Assembly (NCBI GenBank): GCA_022785125.1
Contig: JALFRA010000027.1
Location: forward strand, 1-64,000
Direction of reading: 5' to 3'
Source of the DNA: Clostridiales bacterium
Lineage (GTDB): Bacteria > Bacillota > Clostridia > Oscillospirales > Oscillospiraceae
Length of the DNA stretch: 64,000 bases
Shown here: positions 1-64,000 of the stretch, in pieces
Layout: each line of letters starts with the position of its first letter
How positions within the stretch are numbered: the first letter of the stretch is position 1
The notes under the pieces: generated by a model
Database searches by the model: none
What the model was told of the DNA's origin: nothing
What the model saw: the letters and a program-made list of their open reading frames with translations, nothing else
Made by a program: the position numbers and the translations under genes

Positions 1-140
1 TGGGCGGCGTGGTGGGCGGCACCATGGGCCGCAGCTTCAGCCGCCGTATGGATAACAAGGCTGTGGACAAGCTGTTCTTCTGGCTGCTGCTGGTCATTAC
101 CGGCATCAGTGTTTACAACCTGATCCGCTGCTTTGTGTGA
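1..140 (+). CDS. C-terminal end of a TauE/SafE-like membrane protein (partial)
   Basis: The reading frame that enters the window (first full codon at 3) gives 45 residues, beginning GGVVGGTMGRSF and ending in a hydrophobic helix (LFFWLLLVITGISVYNLI) before TGA. A glycine-rich loop followed by one last membrane helix at the very C-terminus is typical of sulfite exporter TauE/SafE permeases, but so little is present that this is a suggestion only. A rho-independent terminator follows 26 bases later, so this is the last gene of its transcript. Confidence 0.5.
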   Translation, partial: GGVVGGTMGRSFSRRMDNKAVDKLFFWLLLVITGISVYNLIRCFV

Positions 141-166
141 TTTCGCGTTCTTCTCCTCTTTTCCAC

Positions 167-208
167 GGGACCCGTTCCGGCAGTTATGCTGGGACGGGTC
201 CTCTTTTT
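167..208 (+). terminator. Rho-independent terminator
   Basis: GGACCCGTTCC at 168-178 pairs with GGGACGGGTCC at 191-201 across a 12-base loop, followed by TCTTTTTAT. It closes the partial upstream gene. Confidence 0.8.
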
Positions 209-249
209 ATGCCCTGAATGAATGGCAATATTTGGCCTGCCCCGATTCC

Positions 250-277
250 TTGACACTGGAGCACGACATGGTATAAT
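250..277 (+). promoter_or_regulatory. Sigma-A type promoter of the SLH gene
   Basis: TTGACA at 250-255 and TATAAT at 272-277, both perfect consensus, are separated by 16 bp. The ATG chosen for the SLH gene lies 76 bases further on, behind TTGGAGGAA. This also excludes the longer frame that opens at 222, because that start would lie upstream of the transcription start. Confidence 0.85.
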
Positions 278-353
278 ACCAAACCAGTATGGAATTTTTG
301 CAGAGCAAATGCGCCATATTTTATCAATAATCGTAACTTGGAGGAATTTACCC

Positions 354-2735
354 ATGCAAGCAAAGAAACCGCTGGCCCTGTTGCTGTCCCTGTCCATGGG
401 GCTGTCCATGGGCAGCCCCGCCCTGGCTGCCGCCAGGGAGACTAGTCTGCCCGACGTGGGCCAGAGCTGGGCGGCTGACTCCATTCACCGCTGGCTGGAG
501 GCCGGTCTGGTGGAGGGAGACGACCAGGGCCTGTTTCGGCCCGCCGCCAACCTGACCCGCGGCGAGCTGGCCACCATTTTTGTGCGGCTGCTGGGCCTGA
601 GCGAGAAGGCGCCCAACCACTACGCCGACCTGAAGGGCGACGAGTGGTACGCCGACGCCATTCTGAAGTGCACTGCCGCAGGCATCCTGGAGGGAGACGG
701 GGCCAACTGCAATGCCACCCACACCATCACCCGGCAGGAGACCATGGTGATGTTTGCCCGTGCCATGGGTATTCGTGAGGAGAAGGAGCCCAATCTGGGC
801 CAGTTTGTGGACGGCGGCACCGCCGCCGGCTGGGCGGCCGGGTATCTGGCTCCTCTGGCCGAACTTGGCATCCTGTCCGGCGTGGAGGACGGCTCCCACC
901 TGGCTCCCATGGCCAACATTGACCGGGCATCTATCATGGCGCTGATGGATAAGGCCGTCAGCGATTACATTACCGGTTCCGCCCAGGTGGAGGCGGAGGA
1001 CGAGGGCCGCTTTGTGGTGGTCAACGCCGGTCAGTCCGCCGCCCGCAGCGGCGCCCAGGTGGAGGTGTCCGGTCAGGCCGCCGGTCTGGTGGTGGCTCCC
1101 GGCAGTGCCGGAGCCAAGATCACCGCTCAGGATCTGACCGCCGCCACCGTGAAGGTGGATGCTCCCGTGGAGCTGACCCTCTCCGGCAGCACCTCCGCCG
1201 GCTACATGAGCGTCAACGCCGAGGCTCAGCTGGCGGTGGAGAAGGAGGCCTCCGTAAAGGAGTTGGCCCTCAACGCCGCTGCCCAGGTGGATAACCAGGG
1301 CTCCATCGACAAGGCCTCCGTCAACGCCGACGGCGTGGTGCTGGACGGCAGGCTGCCCGGAAGCCTGGAGGTGACCGACGGCGTGGATCAGCCCACCGAC
1401 AGCGAAGGTAACCAGGTGGGCGGCGACAATAACAACGGAGGCTCCGGCGGCGGTAACGGCGGTGGTTCCGGCGGCGGCAATGGCGGCGGTTCCGGCGGCG
1501 GTAACGGCGGTGGTTCCGACGGCGACGGCGACGGCGGCGACGGTGGCCAGGAGCCCGCTGATCCGGCTCCCTCCATCGCTCAGGTGAGCGAAGAGGAGGG
1601 CAAGGTGACTATCCGCTTCTCTGAGGCGCTGTACACCAAGGAGGACGGGGTGCTGACCAAGATCGGCAGCTCCTCCACCCCCGAGGGCGACGTGGTGAGC
1701 AACGAGGCTCTCCAGTCCGCGGGCTACGTCATCTCCGGCGACGTGCAGATCACCAACCTGTATGTGGACAACGAGACCGAGTTTGTCTGGACCTTTGACT
1801 TCAACAGCGCCAAGCTGGGTGATGGTATGCGCTACGGCAAGGAACTCTTTGACGAGGCGGGCAACTCTGCCGGCTACCTCACCGCCCGCCGTCATGTGGC
1901 CCTGAAGGACGACGAGGGCCGTACCCCCTACTACGTCTGGACCGTGGCCTTTGAGCAGGAGGCCGAGGCCGACGTCACCGCTCCCGTGCTGGAGAAGGAG
2001 AGCGTTACCCTGCTGGGCGACGACGACACCCTGACCCTCACCGTGCCTGTGTCCGACGATGGTGAGCTGGCTTACCTGGAGATCGACCACAGCCTGGAGG
2101 CCAGCTTCCCCGAGTTCACCGTGGAGGCCAAGAGCTATGAGTTCCTGGACGAGGAGAGCGGACTGGGTTACACCAGCGCGTACACGGACACCCAGGGCGA
2201 GCAGAAGTGGGAGATCACCCTGAACCCCGTGGCCACCGCCCTGCTGCGTCAGGCCGCCGACGGCAGTCCCATGACCTTCTACTTCTCTGTGAAGGACAAG
2301 GCGGGCAACCAGTTTGGTTCCATGTACTTTGTGGATGAGGAGATGACCGTCTCCGACGTGTCCGTGCCCCTGGACACCACCGCTCCCACCGTGGTGAGCT
2401 TTGCCATTGACGACCAGGTGGTGGAGGACGGCGCCACCGTCAACTTTGACGAGGGCCAGGAGTTCACCAGCCTCACTGTCACCCTCAGCGAGGCGGTGGT
2501 TGCCGGGGATCAGACCCAGCACATCACCATCGACGGCCACGAGTTTGGCACCTTTGTCATCGACGAGGCCGATCCCACCAAGCTCCACATCACCGTCACC
2601 AACCACAACGGCAATAAGTATGTGGAGGGTACCTTCAAGTTCGATCTGGCCGCCGGCGCCCTGAAGGACGCCTCGGACAATGAGAACGAGGAGCAGTCCT
2701 ACACCATCCACTTTACCAAGAATCCCGGCGTGTAA
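354..2735 (+). CDS. Secreted S-layer-homology (SLH) domain surface protein
   Basis: The protein has 793 residues. A signal peptide covers about residues 1-27 (charged MQAKK, hydrophobic core, SPALAA cleavage region). SLH repeats follow to about residue 200 (for example DSIHRWLEAGLVEGDDQGLF and LTRGELATIFVRLLGL) and should bind secondary cell-wall polymer. Residues about 225-345 are short Val/Ala-rich strands resembling a beta-helix. A Gly/Ser/Asn linker spans about 360-399. The remainder is acidic beta-sandwich-like modules with two DTTAP/DVTAP-type borders, as in Ig-like surface repeats. The start is set by TTGGAGGAA eight bases before the ATG and by a consensus promoter. It is monocistronic between two terminators. 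The ligand of the C-terminal half is unknown. Confidence 0.85.
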   Translation: MQAKKPLALLLSLSMGLSMGSPALAAARETSLPDVGQSWAADSIHRWLEAGLVEGDDQGLFRPAANLTRGELATIFVRLLGLSEKAPNHYADLKGDEWYADAILKCTAAGILEGDGANCNATHTITRQETMVMFARAMGIREEKEPNLGQFVDGGTAAGWAAGYLAPLAELGILSGVEDGSHLAPMANIDRASIMALMDKAVSDYITGSAQVEAEDEGRFVVVNAGQSAARSGAQVEVSGQAAGLVVAPGSAGAKITAQDLTAATVKVDAPVELTLSGSTSAGYMSVNAEAQLAVEKEASVKELALNAAAQVDNQGSIDKASVNADGVVLDGRLPGSLEVTDGVDQPTDSEGNQVGGDNNNGGSGGGNGGGSGGGNGGGSGGGNGGGSDGDGDGGDGGQEPADPAPSIAQVSEEEGKVTIRFSEALYTKEDGVLTKIGSSSTPEGDVVSNEALQSAGYVISGDVQITNLYVDNETEFVWTFDFNSAKLGDGMRYGKELFDEAGNSAGYLTARRHVALKDDEGRTPYYVWTVAFEQEAEADVTAPVLEKESVTLLGDDDTLTLTVPVSDDGELAYLEIDHSLEASFPEFTVEAKSYEFLDEESGLGYTSAYTDTQGEQKWEITLNPVATALLRQAADGSPMTFYFSVKDKAGNQFGSMYFVDEEMTVSDVSVPLDTTAPTVVSFAIDDQVVEDGATVNFDEGQEFTSLTVTLSEAVVAGDQTQHITIDGHEFGTFVIDEADPTKLHITVTNHNGNKYVEGTFKFDLAAGALKDASDNENEEQSYTIHFTKNPGV
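1432..1551 (+). repeat. In-frame Gly/Ser/Asn linker repeat
   Basis: Tandem GGC-rich units encode (GGSGGGNG)n and then a DGDGDGGDGG tail inside the SLH protein. It is a low-complexity flexible linker, prone to length change by slippage. It is not a CRISPR or regulatory repeat. Confidence 0.85.
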
Positions 2736-2742
2736 GCGTCAC

Positions 2743-2786
2743 AAAGCCCCCCTCTCACCGATAAACTGGTGAGAGGGGGGCTTTTG
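2743..2786 (+). terminator. Terminator of the SLH gene, overlapping the next ribosome site
   Basis: A 16-17 bp stem (AAAGCCCCCCTCTCACC with GGTGAGAGGGGGGCTTT) has an 8-base loop and ends in CTTTTG. The 3' arm GAGAGGGGGG is also the only Shine-Dalgarno-like sequence for the ATG at 2787. Confidence 0.85.
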
Positions 2787-3104
2787 ATGCAAGAGCAGGT
2801 ATTACAGGAACAGATCAGGACAGCGGACCGATCCCTGTTTTTTCTCAGTATCCTGCTGGGGTCTATCTGTCTGTCCTGGCTGGCCCTGGACAAACAGCGG
2901 CGGGGATTATACTGTACGGGGAAGGCTCCCGATGTGACGGGTCTGCGGCAGGTCAGCTCTGTGTTGGTGGTGCTGGCTTTGGGGTACTTCTTCTGCCTGG
3001 GAGTGAAGGGCAGGGGAGAGCAGGGAGGACAGGTTAATTTCTGGGCCTCTCTGCTGGTGCTGCTGGCCGCCCTGCTGCGGCTGGGGGAACTGGTGGAGCA
3101 GTAA
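2787..3104 (+). CDS. Small membrane protein of unknown function
   Basis: A 105-residue protein with three predicted hydrophobic segments: residues about 17-34 (LFFLSILLGSICLSWLAL), about 57-72 (VSSVLVVLALGYFFCL) and about 86-101 (FWASLLVLLAALLRLG). I do not recognise a family. The ATG at 2787 is preferred over a GTG at 2769 because the latter lies inside the terminator stem. The only nearby ribosome site is the G-rich terminator arm 6 bases upstream. A bidirectional terminator follows the stop. It may be expressed by read-through from the SLH gene. The frame could be non-coding, but its hydrophobic pattern and correctly placed stop favour a gene. Confidence 0.55.
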   Translation: MQEQVLQEQIRTADRSLFFLSILLGSICLSWLALDKQRRGLYCTGKAPDVTGLRQVSSVLVVLALGYFFCLGVKGRGEQGGQVNFWASLLVLLAALLRLGELVEQ

Positions 3105-3137
3105 AAAGCGGGCGGCCTTCAGGGCCGCCCGTTTTTT
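3104..3137. terminator. Bidirectional terminator between convergent genes
   Basis: CGGGCGGCC at 3109-3117 pairs with GGCCGCCCG at 3123-3131, with an A-run before and a T-run after. It serves the small membrane gene (+) and the TIGR04076-like gene (-). Confidence 0.85.
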
Positions 3138-3142
3138 GCCGC

Positions 3143-3457
3143 TCAGACAGGGTCCACCGCTTCCAATAGAAAGCTGACCGGACGGATGCCGTCGGTGCAG
3201 CACACCACTGAGGTGCCCTCTTCCTGCTGCCAGGGGGTGTAGGTGGCCCCGCAGGATAAGGCGGAGACCGAGCGGTAAATGTCGATCCAGGCCCAGGGGC
3301 AGAAGCCAGCCGGCATTTCCGCTCCGCCGGTGTAGAGGAAGGCGTCGCCTTCCTCAAAGAAACCGCAGACACAGTCCTCCGGCGGCTCGGTCAGATAGCA
3401 GAGGACAAGATCGGGATAGAGCTGCTTGCGTAAAACGGTGATTTTGACCTGTTTTAT
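3143..3457 (-). CDS. TIGR04076-like small protein with a probable AUA start codon
   Basis: Read from the ATA codon at 3457-3455 the product is (M)KQVKITVLRKQLYPDL and so on, 104 residues. It matches my memory of TIGR04076 proteins: a KVKITV start, the MPAGFCPWAWIDI core, and a C-terminal CCTDGIRPVSF. The role of the family is not known to me; the conserved Cys residues suggest a metal or redox role. The Shine-Dalgarno AAGGAGG lies 9 bases before ATA. The only upstream in-frame ATG (3490-3488) overlaps the -10 box of a consensus promoter, so it should not be in the mRNA, and no ATG, GTG or TTG lies in frame near the ribosome site. It is divergent from feoA. Confidence 0.7.
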   Translation of the reverse strand: MKQVKITVLRKQLYPDLVLCYLTEPPEDCVCGFFEEGDAFLYTGGAEMPAGFCPWAWIDIYRSVSALSCGATYTPWQQEEGTSVVCCTDGIRPVSFLLEAVDPV

Positions 3458-3488
3458 AGGGCTCCGCCTCCTTAAATAAGATAGGTTC

Positions 3489-3517
3489 ATTATAAATAAA
3501 ACAAATGTACGAGTCAA
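3489..3517 (-). promoter_or_regulatory. Promoter of the TIGR04076-like gene
   Basis: On the minus strand TTGACT (3517-3512) and TATAAT (3494-3489) are 17 bp apart. The predicted transcription start falls near 3482, giving a leader of roughly 25 bases with AAGGAGG before the ATA codon. Confidence 0.85.
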
Positions 3518-3559
3518 GCGGCGCGCAGGAGAGGAAAGCAAAATTTTTAAAAAAGGGGA

Positions 3560-3588
3560 TTGACAATGGAGGTTAGTTGATGTAAACT
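3560..3588 (+). promoter_or_regulatory. Promoter of the feo operon
   Basis: TTGACA at 3560-3565 and TAAACT at 3583-3588 have 17 bp spacing. The spacer contains a GGTTAG half-site at 3571-3576, and a full palindrome lies just downstream at 3605-3622. Confidence 0.8.
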
Positions 3589-3604
3589 CATACACGTTAG
3601 AGGA

Positions 3605-3622
3605 GGTTAGCTATAGCTAACC
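3605..3622. promoter_or_regulatory. Perfect 18-bp palindrome, candidate iron-regulator operator (feoA)
   Basis: GGTTAGCTATAGCTAACC is a perfect inverted repeat about 10 bases downstream of the predicted feo transcription start. The GGTTAG/CTAACC half-sites equal those of the DtxR/IdeR box, although here they are 6 bp apart instead of 1. A near copy precedes feoB at 4369-4386, and a DtxR-like gene ends the cluster. Regulator binding is inferred. Confidence 0.65.
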
Positions 3623-3681
3623 AAAGTTGGATTAAGATCTATTATCACGGGCGGCTTTGCCGCCGTTGGGAGGGAGGAACT

Positions 3682-3894
3682 ATGATGCCGCTGACACTGG
3701 CGAAACAGGGAGAGCCGGTCACCATCCGGAAAATCACGGGAAAGGATGAACTGCGCCAGCACCTGGCCGAGCTGGGCTTTGTGATGGACGCCACAGTCAC
3801 TGTGGTCAGCGAGATGGGCGGGAACCTGATCGTACAGGTAAAAGACAGCCGCATCGCCTTGGACCGGAACATGGCCGGACGAATCATGATTTGA
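3682..3894 (+). CDS. feoA: FeoA-family protein (first copy)
   Basis: A 70-residue SH3-like FeoA domain, with the family pattern MPLTLAKQGEPVTIRKITG, LAELGFVMDATVTVV and the closing IALDRNMAGRIMI. FeoA proteins are small cytoplasmic partners of the ferrous iron transporter FeoB and are thought to act on its GTPase domain. Two consecutive ATGs are possible; GGGAGGGAGG lies 4-7 bases before them. A second FeoA gene follows 13 bases later, then feoB. Expression is likely iron-regulated through the palindrome in its leader. Confidence 0.9.
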   Translation: MMPLTLAKQGEPVTIRKITGKDELRQHLAELGFVMDATVTVVSEMGGNLIVQVKDSRIALDRNMAGRIMI

Positions 3895-3907
3895 GAGGAG
3901 TGGAGCA

Positions 3908-4129
3908 ATGAGAACGCTGAAGGACGCCAAGGTGGGGGACACCGTCACGGTGGTGCGCCTCCACGGCGAGGGCGCGGTGAAGCGCCGCATTATGGATATG
4001 GGTATTACCAAAGGTGTGGCCATCCAGATCAGAAAGGTGGCTCCCCTGGGGGATCCCATGGAGCTGAACGTGCGGGGCTATGAACTGAGCGTACGTAAAG
4101 CCGACGCCGAGATGATTGAGATTGCGTAG
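3908..4129 (+). CDS. feoA: FeoA-family protein (second copy)
   Basis: A 73-residue FeoA domain (LKDAKVGDTVTVVRLHGEG, RRIMDMGITKGVAIQIRKVA, ELNVRGYELSVRKADAEMI). It differs clearly from the first copy, so this is an old paralogue pair, as commonly seen in Clostridia with feoAAB. GAGGAGTGG supplies the ribosome site. Its last 29 bases occur again exactly at 4263-4291 after an insertion, so the spacing to feoB has been enlarged to 274 bases by later events. Confidence 0.9.
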   Translation: MRTLKDAKVGDTVTVVRLHGEGAVKRRIMDMGITKGVAIQIRKVAPLGDPMELNVRGYELSVRKADAEMIEIA

Positions 4130-4291
4130 AAATTCTATGGCGTCGGCGCTCGCCGCAGGTGCGGCGTCAAGCGTTTTGCCGGAGGCAAAACCTTGAAATC
4201 AGCCGGATTGATTTCGGCTGATTTGAGTCAAATGGGATCCCACAAAACAGTCTGTTTTGTGGGCCGACGCCGAGATGATTGAGATTGCGTA
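4100..4291 (+). repeat. Hairpin-rich insertion with 29-bp direct repeat of the feoA end (element E1)
   Basis: The 29 bases at 4100-4128 (end of feoA) recur exactly at 4263-4291. Weaker similarity continues for about 15 bases past each copy (TTCTATGGC against TTCTTTGGC). Between them are three hairpins: GTTTTGCC/GGCAAAAC at 4173-4191, AAATCAGCCG/CGGCTGATTT at about 4197-4225, and CCCACAAAACA/TGTTTTGTGGG at about 4239-4263. There is no reading frame of interest. Block order resembles the insertion before prfC read on the other strand. Confidence 0.8.
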
Positions 4292-4306
4292 AGGGTTCTT
4301 TGGCAG

Positions 4307-4353
4307 CCCGTAGGGGCGCACAGTGTGCGCCCGCCTTCCCCTGGGGGAAGGCT
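4307..4353 (+). repeat. Fragments of interspersed hairpin repeats
   Basis: CCCGTAGGGGCGCACAGTG/TGCGCCCG resembles the GTAGGGGCGGGG repeat at 56669-56745. CCTTCCCCTGGGGGAAGG resembles the end hairpin of the repeats at 45149 and 63386. Both look like decayed pieces placed between feoA and feoB. Confidence 0.5.
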
Positions 4354-4368
4354 ATTTTTCAGAAGGAT

Positions 4369-4386
4369 GGTTAGCTAATGCTAATC
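4369..4386. promoter_or_regulatory. Second palindrome, candidate iron-regulator operator (feoB)
   Basis: GGTTAGCTAATGCTAATC matches the feoA palindrome at 15 of 18 positions and is an imperfect inverted repeat. It ends 17 bases before the feoB ATG, next to AAGAAGGGAG. A protein bound here would cover the start of an mRNA or block elongation. I saw no good promoter between feoA and feoB. Confidence 0.55.
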
Positions 4387-4403
4387 AAGAAGGGAGTAAG
4401 AAG

Positions 4404-6782
4404 ATGGAGTTGAAGATCGCGCTGGCGGGCAACCCGAACTGCGGCAAAACCACCCTGTTCAATGCCCTGACCGGCTCCAGCCAATACGTGGGCAACTGGC
4501 CCGGCGTGACGGTGGAAAAGAAGGAGGGCAAGCTGAAGGGCCACAAGGATGTGATCATCCAGGACCTGCCGGGTATCTATTCCCTGTCCCCCTACACCCT
4601 GGAAGAGGTGGTGGCCCGGAACTATCTGGTGAACAAGAAGCCGGACGCCATTCTGAATATTGTGGACGGTACCAATATCGAGCGCAACCTGTACCTCACC
4701 ACCCAGCTCATTGAGCTGGGCATCCCGGTGGTGGTGGCGGTGAACATGATCGACCTGGTCCGCAGGAACGGGGACGTGATCGATCTCCAGAAGCTGGGCG
4801 ACGCCCTGGGCTGCCAGGTGGTGGAGATGAGCGCTCTGAAGGGCGAGGGCGGCAAAGAGGCCGCCCAGCGGGCGGTGGAGCTGGCCAAGACCAGGAAGGC
4901 CGGCGAGCTGCCCCATGTGTTCACCGGCAGCGTGGAGCACGCCATCGCCCATATCGAGGAGTCCATTGCCGGCCTGGTGGATGGGCGGTATCTTCGCTGG
5001 TACGCCATCAAGGTCTTTGAGCGGGACGAAAAGGTGCTGGAGGCGCTCAATCTCACCGGGGAGCTGAAGGAGCACCTGGAGACCCACATTGCCGACTGCG
5101 AGCGGGAGCTGGACGACGACGCCGAGAGCATCATCACCAACCAGCGCTATGCCTACATCAGCTCGGTGGTGGGCAAGGCCGTGAAAAAGAAGAAGGCCGC
5201 CCACTCCATGAGCACCTCCGACAAGATCGACCGCGTTGTCACCAACCGCATCCTGGCTCTGCCCATCTTTGTGGCGGTGATGATCCTGGTGTATGCCATC
5301 GCCATGGGCGGCAGTTCCTTCGCCATTGGCGCCCGGGCCACCGACTGGGCCAACGACGGCCTGTTCGGCGACGGCTGGTTCGTGCCATTTACCGCCGACA
5401 CCGAGGCCTGGGAGGAGGACTCCGGCGCCTGGGAGGAGGCCTCCGCCATGATCGAGGGCTATGAGGCCGGCGAGAGTGAGGTCTACTTCTACGACGACGA
5501 GACCGGCGAGACCACCGTGGTGCCCGTCACCGAGGAGGCCTATCAGGAAGCCCTCAAGGTCTCTGAGCCCAATCCTGACGACTACGGCGTCTGGGTACCC
5601 GGCATCCCTGTGCTGGTGGAGAATGCCCTTACCAGCTGGAACACCCACCCCGTGGTCCAGTCCCTGGTGCTGGACGGCATCATCGGCGGCGTGGGCGCGG
5701 TACTGGGCTTTGTGCCCCAGATGCTGGTGCTTTTCCTGCTGCTGGCCCTGCTGGAGGACTGCGGCTACATGGCCCGCATCGCTTTCATTATGGACCGGAT
5801 CTTCCGCCGCTTCGGCCTGTCCGGCAAGAGCTTCATCCCCATGCTGGTGGCCACCGGCTGCGGCGTACCCGGCATCATGGCCTCCCGCACCATTGAGCAG
5901 GAGCGGGACCGGCGCATGACCATCATGACCACCGGCTTCATTCCCTGCGGCGCCAAGATGCCCATCATCGCCCTGTTCGCCGGAGCCCTGTTCGGCGGCT
6001 CCGCCTGGGTGGCTACCTCCGCCTACTTCATCGGCGTGGCGGCGGTGGTGATCTCCGGCATCATTCTGAAAAAGACCCAGGGCTTTGCTGGCGATCCCGC
6101 TCCCTTCGTCATGGAGCTGCCCGCCTATCATGCCCCCGCCGCCGGCAACGTGCTGCGGGCCATGTGGGAGCGTGGCTGGTCCTTCATCAAGCGGGCCGGC
6201 ACCGTCATCCTGCTTTCTTCCATCATTCTGTGGTTCCTCCAGGGCTTCGGTTTCGTGGACGGCGTGTTCCAGATGGTGGAGGACAACAACGACTCCCTGC
6301 TGGCCGCTGTGGGCCACGCCGTATCCTTTATCTTTGCGCCCCTGGGCTTCGGCTTCTGGGAGGCTACCGTGGCTGTGGTCACCGGCCTCATCGCCAAGGA
6401 GGAGGTTGTCTCCACCTTCGGCGTGCTCTACCCCGGTAACCTGACCGTGGATATGGCTGCCGCCTTCACCGCCATCTCCGCCTACTCCTTCCTGATCTTC
6501 AACCTGCTGTGCGCCCCCTGCTTTGCCGCCATGGGCGCCATCAAGCGGGAGATGAACAGCCCCAAGTGGACTCTGGCCGCCATCGGCTATATGTGCGGCT
6601 TTGCCTACGTGATCTCCCTCATCGTCTACCAGATCGGCGGCCTGATTTTGGGCCAGGTGGCCTTCGGCGCGGGCACCGTGGCCGCCCTGATCTGCCTGGC
6701 GGGGCTCATCTACCTGCTGGTGCGGAAAAACAAGTATGAGGAGTCCGGCACGAATCTGCGGGCGGTGGCCGCCGTCAAGTAA
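4404..6782 (+). CDS. feoB: Ferrous iron transporter FeoB
   Basis: A 792-residue inner-membrane Fe(II) permease. The N-terminal G domain shows G1 GNPNCGKT (residues 9-16), the switch NWPGVTVEKKEG, G3 DLPGIYSLSPYTLEE and G4 NMID. A four-helix spacer leads to the membrane part, with Gate motifs including FVPQMLVLFLLLALLEDCGY and FIPMLVATGCGVPGIMASR. Between the first and second membrane segments sits an acidic loop of about 90 residues rich in E/D (AWEEDSGAWEEASAM), longer than in the E. coli protein. ATG 4404 is chosen for AAGGGAG 8 bases upstream and agreement with the family N-terminus; the longer frame from 4323 crosses repeat DNA. It is followed by the Cys-rich partner. Confidence 0.96.
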   Translation: MELKIALAGNPNCGKTTLFNALTGSSQYVGNWPGVTVEKKEGKLKGHKDVIIQDLPGIYSLSPYTLEEVVARNYLVNKKPDAILNIVDGTNIERNLYLTTQLIELGIPVVVAVNMIDLVRRNGDVIDLQKLGDALGCQVVEMSALKGEGGKEAAQRAVELAKTRKAGELPHVFTGSVEHAIAHIEESIAGLVDGRYLRWYAIKVFERDEKVLEALNLTGELKEHLETHIADCERELDDDAESIITNQRYAYISSVVGKAVKKKKAAHSMSTSDKIDRVVTNRILALPIFVAVMILVYAIAMGGSSFAIGARATDWANDGLFGDGWFVPFTADTEAWEEDSGAWEEASAMIEGYEAGESEVYFYDDETGETTVVPVTEEAYQEALKVSEPNPDDYGVWVPGIPVLVENALTSWNTHPVVQSLVLDGIIGGVGAVLGFVPQMLVLFLLLALLEDCGYMARIAFIMDRIFRRFGLSGKSFIPMLVATGCGVPGIMASRTIEQERDRRMTIMTTGFIPCGAKMPIIALFAGALFGGSAWVATSAYFIGVAAVVISGIILKKTQGFAGDPAPFVMELPAYHAPAAGNVLRAMWERGWSFIKRAGTVILLSSIILWFLQGFGFVDGVFQMVEDNNDSLLAAVGHAVSFIFAPLGFGFWEATVAVVTGLIAKEEVVSTFGVLYPGNLTVDMAAAFTAISAYSFLIFNLLCAPCFAAMGAIKREMNSPKWTLAAIGYMCGFAYVISLIVYQIGGLILGQVAFGAGTVAALICLAGLIYLLVRKNKYEESGTNLRAVAAVK

Positions 6783-6820
6783 GACGCCCCGCCCATCTTA
6801 TTAAGGAAAGGAGCATCTCT

Positions 6821-6997
6821 ATGCTACCCACTATTCTCATCAGTCTGGCCATTGCGGCCCTCTGCGCGGCCATTGTGGCCCGGGGCATCCACAACCGGCG
6901 TCACGGCAAGAGCAGCTGCTCTTGCGGCGGTTCCTGCGGGAGCTGCGGATGCTCCGGTATGTGTCACCCCGGCCGGGAAGAACCCGCCAAACGCTAG
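6821..6997 (+). CDS. FeoB-associated Cys-rich membrane peptide
   Basis: A 58-residue protein starting at ATG 6821 behind AAGGAAAGGAG. One N-terminal membrane helix (LPTILISLAIAALCAAIVAR) is followed by a short Cys/Gly/Ser cluster with six cysteines (SSCSCGGSCGSCGCSGMC). This is the layout of the FeoB-associated Cys-rich proteins found directly after feoB in Firmicutes, which may bind iron or an Fe-S centre beside the transporter. It lies 38 bases after feoB and 13 before the regulator gene. Confidence 0.85.
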   Translation: MLPTILISLAIAALCAAIVARGIHNRRHGKSSCSCGGSCGSCGCSGMCHPGREEPAKR

Positions 6998-7010
6998 GAA
7001 GGAGCATACC

Positions 7011-7382
7011 ATGGAACTGACCAACACCAACATCCGCTATCTGCTGACCATTTACGATCTCTCCCAGGTCCGGCTGGAGGTCTCCTCCAAGGACATTGCC
7101 GCGTCGCTGGCGGTCTCCCGGGCGTCGGTCACCAGTATGATGTCCATCCTCATTGACAAAAACCTGGTGGACAAGGAGCGCTACGGCAAGATCCACCTGA
7201 CCGGCCTGGGCCGGGCACTGGCCCGGGAGCTGGCCGGTCAGGCCGGACGGCTGGCCATGGATCTCCAGACCCGGATGGACCTGTCCGGGGAGGAGGCTTG
7301 GAAGGCTGCCTGTGCCGCTGTATCCGAGCTGCCCCGGCGCTGTTTCCAGCAGCCCCTGGCGGCGGTGCCCCTGCCCGCCTGA
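7011..7382 (+). CDS. DtxR-like winged-helix regulator lacking the usual metal ligands
   Basis: A 123-residue protein. Residues 1-65 form the DtxR/MntR winged helix (IRYLLTIYDL, SSKDIAASLAVSRASVTSMM, LIDKNLVDKERYGKIHLTGLG). The dimerisation part is short. Where DtxR/MntR proteins have the metal-binding His of the RRH region and the C-x-x-E-H motif, this one reads AGQAGRL and ACAAVSEL. The only His in the protein is in the wing (KIHLT). It is therefore a poor candidate for classical metal sensing. As the last gene of the feo cluster it is the obvious candidate to bind the two palindromes. Confidence 0.8.
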   Translation: MELTNTNIRYLLTIYDLSQVRLEVSSKDIAASLAVSRASVTSMMSILIDKNLVDKERYGKIHLTGLGRALARELAGQAGRLAMDLQTRMDLSGEEAWKAACAAVSELPRRCFQQPLAAVPLPA

Positions 7383-7412
7383 GTTGCCCCCTCTCTTTAC
7401 TATTCCGTCATA

Positions 7413-7455
7413 CCGCCCCGCCCGCCGGAGATTCCGGCGGGCGGGGCCTTTTTGT
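7413..7455 (+). terminator. Terminator of the feo cluster
   Basis: CCCCGCCCGCCGGA pairs with TCCGGCGGGCGGGG across GAT, followed by CCTTTTTG. Confidence 0.9.
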
Positions 7456-7516
7456 GCAAAAAGGCGGAGGCGGCAGGCTTGAAATGCCTGCGGCGGGTAT
7501 GATATAGTATCAGAGT

Positions 7517-8185
7517 ATGTATTTCAGCGGGAGACGCTTTTTCTTGTTTGACGGACTGTTATTTGATCTGGACGGCACTCTGTGGGATTCGGTGGATGCC
7601 ATCTGTCTGTCCTGGAACCGGGTGTTGGAGCGCCTCGCGCCCCAGTATGCCGGGCAGATCACCCGGCCCCGGCTCATCGGCTGTATGGGGATGCTGCTGC
7701 CCGATATTGTGAAAAAGCTGCTGCCCGATCTGGATTGGAAGGAGATCCAGCCCCTGCTGGACGGGCTGCTGGAGGAGGAGAACGCCCATGTGGCCCGCCA
7801 CGGCGGCATCCTCTATCCCAAGGTGCCCGAGACCCTGGAGATCCTGGCCCAGGAATACCCCCTGTTCATCGTCAGCAACTGCCAGGACGGCTACATCGAG
7901 GCCTTTTTCCAGGCCAATGGCCTGGGGAAGTATTTCACCGACTATGAAAACCCCGGCCGTACCGGCAAACCCAAGGGGGACAATATCGCCCTGGTGGTAA
8001 CCCGAAACGGCCTGAAAAAGCCCCTGTACATCGGGGATACCCAGGGGGACTGCAACGCCGCCGCCCAGGCGGGGGTGCCCTTCCTTCACGCCGCCTACGG
8101 CTTTGGGCACATCGACCATGAGGTGCCCCGGGTGGACGCCTTCGCGGATATCCCGGCGGCGGTGGAGCGGCTCAGTCCGCCGTAA
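7517..8185 (+). CDS. HAD-superfamily phosphatase (phosphoglycolate phosphatase-like)
   Basis: A 222-residue cytoplasmic HAD hydrolase. Motif I is FDLDGTLWDSV (nucleophile Asp and acid/base Asp), with a helical cap next, motif II FIVSNCQD, Lys of motif III in TGKPKGDN and motif IV GDTQGDCNAAAQAG. The substrate cannot be told. The start is uncertain: ATG 7517 has only a weak ribosome site, and a TTG about 30 bases downstream, just after GGGAGA, would remove MYFSGRRFF, which precedes the first strand. The gene stands between the feo terminator and the duplicated prfC start. Confidence 0.85.
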   Translation: MYFSGRRFFLFDGLLFDLDGTLWDSVDAICLSWNRVLERLAPQYAGQITRPRLIGCMGMLLPDIVKKLLPDLDWKEIQPLLDGLLEEENAHVARHGGILYPKVPETLEILAQEYPLFIVSNCQDGYIEAFFQANGLGKYFTDYENPGRTGKPKGDNIALVVTRNGLKKPLYIGDTQGDCNAAAQAGVPFLHAAYGFGHIDHEVPRVDAFADIPAAVERLSPP

Positions 8186-8235
8186 ATACCGTCCATACGT
8201 TGTTTTTTGATATTATTACAAGGAGGAACCATACC

Positions 8236-8295
8236 TTGTCTCAATACGAATCTGAAATCAAGCGCCGGCGCACCTTTGCCATCATGCTCCCATAA
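8236..8295 (+). pseudogene. Truncated extra copy of the prfC start
   Basis: AAGGAGG at 8220-8226 precedes TTG, and the frame reads (M)SQYESEIKRRRTFAI, exactly the first residues of PrfC, then MLP and stop where the insertion begins. The 47 bases at 8239-8285 align with 8461-8507 with seven differences, all silent (codons for S, Y, K, R, R, R). The fragment keeps a good ribosome site, so a 19-residue peptide could be made ahead of the true gene. Confidence 0.8.
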
Positions 8296-8457
8296 AGCCC
8301 CTGCGGGGCCTTATGGGGTCCCAAATGATTTCACATCCTCGGGCGGAATGAATCCGCCCTGCGGCAAGGTTTTCGCCAAGGCGAAAACGCTTGGACGCGC
8401 CAAAAGGCGCGAGGGCTGATGATGGCTCCGCGCCCTGAAATCTGGAGGTTACTCAAT
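8286..8457 (-). repeat. Hairpin-rich insertion between the two prfC starts (element E2)
   Basis: Hairpins in order on the plus strand: CCCATAA..TTATGGG at 8289-8317, GGGCGGA/TCCGCCC at 8341-8359, GTTTTCGCC/GGCGAAAAC at 8369-8388, and GGCGC/GCGCC-type pairs at 8395-8412. Read on the minus strand the order becomes CCAAGCGTTTT hairpin, GGCGGATT hairpin, then TTTGGGACCCCATAA hairpin. This parallels E1 (4129-4262) and the second half of E3 (15737-15822). No coding potential is seen. Confidence 0.75.
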
Positions 8458-10059
8458 ATGTCACAATATGAATCTGAAATCAAACGGCGCAGAACCTTTG
8501 CCATCATCAGCCACCCCGACGCCGGTAAGACCACCCTGACGGAAAAGTTCCTGCTCTACGGCGGAGCCATTGCCCAGGCCGGACAGGTCAAGGGCAAGAA
8601 GAACACCCGTGCCGCCACCTCCGACTGGATGGAGATCGAGAAGCAGCGCGGTATCTCGGTCACCTCTTCCGTCATGCAGTTCCAGTACGATGGCTACTGC
8701 ATCAACATTCTGGACACCCCCGGCCACCAGGACTTCTCCGAGGACACCTACCGCACCCTGATGGCGGCCGACTCCGCCGTCATGGTCATCGACGCCGCCA
8801 AGGGCGTGGAGGCCCAGACCCGGAAGCTGTTCAAGGTGTGCGCCATGCGGGACATCCCCATCTTCACCTTCATCAACAAGATGGACCGTGAGGCCCGGGA
8901 CTCCTTTGAACTGCTGGAGGAGCTGGAGAAGGAGCTGGGCATCGAGACCTACCCTGTCAACTGGCCCATTGGCTGCGGCAAGGATTTCAAGGGCGTGTAC
9001 GACCGGGGCAGCCGGAAGATCATCCACTTTACCTCCAACGGCGGCGCCAAAGCCGCCACCGCCACCGAGGTGGAGCTGGGCGACCCCAATCTGGACGGCC
9101 TGATCACCGAGCGGCTCCATCAGCAGCTCACCGACGAGATCGAGCTGCTGGACGGCGCTGCCGCCGAGTTTGACCTGGACCGGGTGCGCCACGGCAAGCT
9201 GTCCCCCGTGTTCTTCGGCTCCGCCCTCACCAACTTCGGCGTGGAGCCCTTCCTGGAGCACTTTCTCCAGATGACCACCGCTCCTCTGCCCCGGAAGGCG
9301 GGGGAGGAGATCATCGACTCCATGGACGACAGCTTCTCCGCCTTTGTGTTCAAGATCCAGGCCAACATGAACAAGGCTCACCGGGACCGGATCGCTTTCA
9401 TGCGTATCGTTTCCGGCAAGTTCGAGGCGGACAAGGAGGTCTACCACGTTCAGGGCGGCAAGAAGATCCGCCTGTCCCGGCCCCAGCAGCTGATGGCCGC
9501 CGAGCGGGAGATCATCGAGGAGGCCTACGCCGGCGACATCATCGGTGTGTTTGATCCCGGCATCTTCTCCATTGGCGATACCCTGTGTACCGCCGCCAAG
9601 AAGTTTACCTTTGACCCCATTCCCACCTTCGCTCCCGAGCACTTCAAGCGGGTGCGCTCCCTGGACACCATGAAGCGCAAGCAGTTCCTGAAGGGCATGG
9701 AGCAGATTGCCCAGGAGGGCGCCATCCAGATTTTCAAGACCCCCTACTCCGGCATGGAGGAGGTCATTGTGGGCGTGGTGGGTACCCTGCAATTTGATGT
9801 GCTGGAGTACCGGCTGAAGAACGAGTACAACGTGGACCTCTATATGGAGGGCCTGCCCTACGAGTACCTGCGGTGGATCGAGACCGAGGATGGCCAGCCG
9901 GTGAAGGAGGAGGACCTGAACCTGGGTACCGACACCAAGCTGGTGGAGGACTACAAGGGCAACCAGCTGCTCCTCTTCGGGTCCCAGTGGGCCATTAACT
10001 GGACGGAGGAGCGCAACAAGAACCTCACCTTCCACGAGTTTGGCGGTACCAAGTTTTAA
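8458..10059 (+). CDS. prfC: Peptide chain release factor 3
   Basis: A 533-residue translational GTPase (RF3 is usually about 530) that removes RF1/RF2 from the ribosome after peptide release. Visible motifs: G1 SHPDAGKTT (18-26), switch region KQRGISVTSS, G3 DTPGHQDF, G4 NKMDREARD, and domain III sequence GTLQFDVLEYRL. The ATG at 8458 is the second prfC start; its ribosome site CTGGAGG lies 8 bases upstream, immediately after the insertion. Terminated by a strong bidirectional hairpin shared with yifB. Confidence 0.96.
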   Translation: MSQYESEIKRRRTFAIISHPDAGKTTLTEKFLLYGGAIAQAGQVKGKKNTRAATSDWMEIEKQRGISVTSSVMQFQYDGYCINILDTPGHQDFSEDTYRTLMAADSAVMVIDAAKGVEAQTRKLFKVCAMRDIPIFTFINKMDREARDSFELLEELEKELGIETYPVNWPIGCGKDFKGVYDRGSRKIIHFTSNGGAKAATATEVELGDPNLDGLITERLHQQLTDEIELLDGAAAEFDLDRVRHGKLSPVFFGSALTNFGVEPFLEHFLQMTTAPLPRKAGEEIIDSMDDSFSAFVFKIQANMNKAHRDRIAFMRIVSGKFEADKEVYHVQGGKKIRLSRPQQLMAAEREIIEEAYAGDIIGVFDPGIFSIGDTLCTAAKKFTFDPIPTFAPEHFKRVRSLDTMKRKQFLKGMEQIAQEGAIQIFKTPYSGMEEVIVGVVGTLQFDVLEYRLKNEYNVDLYMEGLPYEYLRWIETEDGQPVKEEDLNLGTDTKLVEDYKGNQLLLFGSQWAINWTEERNKNLTFHEFGGTKF

Positions 10060-10060
10060 C

Positions 10061-10107
10061 AAAAAATGCGGCCCGGAACAGGAATTGTTCCGGGCCGCAT
10101 TTTTTGT
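10061..10107. terminator. Bidirectional terminator prfC/yifB
   Basis: AAAAAATGCGGCCCGGAACA pairs nearly perfectly with TGTTCCGGGCCGCATTTTTT. It has A-runs and T-runs on both sides and sits between convergent genes. Confidence 0.92.
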
Positions 10108-10121
10108 TGTGTTTATTAGGC

Positions 10122-11633
10122 TCACCTTCCCAGGGAGGCGCTCTCCCGGTACTGGATGGCCTCGGCCAGATGCTCCACCCCGATGCGCTCGGCCCCGTCC
10201 AGGTCGGCGATGGTGCGGGCTACCCGCAGGATGCGGTCGTAGCTGCGGGCGGTCAGGCCCATCCGGTCGAAGGCCCCTTTCATAAGGGCGGTGCCTGCCT
10301 CGTCCAGCTGGCAGAACCGGGCCAGCTCCGTTTGGCCCATGTGAGAATTGCAGTCGGGCCCCTCTGGCCCGAAGCGGGCGGTCTGGATGGCCCGGGCGGC
10401 GTTCACTCTGGCCTTGATAACGGCGGATGGCTCCGCGTCGGACCGCCGGGACAGCTGGTCGAAGTCCAGAGCGGGCACCTCCACATACAGGTCGATCCGG
10501 TCCAGCAGGGGTCCCGACAGCCTGCTCAGGTACTTATCCACCGCCTGAGGGGAGCAGCGGCAACGGTCGGTACCGTACCAGCCGCATTTGCAGGGGTTCA
10601 TGGCGCACACCAGCATGAACCGGGCGGGAAAGACCGCCGTGCCCGCCACCCGGCTGATCTGCACTACCCCGTCCTCCAGAGGCTGGCGCAAGGTTTCCAG
10701 TACCTCCTTGTGGAACTCGGGCAGCTCGTCCAGGAAGAGCACCCCGTTGTGGGCCAGGGAAATCTCTCCCGGCCGGGGAGTAGAGCCTCCGCCTGCCATG
10801 CCCATGGCGGAGACGGTATGGTGAGGGGCCCGGAAGGGCCGCTGGGTAAGGAGGGGACGGGTCTCGCTGGTCAGCCCCATGACCGAGTGGACCTCGGTGC
10901 ACTCCAGAGCCTCCCGGCGGGTCATGTCGGGGAGGATGGAGGGCAGGCGGCGGGCCAGCATGGATTTGCCCGAGCCCGGCGGGCCCACCATCAAAAGGTT
11001 ATGGCCTCCCGCGGCGGCGATCTCCAGAGCCCGCTTGCCGTTCTCCTGACCCTTCACGTCGGCAAAGTCCAGTTCCGCCTCCGGATCGGCCCCCGGTGTC
11101 CAGGGGTCGGCGGGGAGGATGGGGGTCTCCCCCCGCAGGTGGGCTACCAGCTGGGAGACGCTCTCCACCGGGTAAACATTCACACCAACCGCCAGAGTGG
11201 CCTCAGCGGCGGAGGAGGCGGGGACGTACAGATCCTTGATACCAGCCCGCCGGGCGGCCAGAGCCATGGGCAGCATTCCGGGGATGGGCCGCAGCTGCCC
11301 GGACAGGGACAGCTCTCCCACGAAGGCGCAGGGGCCGGCGGGCAGGCGGAGCTGCTCTCCAGCCGCCAGGATGCCCACCAGAATGGGCAGGTCGTACACC
11401 GTGCCCCCCTTTTTGCGGTCGGCGGGGGCCAGATTGACGGTGATGCGGGAGACAGGGAAGGAGAAGCCGCAGTTTTTGATGGCGGAGCGCACCCGGTCCC
11501 GAGCCTCCTTCACCGCCGCGTCGGGCAGGCCTACGATCTCAAAGGCGGGCAGCCCGCCGGACAGGTCGCATTCCGCCCGCACCTCATAGCCTGAGATGCC
11601 GGTGAGGCCCAGGGAACGCACTTCACACAGCAT
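10122..11633 (-). CDS. comM: YifB/ComM-family Mg-chelatase-like AAA+ ATPase
   Basis: A 503-residue protein. The N-terminal Lon-like fold is MLCEVRSLGLTGISGYEV. Walker A is MVGPPGSGKSML, the Walker B region is GVLFLDELPEFHKEVLE, followed by a four-Cys zinc-type cluster (CAMNPCKCG..CRC) and C-terminal Mg-chelatase helices (LTARSYDRILRVARTIADL). In naturally competent bacteria ComM is a hexameric helicase that extends branch migration during transformation. Its job in Clostridia is less clear. Single gene, divergent from porA. Confidence 0.93.
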   Translation of the reverse strand: MLCEVRSLGLTGISGYEVRAECDLSGGLPAFEIVGLPDAAVKEARDRVRSAIKNCGFSFPVSRITVNLAPADRKKGGTVYDLPILVGILAAGEQLRLPAGPCAFVGELSLSGQLRPIPGMLPMALAARRAGIKDLYVPASSAAEATLAVGVNVYPVESVSQLVAHLRGETPILPADPWTPGADPEAELDFADVKGQENGKRALEIAAAGGHNLLMVGPPGSGKSMLARRLPSILPDMTRREALECTEVHSVMGLTSETRPLLTQRPFRAPHHTVSAMGMAGGGSTPRPGEISLAHNGVLFLDELPEFHKEVLETLRQPLEDGVVQISRVAGTAVFPARFMLVCAMNPCKCGWYGTDRCRCSPQAVDKYLSRLSGPLLDRIDLYVEVPALDFDQLSRRSDAEPSAVIKARVNAARAIQTARFGPEGPDCNSHMGQTELARFCQLDEAGTALMKGAFDRMGLTARSYDRILRVARTIADLDGAERIGVEHLAEAIQYRESASLGR

Positions 11634-11698
11634 GGCCTGACACCTTCTTTCTGCTCCGAATCCGGGGGTTCGGAGGCTGATATGGATACATTATGCTT

Positions 11699-11704
11699 AT
11701 TATA
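11699..11704 (-). promoter_or_regulatory. Probable -10 box of comM
   Basis: TATAAT on the minus strand about 66 bases upstream of the comM ATG. No convincing -35 is seen at 16-18 bp. Confidence 0.5.
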
Positions 11705-11735
11705 ACACACAAGCCGGCCCGCCGCCAGAGCGCTG

Positions 11736-11764
11736 TTCCAACAGCATTGAGCGCTGTGTTGGAA
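11736..11764. promoter_or_regulatory. Inverted repeat in the comM/porA gap
   Basis: TTCCAACAGC and GCTGTGTTGGAA form a dyad with about 7 bases between arms. It lies about 30 bases upstream of the comM -10 box and about 150 upstream of the porA promoter. It could be an operator or a hairpin; no T-run follows. The rest of 11640-11910 shows nothing else. Confidence 0.4.
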
Positions 11765-11914
11765 AGCCAGTGTTCCAGAATGTGCGGTCTAGTACCGGCG
11801 GTTCAGCAGTAAAAAGACAGTTCTGAATTTTTTTCAAAGAAAAGAGGAAAAACCGGGTGTATTCCTAGGGATATGCGAATATGAAGAAAATTTTCATAGA
11901 TAAGTAAGATTTGA

Positions 11915-11943
11915 TTTACAAACGGTTTGGATGGTGTTACAAT
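11915..11943 (+). promoter_or_regulatory. Promoter of porA
   Basis: TTTACA at 11915-11920 and TACAAT at 11938-11943 with 17 bp spacing. The transcript would carry a leader of about 130 bases. Confidence 0.75.
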
Positions 11944-11987
11944 GAAGGCGCTCCGGGAAAGTTTCTTTCCGGTAAGCGGGGAAAAAG

Positions 11988-12051
11988 CCAGGGTAATGGG
12001 AATCCGGCCCGGTCTCCAGAGAGAGGCGGGGACCGATTCCCATTGCCCTGG
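11988..12051 (+). promoter_or_regulatory. Large leader hairpin before porA
   Basis: CCAGGGTAATGGGAATC (11988-12004) pairs with GATTCCCATTGCCCTGG (12035-12051), 17 pairs with one G-U. The 30-base apical part can form an inner GGTCTCC/GGGGACC stem. It ends 10 bases before AAGGAGG. No T-run follows, so it is not a simple terminator. It may stabilise the mRNA 5' end or regulate translation. Confidence 0.65.
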
Positions 12052-12078
12052 AACAACGAACAAGGAGGAATCGTTTCA

Positions 12079-15645
<3,567 letters not shown>

Positions 15646-15658
15646 TTAGAACCACCAA

Positions 15659-15687
15659 GACCCCCGGGCAACTGCCCGGGGGTCTTT
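15659..15687 (+). terminator. Terminator of porA/nifJ
   Basis: GACCCCCGGGCA pairs with TGCCCGGGGGTC around a 2-base loop, then TTTCTG. It starts 13 bases after the stop. Confidence 0.9.
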
Positions 15688-15689
15688 CT

Positions 15690-15965
15690 GTCGTCGGCAT
15701 CTTCGTGGGGCCCCATCCAAGATGGGGCGGCGCATTGCGCCGTGCAAGCGTTTTGGGTCTGGCCGCCAAGGAGCGTTGGGAGCGCCTGTTGGGACCCCAT
15801 GGGCAGTTGACTGTTCATGGGAGAGGAGGCACGGCAAAAGGAGAGAGCTTTGCCGTATGCGGCGAAGCGAGGGATGTGGCGCTTGTGCCGACGAGGTGGA
15901 GCTGTACAAGTAATTAGAACCACCAAGACCCCCTGATGTAGTCTATTTTCCTACATCAGGGGGTC
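15690..15965 (+). repeat. Insertion carrying a second, interrupted porA tail (element E3)
   Basis: The porA sequence at 15592-15613 recurs at 15762-15783. Sequence starting GTGGAGCTGTACAAGTAA (porA C-terminus, stop, TTAGAACCACCAAGACCCCC) recurs from 15896. In the second copy the 14 bases between these two blocks are replaced by about 110 foreign bases including TTGGGACCCCATGGG..CATGGGAG. The first part (15710-15760) has CCCCATCC/GATGGGG and CAAGCGTTTT blocks shared with other insertions. The frame ending in VELYK is not a gene. No other content is seen up to 16119. Confidence 0.75.
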
Positions 15966-15970
15966 TTTTG
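15927..15970 (+). terminator. Terminator at the end of the duplicated porA tail
   Basis: GACCCCCTGATGTAG (15927-15941) pairs with CTACATCAGGGGGTC (15951-15965), then TTTTG. The base of the stem equals that of the first porA terminator while the top differs. The stretch 15971-16119 up to metH shows no gene. Confidence 0.85.
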
Positions 15971-16119
15971 TCACTGTCCGTTTTTACTGGATCAGTTCAG
16001 TCACAGTAAATGCACTCTGTTTTGAGAATGGAAAAGAAATGTTCCGCCATGGCATTCTGATATGGATTACCTTTCCCTGACATGGAGGGCGTAATGCCGC
16101 ATATCTGCTTTTGTGTTTA

Positions 16120-18504
16120 TCAGCTCTGATAGATCTCCTTGGCGTATCGGACGGTGGCCATGGCGTCCTTGGCGTAGCAGTCCGCCCCGATCTGATCGGC
16201 GTAAGCGGGGGTGAGCACCGCGCCGCCCACCACGATCTTCACCTGGGGGCAGGTCTCCCGCAGCTGGCGGATGGTCTCCTCCATGCTCACCACCGTGGTG
16301 GTCATCAGGGCGCTGAGGCCCACCAGGCGCACGCCGGGCTGTCCGGCGGCCTCCACGATGCGCTCCGGGGCCACGTCACGGCCCAGGTCCATGACGGTAA
16401 AGCTGTAGTTTTCCAGCAGTACCTTGACGATGTTCTTGCCGATGTCGTGGATGTCCCCCTGGACGGTGGCCAGCACCACGGCTCCCTGGCTGGGCCGGTC
16501 CTCGCCGGACATGGCGTTCTGTACCACCTCAAAGGCGGCCTTGGCGGCCTCGGCGCTCATGAGCAGCTGGGGCAGGAAGAGGGTGCCCTTCTCAAAGCCC
16601 TGACCCACCTGATCCAGGGCGGGGATGAGCACGCTGTCTACGATGTCCAGGGGGGCCTTGCCGCCGTCCAGGGCGGCCTTGGCGGCCTGGGCCGCCCCCT
16701 CCTTGCTGCCCCGCAGGACGCAGTCGGTGAGGGAGGGGCCGTCGGTGGAAGAAACCGGGGCAGCAGGGGCTTCCTGCCCGCCGTAGGCGGCGATGTAGCG
16801 GCCGCACTGAGGGTCCAGACCCAGGAGAGCCTGATAGCTCCGCCAGGCCCCCATCATGGCGGCGTTGTTGGGGTTGAGAATGGCGCAGTCCAGCCCCTGC
16901 TGGAGGGCCATGGTGAAGAAGGCGGTGTTCACCAGCTCCCGCTTGGGGAGACCGAAGGACACATTGGACACGCCCAGAATGGTGGACACCCCCAGCTCCT
17001 TCTTGATGCGGCCTACCGCCTCCAGGGTAATTTTGGCGGCCTCCGGCTCGGAGGAGATGGTGAGGGTCAGGGGATCGATGACGATCTCCTTTTTGGAAAT
17101 ACCGTACTGGGCGGCGGTATCGCAAATCTTTTTGGCGATGGCCAGCCGGCCCTCCGCTGTGGCGGGGATGCCGTTCTCGTCCAGGGCAAGGCCCACCACC
17201 ACGCCGCCGTACTTCTTCACCAGGGGGAAGAGGGCGGCCATGCTCTCGGCCTTGCCGGACACCGAGTTAAGCATGGGTTTGCCGTTGTAGCGGCGCATGG
17301 CCCGCTCCATGGCCTCCGGGTCGGAGGTGTCCAGCTGGAGGGGGAGGGGAAGGACGGCCTGGAGGGACTCCATCACCTCCACCAGCAGGGCGGGCTCGTC
17401 GATTTCGGGCAGGCCCACGTTCACGTCCAGCACCTGGGCCCCGGCCTCCTCCTGGGCAAAGGCTTCATTGAGGAGGTACTCAATGTTGTGGTCCCGCAGG
17501 GCCTGCTGGAACTTCTTCTTTCCGGTGGGGTTGATGCGCTCGCCGATGACCACGGGGGCGGGGCCGATCTCCACCGCCTGGGCGTAGGAGGACACCAGGG
17601 TGCGGCCGCGGTCTACGGCGGGGGTGAAGGGCTTGTCCCGGCACACCTCCACCGCGGCCTTGATGTGGTCGGGGGAGGTGCCGCAGCAGCCGCCCAGGAT
17701 CTGTACCCCCAGGTCGGCAATGGCCCCCATGTGGACGGCGAACTCCGCCGGGCCCACGTCAAAGACGGTGCAGCCGTCGCAGGCGTGGGGCAGACCGGCG
17801 TTGGGGTTGACGATCAGAGGCACTGAGGCATACTCCAGCAGCTGCTTCACGATGGGCAGCATCTGAGCGGGGCCCAGGCCGCAGTTGACGCCCAGGGCGT
17901 CCACGCCCAGGCCCTCCAGCAGGGCCACGGTGGAGGCGGGGGTGCCGCCGGTGAGCAGCTTGCCGTTCTCGCCGTAGACCGTGGTGACTACTACCGGCAG
18001 GTCGCAGTTCTCCTTGGCGGCCAGCACGGCGGCCTTGGCCTCGTAGGAGTCGCTCATAGTCTCGATGAGTACCAGGTCGGCCCCGGCGGCGGCGCCCGCC
18101 CGTACCACCTGGGCATACAGGGCCACCGCGGCCTCAAAGTCCAGGTCGCCCATGGGCTTCAGGAGCTTGCCGGTGGGACCCATATCCAGAGCCACAAACA
18201 CGTCGGGCCGGGGGTCGGCGTCCCTGGCCTCGCAGGCCAGACGCACACCGGCGGTCACCAGCTCCTCCAGATCAAACTCCCCTCCGGCGGGGAACTTCAG
18301 GGCGTTGGCCCCGAAGGTGTTGGTGCACAGGATGTTGCTCCCCGCCTTCAGATAGGCCTGGTGGAGGGCGGAAATGCGGTCCGGATGGAGCAGGTTCCAG
18401 GTCTCGGGCAGCTCGCCGCCCTTCAGGCCCTGGGCCTGAAGCAGGGTGCCGGTGCCGCCGTCAAAAAACAGGCGCTGGCTGTGCAGCGCGTCGATGAATT
18501 TCAT
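16120..18504 (-). CDS. metH: Cobalamin-dependent methionine synthase without reactivation domain
   Basis: A 794-residue protein. The N-terminal homocysteine methyltransferase domain (about 1-300) has the zinc thiolates in GVNCGLGP and LGGCCGTSPDHI. The pterin-binding domain (about 310-570) starts VIGERINPTGKKKFQ. The cobalamin cap and Rossmann domain (about 590-794) carries the lower-ligand motif GDIHDIGKNI. It transfers the methyl of 5-methyl-THF to homocysteine. The C-terminal AdoMet reactivation domain of the 1200-residue E. coli enzyme is absent; the neighbouring gene encodes it separately, overlapping this start by 4 bases (ATGA). Confidence 0.95.
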   Translation of the reverse strand: MKFIDALHSQRLFFDGGTGTLLQAQGLKGGELPETWNLLHPDRISALHQAYLKAGSNILCTNTFGANALKFPAGGEFDLEELVTAGVRLACEARDADPRPDVFVALDMGPTGKLLKPMGDLDFEAAVALYAQVVRAGAAAGADLVLIETMSDSYEAKAAVLAAKENCDLPVVVTTVYGENGKLLTGGTPASTVALLEGLGVDALGVNCGLGPAQMLPIVKQLLEYASVPLIVNPNAGLPHACDGCTVFDVGPAEFAVHMGAIADLGVQILGGCCGTSPDHIKAAVEVCRDKPFTPAVDRGRTLVSSYAQAVEIGPAPVVIGERINPTGKKKFQQALRDHNIEYLLNEAFAQEEAGAQVLDVNVGLPEIDEPALLVEVMESLQAVLPLPLQLDTSDPEAMERAMRRYNGKPMLNSVSGKAESMAALFPLVKKYGGVVVGLALDENGIPATAEGRLAIAKKICDTAAQYGISKKEIVIDPLTLTISSEPEAAKITLEAVGRIKKELGVSTILGVSNVSFGLPKRELVNTAFFTMALQQGLDCAILNPNNAAMMGAWRSYQALLGLDPQCGRYIAAYGGQEAPAAPVSSTDGPSLTDCVLRGSKEGAAQAAKAALDGGKAPLDIVDSVLIPALDQVGQGFEKGTLFLPQLLMSAEAAKAAFEVVQNAMSGEDRPSQGAVVLATVQGDIHDIGKNIVKVLLENYSFTVMDLGRDVAPERIVEAAGQPGVRLVGLSALMTTTVVSMEETIRQLRETCPQVKIVVGGAVLTPAYADQIGADCYAKDAMATVRYAKEIYQS

Positions 18505-19145
18505 GTGGTATCTCTCCTAAAGGCGCAGTTGGTTTTGGAACAGGTGGCGCAGCCTCCGGCATGGCATTTGCCGAGGGTATCGGCCACACCGATTACCGCC
18601 GTCACCGACTTGATGGGGGCCAGCAGGCAGGTGTCGGTGGCGGTGAGGCCGATCTTCCGGGGGCCGTCCAGCCGCCGCAGCAGCTCGGGCTGGGCGGTGA
18701 GAGGGAAATCTCCGTAGCCGGGGCTGAACCGGGGGCGCAGGTATTTGCCGGGGTAGCGTTCCGCCAGTTGGTCGCAGGCATCGTCACACACCGCCTCAAT
18801 GAGGGCGGCTGCCACTGCCTGGTCCACGGCGGCACGGGCTACCTGGCCCGCCGCCGAGCGGGCAATGAGCCGGTCCACCCCCACGCCCAGGGTGGCTCCG
18901 AAGAGGAGAGCGGCGGTGCAGCCCTCCAGGTGGGCGCGCAGCTTTCCGCTGTGGATGGACCAGTCCCCCAGTTCCACCCCGCCGGGGCGGAGGGTGAGGG
19001 GGACCTCTACAGAAGTCCACCGGGGGTCGGCGGCCCCCTCCACCGCCTGGATGCGCTCTTTCAGCAGGGCGGCGGTGGCCCCGTCAGGCTCTGTTCCCCG
19101 GCAGCCCAGATAGCGCAGGGCCTCGGCGCGGGGGGTATGGATCAT
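18501..19145 (-). CDS. Stand-alone methionine synthase activation domain protein
   Basis: A 214-residue protein matching the AdoMet-binding reactivation domain of MetH: RFSPGYGDFPL and IGLTATDTCLLAPIKSVTAVIGV are the characteristic segments. It should bind AdoMet and reductively methylate inactive cob(II)alamin of the adjacent MetH. The end has five cysteines (KCHAGGCATCSKTNCAF), a tail that could bind metal or an Fe-S cluster and that the E. coli domain lacks. It overlaps metF upstream and metH downstream by 4 bases each, so the three genes are translationally coupled. Confidence 0.9.
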   Translation of the reverse strand: MIHTPRAEALRYLGCRGTEPDGATAALLKERIQAVEGAADPRWTSVEVPLTLRPGGVELGDWSIHSGKLRAHLEGCTAALLFGATLGVGVDRLIARSAAGQVARAAVDQAVAAALIEAVCDDACDQLAERYPGKYLRPRFSPGYGDFPLTAQPELLRRLDGPRKIGLTATDTCLLAPIKSVTAVIGVADTLGKCHAGGCATCSKTNCAFRRDTT

Positions 19146-20002
19146 TTCAGGACCTCCGACAGGCTGGACTGGATGGAGGATGCGATCTCCGGCTTGTTCA
19201 TGGAGTAGATGTGGATGTGTTCCACGCCGTTGGCGATGAGGTCGATGATCTGCTCGGCGGCGTAGGCCACGCCGGCCTGACGCATGGCGGCGGGGTTGTC
19301 CCCGAACCTGTCCACAATGGCCTTGAACCGCTCAGGCAGATAGGTGCCCGACAGCTTGCAGATGCGGGCGATCTGCTTGCCGTTGGTCACCGGCATGATA
19401 CCCGCCACCACCGGCACGGTAATCCCCTTCTCCCGGATGCGGTAGAGGAAGTTGTAGAGGATGTTGTTATCAAAGAACATCTGGGTGGTGAGGAACTGGC
19501 AGCCTGCCTCCACCTTGGCTTTCAGATGGTCGATGTCGGCGTTCTTGGTGGGGGACTCGGGGTGTCCCTCGGGGTAGCAGGCCCCGCCGATGCAGAAGTC
19601 GCCGTGGGCCTTGATGTCCTTGACCAGCTGGGCGGCGTACTGATAGTCGTGGGCGGGAGCGCCCCCCTCTGGAATGTCTCCCCGGAGGGCCAGCACGTTC
19701 TGGATGCCCTTCTCCTTCAGATGCTCCAGTACCTGGGCCACGTGCTCCCGGGTGGAGGAGGCGCAGGTCAGGTGGGCCAGCACATCCACGCCGTACTGCT
19801 GCTGGATGCCGGCGGCAATGCCCACGGTGTAGTCGCTGGTGCCGCCGCCGGCGCCGTAGGTGACGCTCATAAAGTCAGGCCGCAGGGCCGCGATGTCCTG
19901 GGTGGCCTTGGCCACGGAATCATAGGTGTCGCTGGTCTTGGGGGGGAACACCTCAAAGGACAGCGTAGGGCGGTCCTGGTTTAAAATGTCAATAATTTTC
20001 AT
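19142..20002 (-). CDS. metF: 5,10-methylenetetrahydrofolate reductase
   Basis: A 286-residue TIM-barrel flavoenzyme that makes 5-methyl-THF, the methyl donor for the MetH encoded next. Motifs: LSFEVFPPK near the start, FMSVTYGAGG, LALRGDIP, ATYP-like GACYPEGHPE, and TQMFFDN. The ATG at 20002 is chosen because AAGGAG lies 9 bases upstream and the product starts MKIIDILNQ like the family. The longer frame would begin in the promoter. First gene of the metF-activator-metH operon. Confidence 0.95.
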   Translation of the reverse strand: MKIIDILNQDRPTLSFEVFPPKTSDTYDSVAKATQDIAALRPDFMSVTYGAGGGTSDYTVGIAAGIQQQYGVDVLAHLTCASSTREHVAQVLEHLKEKGIQNVLALRGDIPEGGAPAHDYQYAAQLVKDIKAHGDFCIGGACYPEGHPESPTKNADIDHLKAKVEAGCQFLTTQMFFDNNILYNFLYRIREKGITVPVVAGIMPVTNGKQIARICKLSGTYLPERFKAIVDRFGDNPAAMRQAGVAYAAEQIIDLIANGVEHIHIYSMNKPEIASSIQSSLSEVLK

Positions 20003-20036
20003 GGAAGCAACTCCTTCGCTTGGGGAATTGGGAAAC

Positions 20037-20045
20037 ATTATATCA
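20037..20045 (-). promoter_or_regulatory. Extended -10 promoter of the metF operon
   Basis: TGATATAAT on the minus strand (20045-20037), 35 bases upstream of the metF ATG. No clear -35, consistent with an extended -10 promoter. The short leader shows no S-box or other methionine riboswitch. Confidence 0.6.
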
Positions 20046-20084
20046 CAGATGGAGGAAAAATCCTATCGCTTATCAAAAAGAAAG

Positions 20085-20352
20085 GGGCGGCTGCCCAGGG
20101 TCCATTATCTGGCGGGCTTCTTCTCCCCATTGCAGACGGGGCGGCACTGTGTGTGGTCAAAGCGCTTTGGACTTGTTGATAGGGCCCCGTACAAGCCCGA
20201 CGTAGTGGGTTGTGTAGGGAGAGAAAGAGCGAGGGGTATATGCAGTTTTCACTGTCAGGCGGAAACGGAGCAAAATGGACTTTGTGACGACGAGGTGGAG
20301 CTGTACCAGTAAGAGATGGCACCAAGATCCCCAGACAGCTGTCCGGGGATAT
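20085..20352 (+). repeat. Relocated relative of the porA-tail insertion (element E4)
   Basis: The 29 bases at 20284-20312 match 15885-15913 at 27 positions, including GTGGAGCTGTAC and a stop codon. This is the porA C-terminal coding sequence although no porA is near. The following ACCAAGATCCCC and its hairpin (20327-20350, TTTCT after it) resemble the porA terminator. Upstream, CCCCATTGCAGACGGGGCGG and CAAAGCGCTTTGG match the E3 blocks in order. No gene is seen in 20003-20433. Confidence 0.7.
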
Positions 20353-20378
20353 TTCTATCTTCGTTGGGGCCTGCGCAC

Positions 20379-20424
20379 AAAAAACCCGCCCGTGAGCCGC
20401 TTTAGGGCTCAGGGGCGGGTTTTC
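20379..20424 (-). terminator. Terminator of ychF
   Basis: AAAACCCGCCCGTGAGCC and GGGCTCAGGGGCGGGTTTT form a long stem with T-runs on both strands. It lies 10 bases past the ychF stop. Confidence 0.9.
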
Positions 20425-20433
20425 TTGCATTCA

Positions 20434-21543
20434 TTAGACGTTGAACCGGAACAGGACGATATCGCCGTCTTTCATGACATACTCTTTACCTTCAGAACGT
20501 ACAAGGCCTTTTTCCTTGGCCGCGTTCATGGAGCCGCAGGCCATCAGGTCGGTAAAGTTGACCACCTCGGCCCGAATGAAGCCCCGCTCAAAGTCGGTGT
20601 GGATCTTACCGGCAGCCTGGGGAGCCTTGGTGCCCTTCTTGATGGTCCAGGCACGGCACTCATCCTCGCCGGAGGTGAGGAAGGAGATCAGACCCAGCAG
20701 GGCGTAGCTGGCCTTGATGAGCCGGTCCAGGCCGGACTCGGCGATGCCCAGGTCGTCCAGGAACATCTTCTTCTCGTCGGCGTCCAGCTCGGCGATCTCG
20801 GCCTCCAGCTTGGCGCACACGGGGATGACCTGAGCGCCCTCCTTGGCGGCCAGATCCTCCACGATCTTGTAGTAAGCGTTGCTGTGGCAGTCGGCAAAGC
20901 CGTCCTCGTCCAGGTTGGCGGCGTAGATGATGGGCTTCAGGGAGAGCAGCTCGGCGGTGGCGATGATGGCGGCGTCGTCCTCGTCGCACTCGAAGGAGCG
21001 GGCGGAGTTGCCGTCGTTGAGCCAATCCTTCAGGGCGGTGAACACCTCCACCTCCCGCAGGTACTTCTTGTCGCCCTTGGCGGCCTTCTGGGCCTTGTCG
21101 ATGCGGCGCTCCACCATCTCCACATCGGCCATGATGAGCTCAATATCAATGACGCCGATATCCCCGGCGGGGTCCACAGGCACATTGGTGCTGGTGTCGG
21201 CCACCACGTGCATGATGTTCTCGTCGTCAAAGCAGCGCACCACATGGACGATGGCGTCGCACTCCCGGATGTTGGCCAGGAACTTGTTGCCCAGACCCTG
21301 ACCCTGGCTGGCGCCCTTCACCAGACCGGCGATGTCCACGAACTCCACCACGGCGGGAGTGGTCTTTTTGGGGTGGTACATCTCGGTCAGCGCGTCCAGA
21401 CGGGCGTCGGGTACTGCCACCACGCCCACGTTGGGGTCAATGGTGCAGAAGGGATAGTTGGCGCTCTCGGCGCCGGCATTGGTGATGGCGTTGAAAAGGG
21501 TCGATTTGCCCACGTTGGGCAGGCCCACGATACCTAATTTCAT
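20434..21543 (-). CDS. ychF: YchF/OLA1-family redox-regulated ATPase
   Basis: A 369-residue Obg-related P-loop protein: G1 [14 protein letters not shown]3 [17 protein letters not shown], and the non-canonical G4 IYAANLDED in place of NKxD, which explains ATP preference in this family. The C-terminal TGS domain ends in [12 protein letters not shown]. Universally conserved and ribosome-associated. ATG 21543 is chosen for agreement with the family start [12 protein letters not shown] and GAGGGT upstream. Confidence 0.96.
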
Positions 21544-21579
21544 CGGTTCAATACCCTCTTTCGGCATATTAGCCCAAGT

Positions 21580-21608
21580 ATTATATCGTATCCCCGGCCA
21601 AATTACAA
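21580..21608 (-). promoter_or_regulatory. Promoter of ychF
   Basis: Minus strand TTGTAA (21608-21603) and TATAAT (21585-21580), 17 bp apart, 37 bases before the ATG. Confidence 0.75.
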
Positions 21609-21787
21609 GTGCTGCGGCAGGAACTCCCGCCCTGGTTGTCTTTCCGGCCGGTTTGTGCTACCATACAGGAGAAGGAGACAGGGAAACCTGCCGGTATATT
21701 TTCGGCTTTGTATCACGGTTTACATTCTTTTTTTCTTTACCCTGTCATACTGAAGACAAGCAATGAAACTGCAAGGAGGCCATCCTG

Positions 21788-22852
21788 ATGAAGGAATATC
21801 CTGTTCAGCGTGCCGCAGTGGGCAAGCCCAAGCCCGATCCCTCCACGCTGGTGTTCGGCAGAACCTTTACCGACCATATGTTTTTGATGGACTACACCGC
21901 CGGCCAGGGCTGGCACGACGGGCGCATCGTTCCCTACGGCCCCATCGCGCTGGACCCCTCCGCCATGGTGTTCCACTATGCGCAGGAGGTCTTTGAGGGC
22001 CTGAAGGCCTACCGCTCTCCCGACGGTACTATTCAGCTCTTCCGTCCCACCGAGAACGTCAAGCGCATCAACTCCTCCTGTGAGCGGATGTGCATCCCGC
22101 CCCTGGATGAGGAGGACGCTCTGGCTGCCATCGAGCAGCTGGTGCGGCTGGAGGCGGACTGGGTGCCCGATCAGCCCGGTACCTCCCTGTATATCCGTCC
22201 CTTCATCATTGCCACCACCCCCACCCTGGGGGTCCACGCCGCCCACGACTATATCTTTGCCATCATCACCTGCCCCGTAGGCGCCTACTACGCCGAGGGT
22301 ATCAATCCGGTGAAGATCTACGTGGAGAGCGAGGATGTCCGGGCCGTCAAGGGCGGCACCGGCTACACCAAGTGCGGCGGCAACTACGCCGCCTCCATCC
22401 GGGCCGGTGAGCGGGCCGAGCAGAACGGCTACGCCCAGGTGCTGTGGCTGGACGGCGTCCACCGCAAGTACATTGAAGAAGTGGGCTCCATGAACGTCAT
22501 GTTCCAGATCGAGGATACGGTGGTCACCCCCATGCTCACCGGCTCCGTGCTGCCCGGTATCACCCGCAAGTCCTGTATTGAACTGCTCAAGAGCTGGGGC
22601 CTGAAGGTGGAGGAGCGGCTCATCACCGCGGAGGAGCTCTTCGAGGCGGGGCAGAGCGGCACCCTGAAGGAGGCCTGGGGCACCGGTACCGCCGCTGTCA
22701 TCTCTCCCATCGGCGAGATGGGCTGGGAGGACAAGCATGTTGTGGTCAACGGCGGCAAGATCGGCCCTCTGGCCCAGAAGCTGTATGACACCCTCACCGG
22801 CATCCAGTGGGGGACCCAGCCCGATCCCCACGGCTGGGTGGTCAAGCTGTAA
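21788..22852 (+). CDS. ilvE: Branched-chain amino acid aminotransferase
   Basis: A 354-residue fold-type IV PLP enzyme that interconverts Val, Leu and Ile with their 2-oxo acids. Visible: FHYAQEVFEGLKAYR (substrate loop), PLP-lysine region GGTGYTKCGGNYAASI, the EVGSMNVMF strand and PLP-phosphate region VLPGITRKSCIELL. Length fits the larger bacterial BCAT type. ATG follows AAGGAGG by 8 bases. The palindromic terminator after it is duplicated about 290 bases downstream. Confidence 0.95.
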   Translation: MKEYPVQRAAVGKPKPDPSTLVFGRTFTDHMFLMDYTAGQGWHDGRIVPYGPIALDPSAMVFHYAQEVFEGLKAYRSPDGTIQLFRPTENVKRINSSCERMCIPPLDEEDALAAIEQLVRLEADWVPDQPGTSLYIRPFIIATTPTLGVHAAHDYIFAIITCPVGAYYAEGINPVKIYVESEDVRAVKGGTGYTKCGGNYAASIRAGERAEQNGYAQVLWLDGVHRKYIEEVGSMNVMFQIEDTVVTPMLTGSVLPGITRKSCIELLKSWGLKVEERLITAEELFEAGQSGTLKEAWGTGTAAVISPIGEMGWEDKHVVVNGGKIGPLAQKLYDTLTGIQWGTQPDPHGWVVKL

Positions 22853-22892
22853 CTTTGCTATCTTCTATGCCTTCCTATACCTTCCCAGACAG

Positions 22893-22924
22893 AAGGACGG
22901 GACCATATGGTCCCGTCCTTTTGT
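22893..22924 (+). terminator. Terminator of ilvE (first copy)
   Basis: A perfect 28-base palindrome at 22893-22920, left half AAGGACGGGACCAT, followed by TTGTCC. Confidence 0.8.
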
Positions 22925-23182
22925 CCAGCGTGTCGAGAAACCTCGACACGCCTCTCAAAAATGCTTGCATTTTTGAGAGGGGATGCAGCCCGCTGCGTCG
23001 CGCGTGCAAAGCGCGCACGCTTGTGGGCTGAGAAGTGTTTTTCCAAGGCTCATGTCCTTGGAAAAAACAGATGCTTACTCTATTTTGCCGCCTGCGGGCG
23101 GCAAAACTCTTCCGAGGGCTTTTCCACGGTGCAAGAACTGAGCTCTCTCTGGCATCACTTCTGCCTTTTTCGACAGTCTGAG
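22921..23182 (+). repeat. Run of five hairpins between two copies of the ilvE terminator (element E5)
   Basis: In order: GTGTCGAG/CTCGACAC (22929-22950), CCTCTCAAAAATG/CATTTTTGAGAGG (22951-22980), CGCGTGC/GCGCACG within a larger CAGCCC/GGGCTG stem (about 22986-23031), TTTTTCCAAGG/CCTTGGAAAAA (23039-23067) and TTTTGCCGCC/GGCGGCAAAA (23083-23106). No protein-coding content is seen. The gap to the lipoprotein start at 23342 holds only the second terminator copy. Confidence 0.8.
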
Positions 23183-23212
23183 AAGGACGGGACCATCTGA
23201 TCCCGTCCTTCT
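23183..23212 (+). terminator. Second copy of the ilvE terminator
   Basis: AAGGACGGGA (23183-23192) pairs with TCCCGTCCTT (23201-23210). It matches the first terminator except at three central bases, and the T-run has decayed to CTGCC. Confidence 0.65.
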
Positions 23213-23341
23213 GCCGTTTCTATGGAACATCTGACGTTTTCCTGTAGATTTGTTTAGCTTTCTTCCGCTGCCCGGGCTGCTGTGGTACAATCGCCCCACT
23301 ACGCCGGCTCTGCCGGCGCTGACGAAAACGAGGTGTTTACC

Positions 23342-24343
23342 ATGAGACGACCCAATCCTGTTTTGCTTTTCCTGCCCCTGCTGTTCCTGTCCGCCTGTAC
23401 CAGACCGGCGGCGGACACCGCTGGTCCCAACGTCCCGGCCGAGGCGGCCCGGCTGGCCACCATTCAGCTGGGCCAGCTGGCGGACAGGCTGACCCAGATG
23501 GAGAAGGATCAGGTCCAAAACCTGCTGGAGGAACTGGTCCCCCTGCGGCAGGCCCGGGCCCAGGAGGGCCGGTGGGAGCTGTCCTCCCAGGAGGAGGAAC
23601 TGGTGGACCAGCTCAACCAGCTGTATGAGGACTTCACCCAGCGCTACCTGGAGGAACCGGAGAAGGCGGAGGGGCAGGAGGAGCCTCCTGCCCTGGCCCG
23701 ATATGAGATCGGGGCGGACGGCACCCTCATCCCCGACAAATCGGACAAGGCGGAGTACCGGGCCCTGTGGGACAAGGTCAATGCCCTGCTGCCTGAGGGA
23801 AGCCTGAAGCCCTTCACCCGCTTCACCATTTTCAGCGACGGGAAAGACGACATCCTGGCCTATGTGGTCCCGGCGGACGACAACGGAGTCCAGTGGGAAC
23901 TGGCGGTGGACCCGGAGGACGCAGGCGATCCTGTGGAGTTCACCGAGACGGTGTATCATGAGTATGCCCACTATCTGACCCTGAATGATCGTCAGGTGAC
24001 CTACGGCGCGCCCAAGCGCTACGACTGCTACGGGGAGACCGATCTGGTGAGCAACCCGGACTCCTATCTCAATGCCTTCTACCAGCGCTTTTGGAAGGAC
24101 TACCTGGACGACCGGCTGGCCGACCCGGAGAGCATCAACTTCTATCTGCGGCATAAGGATGACTTCATCACCGACTACGCCGCCACCAGCCCCTCCGAGG
24201 ATATCGCCGAGTGCTTCTCCTACTTTGTGCTCTACGACAAGCCCACCGGCACGTCGGTGTGGGAGCAGAAGCAGAACTTTTTTTACGACTATCCAGAGCT
24301 GGTGGCCTTTCGGGACCAGGCCCGGGCCCAACTGGGCCTGTAA
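23342..24343 (+). CDS. Lipoprotein zinc metallopeptidase (HExxH)
   Basis: A 333-residue protein with a lipoprotein signal: MRRP, hydrophobic core, and lipobox LSAC with Cys19. A Glu/Gln-rich helical stretch (about 40-115) is followed by a globular part. HEYAH at about 206-210 is a zincin active-site motif, with TSPSEDIAECFSYFVL about 80 residues later offering the Glu/Asp side. It is probably anchored outside the membrane. Substrate unknown and I cannot name the family. The ATG was chosen for the signal peptide; the longer frame from 23282 crosses the promoter region. Confidence 0.75.
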   Translation: MRRPNPVLLFLPLLFLSACTRPAADTAGPNVPAEAARLATIQLGQLADRLTQMEKDQVQNLLEELVPLRQARAQEGRWELSSQEEELVDQLNQLYEDFTQRYLEEPEKAEGQEEPPALARYEIGADGTLIPDKSDKAEYRALWDKVNALLPEGSLKPFTRFTIFSDGKDDILAYVVPADDNGVQWELAVDPEDAGDPVEFTETVYHEYAHYLTLNDRQVTYGAPKRYDCYGETDLVSNPDSYLNAFYQRFWKDYLDDRLADPESINFYLRHKDDFITDYAATSPSEDIAECFSYFVLYDKPTGTSVWEQKQNFFYDYPELVAFRDQARAQLGL

Positions 24344-24346
24344 GTT

Positions 24347-25204
24347 TTACCGGGTCAGCTTTCGGAACCCGGCGGGGGCCTCCGCCCGGAAGATACGCTC
24401 CTCTCCGGTGAAGGGGTCGGTGAGCACCAGCTCATGGGCGTGGAGGCACAGCCGCCCCAGAGGATCGGTGGCGGCTCCGTAGTCCCGGTCCCCGGCCACC
24501 GGGCAGCCCAGCTCGCTGAGGTGGGCCCGGATCTGGTTTTTCCGGCCGGTATCCAGATCGATCTCCAGAAGGGCGTATTCCTTTCCGGCGCTGAGCATGG
24601 TATAATGAGTTATTGCTTCCTTACCGCCGGAGCGCACCGAGTACACCTTGTGGGCGGCGTTCTCCCGCAGCAGGGTGCGGATGGTATCCGAGTCCTTGGG
24701 CGGCCTGCCCTCCGCCACCGCCAGATAGCCCCGGCGGCCCACCAGCTTGTCCCAGTTATCCTGGAAGGCTCGCTTGGTCTCCTCGTCCTTGGCGAAGAGG
24801 AGCACGCCGGAGGTGGCCCGGTCCAGCCGGTGGACAATGAAGATCCGGTTCCGGGGATCGGCCTTGCGGACATAGTCGGTGGCCATGTGGTAGGCGGTGC
24901 GCACCTTCTCCTTGTCGGTGGCCATGCTCAGCAGACCGGCGGGCTTTTCGATGACCAGCAGCCTGCCGTCCTCGTAGAGGATGGGGAAGGGGGCCTTTTT
25001 GTCTCCCGCGCCCTGAGGAAGCACCACCACCGTCTGCCCCGGCAAGAGGGGATGGTCGTGGCGGGTGACGGTCTTGCCGTCCACCTGGACCTGCCCGCGG
25101 GTGAGCAGGGACTTGACGCTGTTGCGGCTTTTGCCGGTCACATGGGCCAGCAGGAAGGGGAGCAGGGTGTCCTGCCCTGCTACGGAATAGCGTTTTTCTT
25201 GCAT
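24347..25204 (-). CDS. RluA-family pseudouridine synthase
   Basis: A 285-residue protein. An N-terminal S4-type RNA-binding segment (about 10-65: LLPFLLAHVTGKSRNSVKSL, GQVQVDG) is followed by a catalytic domain with HRLDRATSGVLLFAKD, containing the nucleophile Asp, and the C-terminal KNQIRAHLSELGCPVAGD. It isomerises uridine in 23S rRNA or tRNA; the site cannot be predicted. Convergent with the lipoprotein gene, only 3 bases apart. Confidence 0.92.
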   Translation of the reverse strand: MQEKRYSVAGQDTLLPFLLAHVTGKSRNSVKSLLTRGQVQVDGKTVTRHDHPLLPGQTVVVLPQGAGDKKAPFPILYEDGRLLVIEKPAGLLSMATDKEKVRTAYHMATDYVRKADPRNRIFIVHRLDRATSGVLLFAKDEETKRAFQDNWDKLVGRRGYLAVAEGRPPKDSDTIRTLLRENAAHKVYSVRSGGKEAITHYTMLSAGKEYALLEIDLDTGRKNQIRAHLSELGCPVAGDRDYGAATDPLGRLCLHAHELVLTDPFTGEERIFRAEAPAGFRKLTR

Positions 25205-25234
25205 ATTTTCACATCCATTCAGGAGGTTTTGTCA

Positions 25235-25963
25235 ATGAATGACGTTTTGCATCAGCTTCGGGACCGCAAATCGGTGCGGGCCTATCTGGAAAAGCCCATC
25301 GCCCCCGACGACAAGCGGGCCATCCTGGAGGCCGCCTGCGCCGCCCCAACGGCGGGCAACCAGCAGCTGTACACCATTCTGGACATTACCGACCAGAAGC
25401 TGAAGGATACCCTGGCGGAGACCTGCGACCACCAGCCCTTTATCGCCCAGGCGCCCCTGGTGCTGATCTTCTGCGCCGACTGCCAGAAGTGGTACGACGC
25501 CTTTGATGCCGGCGGCTGCCAGCCCCGGAAGCCGGGGGTGGGGGACTTGCTGCTGGCCTGCTCCGACGCCAACATTGCCGCCCAGAACGCCGTCACCGCC
25601 GCCTGGAGCCTGGGCATCGGCTCCTGCTACATCGGGGACGTGATGGAGCAGTGCGAGAGCCACCGGCAGCTGCTCAATCTGCCGGACTATGTGTTCCCCG
25701 CGGCCATGGTGGTGTTCGGCTATCCAACCGCCCAGCAGCAGGCCAGAGAGAAGCCCCGCCGCCGGGCGCTGCCCTACATTGTTCATGAAAACGGCTATCG
25801 CCGGATGAACGCCGGGGAGCTGGAGCGGATGCTGGCCGACAACGCCGGCCAGCGGCCCTATGCCGACTGGCTCCAGGCCTTCTGTGCCCGAAAGTATAAC
25901 TCAGACTTCTCCCGGGAGATGACCCGGTCGGTGGAGGAATATCTGAAGAACTTTAAGGAGTGA
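25235..25963 (+). CDS. Nitroreductase-family flavoprotein
   Basis: A 242-residue FMN enzyme: RDRKSVRAYLEKPI at the start (FMN phosphate site), AACAAPTAGNQQLYTI, and the GIGSCYIGDVME motif. A C-terminal extension of about 60 residues (NAGELERML to EEYLKNF) is longer than the minimal fold. It should reduce nitro compounds or quinones with NAD(P)H. The ATG follows AGGAGG by 9 bases. Divergent from the pseudouridine synthase and convergent with the next gene, whose stop is 1 base away. Confidence 0.88.
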   Translation: MNDVLHQLRDRKSVRAYLEKPIAPDDKRAILEAACAAPTAGNQQLYTILDITDQKLKDTLAETCDHQPFIAQAPLVLIFCADCQKWYDAFDAGGCQPRKPGVGDLLLACSDANIAAQNAVTAAWSLGIGSCYIGDVMEQCESHRQLLNLPDYVFPAAMVVFGYPTAQQQAREKPRRRALPYIVHENGYRRMNAGELERMLADNAGQRPYADWLQAFCARKYNSDFSREMTRSVEEYLKNFKE

Positions 25964-25964
25964 C

Positions 25965-28127
25965 TTACACCAGCTGCTCCAGCACCCGCCGCAGCAGGTC
26001 CGCCGCTCCTACCTGGTAGCCGCAGCAGGCGTAGGCCGCCCGGCCCTCCTGGTCCCGTACCACCGCCAGAGGCGGCTTGTCCGGGTCCAGACCCAGGTGG
26101 CGGGCCACCGTCTCCACCTGATAGCCCCACTCGGGGTAGAACAGCTGTACCTGGGGCCATTGGTCCAGCAGCCCCGCCAGGGTGGCCTGCTGTTCCGCGC
26201 CGGGCCGCCGCAGGAAAAAGACCACGTCCCCGTCCAGCGCCTGAAAGGCAGGCAGGGCGGCGGAGAGTTCATTTAAAATATGCTCCGTGGGTTCCGCCCC
26301 CTCCTCCAGCCAGAGGAGGAGGGCGGCTTTTTCATGGGGCCCGCCCAGCTCCTCCAGAGGCAGCTCCCGGGGGGAGATGAGATCGTCCACCGAGCAGTCC
26401 CGCAGCGCCAGCGGGATTTCCCGCTCCTGCCCCGCTTCCAGGGTGAACTCCAGTCGGTTGGCAAACTGGTCCCCCGCCGGCAGCCGCAGGGCGGTGAGCA
26501 CCCGGTAGCGCCCGGCGGGCAGGGTGACATTCAGCTTGTTTTTGTGCCAGGCCCGGTCGGCCAGCCTGAGGGGTTTCCACATTTCCCCCGTCCAGAGGTC
26601 CAGCGACCAGTTCTGCCGGTAGAGAAACCGCTCCACCGGCGCCTTCCGGAAGGTGACTTTTCCACATTCCTCCGGCTCCTTTGGGACAAATTTTCCATCC
26701 TGCCACATCAGTACCGCCCCGTCCAGGGGGCGCAGCAGGGCAGGCACCCCCTGCTGCCGCAGGGCAATGACCTCCCCCACCGCGCCGGGCTGGGGGACGG
26801 ACCAGTCGGTGATGGGCTCAAAGGCCACTCGGGGGCAGAGCACAAACCGCCGGAACACCTCCGCCGGGTACCGGTCCGCCCAGGGCCGGGCCCGCTCCAG
26901 ATGGACCTCCAGCAGGTCTGCCGTCACATCCCGCAGGTCCTTGTCGGACAGGGAGGAGAGAAGGGCGGGGCGCAGCGGGTCGTGGTCTTTGCTGAGAAAG
27001 GCGTAGATCTCCCCAAAGTTGCCCCGAGCTTTTTGAAGTAGCTCTCGCTGCCGGGGGTAGTTTTGGGCCTTCTCCTCGTCGAAATAGCCTGCCATCCGCT
27101 CCTGCCGTTTGGCGGTCCCTGCCGCCAGTACCGCGGCCCGTTCCTGCCGCTGGGCCTGGTCCAGAGGGGCGGGGTTGACGGGGGCATCCTGGGGGGCGCG
27201 GAAGTCAAAGGCTGTCCAGTCCGTGCAGGGAGATGGGAGGGTCAATTTGGCCACGTCCTGGGTCTGGCCGTGACAGAAGGCCTCCTTCTCACCAGCGGAC
27301 AGGTGGAGGTCGCTGATCCCCAGTTCCACCTGGACCCTGCCGGTTTCATCGGCGGTAAGGGCGGCAATGGGGCAGAAGCGGGACTCGTTGAGGACTTCCA
27401 GCGTGATGATCTCTCCCGGCTGGGCCCGGAAGGTGTAGGACTTGGTGTGGGCATAACGGGCCGTCTGGTTGTGGTACAGGGCCTGTCCCTGTTTGCTCAG
27501 GGGAGCGCCGTGGAGGGTCAGGTCGGCCACCGGGCCGAAGGTACGGCTGTGGACCAGCATGGCCCGGGAGGCGGCGGTGTTGAACCAGCCTCGGTCCAGC
27601 ACCGGTTCCGGCTCGCAGGCCCCCAGGAAGTGCCACCTGCCCTCGCACAGCACCTCCACCCAGGCGTGGTTGTCGTCGCAGTGGGACCAGCGGGGGGCGT
27701 ACACCTGCCGGGCGGCCAGACCCACCGAGCGCAGGGCGGAAACCAGGAAGGCGGACTCCTCCCCGCACCGGCCGCTGCCGCAGCGGTACACCGTCAGAGG
27801 GGAGGCGGTGCGGTCGTCCTGGGCCTGATAGCTGGCCTGCTCATGGCACCAGCGGTTGACCTCCAGGGCGGCCTCCTCCTGGGACAGGTCCTTCACCCGG
27901 TCCCACAGCTGGCTGTAAAACAGGGCCCGGTGGTCGGACAGGTCCTCGTCGTTGACCCGGGGGCAGAGGACATACTGCTCGTAGGCCTCCTGGCTGAGAG
28001 AAGCGCACCAGGGGGTGTTCTGGCGCAGCATACGGCTGTGGGCGGCGAAGGCCTCAAACAGAGACTGGGGGTAGCTGTCCCAGTCCTCCGGCAGGGCCTG
28101 CCGGATAAAAGTCAGTTCCTGATCCAT
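25965..28127 (-). CDS. Transglutaminase-like protein with C-terminal thioredoxin-like fold
   Basis: A 720-residue protein without a signal peptide. The transglutaminase-like core lies at about 80-200 with the triad in GRCGEESAF (Cys), DDNHAWVEV (His) and an Asp after it (HFLGACEPE). The middle part has beta-sandwich character and includes two further helical blocks. The C-terminal 100 residues (DVVFFLRRPGAEQQATL, GLDPDKPPLAVVRDQEGRA) resemble a thioredoxin fold lacking the CXXC. Substrate unknown. ATG 28127 is preferred to GTG 28136 because AAGGAG lies 8 bases before it. Confidence 0.8.
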   Translation of the reverse strand: MDQELTFIRQALPEDWDSYPQSLFEAFAAHSRMLRQNTPWCASLSQEAYEQYVLCPRVNDEDLSDHRALFYSQLWDRVKDLSQEEAALEVNRWCHEQASYQAQDDRTASPLTVYRCGSGRCGEESAFLVSALRSVGLAARQVYAPRWSHCDDNHAWVEVLCEGRWHFLGACEPEPVLDRGWFNTAASRAMLVHSRTFGPVADLTLHGAPLSKQGQALYHNQTARYAHTKSYTFRAQPGEIITLEVLNESRFCPIAALTADETGRVQVELGISDLHLSAGEKEAFCHGQTQDVAKLTLPSPCTDWTAFDFRAPQDAPVNPAPLDQAQRQERAAVLAAGTAKRQERMAGYFDEEKAQNYPRQRELLQKARGNFGEIYAFLSKDHDPLRPALLSSLSDKDLRDVTADLLEVHLERARPWADRYPAEVFRRFVLCPRVAFEPITDWSVPQPGAVGEVIALRQQGVPALLRPLDGAVLMWQDGKFVPKEPEECGKVTFRKAPVERFLYRQNWSLDLWTGEMWKPLRLADRAWHKNKLNVTLPAGRYRVLTALRLPAGDQFANRLEFTLEAGQEREIPLALRDCSVDDLISPRELPLEELGGPHEKAALLLWLEEGAEPTEHILNELSAALPAFQALDGDVVFFLRRPGAEQQATLAGLLDQWPQVQLFYPEWGYQVETVARHLGLDPDKPPLAVVRDQEGRAAYACCGYQVGAADLLRRVLEQLV

Positions 28128-28147
28128 ATGATCCACTCCTTTGGAAT

Positions 28148-28187
28148 GGGGCTATGATATCACATTTCTTTGTGGTATCATAGCCCC
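28148..28187. promoter_or_regulatory. 40-bp inverted repeat between divergent genes
   Basis: GGGGCTATGATATCACA and TGTGGTATCATAGCCCC are arms of 17 bases with one mismatch and a 6-base centre, between the transglutaminase gene and cutC. It has no T-run. Candidate operator covering both promoters. Confidence 0.55.
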
Positions 28188-28210
28188 AGATGAGAAAAGA
28201 AGGTGTTGCC

Positions 28211-28945
28211 ATGATTCTGGAAGTGTGCTGCGGCTCGGCGGAGGATGTGCTCATTGCCGCACAGGCCGGTGCCAACCGGGTGGAGCTGAATTCCGCCCTC
28301 TTTCTGGGGGGGCTGACCCCCTCCATCGGGGCCATGGAGGTGGCCCGGCAGGTGTCCATCCCCATTATGGCCATGGTGCGGCCCCGGGAGGGGGGCTTCT
28401 GCTACAGTGAGACGGAGTTTGCCGCCATGCTGGCCGACGCCCGCGCCCTGCTGGCGGCAGGGGCGGACGGCATCGTGTTTGGCTGCCTCCACCCCGACGG
28501 CAGGGTGGACAGGGCCCGGTGCGCCGCCATGCTGGAGGTCATCGGGGAGAAGGAGAGTGTGTTCAGCCGGGCCATTGACGTGGTGCCCGACTGGCGGGAG
28601 GCCCTGGACGTGCTGATGGAGCTGGGCGTGACACGAGTCCTCACCAGCGGGCAGGCCAGTTCTGCCCCGGCGGGGGCGGACACCATCCGGGCCATGGAGG
28701 CGTACGCCGCCGGACGCATTCAGATCCTGCCTGGCTGCGGAGTGAAACCGGACAACGCCGCCGCCCTGCTGGCGGCCACCGGCTGCGACCAGCTTCACGG
28801 CTCCTTCAAGACCAGCCGGACCGACGTCTCTGCCACCCACAACCCGGCGGTGTCCTTTTCCGGCGGAGTGTGTCCCCCGGAGGAACAGGTGCCGGTCACC
28901 GACGCTGCCGCCGTCCGGTTGGCAGTGAGTGCCCTGAGCAAATAA
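28211..28945 (+). CDS. cutC: CutC-family protein
   Basis: A 244-residue TIM-barrel protein. Family signatures: MILEVCCGSAEDVLIAAQAGANRVELN, VMVRPR-like MAMVRPREGGFCYSE, ADGIVFGCL and RVLTSGQ. Originally linked to copper tolerance, although its biochemical role is unsettled. ATG 28211 follows GAAGGTG; the longer frame begins in the palindrome. A copper-sensor type gene (csoR) is convergent next to it, which may support a metal link. Confidence 0.92.
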   Translation: MILEVCCGSAEDVLIAAQAGANRVELNSALFLGGLTPSIGAMEVARQVSIPIMAMVRPREGGFCYSETEFAAMLADARALLAAGADGIVFGCLHPDGRVDRARCAAMLEVIGEKESVFSRAIDVVPDWREALDVLMELGVTRVLTSGQASSAPAGADTIRAMEAYAAGRIQILPGCGVKPDNAAALLAATGCDQLHGSFKTSRTDVSATHNPAVSFSGGVCPPEEQVPVTDAAAVRLAVSALSK

Positions 28946-28985
28946 AAAAGAGGCGTGCCCCATGTCTGTGGGGCACACCTCTTTT
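28946..28985. terminator. Bidirectional terminator cutC/csoR
   Basis: AAAAGAGGCGTGCCCC pairs with GGGGCACACCTCTTTT, with one A-C mismatch on the plus-strand RNA and a G-U pair on the minus-strand RNA. Confidence 0.9.
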
Positions 28986-29260
28986 CAACTCATACGGGAA
29001 AAATGCTCGATGGCTTTGGCGAATTCCGAGATGGTGCGGTCGGCGTCGCCGTGCTCGATGCCGTCCCGGACACAGTGGTTGAGATGACCCTCCAGCACCA
29101 CCTGACCCACCTTGTGCAGGGCGCTTTTGGCGGCGTTGATCTGCATGAGCATCTCCTCACAGGGTACGTCCTCATCCACCATCCGGTCAATGGCGTTGAG
29201 CTGGCCGATGATCTTCTTCAAGCGGCGGTGCAGATTGTCGGCGTCCATACACTGTCTCAT
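28985..29260 (-). CDS. csoR: CsoR/FrmR-family metal-sensing repressor
   Basis: A 91-residue all-helical protein of the DUF156 family. Cys34, His59 and Cys63 have the same spacing (x24, x3) as the copper(I) ligands of CsoR. The His instead of Cys at the second position argues for copper rather than persulfide sensing. The start MRQCMDADNLHRRLKKI at ATG 29260 is preferred over an upstream frame crossing a terminator. The target operon is not evident here; cutC is the nearest metal gene. Confidence 0.88.
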   Translation of the reverse strand: MRQCMDADNLHRRLKKIIGQLNAIDRMVDEDVPCEEMLMQINAAKSALHKVGQVVLEGHLNHCVRDGIEHGDADRTISEFAKAIEHFSRMS

Positions 29261-29283
29261 GGGCGCTCCCCCTTTCTGTGATG

Positions 29284-29314
29284 AAAAGGGCTGCTGCGTC
29301 CGGCAGCAGCCCTT
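29284..29314 (-). terminator. Terminator of the zinc-ribbon membrane gene
   Basis: AAAGGGCTGCTG pairs with CAGCAGCCCTT around CGTCCGG; on the minus strand it ends in TTTTC. It separates this gene from csoR. Confidence 0.85.
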
Positions 29315-29322
29315 GACTGGAT

Positions 29323-29718
29323 TCAACTACGTTCCTCAAAGCTGGCGCCGCAGTTGCGGCAGTTGACGGTGATTTTTCCTTTGCCCCGGGGCACCCGCAG
29401 ATATTGCCCGCAGTTGGGGCATTTAAAGTAGCGGTGGTCTTTGTCCCGGCGGATGGTGCGCCGCATTTTGAACCAGCGGATGAACGGCCCGAACAGGGTC
29501 AGAAACCGGGCGTTTTCCGCCCGGCGGCGGTCCATGCGGCGGGAAAACATCCGAAACAGGTCCCAAAACAGCACAGCCAGTGCCAGCCAGGAGATCCATG
29601 CCATATGGGGCAGCGCCGATATGAAAATCAGCACCACATACAGGAAAAGCAGGAAAAAGGAGAGGTGATCGCTGCCATACCGTCCGTACATCAATTTTCG
29701 GAAAAAATTCATGAGCAT
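29323..29718 (-). CDS. Membrane protein with C-terminal zinc ribbon
   Basis: A 131-residue protein with two membrane helices (about 20-38 and 40-58), a basic segment (RRMDRRRAENARF, MRRTIRRDKDH) and a C-terminal CPNCGQYLRVPRGKGKITVNC..CGASFEERS zinc ribbon with four cysteines. No known function. Such proteins are common in Clostridia. A second protein with the same design is at 52819-53280. Confidence 0.8.
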   Translation of the reverse strand: MLMNFFRKLMYGRYGSDHLSFFLLFLYVVLIFISALPHMAWISWLALAVLFWDLFRMFSRRMDRRRAENARFLTLFGPFIRWFKMRRTIRRDKDHRYFKCPNCGQYLRVPRGKGKITVNCRNCGASFEERS

Positions 29719-29852
29719 GAAATACGGTCGTCTCCTTTGACGTAAGAATTGGATGCACTTTTGATGTCTATATGATAGCGCCTGCGGCTTTTTTCGTCAA
29801 GGATACAACCGTAAACATTTCATGAACGATGGACCGGCAGAGAAGGCGGCAC

Positions 29853-29881
29853 TTGCGGTTTGGAGAAAAAAACGATATACT
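29853..29881 (+). promoter_or_regulatory. Promoter of comEB
   Basis: TTGCGG (29853-29858) and TATACT (29876-29881), 17 bp apart. Confidence 0.65.
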
Positions 29882-29920
29882 GACGGTATCAATTTAGAAG
29901 TGACACAAAGGAGGGTCCCC

Positions 29921-30400
29921 ATGGGCCGCATTGACAAGGAAAATTACTATCTGGATATTGCCCAGACCGTGGCCGAGCGGGCCACCTGTCTGCGCCGCTG
30001 CTACGGCGCGATTCTGGTGAAAAGCGACGAGATCATCGCCACCGGCTACAACGGGGCTCCCCGGGGCCGGAAAAACTGCGTGGATCTGAACTACTGCACC
30101 CGGGAGGCCCTGAATATCCCCTCCGGGGAGCGGTATGAGCTGTGCCGCTCGGTCCATGCCGAGGCCAACGCCATCATCTCTGCCGCCCGCAGCGAGACCA
30201 TCGGCGCCACCCTGTACATGGTCTGTGTGGACCCTGCCACCGGGGATCTGATCCCCAACTCCACCTCCTGTTCCATGTGCAGGCGGCTCATCATCAACGC
30301 CGGCATCCAGCGGGTGGTCATCCGCAATACCAAGACCGACTATTCGGTGGTCCATGTGGAGGACTGGGTCCGGGAGGACGACTCCCTGCCCCAGACCTGA
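29921..30400 (+). CDS. comEB: Deoxycytidylate deaminase family protein
   Basis: A 159-residue zinc deaminase. Zinc ligands are in SVHAEANAIISAA (HAE, catalytic Glu) and CSMCRRLIINAGI (PCxxC-like pair). It should convert dCMP to dUMP for thymidylate synthesis, or act as the ComEB paralogue. ATG 29921 follows AAAGGAGGG. Monocistronic with its own promoter and terminator. Confidence 0.92.
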   Translation: MGRIDKENYYLDIAQTVAERATCLRRCYGAILVKSDEIIATGYNGAPRGRKNCVDLNYCTREALNIPSGERYELCRSVHAEANAIISAARSETIGATLYMVCVDPATGDLIPNSTSCSMCRRLIINAGIQRVVIRNTKTDYSVVHVEDWVREDDSLPQT

Positions 30401-30422
30401 ACCGGAAGATTATACAGACAGG

Positions 30423-30461
30423 CAAAGGGCCTGCTGCAATGCTGCAGCAGGCCCTTTTTCG
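30423..30461. terminator. Terminator between comEB and a convergent gene
   Basis: AAAGGGCCTGCTGCA pairs with TGCAGCAGGCCCTTT, followed by TTC. Confidence 0.9.
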
Positions 30462-30474
30462 ATGAAGCAGACGG

Positions 30475-31596
30475 TCAGCTCTCTTCCTCCGGCGGCTTCA
30501 CAGTGATGTAGAAATAGGAACTGCTGTAGTCGGTGTACTCCTCCTGGCTTTCCGTATAATACCCGATGGACAGGCCCTCTTCTTCATAGTAGGACCGGCA
30601 GTTCTCATAGTAGGAATTCTCCTGGAAGAGGGCGATAAAGTCCTCTTTGAGGGTGTGCTCCTCCCCCAGGTTGGGAGACAGGAAGGGAACATCCGCGGAA
30701 CGAAGGGCCTGGTTCAGACGGGCCAGATCTGCCTTTGCATGGGCAATGTTGTCCTCCTTGGAGGAATTGACGTCGATCCCCAGGGAGTAGGTCACCGCTT
30801 CCACCACGCCGTTGTTGTTGACCGTCACGGCCAGATAGGACCGGGTGTCGTTATTCTCATCTTTCAGACGGCCTGTTACCCCATAGCCGTAGTCCTTGTA
30901 ACGCTCCGTGGGGTCGTCGGCAGATACGCTGTCACAGGAGTCCTCGAAAACCTGCTCCAGCTTCTCCACCACCGCCGCCGCCTGAGCGGCGGATTCATGA
31001 TGCTGCTGGATGCCATCCAAATAGGAGGGGATCGTTATAGCCACCAGCAGCGCGGCAGGGACCAGAAGAATGGCCAGTACCCGAGTCTTGGCGGCGGGGA
31101 GCTTGATCCCCAGCAGCTCTGCTATGTGCTTAGCGCTTTTCCGAACTTCAAACAGTATCCCCACAATGGCGTGCATCCCCACCACGCCGCCCACAGCGGT
31201 GCTGATGTCCCCGGCGGTTTTAATCGTATCGTTGTCCGACCGGGACATCAGCCGCCCCGCCGCCACCGCAGTGTTGGCCGCCAGCAGCTGGGTGGTGCGG
31301 TCGGTGTAGGAGACGCTGGTCCTGGCCTTCTCCGCAATGGCGGCCCACTTTTTCCTCCTGACGCCCCACATGACGCTGATGGCCTGGATCAGAAACAGAG
31401 CCATACAGAGCAGCAGGAGTACAAGCGATCCGTAAAGTGCCGGACCTGTGGAGCCTTTCAGATCGAAGGCAACGCTCCCGATCATTTCCAGCAGAATCCC
31501 AAACACCATAGCCAGCAGACCGGAGCCAAACCAGGCCAGCGCGGTCACCGGTCTGGTGTAGTACCGCCGAATGGTTTTGATTTCTCGTTCCGTCAT
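30475..31596 (-). CDS. Membrane protein of unknown function
   Basis: A 373-residue protein. Two N-terminal membrane segments (about 16-40 and 50-74) and one near residue 175 (VLAILLVPAALLVAITI) precede a predicted extracytoplasmic domain of about 190 residues rich in Glu, Asp, Ser and Tyr. A cytoplasmic region between the helices contains TTQLLAANTAVAAGRLM. I recognise no family. It lies 29 bases after trmO and may be the last gene of that transcript. Confidence 0.7.
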   Translation of the reverse strand: MTEREIKTIRRYYTRPVTALAWFGSGLLAMVFGILLEMIGSVAFDLKGSTGPALYGSLVLLLLCMALFLIQAISVMWGVRRKKWAAIAEKARTSVSYTDRTTQLLAANTAVAAGRLMSRSDNDTIKTAGDISTAVGGVVGMHAIVGILFEVRKSAKHIAELLGIKLPAAKTRVLAILLVPAALLVAITIPSYLDGIQQHHESAAQAAAVVEKLEQVFEDSCDSVSADDPTERYKDYGYGVTGRLKDENNDTRSYLAVTVNNNGVVEAVTYSLGIDVNSSKEDNIAHAKADLARLNQALRSADVPFLSPNLGEEHTLKEDFIALFQENSYYENCRSYYEEEGLSIGYYTESQEEYTDYSSSYFYITVKPPEEES

Positions 31597-31625
31597 AGGG
31601 CCTCATCCTCCCATTGCCTCCTGCC

Positions 31626-32321
31626 TCACCCGGCAGGCGTTTTTTCCGGTTTGATCGAGCGGACGGTAAGGACCTCTCCGTCCACGGTAAACCCTACCTC
31701 CAGCCCGGCAAACGCCATGCCGTACACCCGGTGGGGGTCGTGCTGGTAGGAGGGCCGGGGGTCCCGGGACAGCACCCCCATCAGGGCCTCCCGCTTGCCC
31801 TCCGGTACCTGCTCCAATAGTTCCGTCGGGAAGGATACCTCCAGTACCTTGCCTCCCACGTTGCCGGTAAAGCCCCCCAATGCCTCCGGGTGGGCATCGG
31901 CATAGGGAAGATAGGGCTTGATGTCCAGGATGGGGGTGCCGTCCATCAGATCGGCTCCCGACACCACCAGCACGGTACCCAGCCTGGGGTCCTTCTCAAT
32001 GGACTCCAGTTTCACGCAGGACAGACCGATGGCGTTGGGCCGGAAGGGAGAGCGGGTGGCGAATACCCCCATGCGGGTGTTGCCCCCCAGGCGGGGGGGC
32101 CGCACCGTGGGGGACCACTTGTCCCGCACTGCCTCAGAAAACTGCCAGATGAGCCAGATGTGGGAGAACTCCTCCAGCCCCCGCAGGGCGTCCGGATTGC
32201 GGTACTCGGGCTCAAAGACGATGGTGGCTTTCAGCTCCTCCACCAGCCCGCTCTGCCGGGGGATGCCGAACTTGGTGGGGAAGTCGCTGCGGATACGGGC
32301 GATGATGTGCATGGGGATCAT
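31626..32321 (-). CDS. trmO: tRNA (N6-threonylcarbamoyladenosine37-N6)-methyltransferase TrmO/TsaA-like
   Basis: A 231-residue protein: MHIIARIRSDFPTKFGIPRQSG, LEEFSHIWLIWQF, TRSPFRPNAIGLSCVKL and ILDIKPYLPYADA are TsaA/TrmO signatures. It methylates t6A37 in some tRNAs using AdoMet. Its ATG overlaps the stop of the upstream GTPase-nuclease gene by 4 bases, so the two are coupled. Both concern translation. Confidence 0.92.
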   Translation of the reverse strand: MIPMHIIARIRSDFPTKFGIPRQSGLVEELKATIVFEPEYRNPDALRGLEEFSHIWLIWQFSEAVRDKWSPTVRPPRLGGNTRMGVFATRSPFRPNAIGLSCVKLESIEKDPRLGTVLVVSGADLMDGTPILDIKPYLPYADAHPEALGGFTGNVGGKVLEVSFPTELLEQVPEGKREALMGVLSRDPRPSYQHDPHRVYGMAFAGLEVGFTVDGEVLTVRSIKPEKTPAG

Positions 32322-34939
32322 TTGCTTCCCTCCTGTGCCTTTTTCAGGGCGGCGGCCACCGGCCGGGACGGGGTGGACCGGTTATTTTTCGCCAGAATGG
32401 CGGCGATCTGACCGGAAGCCTGCTCCACTTCCGCTTTAAAGGTGGTGGCGGACAGCCGCAGGGCGCCGTGGCCCAGAATGATGAGCTGTTCCGCTCCGTC
32501 GGAGGTGGCCACCCGCACCCGGTGGTGCCTGCTGATCTCGTAGGTGGCCCGCTCGATATAAGTGTCCGCCGTTTCCGCCTCTTTGGTATACACAACGTAA
32601 ATATTGTGGTATTTGAATACATCCTGTACATTACGGGGCACCTTGTAGGCGTCAAAGACCAGGATGACCACGTTCTTTTTAAAGCCCTGATAGTTGCTCA
32701 GCAGGTCCATCAGCAGCTGCCGGGCGGCGTCCAGATTGGTCTGGGCCACCGCCTTCAGTTCCTCCCAGGCGAAGATGATGTTATAGCCGTCCACCAGCAG
32801 GTACTCCGGTCCCCGGTTCTGGGTCTGGACGTTGTACTTCCCCTCGTCCAGGCTGGTGCGGGCAGGCTTGGGCTGGGGCCGGAAGGAGCTGCGCTCCACC
32901 TTGCCGTAGGTGCGCTCGTAGATGGCCAGCAATTCCTTGTCCTGCTCCAGGGACAGGCCGGAATTGCTGCTCCGCCGGACGGGGGCAGCGGGGGTCTCCG
33001 GCTCCGGGGGCTTGTCCAGAGACAGGCCGCTGTCCACATGGGCCATCTCCTTCACCTGGTCCCACTTCACGTTGTACCCCGCCCCGTGGGCGCAGAACAC
33101 CGAGCCGGTGGGGTTGTCCACGTCCCGCTCCGGATCGTAGCCCAAAGCCTCCACCACATTTTGCTGGTCGTGGCAGGGATAGTAGCCCTTCAAGGTGCAG
33201 CTCAGCCGCCCCATACCTCTGGTGTAGGCGGCCACCTCGCTGCCGTAGTCCCGCAGGCCCGCCACCGGGGCGGAGCCGGTGAGGACGGTCAGTTCTCCCG
33301 CCGTCTCCGGGGGATTACAGTCGCCCCCCATCCGCTGGAGGTCGCTCATGGCCCGCCCCACCTGGGCGGCGGGCACCTCCAGCCGGAAGGAGTACCAGGG
33401 CTCCAGCAGGACGCTCTCCGCCTCCATCAGGCCCTGACGCACCGCCCGGTAGGTGGCCTGCCGGAAGTCGCCTCCCTCGGTGTGTTTCAAATGGGCCCGG
33501 CCTGCCAGCAGGGTAATTTTCACGTCGGTGAGGGGAGAGCCGGTAAGCACGCCGGGGTGGGCCCGTTCAGCCACATGGGTGAGGATCAGCCGCTGCCAGT
33601 TGCCGTCCAACACATCCTCCGGACAGGCGGTGGCCAGGGTCACGCCGCTCCCCCGCTCCCCCGGCTCTATCAACAGATGGACTTCGGCGTAGTGGCGGAG
33701 CGGCTCGTAGTGGCCCACGCCGATGACGGGGGCGGCGATGGTCTCCCGGTACACGATGCCTCCCTGGCCGAAGCTGACCTCCATATTGAATCGCTCGGCA
33801 ATGAGCCGCTGCAAGATCTCCAGCTGGACCTGGCCCATGAGCTGGATGTGGATCTCTTTTAGCCGCTCACTCCACACCAGATGGAGCTGGGGATCCTCCT
33901 CCTCCAGCTGGCGCAGCTTCTGCATGGCGGTGACCGGGTCCTGGCCGTCAGGCAAAATCACCTGATAGTTGAGTACCGGCTCCAGGGCAGGAGGCGTACC
34001 CTCCGCCTCAAAGCCCAGGCCCTGCCCGGCGGCGGCGGAGCCCAGACCGGTGACTGCCACCACGGACCCCGCCGGAGCCGCGTCCACCGGCTGGAATTTC
34101 ACGCCGGAGTATACCCGCAGCTGGTCGGCCTTGTCGCTCCAGCCGGGGCCGTCCAGCACCGTTTTTGCCTTTAAACTGCCGCCGGTGATCTTCATCCAGG
34201 CCAGCCGGTTGTTCTGATTGTCCCGGGAGATCTTGAAGATGCGGGCGCCGAATTGATCGCCGTACACCGGCCGGGAGGCGTATTGCTCCAGGCCCCGGAG
34301 GAAGTCCTCTACCCCCTCCAGCTTTAGGGCAGAGCCGAACCAGCAGGGAAACAGCTTCCGTTGGGCGATGAGGGCGGTGAGGGCAGCGTCGGCAATGGTC
34401 CCCGTCTCCAGGTAGTCCTCCAGCAGGGACTCGTCACACAGGGCGGCCTGCTCGCAGAGGGCCTCCTGATCCCCCATGTCCACGCAGCCCTCGTCCAGCT
34501 TGCTTTTCAGCTCCCCCAGCAGAGCGGCCTTGTCTGCCCCCGCCAGGTCCATCTTGTTCACAAAGAGGAAGGTGGGCACATGATAGCGCTCCAGCAGCTT
34601 CCACAGGGTATGGGTGTGGCCCTGGACCCCGTCGGCTCCGCTGACCACCAGGATGGCGCAGTCCAGCACCGACAGGGTGCGCTCCATCTCGGCGGAGAAG
34701 TCCACGTGGCCTGGAGTGTCCAGCAGGGTGATCTCCAGCTGTTCCAGAGGGAGCAACGCCTGCTTGGAGAAGATGGTGATGCCCCGCTCCTTCTCCATGG
34801 GGTCGGTGTCCAGAAAGGCGTCCCCGTGGTCCACCCGGCCCAGCTTCTTCAATTTTCCGCAGGCGTAGAGCAGTCCCTCGCTGAGGGTGGTCTTGCCTGC
34901 ATCCACATGGGCCAGAATGCCCACGACCAATTTTTCCAT
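32318..34939 (-). CDS. TetM-like ribosomal GTPase fused to a YacP/Rae1-type NYN nuclease domain
   Basis: An 873-residue protein. Residues 1-about 640 are an EF-G/TetM-type factor: G1 ILAHVDAGKTTLSE, KERGITI, G3 DTPGHVDF, G4 NKMD, and domain IV/V segments. After a Pro-rich linker, residues about 712-860 are a NYN domain of the YacP type: LLVDGYNIIFAWEEL, VFDAYK, TKEAETADTYIERATYEI and VATSDGAEQ, keeping the acidic residues. In B. subtilis Rae1 (YacP) is a separate nuclease that cuts mRNA in the ribosomal A site. Here delivery and nuclease would be one chain. ATG 34939 follows AAAGGA; upstream codons overlap a promoter. Automatic calling as tetracycline resistance should be treated with caution. 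Confidence 0.88.
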   Translation of the reverse strand: MEKLVVGILAHVDAGKTTLSEGLLYACGKLKKLGRVDHGDAFLDTDPMEKERGITIFSKQALLPLEQLEITLLDTPGHVDFSAEMERTLSVLDCAILVVSGADGVQGHTHTLWKLLERYHVPTFLFVNKMDLAGADKAALLGELKSKLDEGCVDMGDQEALCEQAALCDESLLEDYLETGTIADAALTALIAQRKLFPCWFGSALKLEGVEDFLRGLEQYASRPVYGDQFGARIFKISRDNQNNRLAWMKITGGSLKAKTVLDGPGWSDKADQLRVYSGVKFQPVDAAPAGSVVAVTGLGSAAAGQGLGFEAEGTPPALEPVLNYQVILPDGQDPVTAMQKLRQLEEEDPQLHLVWSERLKEIHIQLMGQVQLEILQRLIAERFNMEVSFGQGGIVYRETIAAPVIGVGHYEPLRHYAEVHLLIEPGERGSGVTLATACPEDVLDGNWQRLILTHVAERAHPGVLTGSPLTDVKITLLAGRAHLKHTEGGDFRQATYRAVRQGLMEAESVLLEPWYSFRLEVPAAQVGRAMSDLQRMGGDCNPPETAGELTVLTGSAPVAGLRDYGSEVAAYTRGMGRLSCTLKGYYPCHDQQNVVEALGYDPERDVDNPTGSVFCAHGAGYNVKWDQVKEMAHVDSGLSLDKPPEPETPAAPVRRSSNSGLSLEQDKELLAIYERTYGKVERSSFRPQPKPARTSLDEGKYNVQTQNRGPEYLLVDGYNIIFAWEELKAVAQTNLDAARQLLMDLLSNYQGFKKNVVILVFDAYKVPRNVQDVFKYHNIYVVYTKEAETADTYIERATYEISRHHRVRVATSDGAEQLIILGHGALRLSATTFKAEVEQASGQIAAILAKNNRSTPSRPVAAALKKAQEGSK

Positions 34940-34968
34940 AGCTGCCGTCCTTTGCGGTATGATAGGAT

Positions 34969-34977
34969 AGTATATCA
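34969..34977 (-). promoter_or_regulatory. Extended -10 promoter of the GTPase-nuclease gene
   Basis: TGATATACT on the minus strand, 30 bases upstream of the ATG. The -35 is weak. Confidence 0.5.
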
Positions 34978-34996
34978 TGTCCGGGGGAACGGGGCA

Positions 34997-35026
34997 AATA
35001 AAAAGGGCCCCGAAGGGCCCTTTTGG
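34997..35026 (-). terminator. Terminator of the SDR gene
   Basis: AAAAGGGCCC pairs with GGGCCCTTTT. On the minus strand the loop is TTCG, a very stable tetraloop, followed by a T-run. Confidence 0.9.
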
Positions 35027-35036
35027 GAAGTTGGAA

Positions 35037-35837
35037 TCAACCTTTGGCGCCGTCGCCCATATAGGAGCTGTACAGAGGAGTGGGCAGGCCGAAGCCGCCG
35101 GCCACAGGCAGGATCTCGCCGGTGATGAAAGCGGCCCGATCGCTGGCCAGGAAGGCCACGGCGTCGGCAATGTCCTCGGGACGGCCGGGACGGTTCAGGG
35201 GGACGTTTTTCAGGAACAGGTCCAGGAAGGCCTGGGACATATTGTTCAGGGCGGCGTCAGTGGCAGTGAAGCCGGGAAGCACCGCGTTGCACCGCACCCC
35301 CTGCCGGGCGTACTGCACGGCGATGTCCTTGGTGAGAAAGTGGATGGCGGCCTTGCTGACGCCGTAGGCGGTACGGCTCAGGTCGGGATAGATGCCGCCC
35401 ACCGAGCCGATGTTGATGATGGAGCCGCCGCCGCTCTTGGCCATGACGGGCACCGCCGCCTTGCTGGGCAGGTACACGCTCTTCAGGTTGGTATTGACGA
35501 TGTGGAAAAAGTCGTCGGTGTCGCCGGTTACCACGTCCAGGTCGGTCTTGACATCGGTGGCGCCGAAGTTGTTCACCAGAATGTCCAGCCGGCCCTCCTT
35601 CCTGGCCACCTCTTCCACCATGCCGGAGTAACTCTCCTCGTTGGCGGCGTCAAAGTAGACCACCCCGGCCCGTCCGCCGGCGGCGATGATCTCGTCAGCG
35701 ATCTGCTGTCCGGCGTCCATACGGCGCACGCCCAGATAAACAGTGGCGCCCTGGGCGGCCAGAGCCTTGGCGCAGGCCAGGCCAATGCCGCGGGTGGAGG
35801 AGGAGACCAGTGCGACCTTTTGTTCCAATTCTTTCAT
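35037..35837 (-). CDS. Short-chain dehydrogenase/reductase (FabG-like)
   Basis: A 266-residue Rossmann-fold NAD(P)-dependent enzyme. The cofactor loop is VSSSTRGIGLACAKAL (usual TGxxxGIG, here SSxxxGIG). NNFG stands for NNAG. The catalytic Ser is in NIGSVGG and Tyr/Lys in YGVSKAA. The C-terminus PVAGGFGLPTPLYSS matches the SDR oligomer edge. The substrate cannot be predicted. ATG 35837 is set by AAGGAG upstream and the conserved start. Confidence 0.9.
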   Translation of the reverse strand: MKELEQKVALVSSSTRGIGLACAKALAAQGATVYLGVRRMDAGQQIADEIIAAGGRAGVVYFDAANEESYSGMVEEVARKEGRLDILVNNFGATDVKTDLDVVTGDTDDFFHIVNTNLKSVYLPSKAAVPVMAKSGGGSIINIGSVGGIYPDLSRTAYGVSKAAIHFLTKDIAVQYARQGVRCNAVLPGFTATDAALNNMSQAFLDLFLKNVPLNRPGRPEDIADAVAFLASDRAAFITGEILPVAGGFGLPTPLYSSYMGDGAKG

Positions 35838-35885
35838 AATAATAATTCTCCTTTTTAAACTGCTTGGTATGATTAAGATACTGTG

Positions 35886-35914
35886 ATAATAGCACAGTCC
35901 GCCTTTGGGTGCAA
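35886..35914 (-). promoter_or_regulatory. Promoter of the SDR gene
   Basis: Minus strand TTGCAC (35914-35909) and TATTAT (35891-35886), 17 bp apart. Confidence 0.7.
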
Positions 35915-35985
35915 GCATTATTTTTTGGAGCGGATGCAACAAAAGTGACCCCTCAGGGATGTTAGGGGCGAAAGGGGGGAGGGCA

Positions 35986-36459
35986 ATGGCAGAGGAAGGT
36001 GGCCTGCGGCAGGTGGTGGAGACCTATGGGAACATGGTGTATCGCCTGGCGCTGGCCCAGACCCACAGCGGCCATGACGCCGACGACGTCTTTCAGGAGG
36101 TCTTTCTCCGCTATCTCCGTTCCGCGCCGGACTTTCGGGAGGAGGAGCACCGGAAGGCCTGGCTGCTGCGGGTGACAGTGAACTGCTGTAAGAAATTCCA
36201 CACCTCCTTCTGGAGGCGGCATACCACAGCCCTGTCCGAGACCATCCCCGCCCGGACGGAGGAGGAGGGGGAGCTGCTCCAGATAATGGAGGGCCTGCCG
36301 GAGAAGTACCGGGCGGTGCTCCACCTCTACTACTACGAGGGCTACGCCACAGGGGAGATCGCGGCCATCCTGGGCCGCAGTCCCAACACCGTCCGCAGTC
36401 AGCTGGCCCGAGGCAGGGCCCTGCTGCACGACGCATGGAAAGGAGCGGAAGAGCTATGA
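35986..36459 (+). CDS. ECF-type RNA polymerase sigma factor
   Basis: A 157-residue sigma-70 family protein with region 2 (YGNMVYRLALAQTHSGHDADDVFQEVFLRYL) and region 4 (LPEKYRAVLHLYYYEGYATGEIAAILGRSPNTVRSQLARGR). Two regions only, as in ECF factors. ATG 35986 is chosen for GGGGGGAGGG upstream. Its stop overlaps the next gene (ATGA), whose product has the layout of a membrane anti-sigma protein, so the pair is probably a signalling unit. Confidence 0.9.
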   Translation: MAEEGGLRQVVETYGNMVYRLALAQTHSGHDADDVFQEVFLRYLRSAPDFREEEHRKAWLLRVTVNCCKKFHTSFWRRHTTALSETIPARTEEEGELLQIMEGLPEKYRAVLHLYYYEGYATGEIAAILGRSPNTVRSQLARGRALLHDAWKGAEEL

Positions 36460-37544
36460 CGGAAGAGAACTATCGGGCGCTGTTTGACCGGGCGTCCCCC
36501 AGCCGGGATCTGGTGGAGGATACCCTGGCGGCGGCGGAACGGCCCCGGCGGAAGGGCATCCCCGCCAAGCGGCTGGCGGCGGCCCTGGTGTGTCTGGCCC
36601 TGGTGCTGGGGGTGGGCAACTACCAGGCCCTGGCGGCGGGGGTCCAGCGGATGGTGCGCTATTTTACCGGAGTTGGAGCGGCCCCGGCCCAGGCGGATTT
36701 GCTGATCCAGGGGGAGACTCTTCAGCGGGATGACGGGGAGCGGCTCTTTCTCATCGAAGGGGCCTACCAGCGGGACGGGCTGCTTACGATACCGGTGGAT
36801 GTCCTGTACCGGTCGGAGCCGGCCACCCCTGAGAGCGACGAGTACCGCTATCGTCTGACGGTATATGACGGGAACGGGGAGACGCTGCCCAGTGTGTATC
36901 GCACCGGGGGCGGAGAAGTGCAGGAGATCAGCGGCGGGGCTTATTTTTCCCCCAGCAAGCTGGAGGAGTCTCTCAGCTGGCTCAGCCAGACCTACCTGCC
37001 GCAAGGCTTTGTCAGTGCCGGAAGCAACTGCTTCCTGATGAAGTTGCCCCAGGGGGAGGAGGGCCCTTATTCCTTTGCCCTGGACGCCTACACCGTCGGC
37101 GGAGGCTGGGAGGACACCGTGTGGGAAGGGGTTCTGACATTGAACACGCCGCAGGCCACGGAGACAATCCAGGTCAGCCGGGAGATCGGCGAGGGTACCG
37201 TCACCGCGTTGGTGAGACCGGATGGGCGCAGCATAGCCTTCTATGCCCAGCTGGCTCCGAAGAAGCTGGAGGCAGGTGAATCCCTGTTCCAGTTTGTAGT
37301 ATACCGGGTGTGGTTTATTGATGAGGCCGGAAACCGGCTCAAAGGTTATATGCGCCGGTACGCTCTGGCCGAGGACTATCTGCCAGAAGTGCGGCTGGTG
37401 GGAGAGCCGGAGGGAGAGATTGTGGCGATCCAGGTAGATCAGGTAAAGTATAACATCATACGAACGGATCAGCCTATGAGCAGCGAGAAGCAGCAATACT
37501 TCCGCACATACAGGGACCTGAACTGGGTCATTGATCTAACATAA
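36456..37544 (+). CDS. Single-pass membrane protein, probable anti-sigma factor
   Basis: A 362-residue protein. A short cytoplasmic N-terminus of about 37 residues (MTEENYRALFDRASPS..) is followed by one membrane helix (about 42-60, LAAALVCLALVLGVGNYQAL) and an extracytoplasmic beta-rich domain of about 300 residues similar in style to DUF4179 proteins. It overlaps the sigma gene by 4 bases. The cytoplasmic segment is short for a classical zinc anti-sigma domain and has no Cys/His motif. The signal is unknown. Confidence 0.75.
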   Translation: MTEENYRALFDRASPSRDLVEDTLAAAERPRRKGIPAKRLAAALVCLALVLGVGNYQALAAGVQRMVRYFTGVGAAPAQADLLIQGETLQRDDGERLFLIEGAYQRDGLLTIPVDVLYRSEPATPESDEYRYRLTVYDGNGETLPSVYRTGGGEVQEISGGAYFSPSKLEESLSWLSQTYLPQGFVSAGSNCFLMKLPQGEEGPYSFALDAYTVGGGWEDTVWEGVLTLNTPQATETIQVSREIGEGTVTALVRPDGRSIAFYAQLAPKKLEAGESLFQFVVYRVWFIDEAGNRLKGYMRRYALAEDYLPEVRLVGEPEGEIVAIQVDQVKYNIIRTDQPMSSEKQQYFRTYRDLNWVIDLT

Positions 37545-37547
37545 ACC

Positions 37548-37582
37548 AAACGGGCCTGCTGCGGTTGCAGCAGGCCCGTTTC
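37548..37582. terminator. Terminator between the sigma/anti-sigma pair and the amylase operon
   Basis: AAACGGGCCTGCTGC pairs with GCAGCAGGCCCGTTT; bidirectional. Confidence 0.9.
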
Positions 37583-37587
37583 AGATT

Positions 37588-39435
37588 TTATGGGGTCCCC
37601 GGCCGGTAGGGGGTGAGCAGCCAGCCGGTCATAGGAGGCAGCGCCACCTGCCCGGCAGGCAGCTCCATGCCGGTCATCCAGTCTTTGGCAGCCCAGGGCA
37701 GAGTGATGAGCTCGGGAGCTTTGCCGATGTTGACGGCGGTGAGCACCGGCTGGCCCTCCCCCTCCCGCAGGAAGGAGAGCAGCTTGCCTTCCGCCTTCCA
37801 CCAGCGGATGCTCCCCCGGCGCAGGGCAGGCAGCTCCCTCCGGGCCTTGCCCAAACTGGCATACCAGCGGCGGAGCACGTCGTCGGCCATTTCCCAGCGG
37901 TAGGTCCGGCGGTTAAAGGGGTCCTCAAAGCCCTCGATGCCCGCCTCGTCCCCGTAGTAGATCATGGGGGAGCCGGGGAAGGAAAAGAGCACCAGGGCCC
38001 CCAGCATCAGCTTGGACCGGCCCAGCAGGTACTGCTCCGGGGTGAGGAAGTAGGAGGAGCGCCAGTCCTTGTCGTGGTCCTGGCCGTCCCCGCCATAGCC
38101 CAGCAGGGTGAGGATGCGGGGGGTGTCGTGGGTGCCCAGGAAGTTCATGGCGGAGTGGAAGGCAGAGGGAGGATAATTCTCCCGGATGGCCTCCATGGTG
38201 TTCTTGAAGTGGACGGCGTCGCCCCCCATCAGGTAGCCCAGCAGACTGTTGCGGAAGGGGTAGTTCATCAGACCGTCGCAGTGGCCCCCCAGGATGTGCT
38301 TGCGGCGGACGCCGTAGGCGATCTTGGTGGAGCCGTCCTCCCACACCTCGCCGATGACCACCGCTTCAGGGTTGGTTTCCCGGGCGGCCTGGTGGATGCC
38401 GTGGACAAAGTCGTCGGGCAGCTCGTCGGCCACGTCCAGCCGCCATGCGTCCGCCCCCGCCCGCAGCCAGCGGCGGACGATGCTGTTTTCATCCCCGAAG
38501 ATATAGTCCCGGTAGGAGGGCTCGGCCTCGTTGACGGCGGGCAGGGAGTAGATCCCCCACCAGGAGTCATATTGGTCCGGCCAGTGGGAGAAATTGTACC
38601 ACTTGTAGTAGGGACTGTCCTGGGACTGGCAGGCCCCGTTTTCCGGGTAGGAGCCGTCCCCGTTGAAGTAGCGGCTCACATAGCCCTGGTGGTTGAACAC
38701 ACCGTCCAGCATGATGCGTATGCCCAGCTTGTGGGCGGCGTCGCACAGGGCACGGAAATCCTCTTCATCTCCCAGCATGGGGTCGATCTTCTCATAGTCG
38801 CCGGTGCCGTAGCGGTGGTTCTCCGGCGCCTCAAACACGGGGCAGAAGTAGATGGTCTCCACTCCCAGGTCGTGGAGGTAGGGCAGCTTTTCCATAACGC
38901 CCTTCAGATCGCCGCCGAAGAAGTCCCGGTTGCGGACTTCACCATTGGCGTCGGGCCGGTACTCCGGCTCCTCCCGCCAGCTGGTGTGGACGGTGCGGCC
39001 CCCGGGCATCCCGGTGGGGTCGGGCACCCGGGTGCGGCGGAAGCGGTCGGGGAAGATCTGGTAGGTGACACCCTCCCCAAACCAGCCGGGAACCTGGTCG
39101 GTGCCGTCGTACACCGTCAGCTGATAGGGACCCAGCTCCTCCTGGCGGCCATCCAGCCCCTCCAGACGGAAGGAGTACCAGATCAGCCCCACATGGTCCC
39201 CGGTGTCCAGGGTGACCTTGAGTACGTCCCGGTCGCCGTCAATACCATCCCAGACCATGGGCAGCTCCAGCCGCCGCTCCTGGGAGGACTCAAAGTAGGC
39301 GATAAGCACCGCCTGGGAGAAGCCCTCCGTCCGGAGGGGCCGGAGGGTGAGGGAGACCTGCGTGCCCGCGGGCACCGCGCCATAGGGCTGTTTATACCGG
39401 CTGTCCCGGCTGTCAAAGGTCATTGCGTCCAGCAA
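37588..39435 (-). CDS. GH13 alpha-amylase family enzyme (neopullulanase/cyclomaltodextrinase-like)
   Basis: A 615-residue cytoplasmic glycoside hydrolase. The N-terminal beta-sandwich (about 1-115) is like CBM34. The GH13 barrel has conserved regions DGVFNHQG, WRLDVADELP (nucleophile Asp near 333), VIGEVWED (acid Glu near 362) and FLGTHDTPR. The C-terminal sandwich ends in PPMTGWLLTP. It should split alpha-1,4 (perhaps 1,6) glucans or cyclodextrins. A TTG start at 39435 is likelier than ATG 39423 because AAGGGAG lies 8-9 bases before TTG. It is 14 bases after the PBP2 gene at the end of the mre operon. Confidence 0.9.
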   Translation of the reverse strand: MLDAMTFDSRDSRYKQPYGAVPAGTQVSLTLRPLRTEGFSQAVLIAYFESSQERRLELPMVWDGIDGDRDVLKVTLDTGDHVGLIWYSFRLEGLDGRQEELGPYQLTVYDGTDQVPGWFGEGVTYQIFPDRFRRTRVPDPTGMPGGRTVHTSWREEPEYRPDANGEVRNRDFFGGDLKGVMEKLPYLHDLGVETIYFCPVFEAPENHRYGTGDYEKIDPMLGDEEDFRALCDAAHKLGIRIMLDGVFNHQGYVSRYFNGDGSYPENGACQSQDSPYYKWYNFSHWPDQYDSWWGIYSLPAVNEAEPSYRDYIFGDENSIVRRWLRAGADAWRLDVADELPDDFVHGIHQAARETNPEAVVIGEVWEDGSTKIAYGVRRKHILGGHCDGLMNYPFRNSLLGYLMGGDAVHFKNTMEAIRENYPPSAFHSAMNFLGTHDTPRILTLLGYGGDGQDHDKDWRSSYFLTPEQYLLGRSKLMLGALVLFSFPGSPMIYYGDEAGIEGFEDPFNRRTYRWEMADDVLRRWYASLGKARRELPALRRGSIRWWKAEGKLLSFLREGEGQPVLTAVNIGKAPELITLPWAAKDWMTGMELPAGQVALPPMTGWLLTPYRPGTP

Positions 39436-39449
39436 AGAAAAGACTCCCT

Positions 39450-41627
39450 TCAGCGAATCAAGGTATTTTCCGTCCCGATGGATTCCATGGTATGCTCGCT
39501 GCCGAAGTAATAATTGACGATCTCACCGGCGGCGCTGGCCAGGTTACCGCCGGAGGCGCCTCCCTCCACCACCATGGAGATGACGATCTCCGGATCGTCA
39601 TAGGGGGCGAAGAGGACGAATACGGCGTTGGCGTTTTGGTCGGCGGACACCTGGGCGGAACCGGTCTTGGCGCCCACTTCCACCGCCAGATTGCTCAGGT
39701 ACTGGTCCACGGTGCTCTTCTCATCGTTGGCCACCTCCCACATACCCTTCTTTACCGCCTCCACCCATTCCGGGTTGAGATCCAGCTGCTCCACCGGCTG
39801 AGCCTCATGCTCATACACGGTCTCGGAGAAGTCGCTGGATTTCACCGTTTTGAGCAGGTGAGTTTGGTAGCGGTTGCCCCCGTTGATCAGAGTGGCAATG
39901 TAGTTGGACAGCTGAAGCATGGTGATCTTGGTATTGTCCTGACCGATGGCGGCGGACAGCAGGTTGCCGCCATACCACTCCTGGCCCAGCATGGCGCTGG
40001 TTGCCGGGCCGGCCACATAGCCCTCCGCCTCGGCCAGCTCCAGGCCGGTTTTCTGGCCCAGGCCAAACATGGCGGCATACTCGTCGATCTTTTCAATGCC
40101 CAGCCGGTGGCCCATGGTATAAAAATAGATGTTGCAGGAATCCCGCAGGGCGTCGGCCATGTTCTCCCAGCCGTGAGTGCCCCGGTACTGGCGGTAGATC
40201 CAGCACTGAGGATGGTAGTCGCCGTAGGGATAGCGTTCCTCCTCGGGCAGCTGGAGAGAGCCGGTGTCCTGGATCTTCTCGGTGGGGGTGGTGAGCCCCT
40301 CCTCCAGGGCGGCGATGGCCACCAGAGGCTTAAAGGTGGAGCCGGGATAGTAGATCTCGCTGGTGGCCCGGTTGACAAAAGGCTTGCGGGGATCGTTGAG
40401 GGCCTGCTGATAGGCCTCGTTGCTGCTGTATACGGTGGACAGGTCGTAGGTGGGATAGGAGGCCATGGCCAGGATGCCGCCGTCGTTGACGCTCTGCACG
40501 ATGATGGCGCCCTTCTCCTTGGTGTCGGCCAGACTCTCGATGGTGTTGGCCAGCACCTCCTCCACCTTCTCCTGGAGCCGCAGGTCCAGGGTGATCATCA
40601 CGTGGTTGCCAGGCTCCGGTTCCATGGCCTGGCCGGTTTCGCCGTCCGCCATCCAGCTCTCACTGACCACCTTGCCGCTGGTGGAGATCTCCTGAAGCAG
40701 GGTGCCCGACCGGCCCCGCAGATAGTCCTCAAAGGTATATTCCAGGCCGTCGATGCCCACGGAGTCGTTCATATTGTAGCCCTTGGCTTTGTAAGTTTCC
40801 CAGTTTTCCGTCTGGATGGGGCCCACCCGGCCCAGCAGGTGGGCGGCGCTGGTAGTATTGTACTGCCGGACGGTGGTGGCGGAGATATTGACCCCGGTGA
40901 GGCCCCGCTCTTTCACGGCGGAGATCACATCAATGGTCACATCCTGGGCAAAGATATACTCCGTCTGCTTCACGTTCCGTCTGCGGAGGTTGAGCTCATA
41001 CAGCACCCCGATGAGGGCCCGGGCGTCAGCGTCGGAGAGAGAGTCATCAATGAGGAAGTATTGCCGCAGACCGGCGATGACCTCCTCTGCCGTGGGGCCC
41101 GGCCCCAGGTCGGCCACACTGGCGGCGGCGGCCAGATCCTCGCTGCTCCACCGGTTGGGAAGGATGGTGCTGCCCAAAGGCAGCGCGTCCAGCAGGGCGC
41201 CCAGGTAGCTGAATTTGACCTTCCCCTCGCTGTTGGTATACACCAGGGCATTTTTGTCGGTGTAGGTAAAGGGGGCGTCCTTGGAGATGGGCAGAGTATC
41301 AGTCCACTCCAGACCATTCTCCCGGCAGACGGTGATGAGCTCCAGCAAATTGGCGTTGCGCTCCGCCTCCGCCCCCATGAGGGAGGAGTTGAGGGTAATC
41401 TCATAGGTGGCACGGTTGCTTACCAGAGAGCGACCGTATCGGTCCAGGATCTCCCCTCGGGCGGCCTCCACCGTCACCGTGTTGGCGATTTTCACCGTGG
41501 AAGCGGCCCGGTATTCATCGCCCTTGACGATTTGCAGATTGTAAAGGGTCATAGCAAAACCAGCCAGCAGTAGTGCCAGCACAATGGCGATCGTGAGGGT
41601 ACGGATGTGAAATTGCTTGCCTTCCAC
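39450..41627 (-). CDS. mrdA: Penicillin-binding protein 2 (class B transpeptidase)
   Basis: A 725-residue protein with a membrane anchor (about 8-30: TLTIAIVLALLLAGFAMTLYNLQ), a pedestal domain (EILDRYGRSLVSNRATYEI) and a transpeptidase domain with catalytic PGSTFKP (Ser near residue 427), the SxN-type SCN in RDSCNIYFY and KTGSAQ near 654. It cross-links lateral wall peptidoglycan with the elongation complex. The frame is best started at GTG 41627, after AAGGAG. It follows mreC, mreD and a membrane gene. Confidence 0.93.
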   Translation of the reverse strand: MEGKQFHIRTLTIAIVLALLLAGFAMTLYNLQIVKGDEYRAASTVKIANTVTVEAARGEILDRYGRSLVSNRATYEITLNSSLMGAEAERNANLLELITVCRENGLEWTDTLPISKDAPFTYTDKNALVYTNSEGKVKFSYLGALLDALPLGSTILPNRWSSEDLAAAASVADLGPGPTAEEVIAGLRQYFLIDDSLSDADARALIGVLYELNLRRRNVKQTEYIFAQDVTIDVISAVKERGLTGVNISATTVRQYNTTSAAHLLGRVGPIQTENWETYKAKGYNMNDSVGIDGLEYTFEDYLRGRSGTLLQEISTSGKVVSESWMADGETGQAMEPEPGNHVMITLDLRLQEKVEEVLANTIESLADTKEKGAIIVQSVNDGGILAMASYPTYDLSTVYSSNEAYQQALNDPRKPFVNRATSEIYYPGSTFKPLVAIAALEEGLTTPTEKIQDTGSLQLPEEERYPYGDYHPQCWIYRQYRGTHGWENMADALRDSCNIYFYTMGHRLGIEKIDEYAAMFGLGQKTGLELAEAEGYVAGPATSAMLGQEWYGGNLLSAAIGQDNTKITMLQLSNYIATLINGGNRYQTHLLKTVKSSDFSETVYEHEAQPVEQLDLNPEWVEAVKKGMWEVANDEKSTVDQYLSNLAVEVGAKTGSAQVSADQNANAVFVLFAPYDDPEIVISMVVEGGASGGNLASAAGEIVNYYFGSEHTMESIGTENTLIR

Positions 41628-41649
41628 GAGTTCAGATCTCCTTCCGGGT

Positions 41650-43122
41650 TCAGGGACTGGTGCGAACGGTGGTTTTGTGGTAGAAGTTGGCTGCCGCCCG
41701 GTTGACCCAGATGGCGGGGTCCTCCTTGAAATCGCCGTTGAAGAGCAGCTCATCCAGGTTGGCCGGCACGTCCAAAGGCTCCAGTACCACATCGGTGACG
41801 GTGGGGTCCTCCAGCAGAGGCAGACGGTCCGCCTGCTGCTGCCAGTAGTATTCCGCCGAGCCGTCGGCCAGAGCGGCGGCAGTCCGGCCGGCGGTGCTCA
41901 TATCGTAGTAGTGATAGTACACAGTGGTGAAGGCCAGCAGGGCCAGCAGAACCGGCACAGCCGCCCAGGCCCGGTGCAGCAGCTTCTCCCCGCCTGCCAG
42001 CCGGGGCAGGACCGCCCGGCGGACCCAGCCCAGCCAGTACCACAGATTGGCGGTCACCAGCCAGAAGAAGGAATAAAACACGATGCTCCGCAGCCGCTCC
42101 GGTCCGGCCTCCCCCAGGGCATAGAAGTGGGGGGCGTTCTGGGCGGCAAACAGGAGAAAGGTAAAGACCGAAAAGACTACAGGCAGGGGGAAGGTGAATT
42201 TTACCTTGCCGGTGAGGGCCCACAGCAGGGGGATCATCAGCAGGAACACCAGCAGAATGGGCCAGCTGAACCACTCCAGCACATCGGCCCATGCCTGTTC
42301 AATGGAGCGGCACACCGCGTCCACCGCCCCGATGGGGGGCGCCACAGTGGCCTGCCGTACCTGGTTGCCGGGGGCGGCTACGCTGATGAGAAAACCAACC
42401 ACCAGTACCGCCGTGGGGATCAGGGCGGGGAAGAATTTCTTTCGGTCCTTCCACAAAAACCACAGCAGGAACAGTCCGGCTATGAGGGTGCCCAGCAGCG
42501 CGGAGACATAGTTGCTCCCGCCTACCATCAGGGCGGCCAGCACGCCGGGAATCACCGCCCACAGGGTCTGCCGTTGGGTAGAAGCCAGCTTGATGGCCGC
42601 CAGCCGCTCGATCAGCAGCAAAAAGATGCCGTAGGTAAAGGTGTAGTATACCGCGCCGTTCCACCAGTAGAAGGTGTCCTTGGGGGAGTCCACAAACTGG
42701 ATGGACAGCAGCAGAATGGGAACGGCCAGGAAAATGACCTGCCGCCAAGTGCCCCCCAGCGCCCGGCATACCAGGGTGTGAGCCAGCTTAAAGGTGCCGA
42801 TGCACAGGGAGGCCAGCATGACCACCGGGGTGAGCCAGTAGAGGAAGGGGGAGAAGGTAAGAGGAGTGAGGGTCATCATGCCGATGGCGGAGAAGGTGCC
42901 CTGCCACCCCTTGTAGCAGTTTAATATATACTTCCAGCTGCCCACCAGGGGAAATTCTCCCTTGAGCAAAGACTCATGAGACAACAGAGCGTAGCTGTAG
43001 TCGTCGGCGGAGGGCCAGTCGTACCGGCCCAGCAGCAGAATGGGGATCAGGCTGACCACCAGCAGCGCCAGCAGCAGCCAGGGCCCGTATTTTTTCCAGG
43101 CCGAATGGATACCTTGCATCAT
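41650..43122 (-). CDS. Polytopic membrane protein, DUF6056-like
   Basis: A 490-residue protein with about 11 hydrophobic segments and a soluble C-terminal tail of about 75 residues. The first loop after the first helix reads YDWPSADDYSYALL, similar to the Asp-rich loop of membrane glycosyltransferases and of DUF6056 proteins. I can only suggest a role in transferring lipid-linked sugars. It sits between mreD and PBP2, 14 and 22 bases apart, so it may work with wall synthesis. Start MM at 43122, with AAAGAGAG upstream. Confidence 0.7.
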   Translation of the reverse strand: MMQGIHSAWKKYGPWLLLALLVVSLIPILLLGRYDWPSADDYSYALLSHESLLKGEFPLVGSWKYILNCYKGWQGTFSAIGMMTLTPLTFSPFLYWLTPVVMLASLCIGTFKLAHTLVCRALGGTWRQVIFLAVPILLLSIQFVDSPKDTFYWWNGAVYYTFTYGIFLLLIERLAAIKLASTQRQTLWAVIPGVLAALMVGGSNYVSALLGTLIAGLFLLWFLWKDRKKFFPALIPTAVLVVGFLISVAAPGNQVRQATVAPPIGAVDAVCRSIEQAWADVLEWFSWPILLVFLLMIPLLWALTGKVKFTFPLPVVFSVFTFLLFAAQNAPHFYALGEAGPERLRSIVFYSFFWLVTANLWYWLGWVRRAVLPRLAGGEKLLHRAWAAVPVLLALLAFTTVYYHYYDMSTAGRTAAALADGSAEYYWQQQADRLPLLEDPTVTDVVLEPLDVPANLDELLFNGDFKEDPAIWVNRAAANFYHKTTVRTSP

Positions 43123-43136
43123 TGTTCTCTCTTTTC

Positions 43137-43649
43137 CTATAGAACGGTTTTCTTGGGGACCCGGTGAAACACCCACAGGAAAAGGGCGTATACCGGAAAT
43201 ACAAATACCATGGACCAGGCGATCTCCCGCCCGGCCAGGGACAGCATGGCGGGCAGAGGGGCGGTGCCGGCCAGCAGCAGGGTGAGGATACGCACAGTGT
43301 CGATACACACCAGGGCCAGCAAGGAGCACAGCAGGCAGCCCACCAGGTTCTGCCGCAGCACATACTGGGCCAGCGCCCCCGCGCCGAAGCCCAGCAGGCA
43401 CAGGCCCAAAGTCATGGCGCCGTCGGGGTTGAAATAGACCGCGTCGCACAGGATGCCTACGCCCAGGCCGAACCCGGCCCCGGCCACGGTACCCTCCAGC
43501 ACCGCCACAGCGATGGCGGCCAGAGGGAGCAGCATGGGGGCCACCCCAAACAGGGGAAAGCGGTTGAGAATATAGATCTCACAAAACCACACCGGCAGCA
43601 GGGCCAGGGCATACACACCCCACTTGATGAAAAAATCCTGTCTGGTCAC
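43137..43649 (-). CDS. mreD: Rod shape-determining protein MreD
   Basis: A 170-residue protein with five or six membrane helices. GFGLGVGILCDAVYFNPDGAMTLGLCLLGFGAGAL matches MreD (the G-x-G-x-x-x-D loop). Part of the elongation complex linking MreB and MreC to PBP2. Start 43649 is 23 bases after mreC. Note that mreB is not in this cluster. Confidence 0.88.
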   Translation of the reverse strand: MTRQDFFIKWGVYALALLPVWFCEIYILNRFPLFGVAPMLLPLAAIAVAVLEGTVAGAGFGLGVGILCDAVYFNPDGAMTLGLCLLGFGAGALAQYVLRQNLVGCLLCSLLALVCIDTVRILTLLLAGTAPLPAMLSLAGREIAWSMVFVFPVYALFLWVFHRVPKKTVL

Positions 43650-43672
43650 AGGGTACGTTCCTCCTTCAGGGT

Positions 43673-44515
43673 CTACTCCACAATGGTAAAGTCCTTGATG
43701 ACAAAGACCTGCTGGAGGTTGCCCAGGTCGGTCTCGGGGACAATGACGGCATAGTCGGTCATGCCGGAGGCGTCGGTGCGTACCTCCTCCACATGGCCGG
43801 CCACCAGCCCGGAGGGATAGACGCCGCCCCGGCCCGAGGTAGTCACCAGGTCGCCGGACATGAGCTGGCTGTTCTCCGGCAGATAGGTCAGCTTCAGTTT
43901 GCCCTCGCCCATCAGAGTGAGGTCGCCCTCCAGAATGGCGGCGCCGCCGGTGCGTACCAGCTGACCGCCCATTTCGATATTGGCGTCAACCAGGATGCGG
44001 ACGGTACACCAGTTCTCGCCTACCTCGGCCACGATGCCCACCAGGTTCCAGTATTCATCCACCACGCAGTCGTTCGCCGCAATGCCCTGGTTGGAGCCTT
44101 TGCTGAGGGTGAGGGTGGATTCCCAGTTGGAGGTGGAGCGGGCGGTGACCATGGCGGCCTCCTTGGTAAACTCTTTGCCCTTGGGGGTGAGCTCCAGCAG
44201 GTTGTACAGCCGCTGGTTTTCCTGGATGGCGGCCTCCGCCTCCCGGATCTTGGCTTCCAGTTCCGCATTCTCCTTCTTCAGATCCGCCAGCTCGGTTTTC
44301 ATCTGCTCCAGCTCAAAGGCGTCGGAATAGCGCTCCTCCGCCCAGTTGGTAACGGCGCTGATGCCGTTGCGGACCGGGGTGGTGATAAAATTGACAAAGT
44401 TGGCCACCGGGTTGGCCTTGCCCCCCAGCAGCATGGAGACCACCGTCGTTACCAGCGCCAGCAGGATGGCGGCGATCAATATCAAAAGTCCGTTGCGCCG
44501 GAAAAAGTCCTTCAC
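43673..44515 (-). CDS. mreC: Rod shape-determining protein MreC
   Basis: A 280-residue protein. One N-terminal membrane helix (about 9-30), a coiled coil (about 66-105, ELEQMKTELADLKKENAELE), then the beta-barrel MreC domain with VVDEYWNLVGIVAEVGENW and PSGLVAGHVEEV. It scaffolds the elongation machinery in the periplasm-like space. Located 18 bases after maf. Confidence 0.93.
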   Translation of the reverse strand: MKDFFRRNGLLILIAAILLALVTTVVSMLLGGKANPVANFVNFITTPVRNGISAVTNWAEERYSDAFELEQMKTELADLKKENAELEAKIREAEAAIQENQRLYNLLELTPKGKEFTKEAAMVTARSTSNWESTLTLSKGSNQGIAANDCVVDEYWNLVGIVAEVGENWCTVRILVDANIEMGGQLVRTGGAAILEGDLTLMGEGKLKLTYLPENSQLMSGDLVTTSGRGGVYPSGLVAGHVEEVRTDASGMTDYAVIVPETDLGNLQQVFVIKDFTIVE

Positions 44516-44533
44516 GCCTGCATCCAGCCTTTC

Positions 44534-45124
44534 TTACCGTGCTGCGGCCAGGGCCATACAGTCCATGCCCAGCTGTCCCAGGATCTGACCCAGACGGCAC
44601 ACCGGCAGACCCATCACATTATAATAATCGCCGCTGATGCCCTGGATAAACAGAGCCCCATAGCCCTGGATGCCGTAGGCGCCCGCTTTGTCCATGGGCT
44701 CCCCTGTGGCGATATAGGCCTCGATCTCTTCGGCGGTCAGAGAGCGGAAGGTGACGGCAGTCTCCTCCCACTGGCTGAACACCTGCTCTCCCCGCAGTAC
44801 AGTGAGGCCGGTGTACACCTGGTGCCGGTTGCCCGACAGCAGAGAGAGCATCCGGAAGGCCTCCTCTTTGTCGGCGGGCTTGCCCAGCACTACCCCGTCT
44901 AGAGCCACTACCGTGTCGGCGGCAATGACCACCGTGTTGGGGTCGGCCTGGGTGGCCACTGCCTGCGCCTTTTCCAGGGAGATCTGCCGCACCAGCTCCG
45001 CCGGAGGCAGGTCCCGGTCCATATGCTCGTCAATGTCGGGGGTGACGATGCGGAAATCCCGCACCCCCATCTGCTCCAGCAGCGCCCGTCGCCGGGGGCT
45101 TTTGGAGGCCAGAATGATATCCAT
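44534..45124 (-). CDS. maf: Maf-like nucleoside triphosphate pyrophosphatase
   Basis: A 196-residue protein: ILASKSPRRRALLEQMG at the start, ADTVVALDGVVLGKP, SGNRHQVYTGL and DKAGAYGIQGYGALFI are Maf/HAM1-type motifs. It hydrolyses dTTP/UTP or modified nucleotides and is linked to septum inhibition in Bacillus. ATG 45124 has AAAGGA 10 bases upstream. An interspersed repeat separates it from dut. Confidence 0.93.
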   Translation of the reverse strand: MDIILASKSPRRRALLEQMGVRDFRIVTPDIDEHMDRDLPPAELVRQISLEKAQAVATQADPNTVVIAADTVVALDGVVLGKPADKEEAFRMLSLLSGNRHQVYTGLTVLRGEQVFSQWEETAVTFRSLTAEEIEAYIATGEPMDKAGAYGIQGYGALFIQGISGDYYNVMGLPVCRLGQILGQLGMDCMALAAAR

Positions 45125-45148
45125 GCGATTTTCGTTCCTTTCCGTTTG

Positions 45149-45265
45149 AGCTTCCCCCCTTTGGGGGGAAGCTGTCGAGCCCGGCGAGACGGATGAGGGG
45201 GACCTTCTGATATGCGACCCCTCATCCGGCCCTGCGGGCCACCTTCCCCCCTGTGGGGGGAAGGC
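45149..45265 (-). repeat. Interspersed hairpin repeat, copy 1
   Basis: Four hairpins: GCTTCCCCCC/GGGGGGAAGC (45150-45172), GGATGAGGGG/CCCCTCATCC (about 45191-45228), GGCCC/GGGCC (45229-45240) and CCTTCCCCCC/GGGGGGAAGG (45243-45264). Nearly the same order and sequence occur at 63386-63503. It begins 4 bases after the dut stop codon on the transcript. Confidence 0.9.
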
Positions 45266-45269
45266 TTTT

Positions 45270-45719
45270 TCACTGCCCGGTGGACCCAAAGCCGCCGGTC
45301 CCCCGGTCGGTCTCATCCAGCTCTCCCACCCGCTCCAGCTCCGGCAGGACCACCGGGGTCACTACCAGCTGGGCGATCCGGTCGCCGGGGTGGATGGTAT
45401 AGAGCTTGTCGGACAGGTTGGTCAGCCCCACCTGGATCTCACCCCGGTAGTCGCTGTCAATGACACCAACCCCGTTGGACAGGGAGATGCCGTGGCGTAT
45501 GCCCAGCCCCGAGCGGGCGTACACCAGGGCCACATACTCCGGCCCCGGCAGGGCGATGGCGATGCCGGTGGGGATCTTCACCAGCTGCCGGGGGGCGATG
45601 ATCATATCCTCCTCGATGCAGGCGGACAGATCCATGCCGGCGGAGCCGGCGGTGGCCCGGCTGGGCCAGGGCAGGTCCCGGCCGATCCTGGGGGACACCG
45701 CTTTGATTTTCAGCTTCAT
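45270..45719 (-). CDS. dut: dUTP diphosphatase
   Basis: A 149-residue trimeric dUTPase with all five motifs: SAGMDLSA, YARSGLGI, GVIDSDYRGEI, GDRIAQLV and the C-terminal DRGTGGFGSTG that closes the active site. It keeps uracil out of DNA and makes dUMP. Start 45719 is 6 bases after the U32 peptidase gene. Confidence 0.95.
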   Translation of the reverse strand: MKLKIKAVSPRIGRDLPWPSRATAGSAGMDLSACIEEDMIIAPRQLVKIPTGIAIALPGPEYVALVYARSGLGIRHGISLSNGVGVIDSDYRGEIQVGLTNLSDKLYTIHPGDRIAQLVVTPVVLPELERVGELDETDRGTGGFGSTGQ

Positions 45720-45725
45720 CTATGG

Positions 45726-47810
45726 TTACTCCACATCTCGATAATAAAGACCACGGGTATACTCATTGGGGCTCCAGCTGCCCTGCTCCAGATAGCGCCG
45801 GGTCACCTGGACGCACTCGTCAGGGGTTTCGGTGGTGAACAGCAGCCGCTGGGCCCATAGGCCGATGCGGCGGTAGTCGGCGGCCTTGTCCGCCAGGAAG
45901 AGCTTCTGGGAGTTGAGCAGCTCGTTGCGGCAGCCGGGGGCCTTCACCACCGGGAACCTGGCACCCTTCCGGTCGGTCAGAATGTTGGTGCCCTGGCAGC
46001 CCTGTTTACAGCCGTCGGTGCGGTTTTGAATGATGCAGTTCTCCATGATCATCAGGGGCAGCCGGCCGTAGGTAATCAGCTCGGTGTCCAGGCTCTTGGA
46101 GATATCCCGGATCTGGGGGAACTTCAGCTCAAAGGACAGGGTGAGGGAGGAGAAGCCCAGACGTTTATATTCTTTCACAGCCTGGGCGTTATAGACCTCC
46201 AGGCCAAAATCTCCCCGCAGGGTGAAGTCCAGTTCCTTGGCCGCCTGGATCATACCCAGGTTGCCCACCAAGGCGTCGGTCACCCCCAGGTCCTTCACCT
46301 TCTTCAGGTTCTCCACCATCTGGGGGAACTCCTGGTCCCAGGCGATACGGGGCAGGATCACCCCGATGGAGGTGCCCGCCGGGGCGTTGGCCTTCTCAGG
46401 ATGGGCGGCCAGCTCATCAAGGGGGATGTAGACCATGGCGGGGCCCAGGTCCAGCAGCTCCGGAGTGACTTGCTCCGCCGTCCGCACCGAGATGGTGAGA
46501 GCGGGGGCCTCCTTCCGGTTCTCATACCAGGCGCCGGGATGGTATTCGCCGGTGCGGCGCTGAGGCAGCTGCTCCCGCTGCTTTGTCAGGCCGTCCAGAG
46601 CATCCCGCCGCAGGGAATTGAGGGTGGACAGGGGCAGGGACAGGCCATCCTCCACCAGCACCCGCATCCGGTCCGCCCGGTAGGGAGTGCCGCCGGTGCG
46701 GGCAAGCTGCTTCTCCACCGCGTCGGCCGTCAGGGGACGGGTGCGGGCCTCCTCGGGCACCGGACCTTCCACCGTGGATACCCGGCCCTCGGGGTCCTTC
46801 ACGCCCACATGGGCGGGCTCGCCGGGGCGGAGCATGGCGTAGAAGGTGACGGGCACCCGCTGGGCCTCCCCGCTCTGGTAGGTGTTGCGGGCCATGGCAA
46901 AGAGTTCCTTGGGCTCGCGGGTCTCCTCCCGCACGCCGAACATATGGCTCCCCTGCTGATCCAGATAGTAGCCCTGAGTAAAGCCCTGGCGGGAGAAAGC
47001 GGCCTGAAGCTGCTCCATCTCCTGGGGGGTGGGTTCCCGATCCTCGTGGATGGCCCGGGAGAAGATGCCGGTGACCACCGCCACATATTCGGGCCGCTTC
47101 ATCCGGCCCTCCAGCTTGACGCACGTTACCCCCATTTTTCGCAGCTGGCGCAGGTAGCCCGCCAGAGACAGGTCCTTCAGGGACAGGGGATAGGAGTCCG
47201 CCTTACCCTCCCAGCCGTACTTCAGCCGGCAGGGCTGGGCGCACAGGCCCCGGTTGCCGGAGCGGCCTCCGATGACGGAGGAGAGGAAGCACTGGCCCGA
47301 GTAGCACATACACAGCGCGCCGTGGGCAAATACCTCGATCTCAATGGGGGAGTGCTGGCAGATGTATTCGATCTGATCCCGGGACAGCTCCCGGGAGAGC
47401 ACCGCCCGGGTCATGCCCAGGTCGGCCACCATCTTGACGCCGTCCAGGTTGTGGACGGTCATCTGAGTGGAGGCGTGGATGGGCAGGTCGGGGGCCACCT
47501 GGCGCACCATCCGAAGCACGCCCATGTCCTGCACCAGCACCGCGTCGGCACCCAGGCTGCTGGCCTCCACGGCAAAATCGGCGGCCTGAGGCAGCTCCCG
47601 GTCGGTGAGCAGGGTGTTCAGGGTCAGATAGACCTTGGTTCCCCGCACATGGCAATAAGAAACCGCCGCCGCAAATTCCTCCCGGGAGAAATTCTTCGCG
47701 TTGCGGCGGGCATTAAAATCTCCGTATCCCAAGTAGACGGCGTCCGCGCCGTTCTGTACAGCCGCCGCCACGGCCTCCATGGAGCCGGCGGGGGCGAGCA
47801 GTTCCAACAT
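45726..47810 (-). CDS. U32-family peptidase / RlhA-like protein
   Basis: A 694-residue protein starting MLELLAPAGSMEAVAAAVQNGADAVYLG. The U32 domain includes HGALCMCYSGQCFLSS and the four-Cys pattern completed by RGLCAQPCRLKY, then a DUF3656-like insertion, and a second half carrying three cysteines in a CIIQNRTDGCKQGCQG stretch. Family members (RlhA, TrhP) help hydroxylate rRNA or tRNA bases, so an RNA-modifying role is more likely than proteolysis. Between zapA and dut. Confidence 0.9.
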   Translation of the reverse strand: MLELLAPAGSMEAVAAAVQNGADAVYLGYGDFNARRNAKNFSREEFAAAVSYCHVRGTKVYLTLNTLLTDRELPQAADFAVEASSLGADAVLVQDMGVLRMVRQVAPDLPIHASTQMTVHNLDGVKMVADLGMTRAVLSRELSRDQIEYICQHSPIEIEVFAHGALCMCYSGQCFLSSVIGGRSGNRGLCAQPCRLKYGWEGKADSYPLSLKDLSLAGYLRQLRKMGVTCVKLEGRMKRPEYVAVVTGIFSRAIHEDREPTPQEMEQLQAAFSRQGFTQGYYLDQQGSHMFGVREETREPKELFAMARNTYQSGEAQRVPVTFYAMLRPGEPAHVGVKDPEGRVSTVEGPVPEEARTRPLTADAVEKQLARTGGTPYRADRMRVLVEDGLSLPLSTLNSLRRDALDGLTKQREQLPQRRTGEYHPGAWYENRKEAPALTISVRTAEQVTPELLDLGPAMVYIPLDELAAHPEKANAPAGTSIGVILPRIAWDQEFPQMVENLKKVKDLGVTDALVGNLGMIQAAKELDFTLRGDFGLEVYNAQAVKEYKRLGFSSLTLSFELKFPQIRDISKSLDTELITYGRLPLMIMENCIIQNRTDGCKQGCQGTNILTDRKGARFPVVKAPGCRNELLNSQKLFLADKAADYRRIGLWAQRLLFTTETPDECVQVTRRYLEQGSWSPNEYTRGLYYRDVE

Positions 47811-47852
47811 ATCATCCCTCCCGGAGCAGGGGGGCGTCCGCCCCCCGTTTCC

Positions 47853-48167
47853 TTACTTCTTGTTTTGCAGCTTGAAGATCTCCCGCTTGGCCTCCGAGAG
47901 CTCCAGTTTCAGCTTGGTGGCTTCCTCCAGATATTCTTTCAGCTGGCGGCGCAGGTTCTCTGCCGCCTCCACCTCTTTAAAGTATTCGTCGGCAATATTC
48001 ACCGCCGCCAGGACGGCACCGTCCACCAGAGAGACGCGGGCGCCCTCCATGACTTCCCGCACCTTTTCGTCCACGTGGGCTGCCACCTTCTCGGTATAGC
48101 CGGCGTCCTCGGTGCCAACCAGGGTGTACTCCTGCCCGGCGATGGTAACGGCGACGCGGTTTTTCAT
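47853..48167 (-). CDS. zapA: Cell division protein ZapA
   Basis: A 104-residue protein with a short globular head (VAVTIAGQEYTLVGTED, YTEKVAAHVDEKV), and a C-terminal coiled coil (EVEAAENLRRQLKEYLEEATKLK). ZapA bundles FtsZ filaments. First gene of the zapA-U32-dut-maf-mreCD-PBP2-amylase run, with AGGGGTTTGC upstream of the ATG. Confidence 0.88.
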   Translation of the reverse strand: MKNRVAVTIAGQEYTLVGTEDAGYTEKVAAHVDEKVREVMEGARVSLVDGAVLAAVNIADEYFKEVEAAENLRRQLKEYLEEATKLKLELSEAKREIFKLQNKK

Positions 48168-48257
48168 GCAAACCCCTCCTGACCATAGTAATTTATAGTA
48201 TTATACCATATCCAGCCCCGGAAGAAAAACAAATTCTTCGTGAATTTTCGCGGGGAC

Positions 48258-48303
48258 GCAAAAGGCCCGTAGGCGGAATGGATTCATTCCGCCTACGGGC
48301 TTC
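48258..48303 (-). terminator. Long hairpin, probable terminator
   Basis: GCCCGTAGGCGGAATG (48265-48280) pairs with CATTCCGCCTACGGGC (48285-48300); on the minus strand CTTTTG follows. Its GCGGAAT/ATTCCGC core recurs at 50680 and 52772. Confidence 0.75.
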
Positions 48304-48341
48304 AACAGGAAGATTTTTATTCTGATGCCTGACGTATCTGC

Positions 48342-48695
48342 TTATTCATTGATGTCCGATTGTTTCTCCAGTGCCTCTCTGCGGCGGATGAGGCAGATCA
48401 TTACGCCACGGAGCATCAGCACTGCGAAAGTAAACAAAAACGCCAACACTGCCAGCAGAGCCATGGCCCCGAAGGTGTGGACCTCTCTGACGGGCCGCCA
48501 CACCACCCGAAGCGCAATTAGAAGGAGCACGGTAGTGATCACATTGGTTATATTTTGACCCATGCCGCGGACCGATCGGTCAAAGTCGCCGTCGGCCAGC
48601 CGTTCCGCCAGCCTGCGGGCCAGAACACGCCCAACCAGCAGATAGAGAAGTTCACCTGCGATTAATCCGCCCAGGCTGAGTAGAAAAGTGTTCAT
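48342..48695 (-). CDS. Small membrane protein of unknown function
   Basis: A 117-residue protein with three hydrophobic segments (about 3-23, 45-66 and 74-98), an Arg-rich loop (GRVLARRLAERLADGDFDRS) and a basic Cys-containing end. No family recognised. It is single, ahead of the terminator at 48258, on the border of the AT-rich island. Confidence 0.65.
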   Translation of the reverse strand: MNTFLLSLGGLIAGELLYLLVGRVLARRLAERLADGDFDRSVRGMGQNITNVITTVLLLIALRVVWRPVREVHTFGAMALLAVLAFLFTFAVLMLRGVMICLIRRREALEKQSDINE

Positions 48696-48784
48696 ACCGC
48701 ACTCCTCACTTTCTAAAAATCAAATTGAATACCTGTGATTATGGATGAATGGTCTTAATGGAGTGGAGATGGCTTCTTTTTATT

Positions 48785-49473
48785 TTATGCCCAGGTGGCA
48801 TAAATGGTTGTTCGTGCGTCTTTTACTTCGCCGATTAAATTACCATTTGAATCTTTGCCCATAAAATATCTGCAGTCAATTTTTCGCACAAAAGGCATCT
48901 TGTCCGTAGAGTAATGAGTCTCTTTGCTGTACACATATTTTGAATCCTGCCACTCCATATTGTCTTTGACAAAGTCAATGATATCAGATGTAATTTGTGC
49001 GGCCACCCCTGTAAATAATTCCAAAGCTGCACTGACTAGTTCCATGAGTACGGCAACAGATACATTGACTACAGCATCGTGTAATTCAAGATCAATAGTT
49101 CTGGTTGTCTCATATACATTGAAGTCACTTTCAGTAAGCCAATCATATGGACAGGTTTCCTGGCGAATCCAGCCGCTGCGACGCTGGGGATCAAGTTTGG
49201 AAGATGTTTCTTTAATTATAACAGTTATGGCTAATTCTCCGTTTAAAAATACTTCATTTCCAATTTTTTGATTACATTGCCGTCAAATTCCCTGCGTATG
49301 ACAACGCCAACGTTGGGACGATAGTATTCTTTGTAAATTCGCCCATCAAACTGATATGTTTGCAAAAGTGTGTCTTGCGAATCGTTTTCTTGATATGAAA
49401 CGGCATAGGCGGGCATAAAAGTGCTTATAACTATGGAAAGCAACAAGATAGTGGAAACTAGTTACTTTTTCAT
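48785..49473 (-). pseudogene. Secreted protein broken by a stop at codon 4 and a one-base frameshift
   Basis: GGGAGG precedes ATG 49473, which reads MKK, TAA, then LVSTILLLSIVISTFMPAYA, a signal peptide in frame with the stop. The frame continues YQENDSQDT..DGNVIKK and then breaks in a run of six A (49269-49264). Adding one A joins it to IGNEVFLNGELAITVIIKET, which runs open to TAA at 48785. Repaired length is 229 residues. The region is AT-rich, unlike its neighbours. The family is unknown. Confidence 0.8.
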
Positions 49474-49593
49474 ATTATGCCTCCCTTTTGCAGTCAAAGT
49501 TGCTTGCATTCAACAACTTTTGCTATCACGAAGTGCCTTGAACCTACAAAGATATTTAACCCACGGGACTCACATCCTTCCTATACGAACGGT

Positions 49594-49618
49594 GGGCGGG
49601 CGGATCCGCCGTCCGCCT
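49594..49618 (-). terminator. GC-rich palindrome after the secreted-protein gene
   Basis: GGCGGATCCGCC core with GGGCG/CGTCC flanks lies just past the stop at 49624. There is no strong T-run. The remaining bases to 49473 hold the pseudogene leader only. Confidence 0.4.
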
Positions 49619-49623
49619 GCTTC

Positions 49624-50079
49624 TTAATAGTTCACAGAACCGGAAACACCGACCTTATAAGATGCGTTATTTCGGATGGCCAGCGTATAGGTACCGGCCT
49701 CCGTCATTTCAATTGTTTTGCTGATTTGTCCGCCGGTGACGGTGAAATAGTGGAAGGAGCCGTCTGAATAGATCAGTCCCACGTCCAGTTTTGCGGTAGA
49801 GGGGGTGTAGGTGGCGTTGATGGTGATGGTTTCTCCCGCAGACATGGAAAAGCTGCTGGAGGCCTTTGACAGTGTATTTGCAGAAATTCTAATATCATAG
49901 GTTTCAGTCGCTCTGGATTCAATAAGGCTGTCTATTTGATGCTCCAGAAGAGACTTTGCACCCACACCGTGCGTCATATCACATTGGACCGCAAAAGCCG
50001 GGCTTTGCATACTGAGACACCCCAGCAGGGCAACACAAGCCGTTACTGCTATTAACCTATTTTTACAATTCATTCCCAT
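49624..50079 (-). CDS. Small secreted protein of unknown function
   Basis: A 151-residue protein with a signal peptide (NRLIAVTACVALLGCLSMQSPAFA; the GCLS could also be a weak lipobox). The mature part has a short helix and a C-terminal beta-sandwich (SMSAGETITINATYTPSTAKLDVGLI, EAGTYTLAIRNNASYKVGVSG) like pre-peptidase or bacterial Ig-like domains. Its ATG overlaps the end of the upstream membrane XRE gene by 10 bases, so the two are translated together. Confidence 0.75.
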   Translation of the reverse strand: MGMNCKNRLIAVTACVALLGCLSMQSPAFAVQCDMTHGVGAKSLLEHQIDSLIESRATETYDIRISANTLSKASSSFSMSAGETITINATYTPSTAKLDVGLIYSDGSFHYFTVTGGQISKTIEMTEAGTYTLAIRNNASYKVGVSGSVNY

Positions 50080-50525
50080 GGCACTAAATCAAACTCCTCT
50101 CCAACATTTACATTTTCTTCTACTACTAGATCGTCTGAAAACATTTTAGCATCCCCGCTTGTGCCGGCGACCCCAAAACCGACCCAAATCCCCAGGCCTA
50201 GGATACCCGCAGTGGCAAGAGACAAAACCACTGTCAGCAGAGCTGTCCGCCGCCTGTGGGGCTCCCGTACCGCCGGGCGCTCCGGCTGCGCCTCAGGCTC
50301 CGTCACCTCCTCCCGGGGCTTGGCTGCTTCAGGGCCGTATACCAACTCGTTCAGAGACAACCCGTACAACTGGCTCATCTGGATCAGGCTGTCCAGGGAG
50401 GGCGTCCCCACGCCGGTCTCCCACCGGGAGATGGCCTGCCGGGACACGTTCAGCCGCTCCGCCGCATCGGCCTGGGAAAGCCCTCTGGTCTTCCGTGCCT
50501 GGGCCAGTCTCTCTGTCAATTCCAT
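50070..50525 (-). CDS. XRE-family regulator with a membrane anchor
   Basis: A 151-residue protein. HTH at 1-60 (LAQARKTRGLSQADAAERLNVSRQAISRWETG), a Pro/Glu-rich linker, a membrane helix (about 96-118, LTVVLSLATAGILGLGIWVGFGV) and only about 33 residues outside (DLVVEENVNVGEEFDLVPWE). Its N-terminal 110 residues resemble the next XRE protein (50877-51704), but the C-terminal sensing domain of the latter is missing. Coupled to the secreted-protein gene. Confidence 0.85.
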   Translation of the reverse strand: MELTERLAQARKTRGLSQADAAERLNVSRQAISRWETGVGTPSLDSLIQMSQLYGLSLNELVYGPEAAKPREEVTEPEAQPERPAVREPHRRRTALLTVVLSLATAGILGLGIWVGFGVAGTSGDAKMFSDDLVVEENVNVGEEFDLVPWE

Positions 50526-50541
50526 CTTTCTTCACCTCAAC

Positions 50542-50606
50542 AGCGTAGCTGATACCTGATTTTTTGTAAATATCATCTCCGTTGCACAGGAGCAATGAAG
50601 CGTTGC
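50542..50606 (-). promoter_or_regulatory. Promoter module, copy 3 (before the first XRE gene)
   Basis: Minus strand TTTACA (50570-50565) and TACGCT (50547-50542), 17 bp apart. Upstream is a decayed palindrome (GCAATGAAGCGTTGC, 50592-50606) that is intact in the other two copies. The leader GCTGTTGAGGTGAA contains the ribosome site. Confidence 0.65.
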
Positions 50607-50679
50607 GTGCCCTTTATTTTACCTCTATTTGCCCGATCCCGCAACCTATGACCCCATCCGGCCTCCTCCGCACATGACA

Positions 50680-50718
50680 AAGCCCGGGGGCGGAATGAAT
50701 TCATTCCGTCCCCGGGCT
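50680..50718 (-). terminator. Long hairpin in the XRE intergenic gap
   Basis: AGCCCGGGGGCGGAATGAA pairs with TTCATTCCGTCCCCGGGCT. Its GCGGAAT core matches the hairpins at 48265 and 52772. The T-run is weak (CTTTG). The gap 50526-50876 otherwise holds the promoter modules only. Confidence 0.6.
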
Positions 50719-50792
50719 CTGGAAGGGAATAAGAATAGGGAAACGCATTTTGAAGCTGCGGACACGTCTGTGTCATCTCTATCCTCAAAATC

Positions 50793-50861
50793 AGCTTATC
50801 CAATGGAGCGTTTCTTGTAAACCACATATCTGTTGCAGAGGGGGCAACGCTCCGTTGCCCC
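50793..50861 (-). promoter_or_regulatory. Promoter module, copy 1 (orphan)
   Basis: Minus strand palindrome GGGGCAACG/CGTTGCCCC (50861-50841), then TTTACA (50821-50816), 17 bp, TAAGCT (50798-50793). It lies after the 50877 gene with no convincing gene downstream, so it looks like a remnant of a deleted XRE gene. Confidence 0.65.
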
Positions 50862-50876
50862 GGGACTGCCAGACCT

Positions 50877-51704
50877 TTATCCTTTGAATTGCACCGCGGA
50901 GATTTGGATTTCCACCGTTCCGCCCTCGCCGCTGCCGGTGGAGATATCCACGCCAAAGCGGGGCTGGTGGTTGTTCCCGCCGCTCTCCAGCACTTCAAAG
51001 GTGCGGGTGACGGTGGCCCCGACGGGGATCTGGGTGGCAAGCATATCCCGCCCGTTTTCTTGCAGGTAACCGGCCTGGAACAGCAGGGGCTGGGTACCGT
51101 TGTTGGTGACGGTGACGCTGAGATAGCGGCCATTGGCGGCCACAAAGGGGATGTCCCGGCTGAAATTGCTGCCGGAACGATATTCGGTGTCCTCCAGCAC
51201 ATGGATGCCCAGTTCCTGCGTCACAGGCTCCACCTCGCCGAAGGGACCCACCTGCTCTCCTGCACGATCCAGCGGCAGCTTGTCCCAGTCCTGTTCCACT
51301 CCGCCCACCACGATCACCGAGCTGCTATGTTTGCCCTTGTCGCTGGTTATCAGGCCGCTGCCCCAAATCCCCAGGGCCAGGACCCCCGCGACCACAAGGG
51401 CCAGCACCGCCAGCAGGGCGGGCCGCCTCCTTTTAGGTGTTTGTGCCGGCTCCGGCTCTTTCGTCAGTACCTCCGATTCCGGAAGCTCTTCCGGGACCTC
51501 CGCTCCTCCCACACCGTATACCAGCTCATCCAGCGACACCTGGTACAGCTTGCCCATCTGGATCAGGTTATCCAGGGTGGGCATCCCCGTTCCGGTCTCC
51601 CACCGGGAGATGGCCTGCCGGGATACGTTCAGCCGCTCCGCCGCCTCGGCTTGGGAAAGCCCCCGGGCCTTCCGGGCCTGGGCCAGTCTCTCTGTCAAAT
51701 CCAT
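50877..51704 (-). CDS. Membrane-anchored XRE regulator with extracytoplasmic sensor-like domain
   Basis: A 275-residue protein. HTH at 1-60 (LAQARKARGLSQAEAAERLNVSRQAISRWETG), a linker, a membrane helix (about 96-117, ALLAVLALVVAGVLALGIWGSG), then a beta-rich domain from about residue 140 to the end (PFGEVEPVTQELGIHVLEDT, SGSNFSRDIPFVAANGRYLS, FGVDISTGSGEGGTVEIQIS). The same C-terminal domain closes the protein at 51810-52583. This suggests a one-component transmembrane regulator, with the outside domain sensing a ligand or partner. Confidence 0.82.
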   Translation of the reverse strand: MDLTERLAQARKARGLSQAEAAERLNVSRQAISRWETGTGMPTLDNLIQMGKLYQVSLDELVYGVGGAEVPEELPESEVLTKEPEPAQTPKRRRPALLAVLALVVAGVLALGIWGSGLITSDKGKHSSSVIVVGGVEQDWDKLPLDRAGEQVGPFGEVEPVTQELGIHVLEDTEYRSGSNFSRDIPFVAANGRYLSVTVTNNGTQPLLFQAGYLQENGRDMLATQIPVGATVTRTFEVLESGGNNHQPRFGVDISTGSGEGGTVEIQISAVQFKG

Positions 51705-51809
51705 GTTTTTTCACCTCAACAGCGCAGCGTATGCAGGAGTTAGTACCTCTCATTCTACTGTTCTTTTCCCCATTCCGCAACCCGCCTGAATCTGGTAAGA
51801 TTCGGGGCG

Positions 51810-52583
51810 TTACCCGTTGAACTGTACTGCGGAAATCTGAATCTCCACCGTTCCGCCCTCTCCGCTACCGGTGGAGATGTCTACGCCGAAGCGGGGCTGA
51901 ATGGCTGCACCGCTCTCCAGCGCCTCAAAGGTGCGGGTGACGGTGGCTCCGGCGGGGATCTGGGTGGCGAGCATATCCCGTCCCGTGGCATATAGATGTC
52001 CTGCCTGGAACAGCAGGGGCTGGGTGCCGTTGTTGGTTACGGTGACGCTGAGATAGCGGCCGTTGGCGGCCACAAAGGGGATGTCCCGGCTGAAATTGCT
52101 GCCCGAGCGGAATTGGGTCTCCTCCAGCAGCATGATGCCGCCTTTCCGGGCGGCGGGCTGGACCTCGGCAAAGGGCCCTGCGGTCTTTCCCGCCTGATGC
52201 AGCGGAAGGGAATCCCATGCGGTCTCCCCGGTACCCGGTTCCACCGTAATGCCGCCCCCACCGTCCCGGCCCAGCACGACGGTCGTTTCGTCTCCGTCCC
52301 AGGTGATGGGTACGTCCAGCAGGTTGGCGATGGTCCGCAGGGGCAGGTAGGTGGTGCCGCCCCCCGCCTCGTCGGTGTAGACGATGCTGGAGGGGACGGA
52401 CTGCCCGCTCTCGGTGTTCACGCTGTCGCCCGCCGCGAAGATGGCCTTACCATTCAGCTGGAGTCCCACGGGGCTGAACTGCACCAGGCCGGAGGCGGCC
52501 AGGGCGGTGGTGACGCAGCCCATGGTCAGGACCGTGGCCAGGACGCCGCTTAAAAACGGAATAACAGAACGGTTCTTTTTCAT
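51810..52583 (-). CDS. Secreted protein: stalk (copper amine oxidase N-like) domain plus the shared C-terminal domain
   Basis: A 257-residue protein with a signal peptide (FLSGVLATVLTMGCVTTALA), then a stalk domain (VGLQLNGKAIFAAGDSVNTE, TTYLPLRTIANLLDVPITWDG, TTVVLG) typical of Clostridia surface proteins, and from about residue 140 a domain almost the same as the end of the XRE protein at 50877-51704. It lies 105 bases upstream of that gene on the same strand. One possibility is that it modulates or competes with the sensor. Confidence 0.8.
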   Translation of the reverse strand: MKKNRSVIPFLSGVLATVLTMGCVTTALAASGLVQFSPVGLQLNGKAIFAAGDSVNTESGQSVPSSIVYTDEAGGGTTYLPLRTIANLLDVPITWDGDETTVVLGRDGGGGITVEPGTGETAWDSLPLHQAGKTAGPFAEVQPAARKGGIMLLEETQFRSGSNFSRDIPFVAANGRYLSVTVTNNGTQPLLFQAGHLYATGRDMLATQIPAGATVTRTFEALESGAAIQPRFGVDISTGSGEGGTVEIQISAVQFNG

Positions 52584-52639
52584 ACAGTTCCCTCCTATGT
52601 TTTGTAATCAGCCCTTTCGGATTCTTTCACCGCCTCAAC

Positions 52640-52710
52640 AGCGTAGCCCAGGACCTGTTGCTTGTAAACCATTTTCCCGTTGCTGCAGGGGGGCAACGCT
52701 CCGTTGCCTC
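52640..52710 (-). promoter_or_regulatory. Promoter module, copy 2 (before the stalk protein)
   Basis: Minus strand GGCAACG/CGTTGCC palindrome (about 52708-52690), TTTACA (52668-52663), 17 bp, TACGCT (52645-52640). The leader GCTGTTGAGGCGG equals that of the XRE genes, but the ATG used is 57 bases further on behind AGGAGGG. Confidence 0.7.
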
Positions 52711-52767
52711 TGCATTTTGCCGGGCTTTTTAAGGGAAACAGATTGTCTGCTGAGGAAATGCAAACAA

Positions 52768-52805
52768 AAATCCCATGAGCGGAATCCGCGGATTCCGCTC
52801 ATGGG
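52768..52805 (-). terminator. Terminator of the zinc-ribbon membrane gene
   Basis: CCCATGAGCGGAATCC pairs with GGATTCCGCTCATGGG; on the minus strand ATTTTTG follows. Confidence 0.85.
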
Positions 52806-52818
52806 CTTGAACGTGCAA

Positions 52819-53280
52819 TTATAACCGGGCCCCGCAATGGGGGCAAATGCCCTCCGCGCCCACGTCCCGCTCCCGCAGCCGCCCGCCGCAGCGGGGGCAG
52901 CGGCAGAAGCGCCAGGCGACGAGCAGCATCAGCAGGATCACCACGCCCAACAGGAGGAACACCGCCCAAAGGGGCAGCAGATCCTTCAGGAACAGGACCA
53001 GCAATCCTACCGCGGCCAGAATCCGCAGACAGGTCCAGCCCGCCCGGCAGAGGGGGGCTTTTTGTCCGGGGGAGGGCGGGGTCTCCACCGCCGGAGCGGC
53101 ACGGAGGGCGCTCCACAGCAGACAGCCGTCCACTACGATCAGGCAGGCCAGCAGGATGGCGTTGGGGAGAAGGCCAGTCATCCCACCCGCCCACAAGGTT
53201 TTCCCAATTTGGTAAACGCTTCGCAGGGTGAGCAGCAGGCTGACGGCACACAGCAGCCAGAGGTAACTCCGCCGGGTCAT
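52819..53280 (-). CDS. Membrane protein with C-terminal zinc ribbon
   Basis: A 153-residue protein with four hydrophobic segments and a C-terminal FCRCPRCGGRLRERDVGAEG and ICPHCGARL zinc ribbon. No known role. ATG 53280 is chosen for AAGGGGG upstream; earlier codons lie in the promoter. Its promoter overlaps a perfect inverted repeat shared with the divergent dnaD operon. Confidence 0.72.
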   Translation of the reverse strand: MTRRSYLWLLCAVSLLLTLRSVYQIGKTLWAGGMTGLLPNAILLACLIVVDGCLLWSALRAAPAVETPPSPGQKAPLCRAGWTCLRILAAVGLLVLFLKDLLPLWAVFLLLGVVILLMLLVAWRFCRCPRCGGRLRERDVGAEGICPHCGARL

Positions 53281-53326
53281 GGCAAGGCCCCCTTTCCCAG
53301 GCTTGCAGGTGGATCTCTTCACGATC

Positions 53327-53354
53327 ATTGTACCATTTTTTCTTTGGAATGCAA
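53327..53354 (-). promoter_or_regulatory. Promoter of the zinc-ribbon membrane gene
   Basis: Minus strand TTGCAT (53354-53349) and TACAAT (53332-53327), 16 bp apart. The -35 is inside the loop of the inverted repeat at 53337-53371. Confidence 0.6.
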
Positions 53355-53371
53355 TCGATTCCAAAGAAAAA
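53337..53371. promoter_or_regulatory. Perfect 14-bp inverted repeat in the divergent gap
   Basis: TTTTTCTTTGGAAT and ATTCCAAAGAAAAA surround 7 bases. It overlaps the minus-strand promoter and lies about 30 bases upstream of the plus-strand promoter. Candidate operator for a dimeric regulator. Confidence 0.6.
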
Positions 53372-53399
53372 CACATCTCCGGAAATGTTTGCTGCGGGA

Positions 53400-53429
53400 T
53401 TGTGCCCAACCCCCGGAATGTGGTATGAT
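53400..53429 (+). promoter_or_regulatory. Promoter of the dnaD-dnaI operon
   Basis: TTGTGC (53400-53405) and TATGAT (53424-53429) with 18 bp spacing. Confidence 0.6.
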
Positions 53430-53466
53430 AACAGGTACGAGATCACGAGGGAAAGAGGGATGCCCT

Positions 53467-54468
53467 ATGCCGCAGCTGCTGCTGCCGGGCAATATCATAT
53501 CCATGGACGCCCGGGCAGTCGACCGGCTCACCGCCTGCGGCAACGGGGACGCCGCTCTGCTCTACCTGTGGCTGCTCCGCCACGGGGGGGTGCTGGACCC
53601 CGCCCAGGCCAGGAAGGAGCTCAAGTGGGACGGCCAGCGGCTGGAGGATGCCTCCGCCGCCCTGGTGAATCTGGGCCTGTCCGACGGCAAGACCCAGGCC
53701 GAGACCCCTCCCATCCCCGCCCCCCAGGGTCCGCCGGACTACACCGCCGCCGACATCACCCGGGAGATCGAGGACGCCACCTCTACTTTCCCCGGCCTGG
53801 TGAACGAGGTCCAGCGGCGGCTGGGCAAGGTGCTGTCCACCGCCGATCTGAAGAGCCTGTATACCCTGTACGACTACCTGGCCCTCCCCGCAGAGGTGAT
53901 CTGCCTGCTGGTGAGCTGGTGCGTGGAGGAGTTTGAGCGGAAATACGGCGCGGGCCAGAAGCCCCGGATGTCCCAGGTGCTGAAGGAGGGCTTTGCCTGG
54001 AAGCGGCTGGGGGTGGACACCGCCCAGGCCGCCGACGCTCACCTGAAACGCAAGAGCCTCTACCGCACGCGGGAGGGGGCCATCCTCCAGCTGCTGGGTC
54101 TCAAGCCCCGGCCTCTGGTGGACAAGGAAAAGCGGAAGGTGGCGGCCTGGACCGACATGGGCTTTTCCGACGACGTGCTGCGGCTGGCCTACGAAAAGAC
54201 GGTGTACAAGAAGCAGCAGATGGATTGGGATTACATGAACGGCATCCTGACGGGCTGGCACAAGAAGAACCTACATACCCTGGCGGAGATCGAGGCGGGG
54301 GACAAGCCCGCCCGAACGGCCCAGAGCGCCGTTTCCGCCGGCGGCAACAAACCCGCCATGCAGGATCACCCCGCCGCCCCTGGCGATGTGGACCGGCGTG
54401 TGCGGGAGGATCTGGAACGGATGCGGGAGTTTCTCCGGCAGGAGAAGGAACGGGACAAGGAGGGATAA
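53467..54468 (+). CDS. dnaD: DnaD-domain primosome protein
   Basis: A 333-residue protein. The N-terminal winged-helix-like part (about 10-75) is followed by a DnaD domain around 100-190 (ITREIEDATSTFPGLVNEVQRRLGKVLS, EVICLLVSWCVEE) and a second DnaD/DnaB-like domain around 210-270 (WTDMGFSDDVLRLAYEKTV, DYMNGILTGWHKKN), then a charged tail. It assists helicase loading. ATG 53467 has GAGGG upstream. Overlap-free, 3 bases before dnaI. Confidence 0.88.
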   Translation: MPQLLLPGNIISMDARAVDRLTACGNGDAALLYLWLLRHGGVLDPAQARKELKWDGQRLEDASAALVNLGLSDGKTQAETPPIPAPQGPPDYTAADITREIEDATSTFPGLVNEVQRRLGKVLSTADLKSLYTLYDYLALPAEVICLLVSWCVEEFERKYGAGQKPRMSQVLKEGFAWKRLGVDTAQAADAHLKRKSLYRTREGAILQLLGLKPRPLVDKEKRKVAAWTDMGFSDDVLRLAYEKTVYKKQQMDWDYMNGILTGWHKKNLHTLAEIEAGDKPARTAQSAVSAGGNKPAMQDHPAAPGDVDRRVREDLERMREFLRQEKERDKEG

Positions 54469-54471
54469 GCC

Positions 54472-55476
54472 ATGGGATACGAAGCCAGCGTGCTCTACCG
54501 GGCCACCAAGCGGCTGGAGGAGGGCCGCCGCCGACGGGAGGAGGCTCTTGCCCGCCGCAAGACGGAGATCTATGCCCAGCTGCCCCGGCTCCGGGAGATC
54601 GACAAGGAGTTGAAGGGGACGGTATACCAGATCATCGCCTCCTCTCTGCGGGAGGGGCGGGACCCCGGCCCATCCATCCAGGTCATCAAGGACCACAACC
54701 TGTCCCTTCAGGCTGAGCGCACCCATCTGCTCCTCCAGAACGGCTGGGGGGCCGACGCCCTGGACGAGCAGCCCGCCTGCCCCAAGTGCAACGATACCGG
54801 CTGGGTGGGAGCCCAGATGTGCACCTGTCTGAAAAAGCTGTGCGGCGAGGAGCAGATCAAGGAACTGTCCAAGCTGCTGGATTTGGGGGAGCAGTCCTTT
54901 GAGACCTTCTCCATGGACTACTACTCTCCCCTGCCCTGGCCGGGCGAGGCCCTCTCCCCCCGGGAGAACATGGAGTTCATCTTCGACCTGTGCTCCAACT
55001 ACGCCCGGAAGTTTGGGCGGTTCAAGCTGCGCAACCTGTTTCTCTCGGGCGCGCCGGGTCTGGGCAAGACCTTCCTGTCCGCCTGCATTGCCCGCACCGT
55101 GTCGGAAAACGGCTTCTCCGTGGTGTACGATACGGCGGTCAACGTGTTTGCCCGGTTTGAGGAGCAGAAGTTTGCCCGGGACAAGCTGGACGCCGACGAG
55201 GCAAAAGACGAAACAAAGCGCTATCTGGGCTGCGACCTGCTGATTCTGGACGATCTGGGCAGCGAGCTCACCACGCCCTTCGTCCAGTCCGCCCTGTATA
55301 CTCTGGTCAACTCCCGGCTTATGGCGGGGAAACAGACAGTGATTTCCTCCAACCTGACCATGACCCAGGTGCGCCAGCGCTACACCCCGCAAATTTCCTC
55401 CCGCTTGGAGGGGGAGTACCGGGTGCTGCCCTTCTACGGAGAGGACATCCGACTGCAAAAGAAACGGGATCTATAA
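54472..55476 (+). CDS. dnaI: DnaI/DnaC-type helicase loader ATPase
   Basis: A 334-residue AAA+ protein. A helical N-terminus is followed by a zinc-type motif CPKCNDTGWVGAQMCTC (about 102-118), Walker A SGAPGLGKTFLSA, Walker B LLILDDLGSE, sensor SSNLT and the arginine finger region SRLEGEYRVLPF. It loads the DnaB helicase. It partners with dnaD just upstream; dnaB itself is 7 kb away at 62011. Confidence 0.92.
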   Translation: MGYEASVLYRATKRLEEGRRRREEALARRKTEIYAQLPRLREIDKELKGTVYQIIASSLREGRDPGPSIQVIKDHNLSLQAERTHLLLQNGWGADALDEQPACPKCNDTGWVGAQMCTCLKKLCGEEQIKELSKLLDLGEQSFETFSMDYYSPLPWPGEALSPRENMEFIFDLCSNYARKFGRFKLRNLFLSGAPGLGKTFLSACIARTVSENGFSVVYDTAVNVFARFEEQKFARDKLDADEAKDETKRYLGCDLLILDDLGSELTTPFVQSALYTLVNSRLMAGKQTVISSNLTMTQVRQRYTPQISSRLEGEYRVLPFYGEDIRLQKKRDL

Positions 55477-55500
55477 ACCATTGATAAAGGAGAACTACCA

Positions 55501-56667
55501 TTGAACGAGATCATTCTGCTCAAGCTGGGGGAGTTGGTCCTGAAGGGCCTGAACCGCCGCACCTTTGAGGATAAGCTGATTGCCAACGCACGCCGCCGCC
55601 TGAAGCACCACGGCGATTTCAAGGTGTACTGCAAGCAGTCCACCATGTATGTGGAGCCCAAAAACGATGACTGTGATCTGGACGGGGCCTGGGAATCCAT
55701 GACCAAGCTGTTCGGCGTGGTGGGCCTGAGCCGGGCCCGGGCCTGCGAGAAGGACAAGGACGCCATGCTCCAGACCGCCATTGAGTACCTGGAGGACAAG
55801 CTGGCCGCCGCCCATACCTTTAAGGTGGAGTCCAAGCGGGCCGACAAGAGCTTCCCCATGACCTCCATCCAGCTGTCCCAGTATGTGGGAGGCGAGCTGG
55901 ACGAGAAGTACCCCAATCTGAAGGTGGACGTACACAATCCGGAGCTCACCGTCTATCTTGAAGTACGGGACTATGCCGCCTATGTCCACGCCGACCCGGA
56001 GCCGGGCGCAGGCGGTCTGCCGGTGGGCGTGGGAGGCCGGGCGGTGAGCCTGCTCTCCGGCGGCATTGACTCCCCGGTGGCCTCCTGGATGATCGCCAAG
56101 CGGGGCATCGCCCTGGAGATGGTTCATTTCTTCTCCTACCCCTACACCTCCGAGGAGGCCAAGCAGAAGGTGCTGGACCTGGCCAAGCTGCTCACCCCCT
56201 GGTGCGGACGGCTCACCGTCCATGTGGTGCCCTTCACTGCTATTCAGGAAGAACTGCGCCGCAAGTGCCCCGAGGAGCTGTTTACCGTCCTCATGCGCCG
56301 GTTCATGATGCGCATTGCCCAGGCGGTGGCCGCCCGGTGCGGCGCCGGGGCCATCGTCACCGGCGAGTGCCTGGGCCAGGTGGCCAGCCAGACCATGGAG
56401 GCCATGCGGGCCACCACCGCCGTGTGCGACCTGCCCATTCTGCGCCCCGTGGTGGGCATGGATAAGGAGGAGATCGTGCGGATTGCCCGCAAGATCAACA
56501 CCTTTGAGACCTCCATCCTGCCCTATGAGGACTGCTGCACCGTGTTTACCCCCCGCCATCCCCGGCTGCGGCCGGTGCTGGGGGAGCTGGAGCACGCCGA
56601 GGAGGCCCTGGACGTGGAGGGCCTGGTGAAGGCCGCCGTGGAGGGCATCGAAAGAGTACAAGTATAA
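55501..56667 (+). CDS. thiI: tRNA 4-thiouridine synthase ThiI (no rhodanese domain)
   Basis: A 388-residue protein with an N-terminal ferredoxin-like/THUMP part (about 1-165) and a PP-loop domain with LLSGGIDSPVASWM (adenylation). It activates U8 of tRNA for sulfur transfer and may serve thiamine thiazole synthesis. The rhodanese domain of E. coli ThiI is absent, as in Bacillus. A TTG start is required: AAGGAG lies 8 bases before it and the product starts (M)NEIILLKLGELVLKG. Confidence 0.93.
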   Translation: MNEIILLKLGELVLKGLNRRTFEDKLIANARRRLKHHGDFKVYCKQSTMYVEPKNDDCDLDGAWESMTKLFGVVGLSRARACEKDKDAMLQTAIEYLEDKLAAAHTFKVESKRADKSFPMTSIQLSQYVGGELDEKYPNLKVDVHNPELTVYLEVRDYAAYVHADPEPGAGGLPVGVGGRAVSLLSGGIDSPVASWMIAKRGIALEMVHFFSYPYTSEEAKQKVLDLAKLLTPWCGRLTVHVVPFTAIQEELRRKCPEELFTVLMRRFMMRIAQAVAARCGAGAIVTGECLGQVASQTMEAMRATTAVCDLPILRPVVGMDKEEIVRIARKINTFETSILPYEDCCTVFTPRHPRLRPVLGELEHAEEALDVEGLVKAAVEGIERVQV

Positions 56668-56668
56668 G

Positions 56669-56745
56669 GAATGCGGGCGACCACAAGGGTCGCCCCTACG
56701 ACGCAAACAGTAGGGGCGGGGTTTATCCCCGCCCGTTCCACCATT
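56669..56745 (+). repeat. GTAGGGGCGGGG-type interspersed repeat
   Basis: GGGCGACC/GGTCGCCC and GGGGCGGGG/CCCCGCCC hairpins lie within GGAATG..CATTCC ends. GTCGCCCCTAC and GTAGGGGCGGGG face each other. Similar strings are widespread in Clostridia in my memory. A fragment is also at 4307-4334. It lies between thiI and cinA. Confidence 0.7.
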
Positions 56746-56767
56746 CCAACGAAGGAAGTGTTTCCTC

Positions 56768-58024
56768 ATGTCTCATACCGCGGAACTCATTGCCGTGGGT
56801 ACGGAATTGCTGCTGGGCAACATCGCCAACACCGACGCCCAGATGCTGTCCCAGGGGCTGAGCGCCCTGGGCATCAACGTCTACTACCACACGGTGGTGG
56901 GGGACAATCCGGACCGGCTGAAAGCCGCCGTAGAGCTGGCCCGCACCCGGGCGGATATCATCATCACCACCGGCGGTCTGGGTCCCACCTGCGACGACCT
57001 GACCAAAAACGTGCTGGCCCAGTGTTTTGGCAGGCAGCTGGTGTTTCATGAGCCCTCCGCCAAGCGAATCGAGGCCTATTTCCAGCGGCTTCACCCCAAC
57101 CGCCCAATGACGGACAACAATTACCAGCAGGCCATGCTGCCCCAGGGCTGCACCGTGCTGGACAACGACTGGGGCACCGCCCCCGGCGTGGCCTTTGAGG
57201 ACGATGGCGTCCGGGTCATCATGCTCCCCGGCCCGCCCCGGGAGTGCAAGGCCATGTTTACTCACCGGGTGGTCCCCTATCTGAAGGACCTGGCCGATGG
57301 GGTCATCGTATCCCGCACCCTGAAGCTCTTCGGCATCGGGGAGTCCTCCATGGAGGCCCAACTGCGTGAGCGCATGAACGCCATGACCAATCCCACCCTG
57401 GCCCCCTACGCCAAGGAGGGAGAGTGCGAGCTTCGGATCACCGCCAAGGCTGCTGATGAGGAGAGCGCCCACGCCCTCATCGATCCGGTGGAGGCCGACC
57501 TGAAGGCCCACTTCGGCCCTCTGGTCTACGGGGTGGATGTTCCCTCTCTGGAGGCGGCGGTCTTTGCCCTTCTGAAGGAGAAGGGCCTTACCCTGGGTAC
57601 TGCTGAGAGCTGCACCGGCGGCCTGGTGGCCAAGCGGATGACTGATCTGGCCGGGGTGTCCTCTGTGTTCCGGGGGGGCGTGGTGAGCTACGCCACCGAG
57701 GTAAAGCACACGGTGCTGGGGGTGGATCAGGACCTGCTGGACCAATACGGCGCCGTCAGTGAACCAGTGGCCCGGGCAATGGCCGAGGGAGCCCGGAAGG
57801 TACTGGGCTGCGATTTGGCCATCTCCACCACCGGCGTGGCGGGGCCTGACCCTGACGAGCGGGGCAATCCGGTGGGGCTGGTGTTCATCGGCCTGGCGAC
57901 CCCTGACGGCACCTGGGTCCGTAAGGTGAATATGTCCATGGGCCGCCAGCGTATCCGCCACATTGCCGCCAGCCACGGCTTTGACCTGGCCCGGCGGTAT
58001 CTGTCGGGCCTGGAACTGAAATAA
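56768..58024 (+). CDS. cinA: CinA: competence/damage-inducible, nicotinamide-nucleotide amidase
   Basis: A 418-residue protein. The N-terminal MoeA/MogA-like domain includes GTELLLGNIANTDAQ and TTGGLGPTCDDLT, and the C-terminal amidase domain includes GTAESCTGGLVAKRMTDLAGVS, TGVAGPDPDERGNPVG. It recycles NMN to NaMN and may be linked to competence. ATG 56768 follows GAAGGAAG. Confidence 0.94.
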   Translation: MSHTAELIAVGTELLLGNIANTDAQMLSQGLSALGINVYYHTVVGDNPDRLKAAVELARTRADIIITTGGLGPTCDDLTKNVLAQCFGRQLVFHEPSAKRIEAYFQRLHPNRPMTDNNYQQAMLPQGCTVLDNDWGTAPGVAFEDDGVRVIMLPGPPRECKAMFTHRVVPYLKDLADGVIVSRTLKLFGIGESSMEAQLRERMNAMTNPTLAPYAKEGECELRITAKAADEESAHALIDPVEADLKAHFGPLVYGVDVPSLEAAVFALLKEKGLTLGTAESCTGGLVAKRMTDLAGVSSVFRGGVVSYATEVKHTVLGVDQDLLDQYGAVSEPVARAMAEGARKVLGCDLAISTTGVAGPDPDERGNPVGLVFIGLATPDGTWVRKVNMSMGRQRIRHIAASHGFDLARRYLSGLELK

Positions 58025-58026
58025 AC

Positions 58027-58073
58027 AAAACACGGTGTATTTTCCGGAAAGGAAAATACACCGTGTTTTGTTT
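58027..58073. terminator. Bidirectional terminator cinA/ftsH
   Basis: AAAACACGGTGTATTTTCC pairs perfectly with GGAAAATACACCGTGTTTT. Confidence 0.93.
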
Positions 58074-58079
58074 CGAGGG

Positions 58080-60011
58080 TCACTCCTGCTCATCCTGAGG
58101 GTCGGATTCCTCCTCCTGGGCCTCCTCAACTGCCTGATAGGCGGCGGGGGGCTGGACGGCGGCGGGATCGGTGAACACCAGCTCGAAGGCGGCGGCGTCC
58201 ATATTCTCATACTTCAGCAGGTAGTCGGCCACAAAGTCCAGCTCCTTCCGGCGGGCGGAGAGGATCTCCACGCAGCGGTTGTAGGCGCCGTCGATGAGGC
58301 TCTTGATCTCCTGGTCGATGAGGGCGGCCACCTCTTCCGAGTAGTTCTTGGTCTGGGCCATGGAGCGGCCGATGAACACCTCGTCGTGGCCGGAGTCAAA
58401 GACCACGTTGCCCACCTTGTCGCTCATGCCGTAGCGGGTGACCATATTGCGGGCGATAGCGCTGGCCTTCTGTAGGTCGTTGCCTGCCCCGGTGGAGATA
58501 TCGCCCAGGGCCAGCTGTTCGGCGGCCCGGCCGCCCAGACAGACGGCAATGCGCTCGGTGAGCTGCTGCCTGGACTGGAAGGTCACGTCTTCCTGGGGCA
58601 GGGAGATGGTCATGCCGCCTGCCATGCCTCGGGGGATGATGGTGATCTGGTGGACCGGGTCCTGGGTCTTGAGATCGTGGATCACGATGGCGTGGCCTGC
58701 CTCATGGTAGGCGGTGAGCTTGCGCTCCCGCTCAATGACCACCCGGCTCTTCTTCTCGGGACCGGCAATGACCTTGATGACAGCCTCGTTCAGGTCCTTC
58801 ATGCCGATGAAGCGATTGTGCCGGCGGGCGGCCAGCAGGGCGGCCTCGTTCATCAGATTCTCCAGGTCGGCGCCGGTAAAGCCGCCGGTGCCCTTGGCCA
58901 GCTCCGCCAGGGACACGTCGTCTCCCAGGGGCTTGTTGCGGGCGTGGACCTTCAGGATCGCCTCGCGGCCCTTGATGTCAGGGTAGCCCACATAGACCTG
59001 CCGGTCGAACCGGCCGGGCCGCAGCAGGGCGGGGTCCAGAATGTCCTGACGGTTGGTAGCCGCCATGACCACCACGCCTTCGTTGTTGCCGAAGCCGTCC
59101 ATCTCCACCAGCAGCTGGTTGAGGGTCTGCTCGCGCTCGTCGTGACCGCCGCCCAGGCCCGCGCCCCTCTGGCGGCCCACGGCGTCGATCTCGTCGATAA
59201 ACACAATGGCGGGGGCGTTCTTCTTGGCCTGGTCAAACAGGTCACGGACACGGCTGGCGCCTACGCCCACGTACAGCTCCACGAAGTCGGAGCCCGAGAT
59301 GGACAGGAAGTGGACGCCGGCCTCTCCGGCCACCGCCTTGGCCAGCAGGGTTTTACCGGTGCCGGGAGGGCCCACCAGCAGTACGCCCTTGGGGATACGG
59401 GCGCCCAGATCCAGAAACCGGCGGGGGTCCTTGAGGAACTCCACGATCTCCTGCAGTTCTCCCTTTTCCTCCTCGGCGCCGGCCACGTCATCAAAGGTGA
59501 CCTTCTTCTGTTCGTCGGTGCCGGTCCGGGTGCGGGCCCGGCCAAAGCGGGCGGTGCGGTCGGCTCCGGCGCCTCCTCCGCCCCCTCCGGTCTGACGGAG
59601 GAACATGAAATACCACAGCAGTCCAAAGACCACCAGCACCGCGATCCAGGGCAGGAAGCTGACCCAGAAGGGAGGCTCGAAGCCGGCGGGGTAGTCATAG
59701 TCCTGGATAATACCCAGCTGCATCTGCTTCACGATCAGGTCGTTGAAGTCGTTGTAGAACCACTGGGGATTGGCCACGTCATAGGTGACGGTGGCTTTGC
59801 CGCCCACCGCCTCCTTCAGCCAGAGGGTGACGGTTTTATTGTCCAGCTCCACGCGGGTGACCTGCTGCTGTTCCAGCAGGCGGCGGACCTGACCGTAGGT
59901 CATGTTGTCCCCGGTGTTCATGCCGCCCCGGAGGATAAAAATGGATACAATCAGCAAAATGGCAATGAGTACATAAAAGCCTACGTCCCGCAGGCTTCCG
60001 TTACGTTTCAA
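58080..60011 (-). CDS. ftsH: ATP-dependent zinc metalloprotease FtsH
   Basis: A 643-residue membrane AAA+ protease. Two membrane helices (about 10-27 and 115-136) flank an outside domain. The AAA part has GPPGTGKT, the pore motif [28 protein letters not shown] and the [12 protein letters not shown]. The protease part has HEAGH and the third zinc ligand region [10 protein letters not shown]. The acidic tail is [13 protein letters not shown]. It degrades misfolded membrane proteins. The start appears to be TTG, with AAAGGA 12 bases upstream. Same strand as hpt and tilS, as in other Firmicutes. Confidence 0.95.
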
Positions 60012-60049
60012 GGAACAGACACGTCCTTTCCGGGCAGATTTGAGGGGCC

Positions 60050-60604
60050 TTATTCCCCGCCGTACACGGAGGGCTTCAGCACGCCGATGTAGGGCAGGTT
60101 ACGGTACCTCTCCGCGTAGTCCAGGCCGTAGCCCACCACGAAGTAGTCGGGGATGGAGAAGCCGGAATAGCTGACCTCCACATCCTTCACCCGGCGGGAG
60201 GGCTTATCCAGCAGGGTGCACAGCCGCACGGAGGCGGGCTTGCGGGCCTCAAGCAGCTGGAGCAGGTAGCTCAGGGTGTTGCCGCTGTCCAGAATATCCT
60301 CCACCACGATCAGGTCCTTGCCCTCGATCTGCTCAGACAGGTCCTTGATGATCTTGACCTGGCCGGAGCTGGAGGTGCCGGCGCCGTAGGAGGACACCGC
60401 CATAAAGTCCACGGTGCAGGGCAGGTGAATCTGCCGGACCAGATCGGCCATAAAGACGAAGGAGCCCCGCAGCACGCTGACCAGCAGGGGCTGCTTGCCC
60501 GCATAGTCCTTGTCGATCTGAGCGGCAATTTCCGCCACCCGGTTTTTCAGCTCCTCTTCGGTAAAGAGGATCCGTTCTACGTCTTTATCCAGGATGTGTT
60601 CCAT
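60050..60604 (-). CDS. hpt: Hypoxanthine phosphoribosyltransferase
   Basis: A 184-residue purine salvage enzyme: VSVLRGSFVFMADLVRQI, DFMAVSSYGAG, PRPP loop VVEDILDSGNTLSYLL, and C-terminal IPDYFVVGYGLDYAERYRNLP. It makes IMP/GMP from hypoxanthine/guanine. In Bacillus Hpt and TilS also influence ftsH expression. It is 7 bases after tilS; ATG 60604 is set by GGTAAGAG upstream. Confidence 0.95.
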   Translation of the reverse strand: MEHILDKDVERILFTEEELKNRVAEIAAQIDKDYAGKQPLLVSVLRGSFVFMADLVRQIHLPCTVDFMAVSSYGAGTSSSGQVKIIKDLSEQIEGKDLIVVEDILDSGNTLSYLLQLLEARKPASVRLCTLLDKPSRRVKDVEVSYSGFSIPDYFVVGYGLDYAERYRNLPYIGVLKPSVYGGE

Positions 60605-60611
60605 ATTTCTC

Positions 60612-61973
60612 TTACCTTTCCTTCCAAAATACCACTTCCCAGGCCGGTTGGCCGGGCGTTGCCGTACGCTCTCTATGGGGGCCGAGGCCGGCTGAAGCCA
60701 GCACGCCCCGTTCATCCGCCAGTACCGGGATGCGGTCCCGGTCCCGGCGAGGAATTTTCTCGTCGATCATCCATTTTTTCAGGGTCTTGGTGTCCCGGCC
60801 CGGCAGGGCCAGTTCATCCCCCGTTTGCCGGGGGCGCAGTACCAGGGGGCCCTGTGTCTCCTGAGACAGATACCAGGCGTTGGGCTTTTGCCGCTCTGTG
60901 GGGGGACAGATCACTGCCCGGCAGGTGCAGTGCCAGTCGGTGCCCTCCGGCGCGGTCTCCCCGTCGGTGTTCAGGGGACAGGGGGTCATCACCGGGTTGT
61001 CGCTCTGGGTGGTGATGAGCAGCTCCTTGTACACCCGCTGGGCCAGCCGCCCGTTGGGAAGAAAGGCCACCGCCGATGGATCGTCTCCCACTGCCAGGTC
61101 CACCACCGCTTTCAGATGGGCGGCGGAACAGTCAGTGTTGCCGTCCCCCGTCATTTCCAACAGGCGGCGGGCCGCCCGGGGGGCAATGGCGGCGGGCAGT
61201 TCGGCAATGTAGTGGGCCTCGATGACCAGGTCGTCCTCCGCCCAGCGGGCGTGGCTGCAAGCCATGGCGGCCTGGGCGTTGAGGTAGTCGTTGTCGGCTC
61301 GGAGATAACCCATCGTTTCCACAGAGCGCTCGGTCAGCCGGGGGTTTAGCTCCCGCAGCACCGGAATCACCTGGCGGCGCAGCTTGTTGCGGGCATAGCG
61401 CTCGTCGGTGTTGGTGCAGTCCTCCACATGGGTCAGGTGGTGCGCTTCCAGATAGGCCTCGATGTCCGCCCGTGGGGTAGTGAGCAGGGGACGCACCAGT
61501 TCTCCCCGGCGGGGCGGGATACCAGCCAGGCCGTGGAGCCCGGCCCCACGGGTCAGGTGGAGCAGCAGGGTCTCCAGATTGTCGTCGGCGTTGTGGGCGG
61601 TGGCGATGCGGTTGCAGCCCAGCTGTTCCGCCGTCCGGCGAAGGAATTCGTACCGCAGTTCCCGGCCGGTTTCCTCCACCCCCAGGCCACGGCGGGCGGC
61701 TTCACCGTACACGTCGCCCTTTTCCACCACGCAGGGGATGTTCCGCTCTTTGCAGAAGTGTTCCACAAAGGCGGCGTCGGCATCGGCAACTTCCCCCCGC
61801 ATCCCGTGGTGGTAGTGGGCGGCGGCTACCTGGAAGCCGCCCTCAGCCGACAGGCTGTGGAGCAGGTGGAGCAGGCAGATGGAGTCGGCCCCGCCGGACA
61901 CGGCGCATAGCACCTTGCCTCCGGAGGGGAGCATATCGTATTCGGTTGTAAGGGCCTTGACAGCTTCCAGCAT
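60612..61973 (-). CDS. tilS: tRNA(Ile)-lysidine synthetase
   Basis: A 453-residue N-type ATP pyrophosphatase: AVSGGADSICLLHLLHSL, ATAHNADDNLETLLLHL and LLTTPRADIEAYL. The C-terminal recognition domain ends in LKKWMIDEKIPRRDRDRIPVLADERGVL. It changes C34 to lysidine in the CAU anticodon of tRNA-Ile2 and is essential. ATG 61973 follows GGAGA; the longer frame overlaps dnaB. Confidence 0.94.
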   Translation of the reverse strand: MLEAVKALTTEYDMLPSGGKVLCAVSGGADSICLLHLLHSLSAEGGFQVAAAHYHHGMRGEVADADAAFVEHFCKERNIPCVVEKGDVYGEAARRGLGVEETGRELRYEFLRRTAEQLGCNRIATAHNADDNLETLLLHLTRGAGLHGLAGIPPRRGELVRPLLTTPRADIEAYLEAHHLTHVEDCTNTDERYARNKLRRQVIPVLRELNPRLTERSVETMGYLRADNDYLNAQAAMACSHARWAEDDLVIEAHYIAELPAAIAPRAARRLLEMTGDGNTDCSAAHLKAVVDLAVGDDPSAVAFLPNGRLAQRVYKELLITTQSDNPVMTPCPLNTDGETAPEGTDWHCTCRAVICPPTERQKPNAWYLSQETQGPLVLRPRQTGDELALPGRDTKTLKKWMIDEKIPRRDRDRIPVLADERGVLASAGLGPHRERTATPGQPAWEVVFWKER

Positions 61974-62010
61974 AAAGGTGTTCTCCTGTGGTGTTCCTGT
62001 CGGGGGGATT

Positions 62011-63363
62011 CTAATACTCACTGTGCCTCCGGTCGATGGAGGAGAAGGTGGTGTACTCGGGCAGCCACTGCAGCTCCACCGTGCCGGTCTCGCCATGACG
62101 GTTCTTGGCGATGATGCACTCGGCCAGATTGTGGTTCTCACTGGTCTCATTATAGTAGTCGTCCCGGTAGAGGAACATGACGATGTCGGAGTCCTGCTCG
62201 ATGGCGCCCGACTCACGCAGGTCGGACAGCATGGGCCGCTTGTTCTGGCGGCTCTCGGGACCACGGGACAGCTGGGACAGACAGACCACCGGCACATTGA
62301 GCTCCTTGGCCATGATCTTCAGGGCACGGGAGATGTCGGAGACGATCTGCTGGCGGTTGTCGCTGCTGCGGGTGGGACCGCCGGCGGAGGTCATGAGCTG
62401 GAGGTAGTCTATGACCACCAGACCCAGATTATCCACCCGGCGGCACTTGGCATTCATGTCGGCCACGGAGAGGGCGGGGTTGTCGTCAATGAGGATCTGG
62501 GTCTGGTTGAGGGCCGCCGAGGCAGCGGCGATTTTGGACCAGTCCTCTTCGCCCAGCTTGCCGGTGACCAGCTTCTTGTTGTCCACGAAGGCCTCGCCGG
62601 AGATCAGACGCATGGCCAGCTGCTCCCGGCTCATTTCCAGGGAGAAAAAGACCACCGTCTTGCCCGAGAACTTACCAGCGTGGAGCAGCATATTCAGGGC
62701 GAAGGAGGTCTTACCCATGCCGGGGCGGGCGGCCAGCAGGATCAGGTCGGACTTATTCAGGCCGGAGATGGCCATATCCACATCGGGCAGGCCGGTACTC
62801 AGGCCGGGGACGGCGGAATCACTGGCGGCCAGCTCATTGAGGCGCTCATACACATTGAGAATAACGCCGGAGATGTGGGTCAGACCCTGGGAGGCACGGC
62901 CCTGACGGATGGCATAGATCCGCTGCTCGGCGGCCTCCAGCACCTCCTGACCGGTGCCGGTGCCCTCCTGCACCAGGGCGGTGAGATCCCCCGCCGTCTC
63001 GGCGATGCGGCGGAGCAGGGCCTTGTCCTTGACGATGGCCACATACTCCTTCACGTTGGCCGCCGTGGGGGTGACCTCCATCAGCTGGAGAACATAGTTG
63101 CGGGAGGTATTCTCGTCGTATACCCCGTTCTGGCGCATATGATCCAGCACGGTCACCGGGTCAATGGTGAGGGAGAAGTTGAACATGGAGTAGATGGTCT
63201 CGTAGATCTCCCGGTTGGTCCGCAGATAGAAGTCCTCGGGCTTCAGCTCCTCGATCACATCGGGCACGCACCGGGCGTCGATGAGCATGGCGCCCAGCAC
63301 ACTCTGTTCGGCCTCCACGCTGTGGGGCATCTGCCGCAGCAGCAGTTCCTCTTCGGTTGCCAT
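62011..63363 (-). CDS. dnaB: Replicative DNA helicase DnaB
   Basis: A 450-residue hexameric helicase (often named DnaC in Bacillus). The N-terminal primase-interacting domain begins MPHSVEAEQSVLGAMLID. RecA-like motor: Walker A LAARPGMGKTSFALN, VVFFSLEMSREQL, Walker B LGLVVIDYLQLM and CLSQLSRGPESR. ATG 63363 has GGGGAGG upstream, just after the interspersed repeat that separates it from rplI. Confidence 0.96.
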   Translation of the reverse strand: MATEEELLLRQMPHSVEAEQSVLGAMLIDARCVPDVIEELKPEDFYLRTNREIYETIYSMFNFSLTIDPVTVLDHMRQNGVYDENTSRNYVLQLMEVTPTAANVKEYVAIVKDKALLRRIAETAGDLTALVQEGTGTGQEVLEAAEQRIYAIRQGRASQGLTHISGVILNVYERLNELAASDSAVPGLSTGLPDVDMAISGLNKSDLILLAARPGMGKTSFALNMLLHAGKFSGKTVVFFSLEMSREQLAMRLISGEAFVDNKKLVTGKLGEEDWSKIAAASAALNQTQILIDDNPALSVADMNAKCRRVDNLGLVVIDYLQLMTSAGGPTRSSDNRQQIVSDISRALKIMAKELNVPVVCLSQLSRGPESRQNKRPMLSDLRESGAIEQDSDIVMFLYRDDYYNETSENHNLAECIIAKNRHGETGTVELQWLPEYTTFSSIDRRHSEY

Positions 63364-63385
63364 GTTCCTTCACCTCCCCTGGATA

Positions 63386-63503
63386 AGCTTCCCCCCTCAG
63401 GGGGGAAGCTGTCGAGCAAAGCGAGACTGATGAGGGGTACGCAGGAATCGGTCTCCCTCATCCGGCCTTTCAGGCCACCTTCCCCCCTAATGGGGGAAGG
63501 TTT
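63386..63503 (-). repeat. Interspersed hairpin repeat, copy 2
   Basis: Same plan and nearly the same sequence as 45149-45265: AGCTTCCCCCC/GGGGGGAAGCT (63386-63410), GATGAGG/CCTCATC-type pair, GGCC/GGCC, and CCTTCCCCCC/GGGGGAAGG at the end. It begins 3 bases after the rplI stop on the transcript and ends 22 bases before the dnaB ATG. Confidence 0.9.
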
Positions 63504-63506
63504 GAT

Positions 63507-63953
63507 TTACTGCTCAGCCACCACTACCTTCAGGGTACCGGTGACCTCGTAGCCCAGCTTCACCTTCAGCTCATAGGTGCCAAAGGCCTTGATGGGCTCA
63601 TCCTGAACGATCTTGGTCTTCTGAACGGTAATGCCGTGCTGGGCGGAGAGGGCGTCGGCGATCTCCTTGGTGGTGACGGCGCCGAAGAGCCGGCCGCCGT
63701 TGCCCGCCTTGGCGGACACCTTGACGGAGAGTTCCTTCAGCTTGGCGGCGGTGGCCTCGGCCTCCGCCTTCTCGGCGGCCATCTGGGCGGCCTTGGCCTT
63801 CTCCTGCATCTTCATGGTGTTGATATTCTCCGCGGTGGCCAGAACCGCCAGCTTGCGGGGAAGAAGGAAGTTGCGGGCGTAGCCGTCGCTGGCCTCGATC
63901 ATCTGGCCCTTCTTGCCCTGTCCCTTCACGTCCTGCTGCAAAATCACTTTCAT
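63507..63953 (-). CDS. rplI: 50S ribosomal protein L9
   Basis: A 148-residue protein. The N-terminal RNA-binding domain MKVILQQDVKGQGKKGQMIEASDGYARNFLLPRKLA leads to the long connecting helix (rich in Ala/Lys/Glu) and the C-terminal domain GNGGRLFGAVTTKEIADAL. AAAGGACG precedes the ATG. Confidence 0.97.
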   Translation of the reverse strand: MKVILQQDVKGQGKKGQMIEASDGYARNFLLPRKLAVLATAENINTMKMQEKAKAAQMAAEKAEAEATAAKLKELSVKVSAKAGNGGRLFGAVTTKEIADALSAQHGITVQKTKIVQDEPIKAFGTYELKVKLGYEVTGTLKVVVAEQ

Positions 63954-63973
63954 GGTAATTCGTCCTTTCTGGG

Positions 63974-64000
63974 TTAACGATTCAATGTTGTTACGCTGCA
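63974..64000 (-). CDS. Possible end of an upstream gene (partial)
   Basis: On the minus strand the bases 64000-63974 read CSVTTLNR and TAA, 20 bases before the rplI start. In Firmicutes the gene before rplI is usually the DHH phosphodiesterase gdpP, but eight codons cannot prove it. Confidence 0.25.
   Translation of the reverse strand, partial: CSVTTLNR

Follow-up and report, generated by a model that had tools for sequence, protein, structure and literature searches.

The locus examined here raises the question of what a single protein joining a TetM/EF-G-like GTPase to a Rae1/YacP-type nuclease does: protect ribosomes from tetracycline, or bring a nuclease to them. The original prediction, made on the window (the whole stretch of 64,000 nucleotides), was of one 873-residue frame carrying a GTPase and a NYN domain. 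This was confirmed and the coordinates are right, but the gene lies on the minus strand (window 34939-32318, ATG start); the plus strand across 32318..34939 contains stops. The motifs originally quoted (LLVDGYNII, VFDAYK, TADTYIERAT and TSDGAEQ) are all present verbatim, the EF-G/Tet-type GTPase is complete (Pfam, E 1.6e-49), and the G motifs with domains I-V place the protein in the EF2-type translational GTPase superfamily. The locus is organized as follows:

32318..34939, minus strand: GTPase-NYN fusion gene, 873 aa, 93-95% identical to full-length Flavonifractor relatives (L002-L006)
34277..34927, minus strand: G domain (GTP_EFTU, Pfam), residues 5-221, with P-loop AHVDAGKT, DTPGH and NKMD
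34022..34252, minus strand: EF-G domain II (EF-G_D2, Pfam), residues 230-306
33767..33979, minus strand: EF-G domain III (EFG_III, Pfam), residues 321-391
33419..33757, minus strand: EF-G domain IV (EFG_IV, Pfam), residues 395-507
33461..33487, minus strand: domain IV loop KHTEGGDFR, residues 485-493, replacing the Tet and EF-G loops (motif counts)
33164..33412, minus strand: EF-G domain V (EFG_C, Pfam), residues 510-592
33038..33187, minus strand: C-terminal extension of the subfamily, residues 585-634, with C589, C616 and H634 near-invariant (alignments)
32801..33037, minus strand: variable linker, residues 635-713, with one partly conserved stretch, DKELLAIYERTYGKV (alignment)
32345..32800, minus strand: YacP/Rae1-type NYN nuclease domain, residues 714-865, with D717, D763, D792, E796 and D814 (Pfam, alignments)
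31626..32321, minus strand: trmO (TrmO_N/TrmO_C, Pfam), overlapping the fusion gene by 4 bases (ATGA)
34969..34997, minus strand: promoter-like site TTGCCC-17-TATACT, with TG ahead of the -10, about 30 bases from the ATG (promoter scan)
35000..35020, minus strand: hairpin GGGCCC-TTCG-GGGCCC-TTTTT, likely terminator of the upstream SDR gene (found by eye; absent from the scan's list)

Three promoter-like sites were found in the scanned region against 0.8 expected. Chance or an assembly artefact as the source of the fusion was excluded, full-length relatives being found in many genomes.

We examined the nuclease half by domain search, as had been proposed, and the C-terminus indeed matched the YacP profile: NYN_YacP covers residues 714-865 with 160.8 bits against a cut-off of 24.6 (Pfam, E 3.7e-47, profile positions 1-153 of 166). 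Compared with PDB sequences, the C-terminal 161 aa gave four listed matches at E up to 1, the two significant ones being the YacP structures 5mq8/5mq9 (E 4e-24, residues 2-150 versus 4-152). The domain thus shares with B. subtilis Rae1/YacP the NYN_YacP family, nearly the whole domain and the same acidic residues; Rae1 is, however, a stand-alone protein (PDB chain of 181 aa), whereas here the domain forms the C-terminus of a translational GTPase. Every one of the 48 aligned full-length fusions (48 of 48) has the five acidic residues D717, D763, D792, E796 and D814, so that the expected retention of catalytic acids across homologues was borne out. This alignment comprised the window protein and loci from a set of 55, with eight excluded: L015, L017, L048, L050, L052 and L053 (cut at contig ends), L055 (broken) and L056 (a stand-alone NYN). 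The same residues were present in 41/41 fused and 20/20 stand-alone NYN domains; position 817 is E in 30 of the 41 fused domains. Two positions differ between the forms: residue 765 is Y in fused domains (39/39 compared) but H in most stand-alone YacP (15/18), and residue 723 is F, Y or H in fused domains but N in all 18 stand-alone YacP compared, a comparison that omits L125, L128, L143 and L153, the stand-alone L125 and L128 resembling the fused type. The NYN tree was poorly resolved: fused domains did not form one group, four changes of fused/stand-alone label were counted, L125 and L128 fell among fused domains and the long fused L153 among stand-alone ones, with weak support throughout.

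The GTPase half was analyzed in the same manner. Key motif residues are invariant in the 37 aligned proteins (alignment A1, which includes L048). The P-loop pattern was found in 33/34 fused rows and DTPGH in 34/34; the window protein has both, together with NK[MIL]D, which in its strict form occurs in 31/34 fused and 14/20 unfused rows. In the GTPase tree, fused and unfused proteins make up a branch of their own (54 rows, support 100/100) outside the tetracycline-protection proteins, and the 34 fused rows form one group (100/99). On this tree of sampled rows the fusion arose once; the statement is based on the GTPase tree because the NYN tree is poorly resolved and its label changes weakly supported. 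The subfamily is further marked by a domain IV loop, HTxGGDF, in 33/34 fused and 20/20 unfused rows; it was absent from canonical tetracycline-protection proteins (0/8), Tet-like relatives (0/7) and EF-G types (0/2). Within the candidate zinc-site set C589, C616, H618 and H634, position 618 is H in 27/34 fused and 6/20 unfused proteins. The protein is like EF-G in domains I-V and GTPase motifs but lacks the EF-G loops GKGQYGHV/YHEVDSSEMAF, and an identity as EF-G was rejected (252.4 bits against a curated TIGR00484 cut-off of 659).

On the tree, the GTPase part lies nearest to Tet(M)/Tet(O)/Tet(W) and their Tet-like kin; the Tet proteins have the same five domains. One reading, suggested in 2015 and found in some record annotations, is that of a tetracycline-resistance ribosomal protection protein that has gained an RNase: Atkinson 2015 (PMC4342817) classes the fusion architecture under Tet, the protein has a Tet fold and scores best against a Tet model of NCBIfam (383 bits), the subfamily is sister to Tet and Tet-like rows with EF-G types as outgroup, and RefSeq labels a fused homologue TetM/TetW/TetO/TetS. 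As anticipated, fused proteins are thus filed under a resistance name (933-aa WP_306784676.1). We nevertheless hold this reading to be highly improbable, and a tetracycline resistance function of the fusion is unlikely. Its 383.3 bits fall short of the curated NF012153 cut-off of 775, which is exceeded in 23 of 293 genomes of the class, while the best fused protein in the score-sorted list reached 452 bits. The loops SPxSTPxDF and NP[FY]WA are present in 8/8 canonical proteins but in 0/34 fused and 0/20 unfused rows (they are likewise missing from the seven Tet-like relatives), and the Tet protection proteins do not have the C-terminal extension of the subfamily. The score, the loops and the position of its own branch outside the tetracycline-protection clade all back the original view that this is not a bona fide protection protein. 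The distribution argues the same way. Within its own family, 78 of 120 genomes have the marker, 74 with a frame of at least 766 aa, making the fusion a majority gene there. Canonical tetracycline protection occurs independently of it, 7 of the 23 genomes concerned having the fusion against 8.2 expected. Finally, the larger part of the fused C-terminal 299 aa turned up in only 2 of 72,556 plasmid records, whereas 1,345 match the GTPase part. A widespread chromosomal gene of gut Clostridia that some records name tetracycline resistance could inflate resistome counts.

We then surveyed genomes for fused versus separate rae1, as had been suggested, and observed near-exclusion. The fusion is present in 104 of 293 sampled Clostridia genomes; a stand-alone Rae1-type gene was found in 1 of these 104 (G284, the one genome with both forms) against 87 of the 189 others, in a test that ignores phylogeny. 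Stand-alone frames measure 160-216 aa in 86 of the 87 genomes and 342 aa in one. Left uncounted were weak second YacP matches in G120, G174 and G208 (47 positions, about 21 bits, below cut-off) and the sole match of G261, a 19-position fragment. The window's own genome showed no second PF05991 match beyond the fusion, and all four members of the genus among the genomes listed, this one included, carry the marker (22 genomes without a match are unlisted). Each genome has one copy, with a single marker match in 103/104 fused genomes and two adjacent pieces in G235. Fused status was called from frame lengths; eight fused genomes (G071, G156, G062, G190, G172, G185, G044 and G235) have marker frames below 840 aa, which we attribute to an interruption of the frame or to the end of a contig. 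Such near-exclusion suggests that the fused and stand-alone forms do the same job.

The same survey bears on whether the GTPase is the main actor, as an alternative translocase or a ribosome-rescue/splitting factor, with the fused Rae1 a convenience partner acting mostly alone. The GTPase does occur without nuclease, unfused in 19 genomes, 6 of which lack YacP altogether, as well as on L. salivarius pMP118, and in the fusions a long linker of varying length separates the two halves (range 56-143 aa and median 77 for 92 of 94 parsed proteins). LSL_RS10690 of Ligilactobacillus salivarius UCC118 is an unfused form. Conversely, 74 of the 87 stand-alone genomes have YacP without the subfamily GTPase (one of them, G206, has a GTPase fragment); neither half therefore requires the other. 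As separate genes they co-occur in 13/19 unfused-GTPase genomes against 74/170 other non-fused ones, weakly above chance (p 0.05), and a Rosetta-stone pairing of separate parts was rejected as weak. Two genomes were scored neither fused nor unfused: G203, with a cut GTPase and no YacP, and G206, whose GTPase match covers 39 positions and lies in a frame of 44 aa, beside its stand-alone YacP. However, the fused form is retained in 104 genomes, both halves keep their catalytic residues, and the two YacP forms almost never stand together, all of which makes a leading role for the GTPase doubtful.

A further reading makes rRNA or tRNA the substrate of the NYN domain, in maturation or quality control, the GTPase merely carrying it to ribosomes or ribosomal particles. 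Atkinson 2015 (PMC4342817) cites a proposal that NYN domains take part in rRNA/tRNA maturation; the existence of the GTPase subfamily without nuclease and the overlap with trmO at Flavonifractor-type loci also speak for it. This overlap had been taken to fit a translation-quality role, which was not supported: it was found in 14/55 loci (12 Flavonifractor, 1 Pseudoflavonifractor and 1 close relative), trmO lies 474 bp away in L034 and 2.7 kb away in L052, and it is absent from the available flanks of the other 39 loci, which differ and of which several stop at contig ends (L056 being the stand-alone NYN locus). No conserved neighbourhood was observed family-wide, the widest neighbour cluster outside Flavonifractor-type loci comprising 8 loci (ORFs including unfiltered shadow frames), and trmO as a general functional partner was rejected. 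Besides this restriction by lineage, the near-exclusion suggests a job shared with stand-alone YacP, and the nuclease is of the Rae1/YacP type: B. subtilis Rae1 is reported as a ribosomal A-site endonuclease that cuts mRNA and whose access may increase where ribosomes stall; loss of Rae1 suppresses an efp mutant (PMC6613710). Cutting of rRNA or tRNA thus seems an unlikely main role.

Two other identities were discarded. For an anti-phage defence system, the search against PADLOC gave no matching family up to E 0.1. For a phage gene, 29 viral contig loci were considered: in two, residues 1-636 of the GTPase are matched at 52% on the edge of the contig, three carry short N-terminal pieces (42-50%), and the remaining 24 matches are at 27-30%.

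The fusion is probably a chromosomal ribosome-directed endoribonuclease that has replaced stand-alone Rae1 across much of Clostridia; in it, a flexible linker ties a Rae1/YacP nuclease to a dedicated translational GTPase. The basis of this explanation is the domains, the intact motifs, the subfamily, the single fusion origin on the GTPase tree and the near-exclusion with stand-alone YacP. Against it speak the occurrence of either half without the other, their weak co-occurrence as separate genes, the genome with both forms, the fused domains not grouping on the NYN tree, and the incomplete conservation of E817 and of the strict NK[MIL]D pattern. From sequence we infer ribosome binding, coupling to GTP, an mRNA target and an order of steps, as in the following scheme. 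The GTP form of the GTPase would occupy the ribosomal factor-binding site when the A site is empty or stalled; once GTP is hydrolysed and the factor released, the tethered nuclease could reach nearby mRNA, either within the A site thus vacated or immediately in front of it; cleavage would hand the ribosome over to tmRNA or other rescue. The GTPase may in this way deliver the nuclease to the A site. Since a single A site cannot take up domain IV and the nuclease at once, delivery has to proceed in sequence or be directed elsewhere. A tmRNA was found in the genome of the window; to our knowledge tmRNA is near-universal in bacteria, so its presence discriminates nothing.

In eukaryotes, stall sensing by Hbs1-Dom34 and the nuclease are separate roles. 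A tentative extension of the preferred reading would join them in one bacterial polypeptide, a no-go-decay machine whose GTPase inspects stalled ribosomes and whose hydrolysis licenses the tethered Rae1 to cut mRNA. If so, the unfused GTPase would represent a class of stall-sensing factors without a name of its own, partly labelled tetracycline resistance; and if GTP hydrolysis gates cleavage, the fusion would be a compact mRNA surveillance enzyme of bacteria. Related genomes carry the same Rae1-type domain either alone or fused to a GTPase, which offers a natural test of how such a nuclease gains access to ribosomes.

The architecture itself was already known: Atkinson 2015 (PMC4342817) describes Tet proteins with a YacP-like NYN domain in ten Clostridiales species, the same architecture as in the window, with a guessed RNase-based role in resistance. 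Compared with the Tet class of that account, we find a separate subfamily, a far wider spread, unfused members and the near-exclusion of stand-alone YacP, so that what is added here is mostly scale and identity. Our literature searches gave nothing further in print on the fusion, although a Rae1 paper (RNA Biol 2018) may discuss it.

As a separate observation, two unannotated faecal 'phage' records (one of them MT835563) contain most of the fused C-terminus.

On the minus strand, a single frame of 873 residues runs from an ATG at 34939 to 32318; the plus strand of this interval is interrupted by stops. Every GTPase and NYN motif named in the original prediction was found in this frame, and Pfam placed a complete EF-G series before the nuclease:

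GTP_EFTU: residues 5-221, minus strand (Pfam)
EF-G_D2: residues 230-306, minus strand (Pfam)
EFG_III: residues 321-391, minus strand (Pfam)
EFG_IV: residues 395-507, minus strand (Pfam)
EFG_C: residues 510-592, minus strand (Pfam)
NYN_YacP: residues 714-865, minus strand, E 3.7e-47 (Pfam)

The last match bears out the YacP (Rae1-type NYN nuclease) domain proposed for the C-terminus. Similarly, the C-terminal 161 residues matched significantly, among solved chains, only the YacP structures 5mq8 and 5mq9. The linker joining GTPase and nuclease, parsed in 92 of 94 proteins, measures 56-143 residues with a median of 77 and carries one partly conserved stretch. The fusion architecture itself is already published, being known from ten species (Atkinson 2015, PMC4342817). 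In the literature searched we found no discussion of its breadth or of a separate subfamily with its own loops, of a single origin in the GTPase tree or unfused relatives, or of near-exclusion with stand-alone YacP or a doubtful resistance label; a 2018 paper on Rae1 distribution may cover part of this.

The P-loop lysine, DTPGH including its histidine, and NKMD were invariant in 37 aligned fusions, and, when a broader set was searched with strict patterns, 33 (P-loop), 34 (DTPGH) and 31 (NKMD-type) of 34 fused rows matched. The nuclease acids D717, D763, D792, E796 and D814 were invariant in 48/48 full-length fusions, the window's counted, and the same held for a larger collection of 41 fused and 20 stand-alone domains. 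In NYN nucleases, such conserved acids build the active site (PMC11346440). Judged by these residues, both halves look functional. The C-terminal extension (residues 585-634) also contains near-invariant C589 (33/34 fused, 20/20 unfused), C616 and H634 (each 32/34 and 20/20), a possible metal site.

We then compared the fusion with tetracycline ribosomal protection (Tet) proteins, whose domain IV tips dislodge the drug (PMC4342817). The window protein scored 383 bits against a model cut-off of 775, which was passed in 23/293 genomes of the class. The best fused protein among the matches listed reached 452 bits, unfused subfamily proteins up to 467, and frames of ~690-705 residues, probably EF-G, up to 400-425. 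In domain IV, the HTxGGDF loop was found in 33/34 fusions and 20/20 unfused relatives, and the HY[AS]EV loop in 34/34 and 20/20. In contrast, canonical Tet proteins (8/8) carry SPxSTPxDF and NP[FY]WA at these places, and the loops of EF-G are unlike both. Seven Tet-like relatives below the cut-off had neither set, barring one chance-like HY[AS]EV match. In a 71-row GTPase tree, fused and unfused proteins (54 rows) formed one branch (support 100/100) that excluded the canonical Tet, Tet-like and EF-G rows. The 34 fused rows likewise formed one branch (100/99), and thus, among the rows sampled, the fusion arose in one event; the NYN tree was too weakly resolved to confirm a single origin. Score, loops and tree together argue, as originally predicted, against a tetracycline resistance protein. 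Canonical Tet and fusion occurred together in 7 of the 23 Tet-bearing genomes (8.2 expected).

An EF-G-like GTPase would be a natural carrier of a nuclease to the ribosomal A site. In such factors domain IV itself fills this site, so that a tethered nuclease and domain IV could not share it simultaneously. In the likeliest order, the fusion would dock on the ribosome, GTP would be hydrolysed with withdrawal of domain IV, and the tethered nuclease would then enter the A site. Alternatively, the nuclease may cut at the entry side of the mRNA or on an adjacent ribosome. B. subtilis Rae1 is described as an endonuclease acting in the ribosomal A site, where stalling may increase its access; without Rae1, the swarming defect of an efp mutant is suppressed (PMC6613710). 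A review groups Rae1 with nucleases cutting mRNA in the A site, which frees the site for tmRNA (PMC12320835); a tmRNA gene was found in the window's own genome.

The nearest relatives of the window fusion are from Flavonifractor (L002-L006, 93-95% identity over full length), which makes a Flavonifractor-type genome the probable source of the window. In the sample of 293 class genomes, NYN_YacP exceeded its family cut-off in 191 and the subfamily extension was present in 125. Both markers combined gave the fusion in 104 genomes, stand-alone YacP without fusion in 87 (13 of these with an unfused GTPase elsewhere), an unfused GTPase without any YacP in six, a cut GTPase without YacP in one (G203) and neither in 95. 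The extension marker was found in 78/120 genomes of the window's family, in all four members of its genus among the matches listed, and in 21/299 genomes of a phylum-wide sample. Stand-alone YacP was present in 1/104 fused genomes (G284) against 87/189 others (Fisher 1e-19, phylogeny ignored); the window's own genome has no YacP besides the fused one. Some families hold both kinds of genome (e.g. f22, f23, f28 and f47), hence the pattern is not merely one deep split. We read this near-exclusion as replacement, the fused nuclease presumably performing the work of the stand-alone enzyme. Each partner can evidently be useful alone, since the GTPase occurs without YacP in those six genomes and YacP without the GTPase in many.

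Genome G206 carries only a 39-position GTPase match in a 44-residue frame (C2:56004-56120) and a stand-alone YacP (C8:64905-65399); two other sampled genomes of its genus (G017, G047) have the fusion, and G206 looks like a case of fusion loss. Two fused-type stand-alone YacP domains (L125 in G225, L128 in G209), 57-58% identical to the window NYN and with VFD[AG]Y, come from genomes also having an unfused GTPase; they are possibly nuclease halves set free from a fusion.

Some 30 bases upstream of the fusion ATG is a promoter-like site whose -10 is extended; a GC hairpin and T run (read by eye) precede it, so the gene probably begins its own transcript. At its 3′ end trmO overlaps by four bases. 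This coupling had been taken as a functional pointer, a role it loses here: the overlap was found in 14/55 loci, exclusively of Flavonifractor/Pseudoflavonifractor type, and no family-wide conserved neighbour was found among the loci compared. PADLOC models gave no match for the fusion protein, nor did Rfam at gathering thresholds anywhere in the window. Downstream of trmO lies a 373-residue membrane-type protein (by eye) without Pfam match (30475-31596, minus). Elsewhere, G+C falls to ~0.40-0.56 at 48000-50000 (window ~0.62), likely a foreign stretch, and a close pair of helix-turn-helix proteins lies within 50070-52583 (minus), the second of which (50877-51704) shares its C-terminal part with the adjoining secreted-looking protein 51810-52583 (by eye).

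The expectation that fusions are filed under a resistance name proved true for WP_306784676.1, a 933-residue fusion of Agathobacter rectalis (NZ_CP143948.1, L190 2474-5275) named TetM/TetW/TetO/TetS family resistance protein. Most of the fused C-terminus was encoded in 2/72,556 plasmid records, this one and one from Monoglobus, where the name given is ‘translation factor GTPase family protein’; both records are large and typed non-mobilizable. The same Tet name is given to LSL_RS10690 of L. salivarius pMP118 (L192 2486-4420), an unfused 644-residue relative with the subfamily extension, whose variant first loop HTVGGDFR was missed by the first-loop pattern. Resistome counts may therefore take in such Tet-named members, fused and unfused. 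The greater part of the fused C-terminus is also present in two unannotated faecal ‘Bacteriophage sp.’ records, MT835563.1 (L193 7173-7964) and MT835514.1, which may be host DNA.
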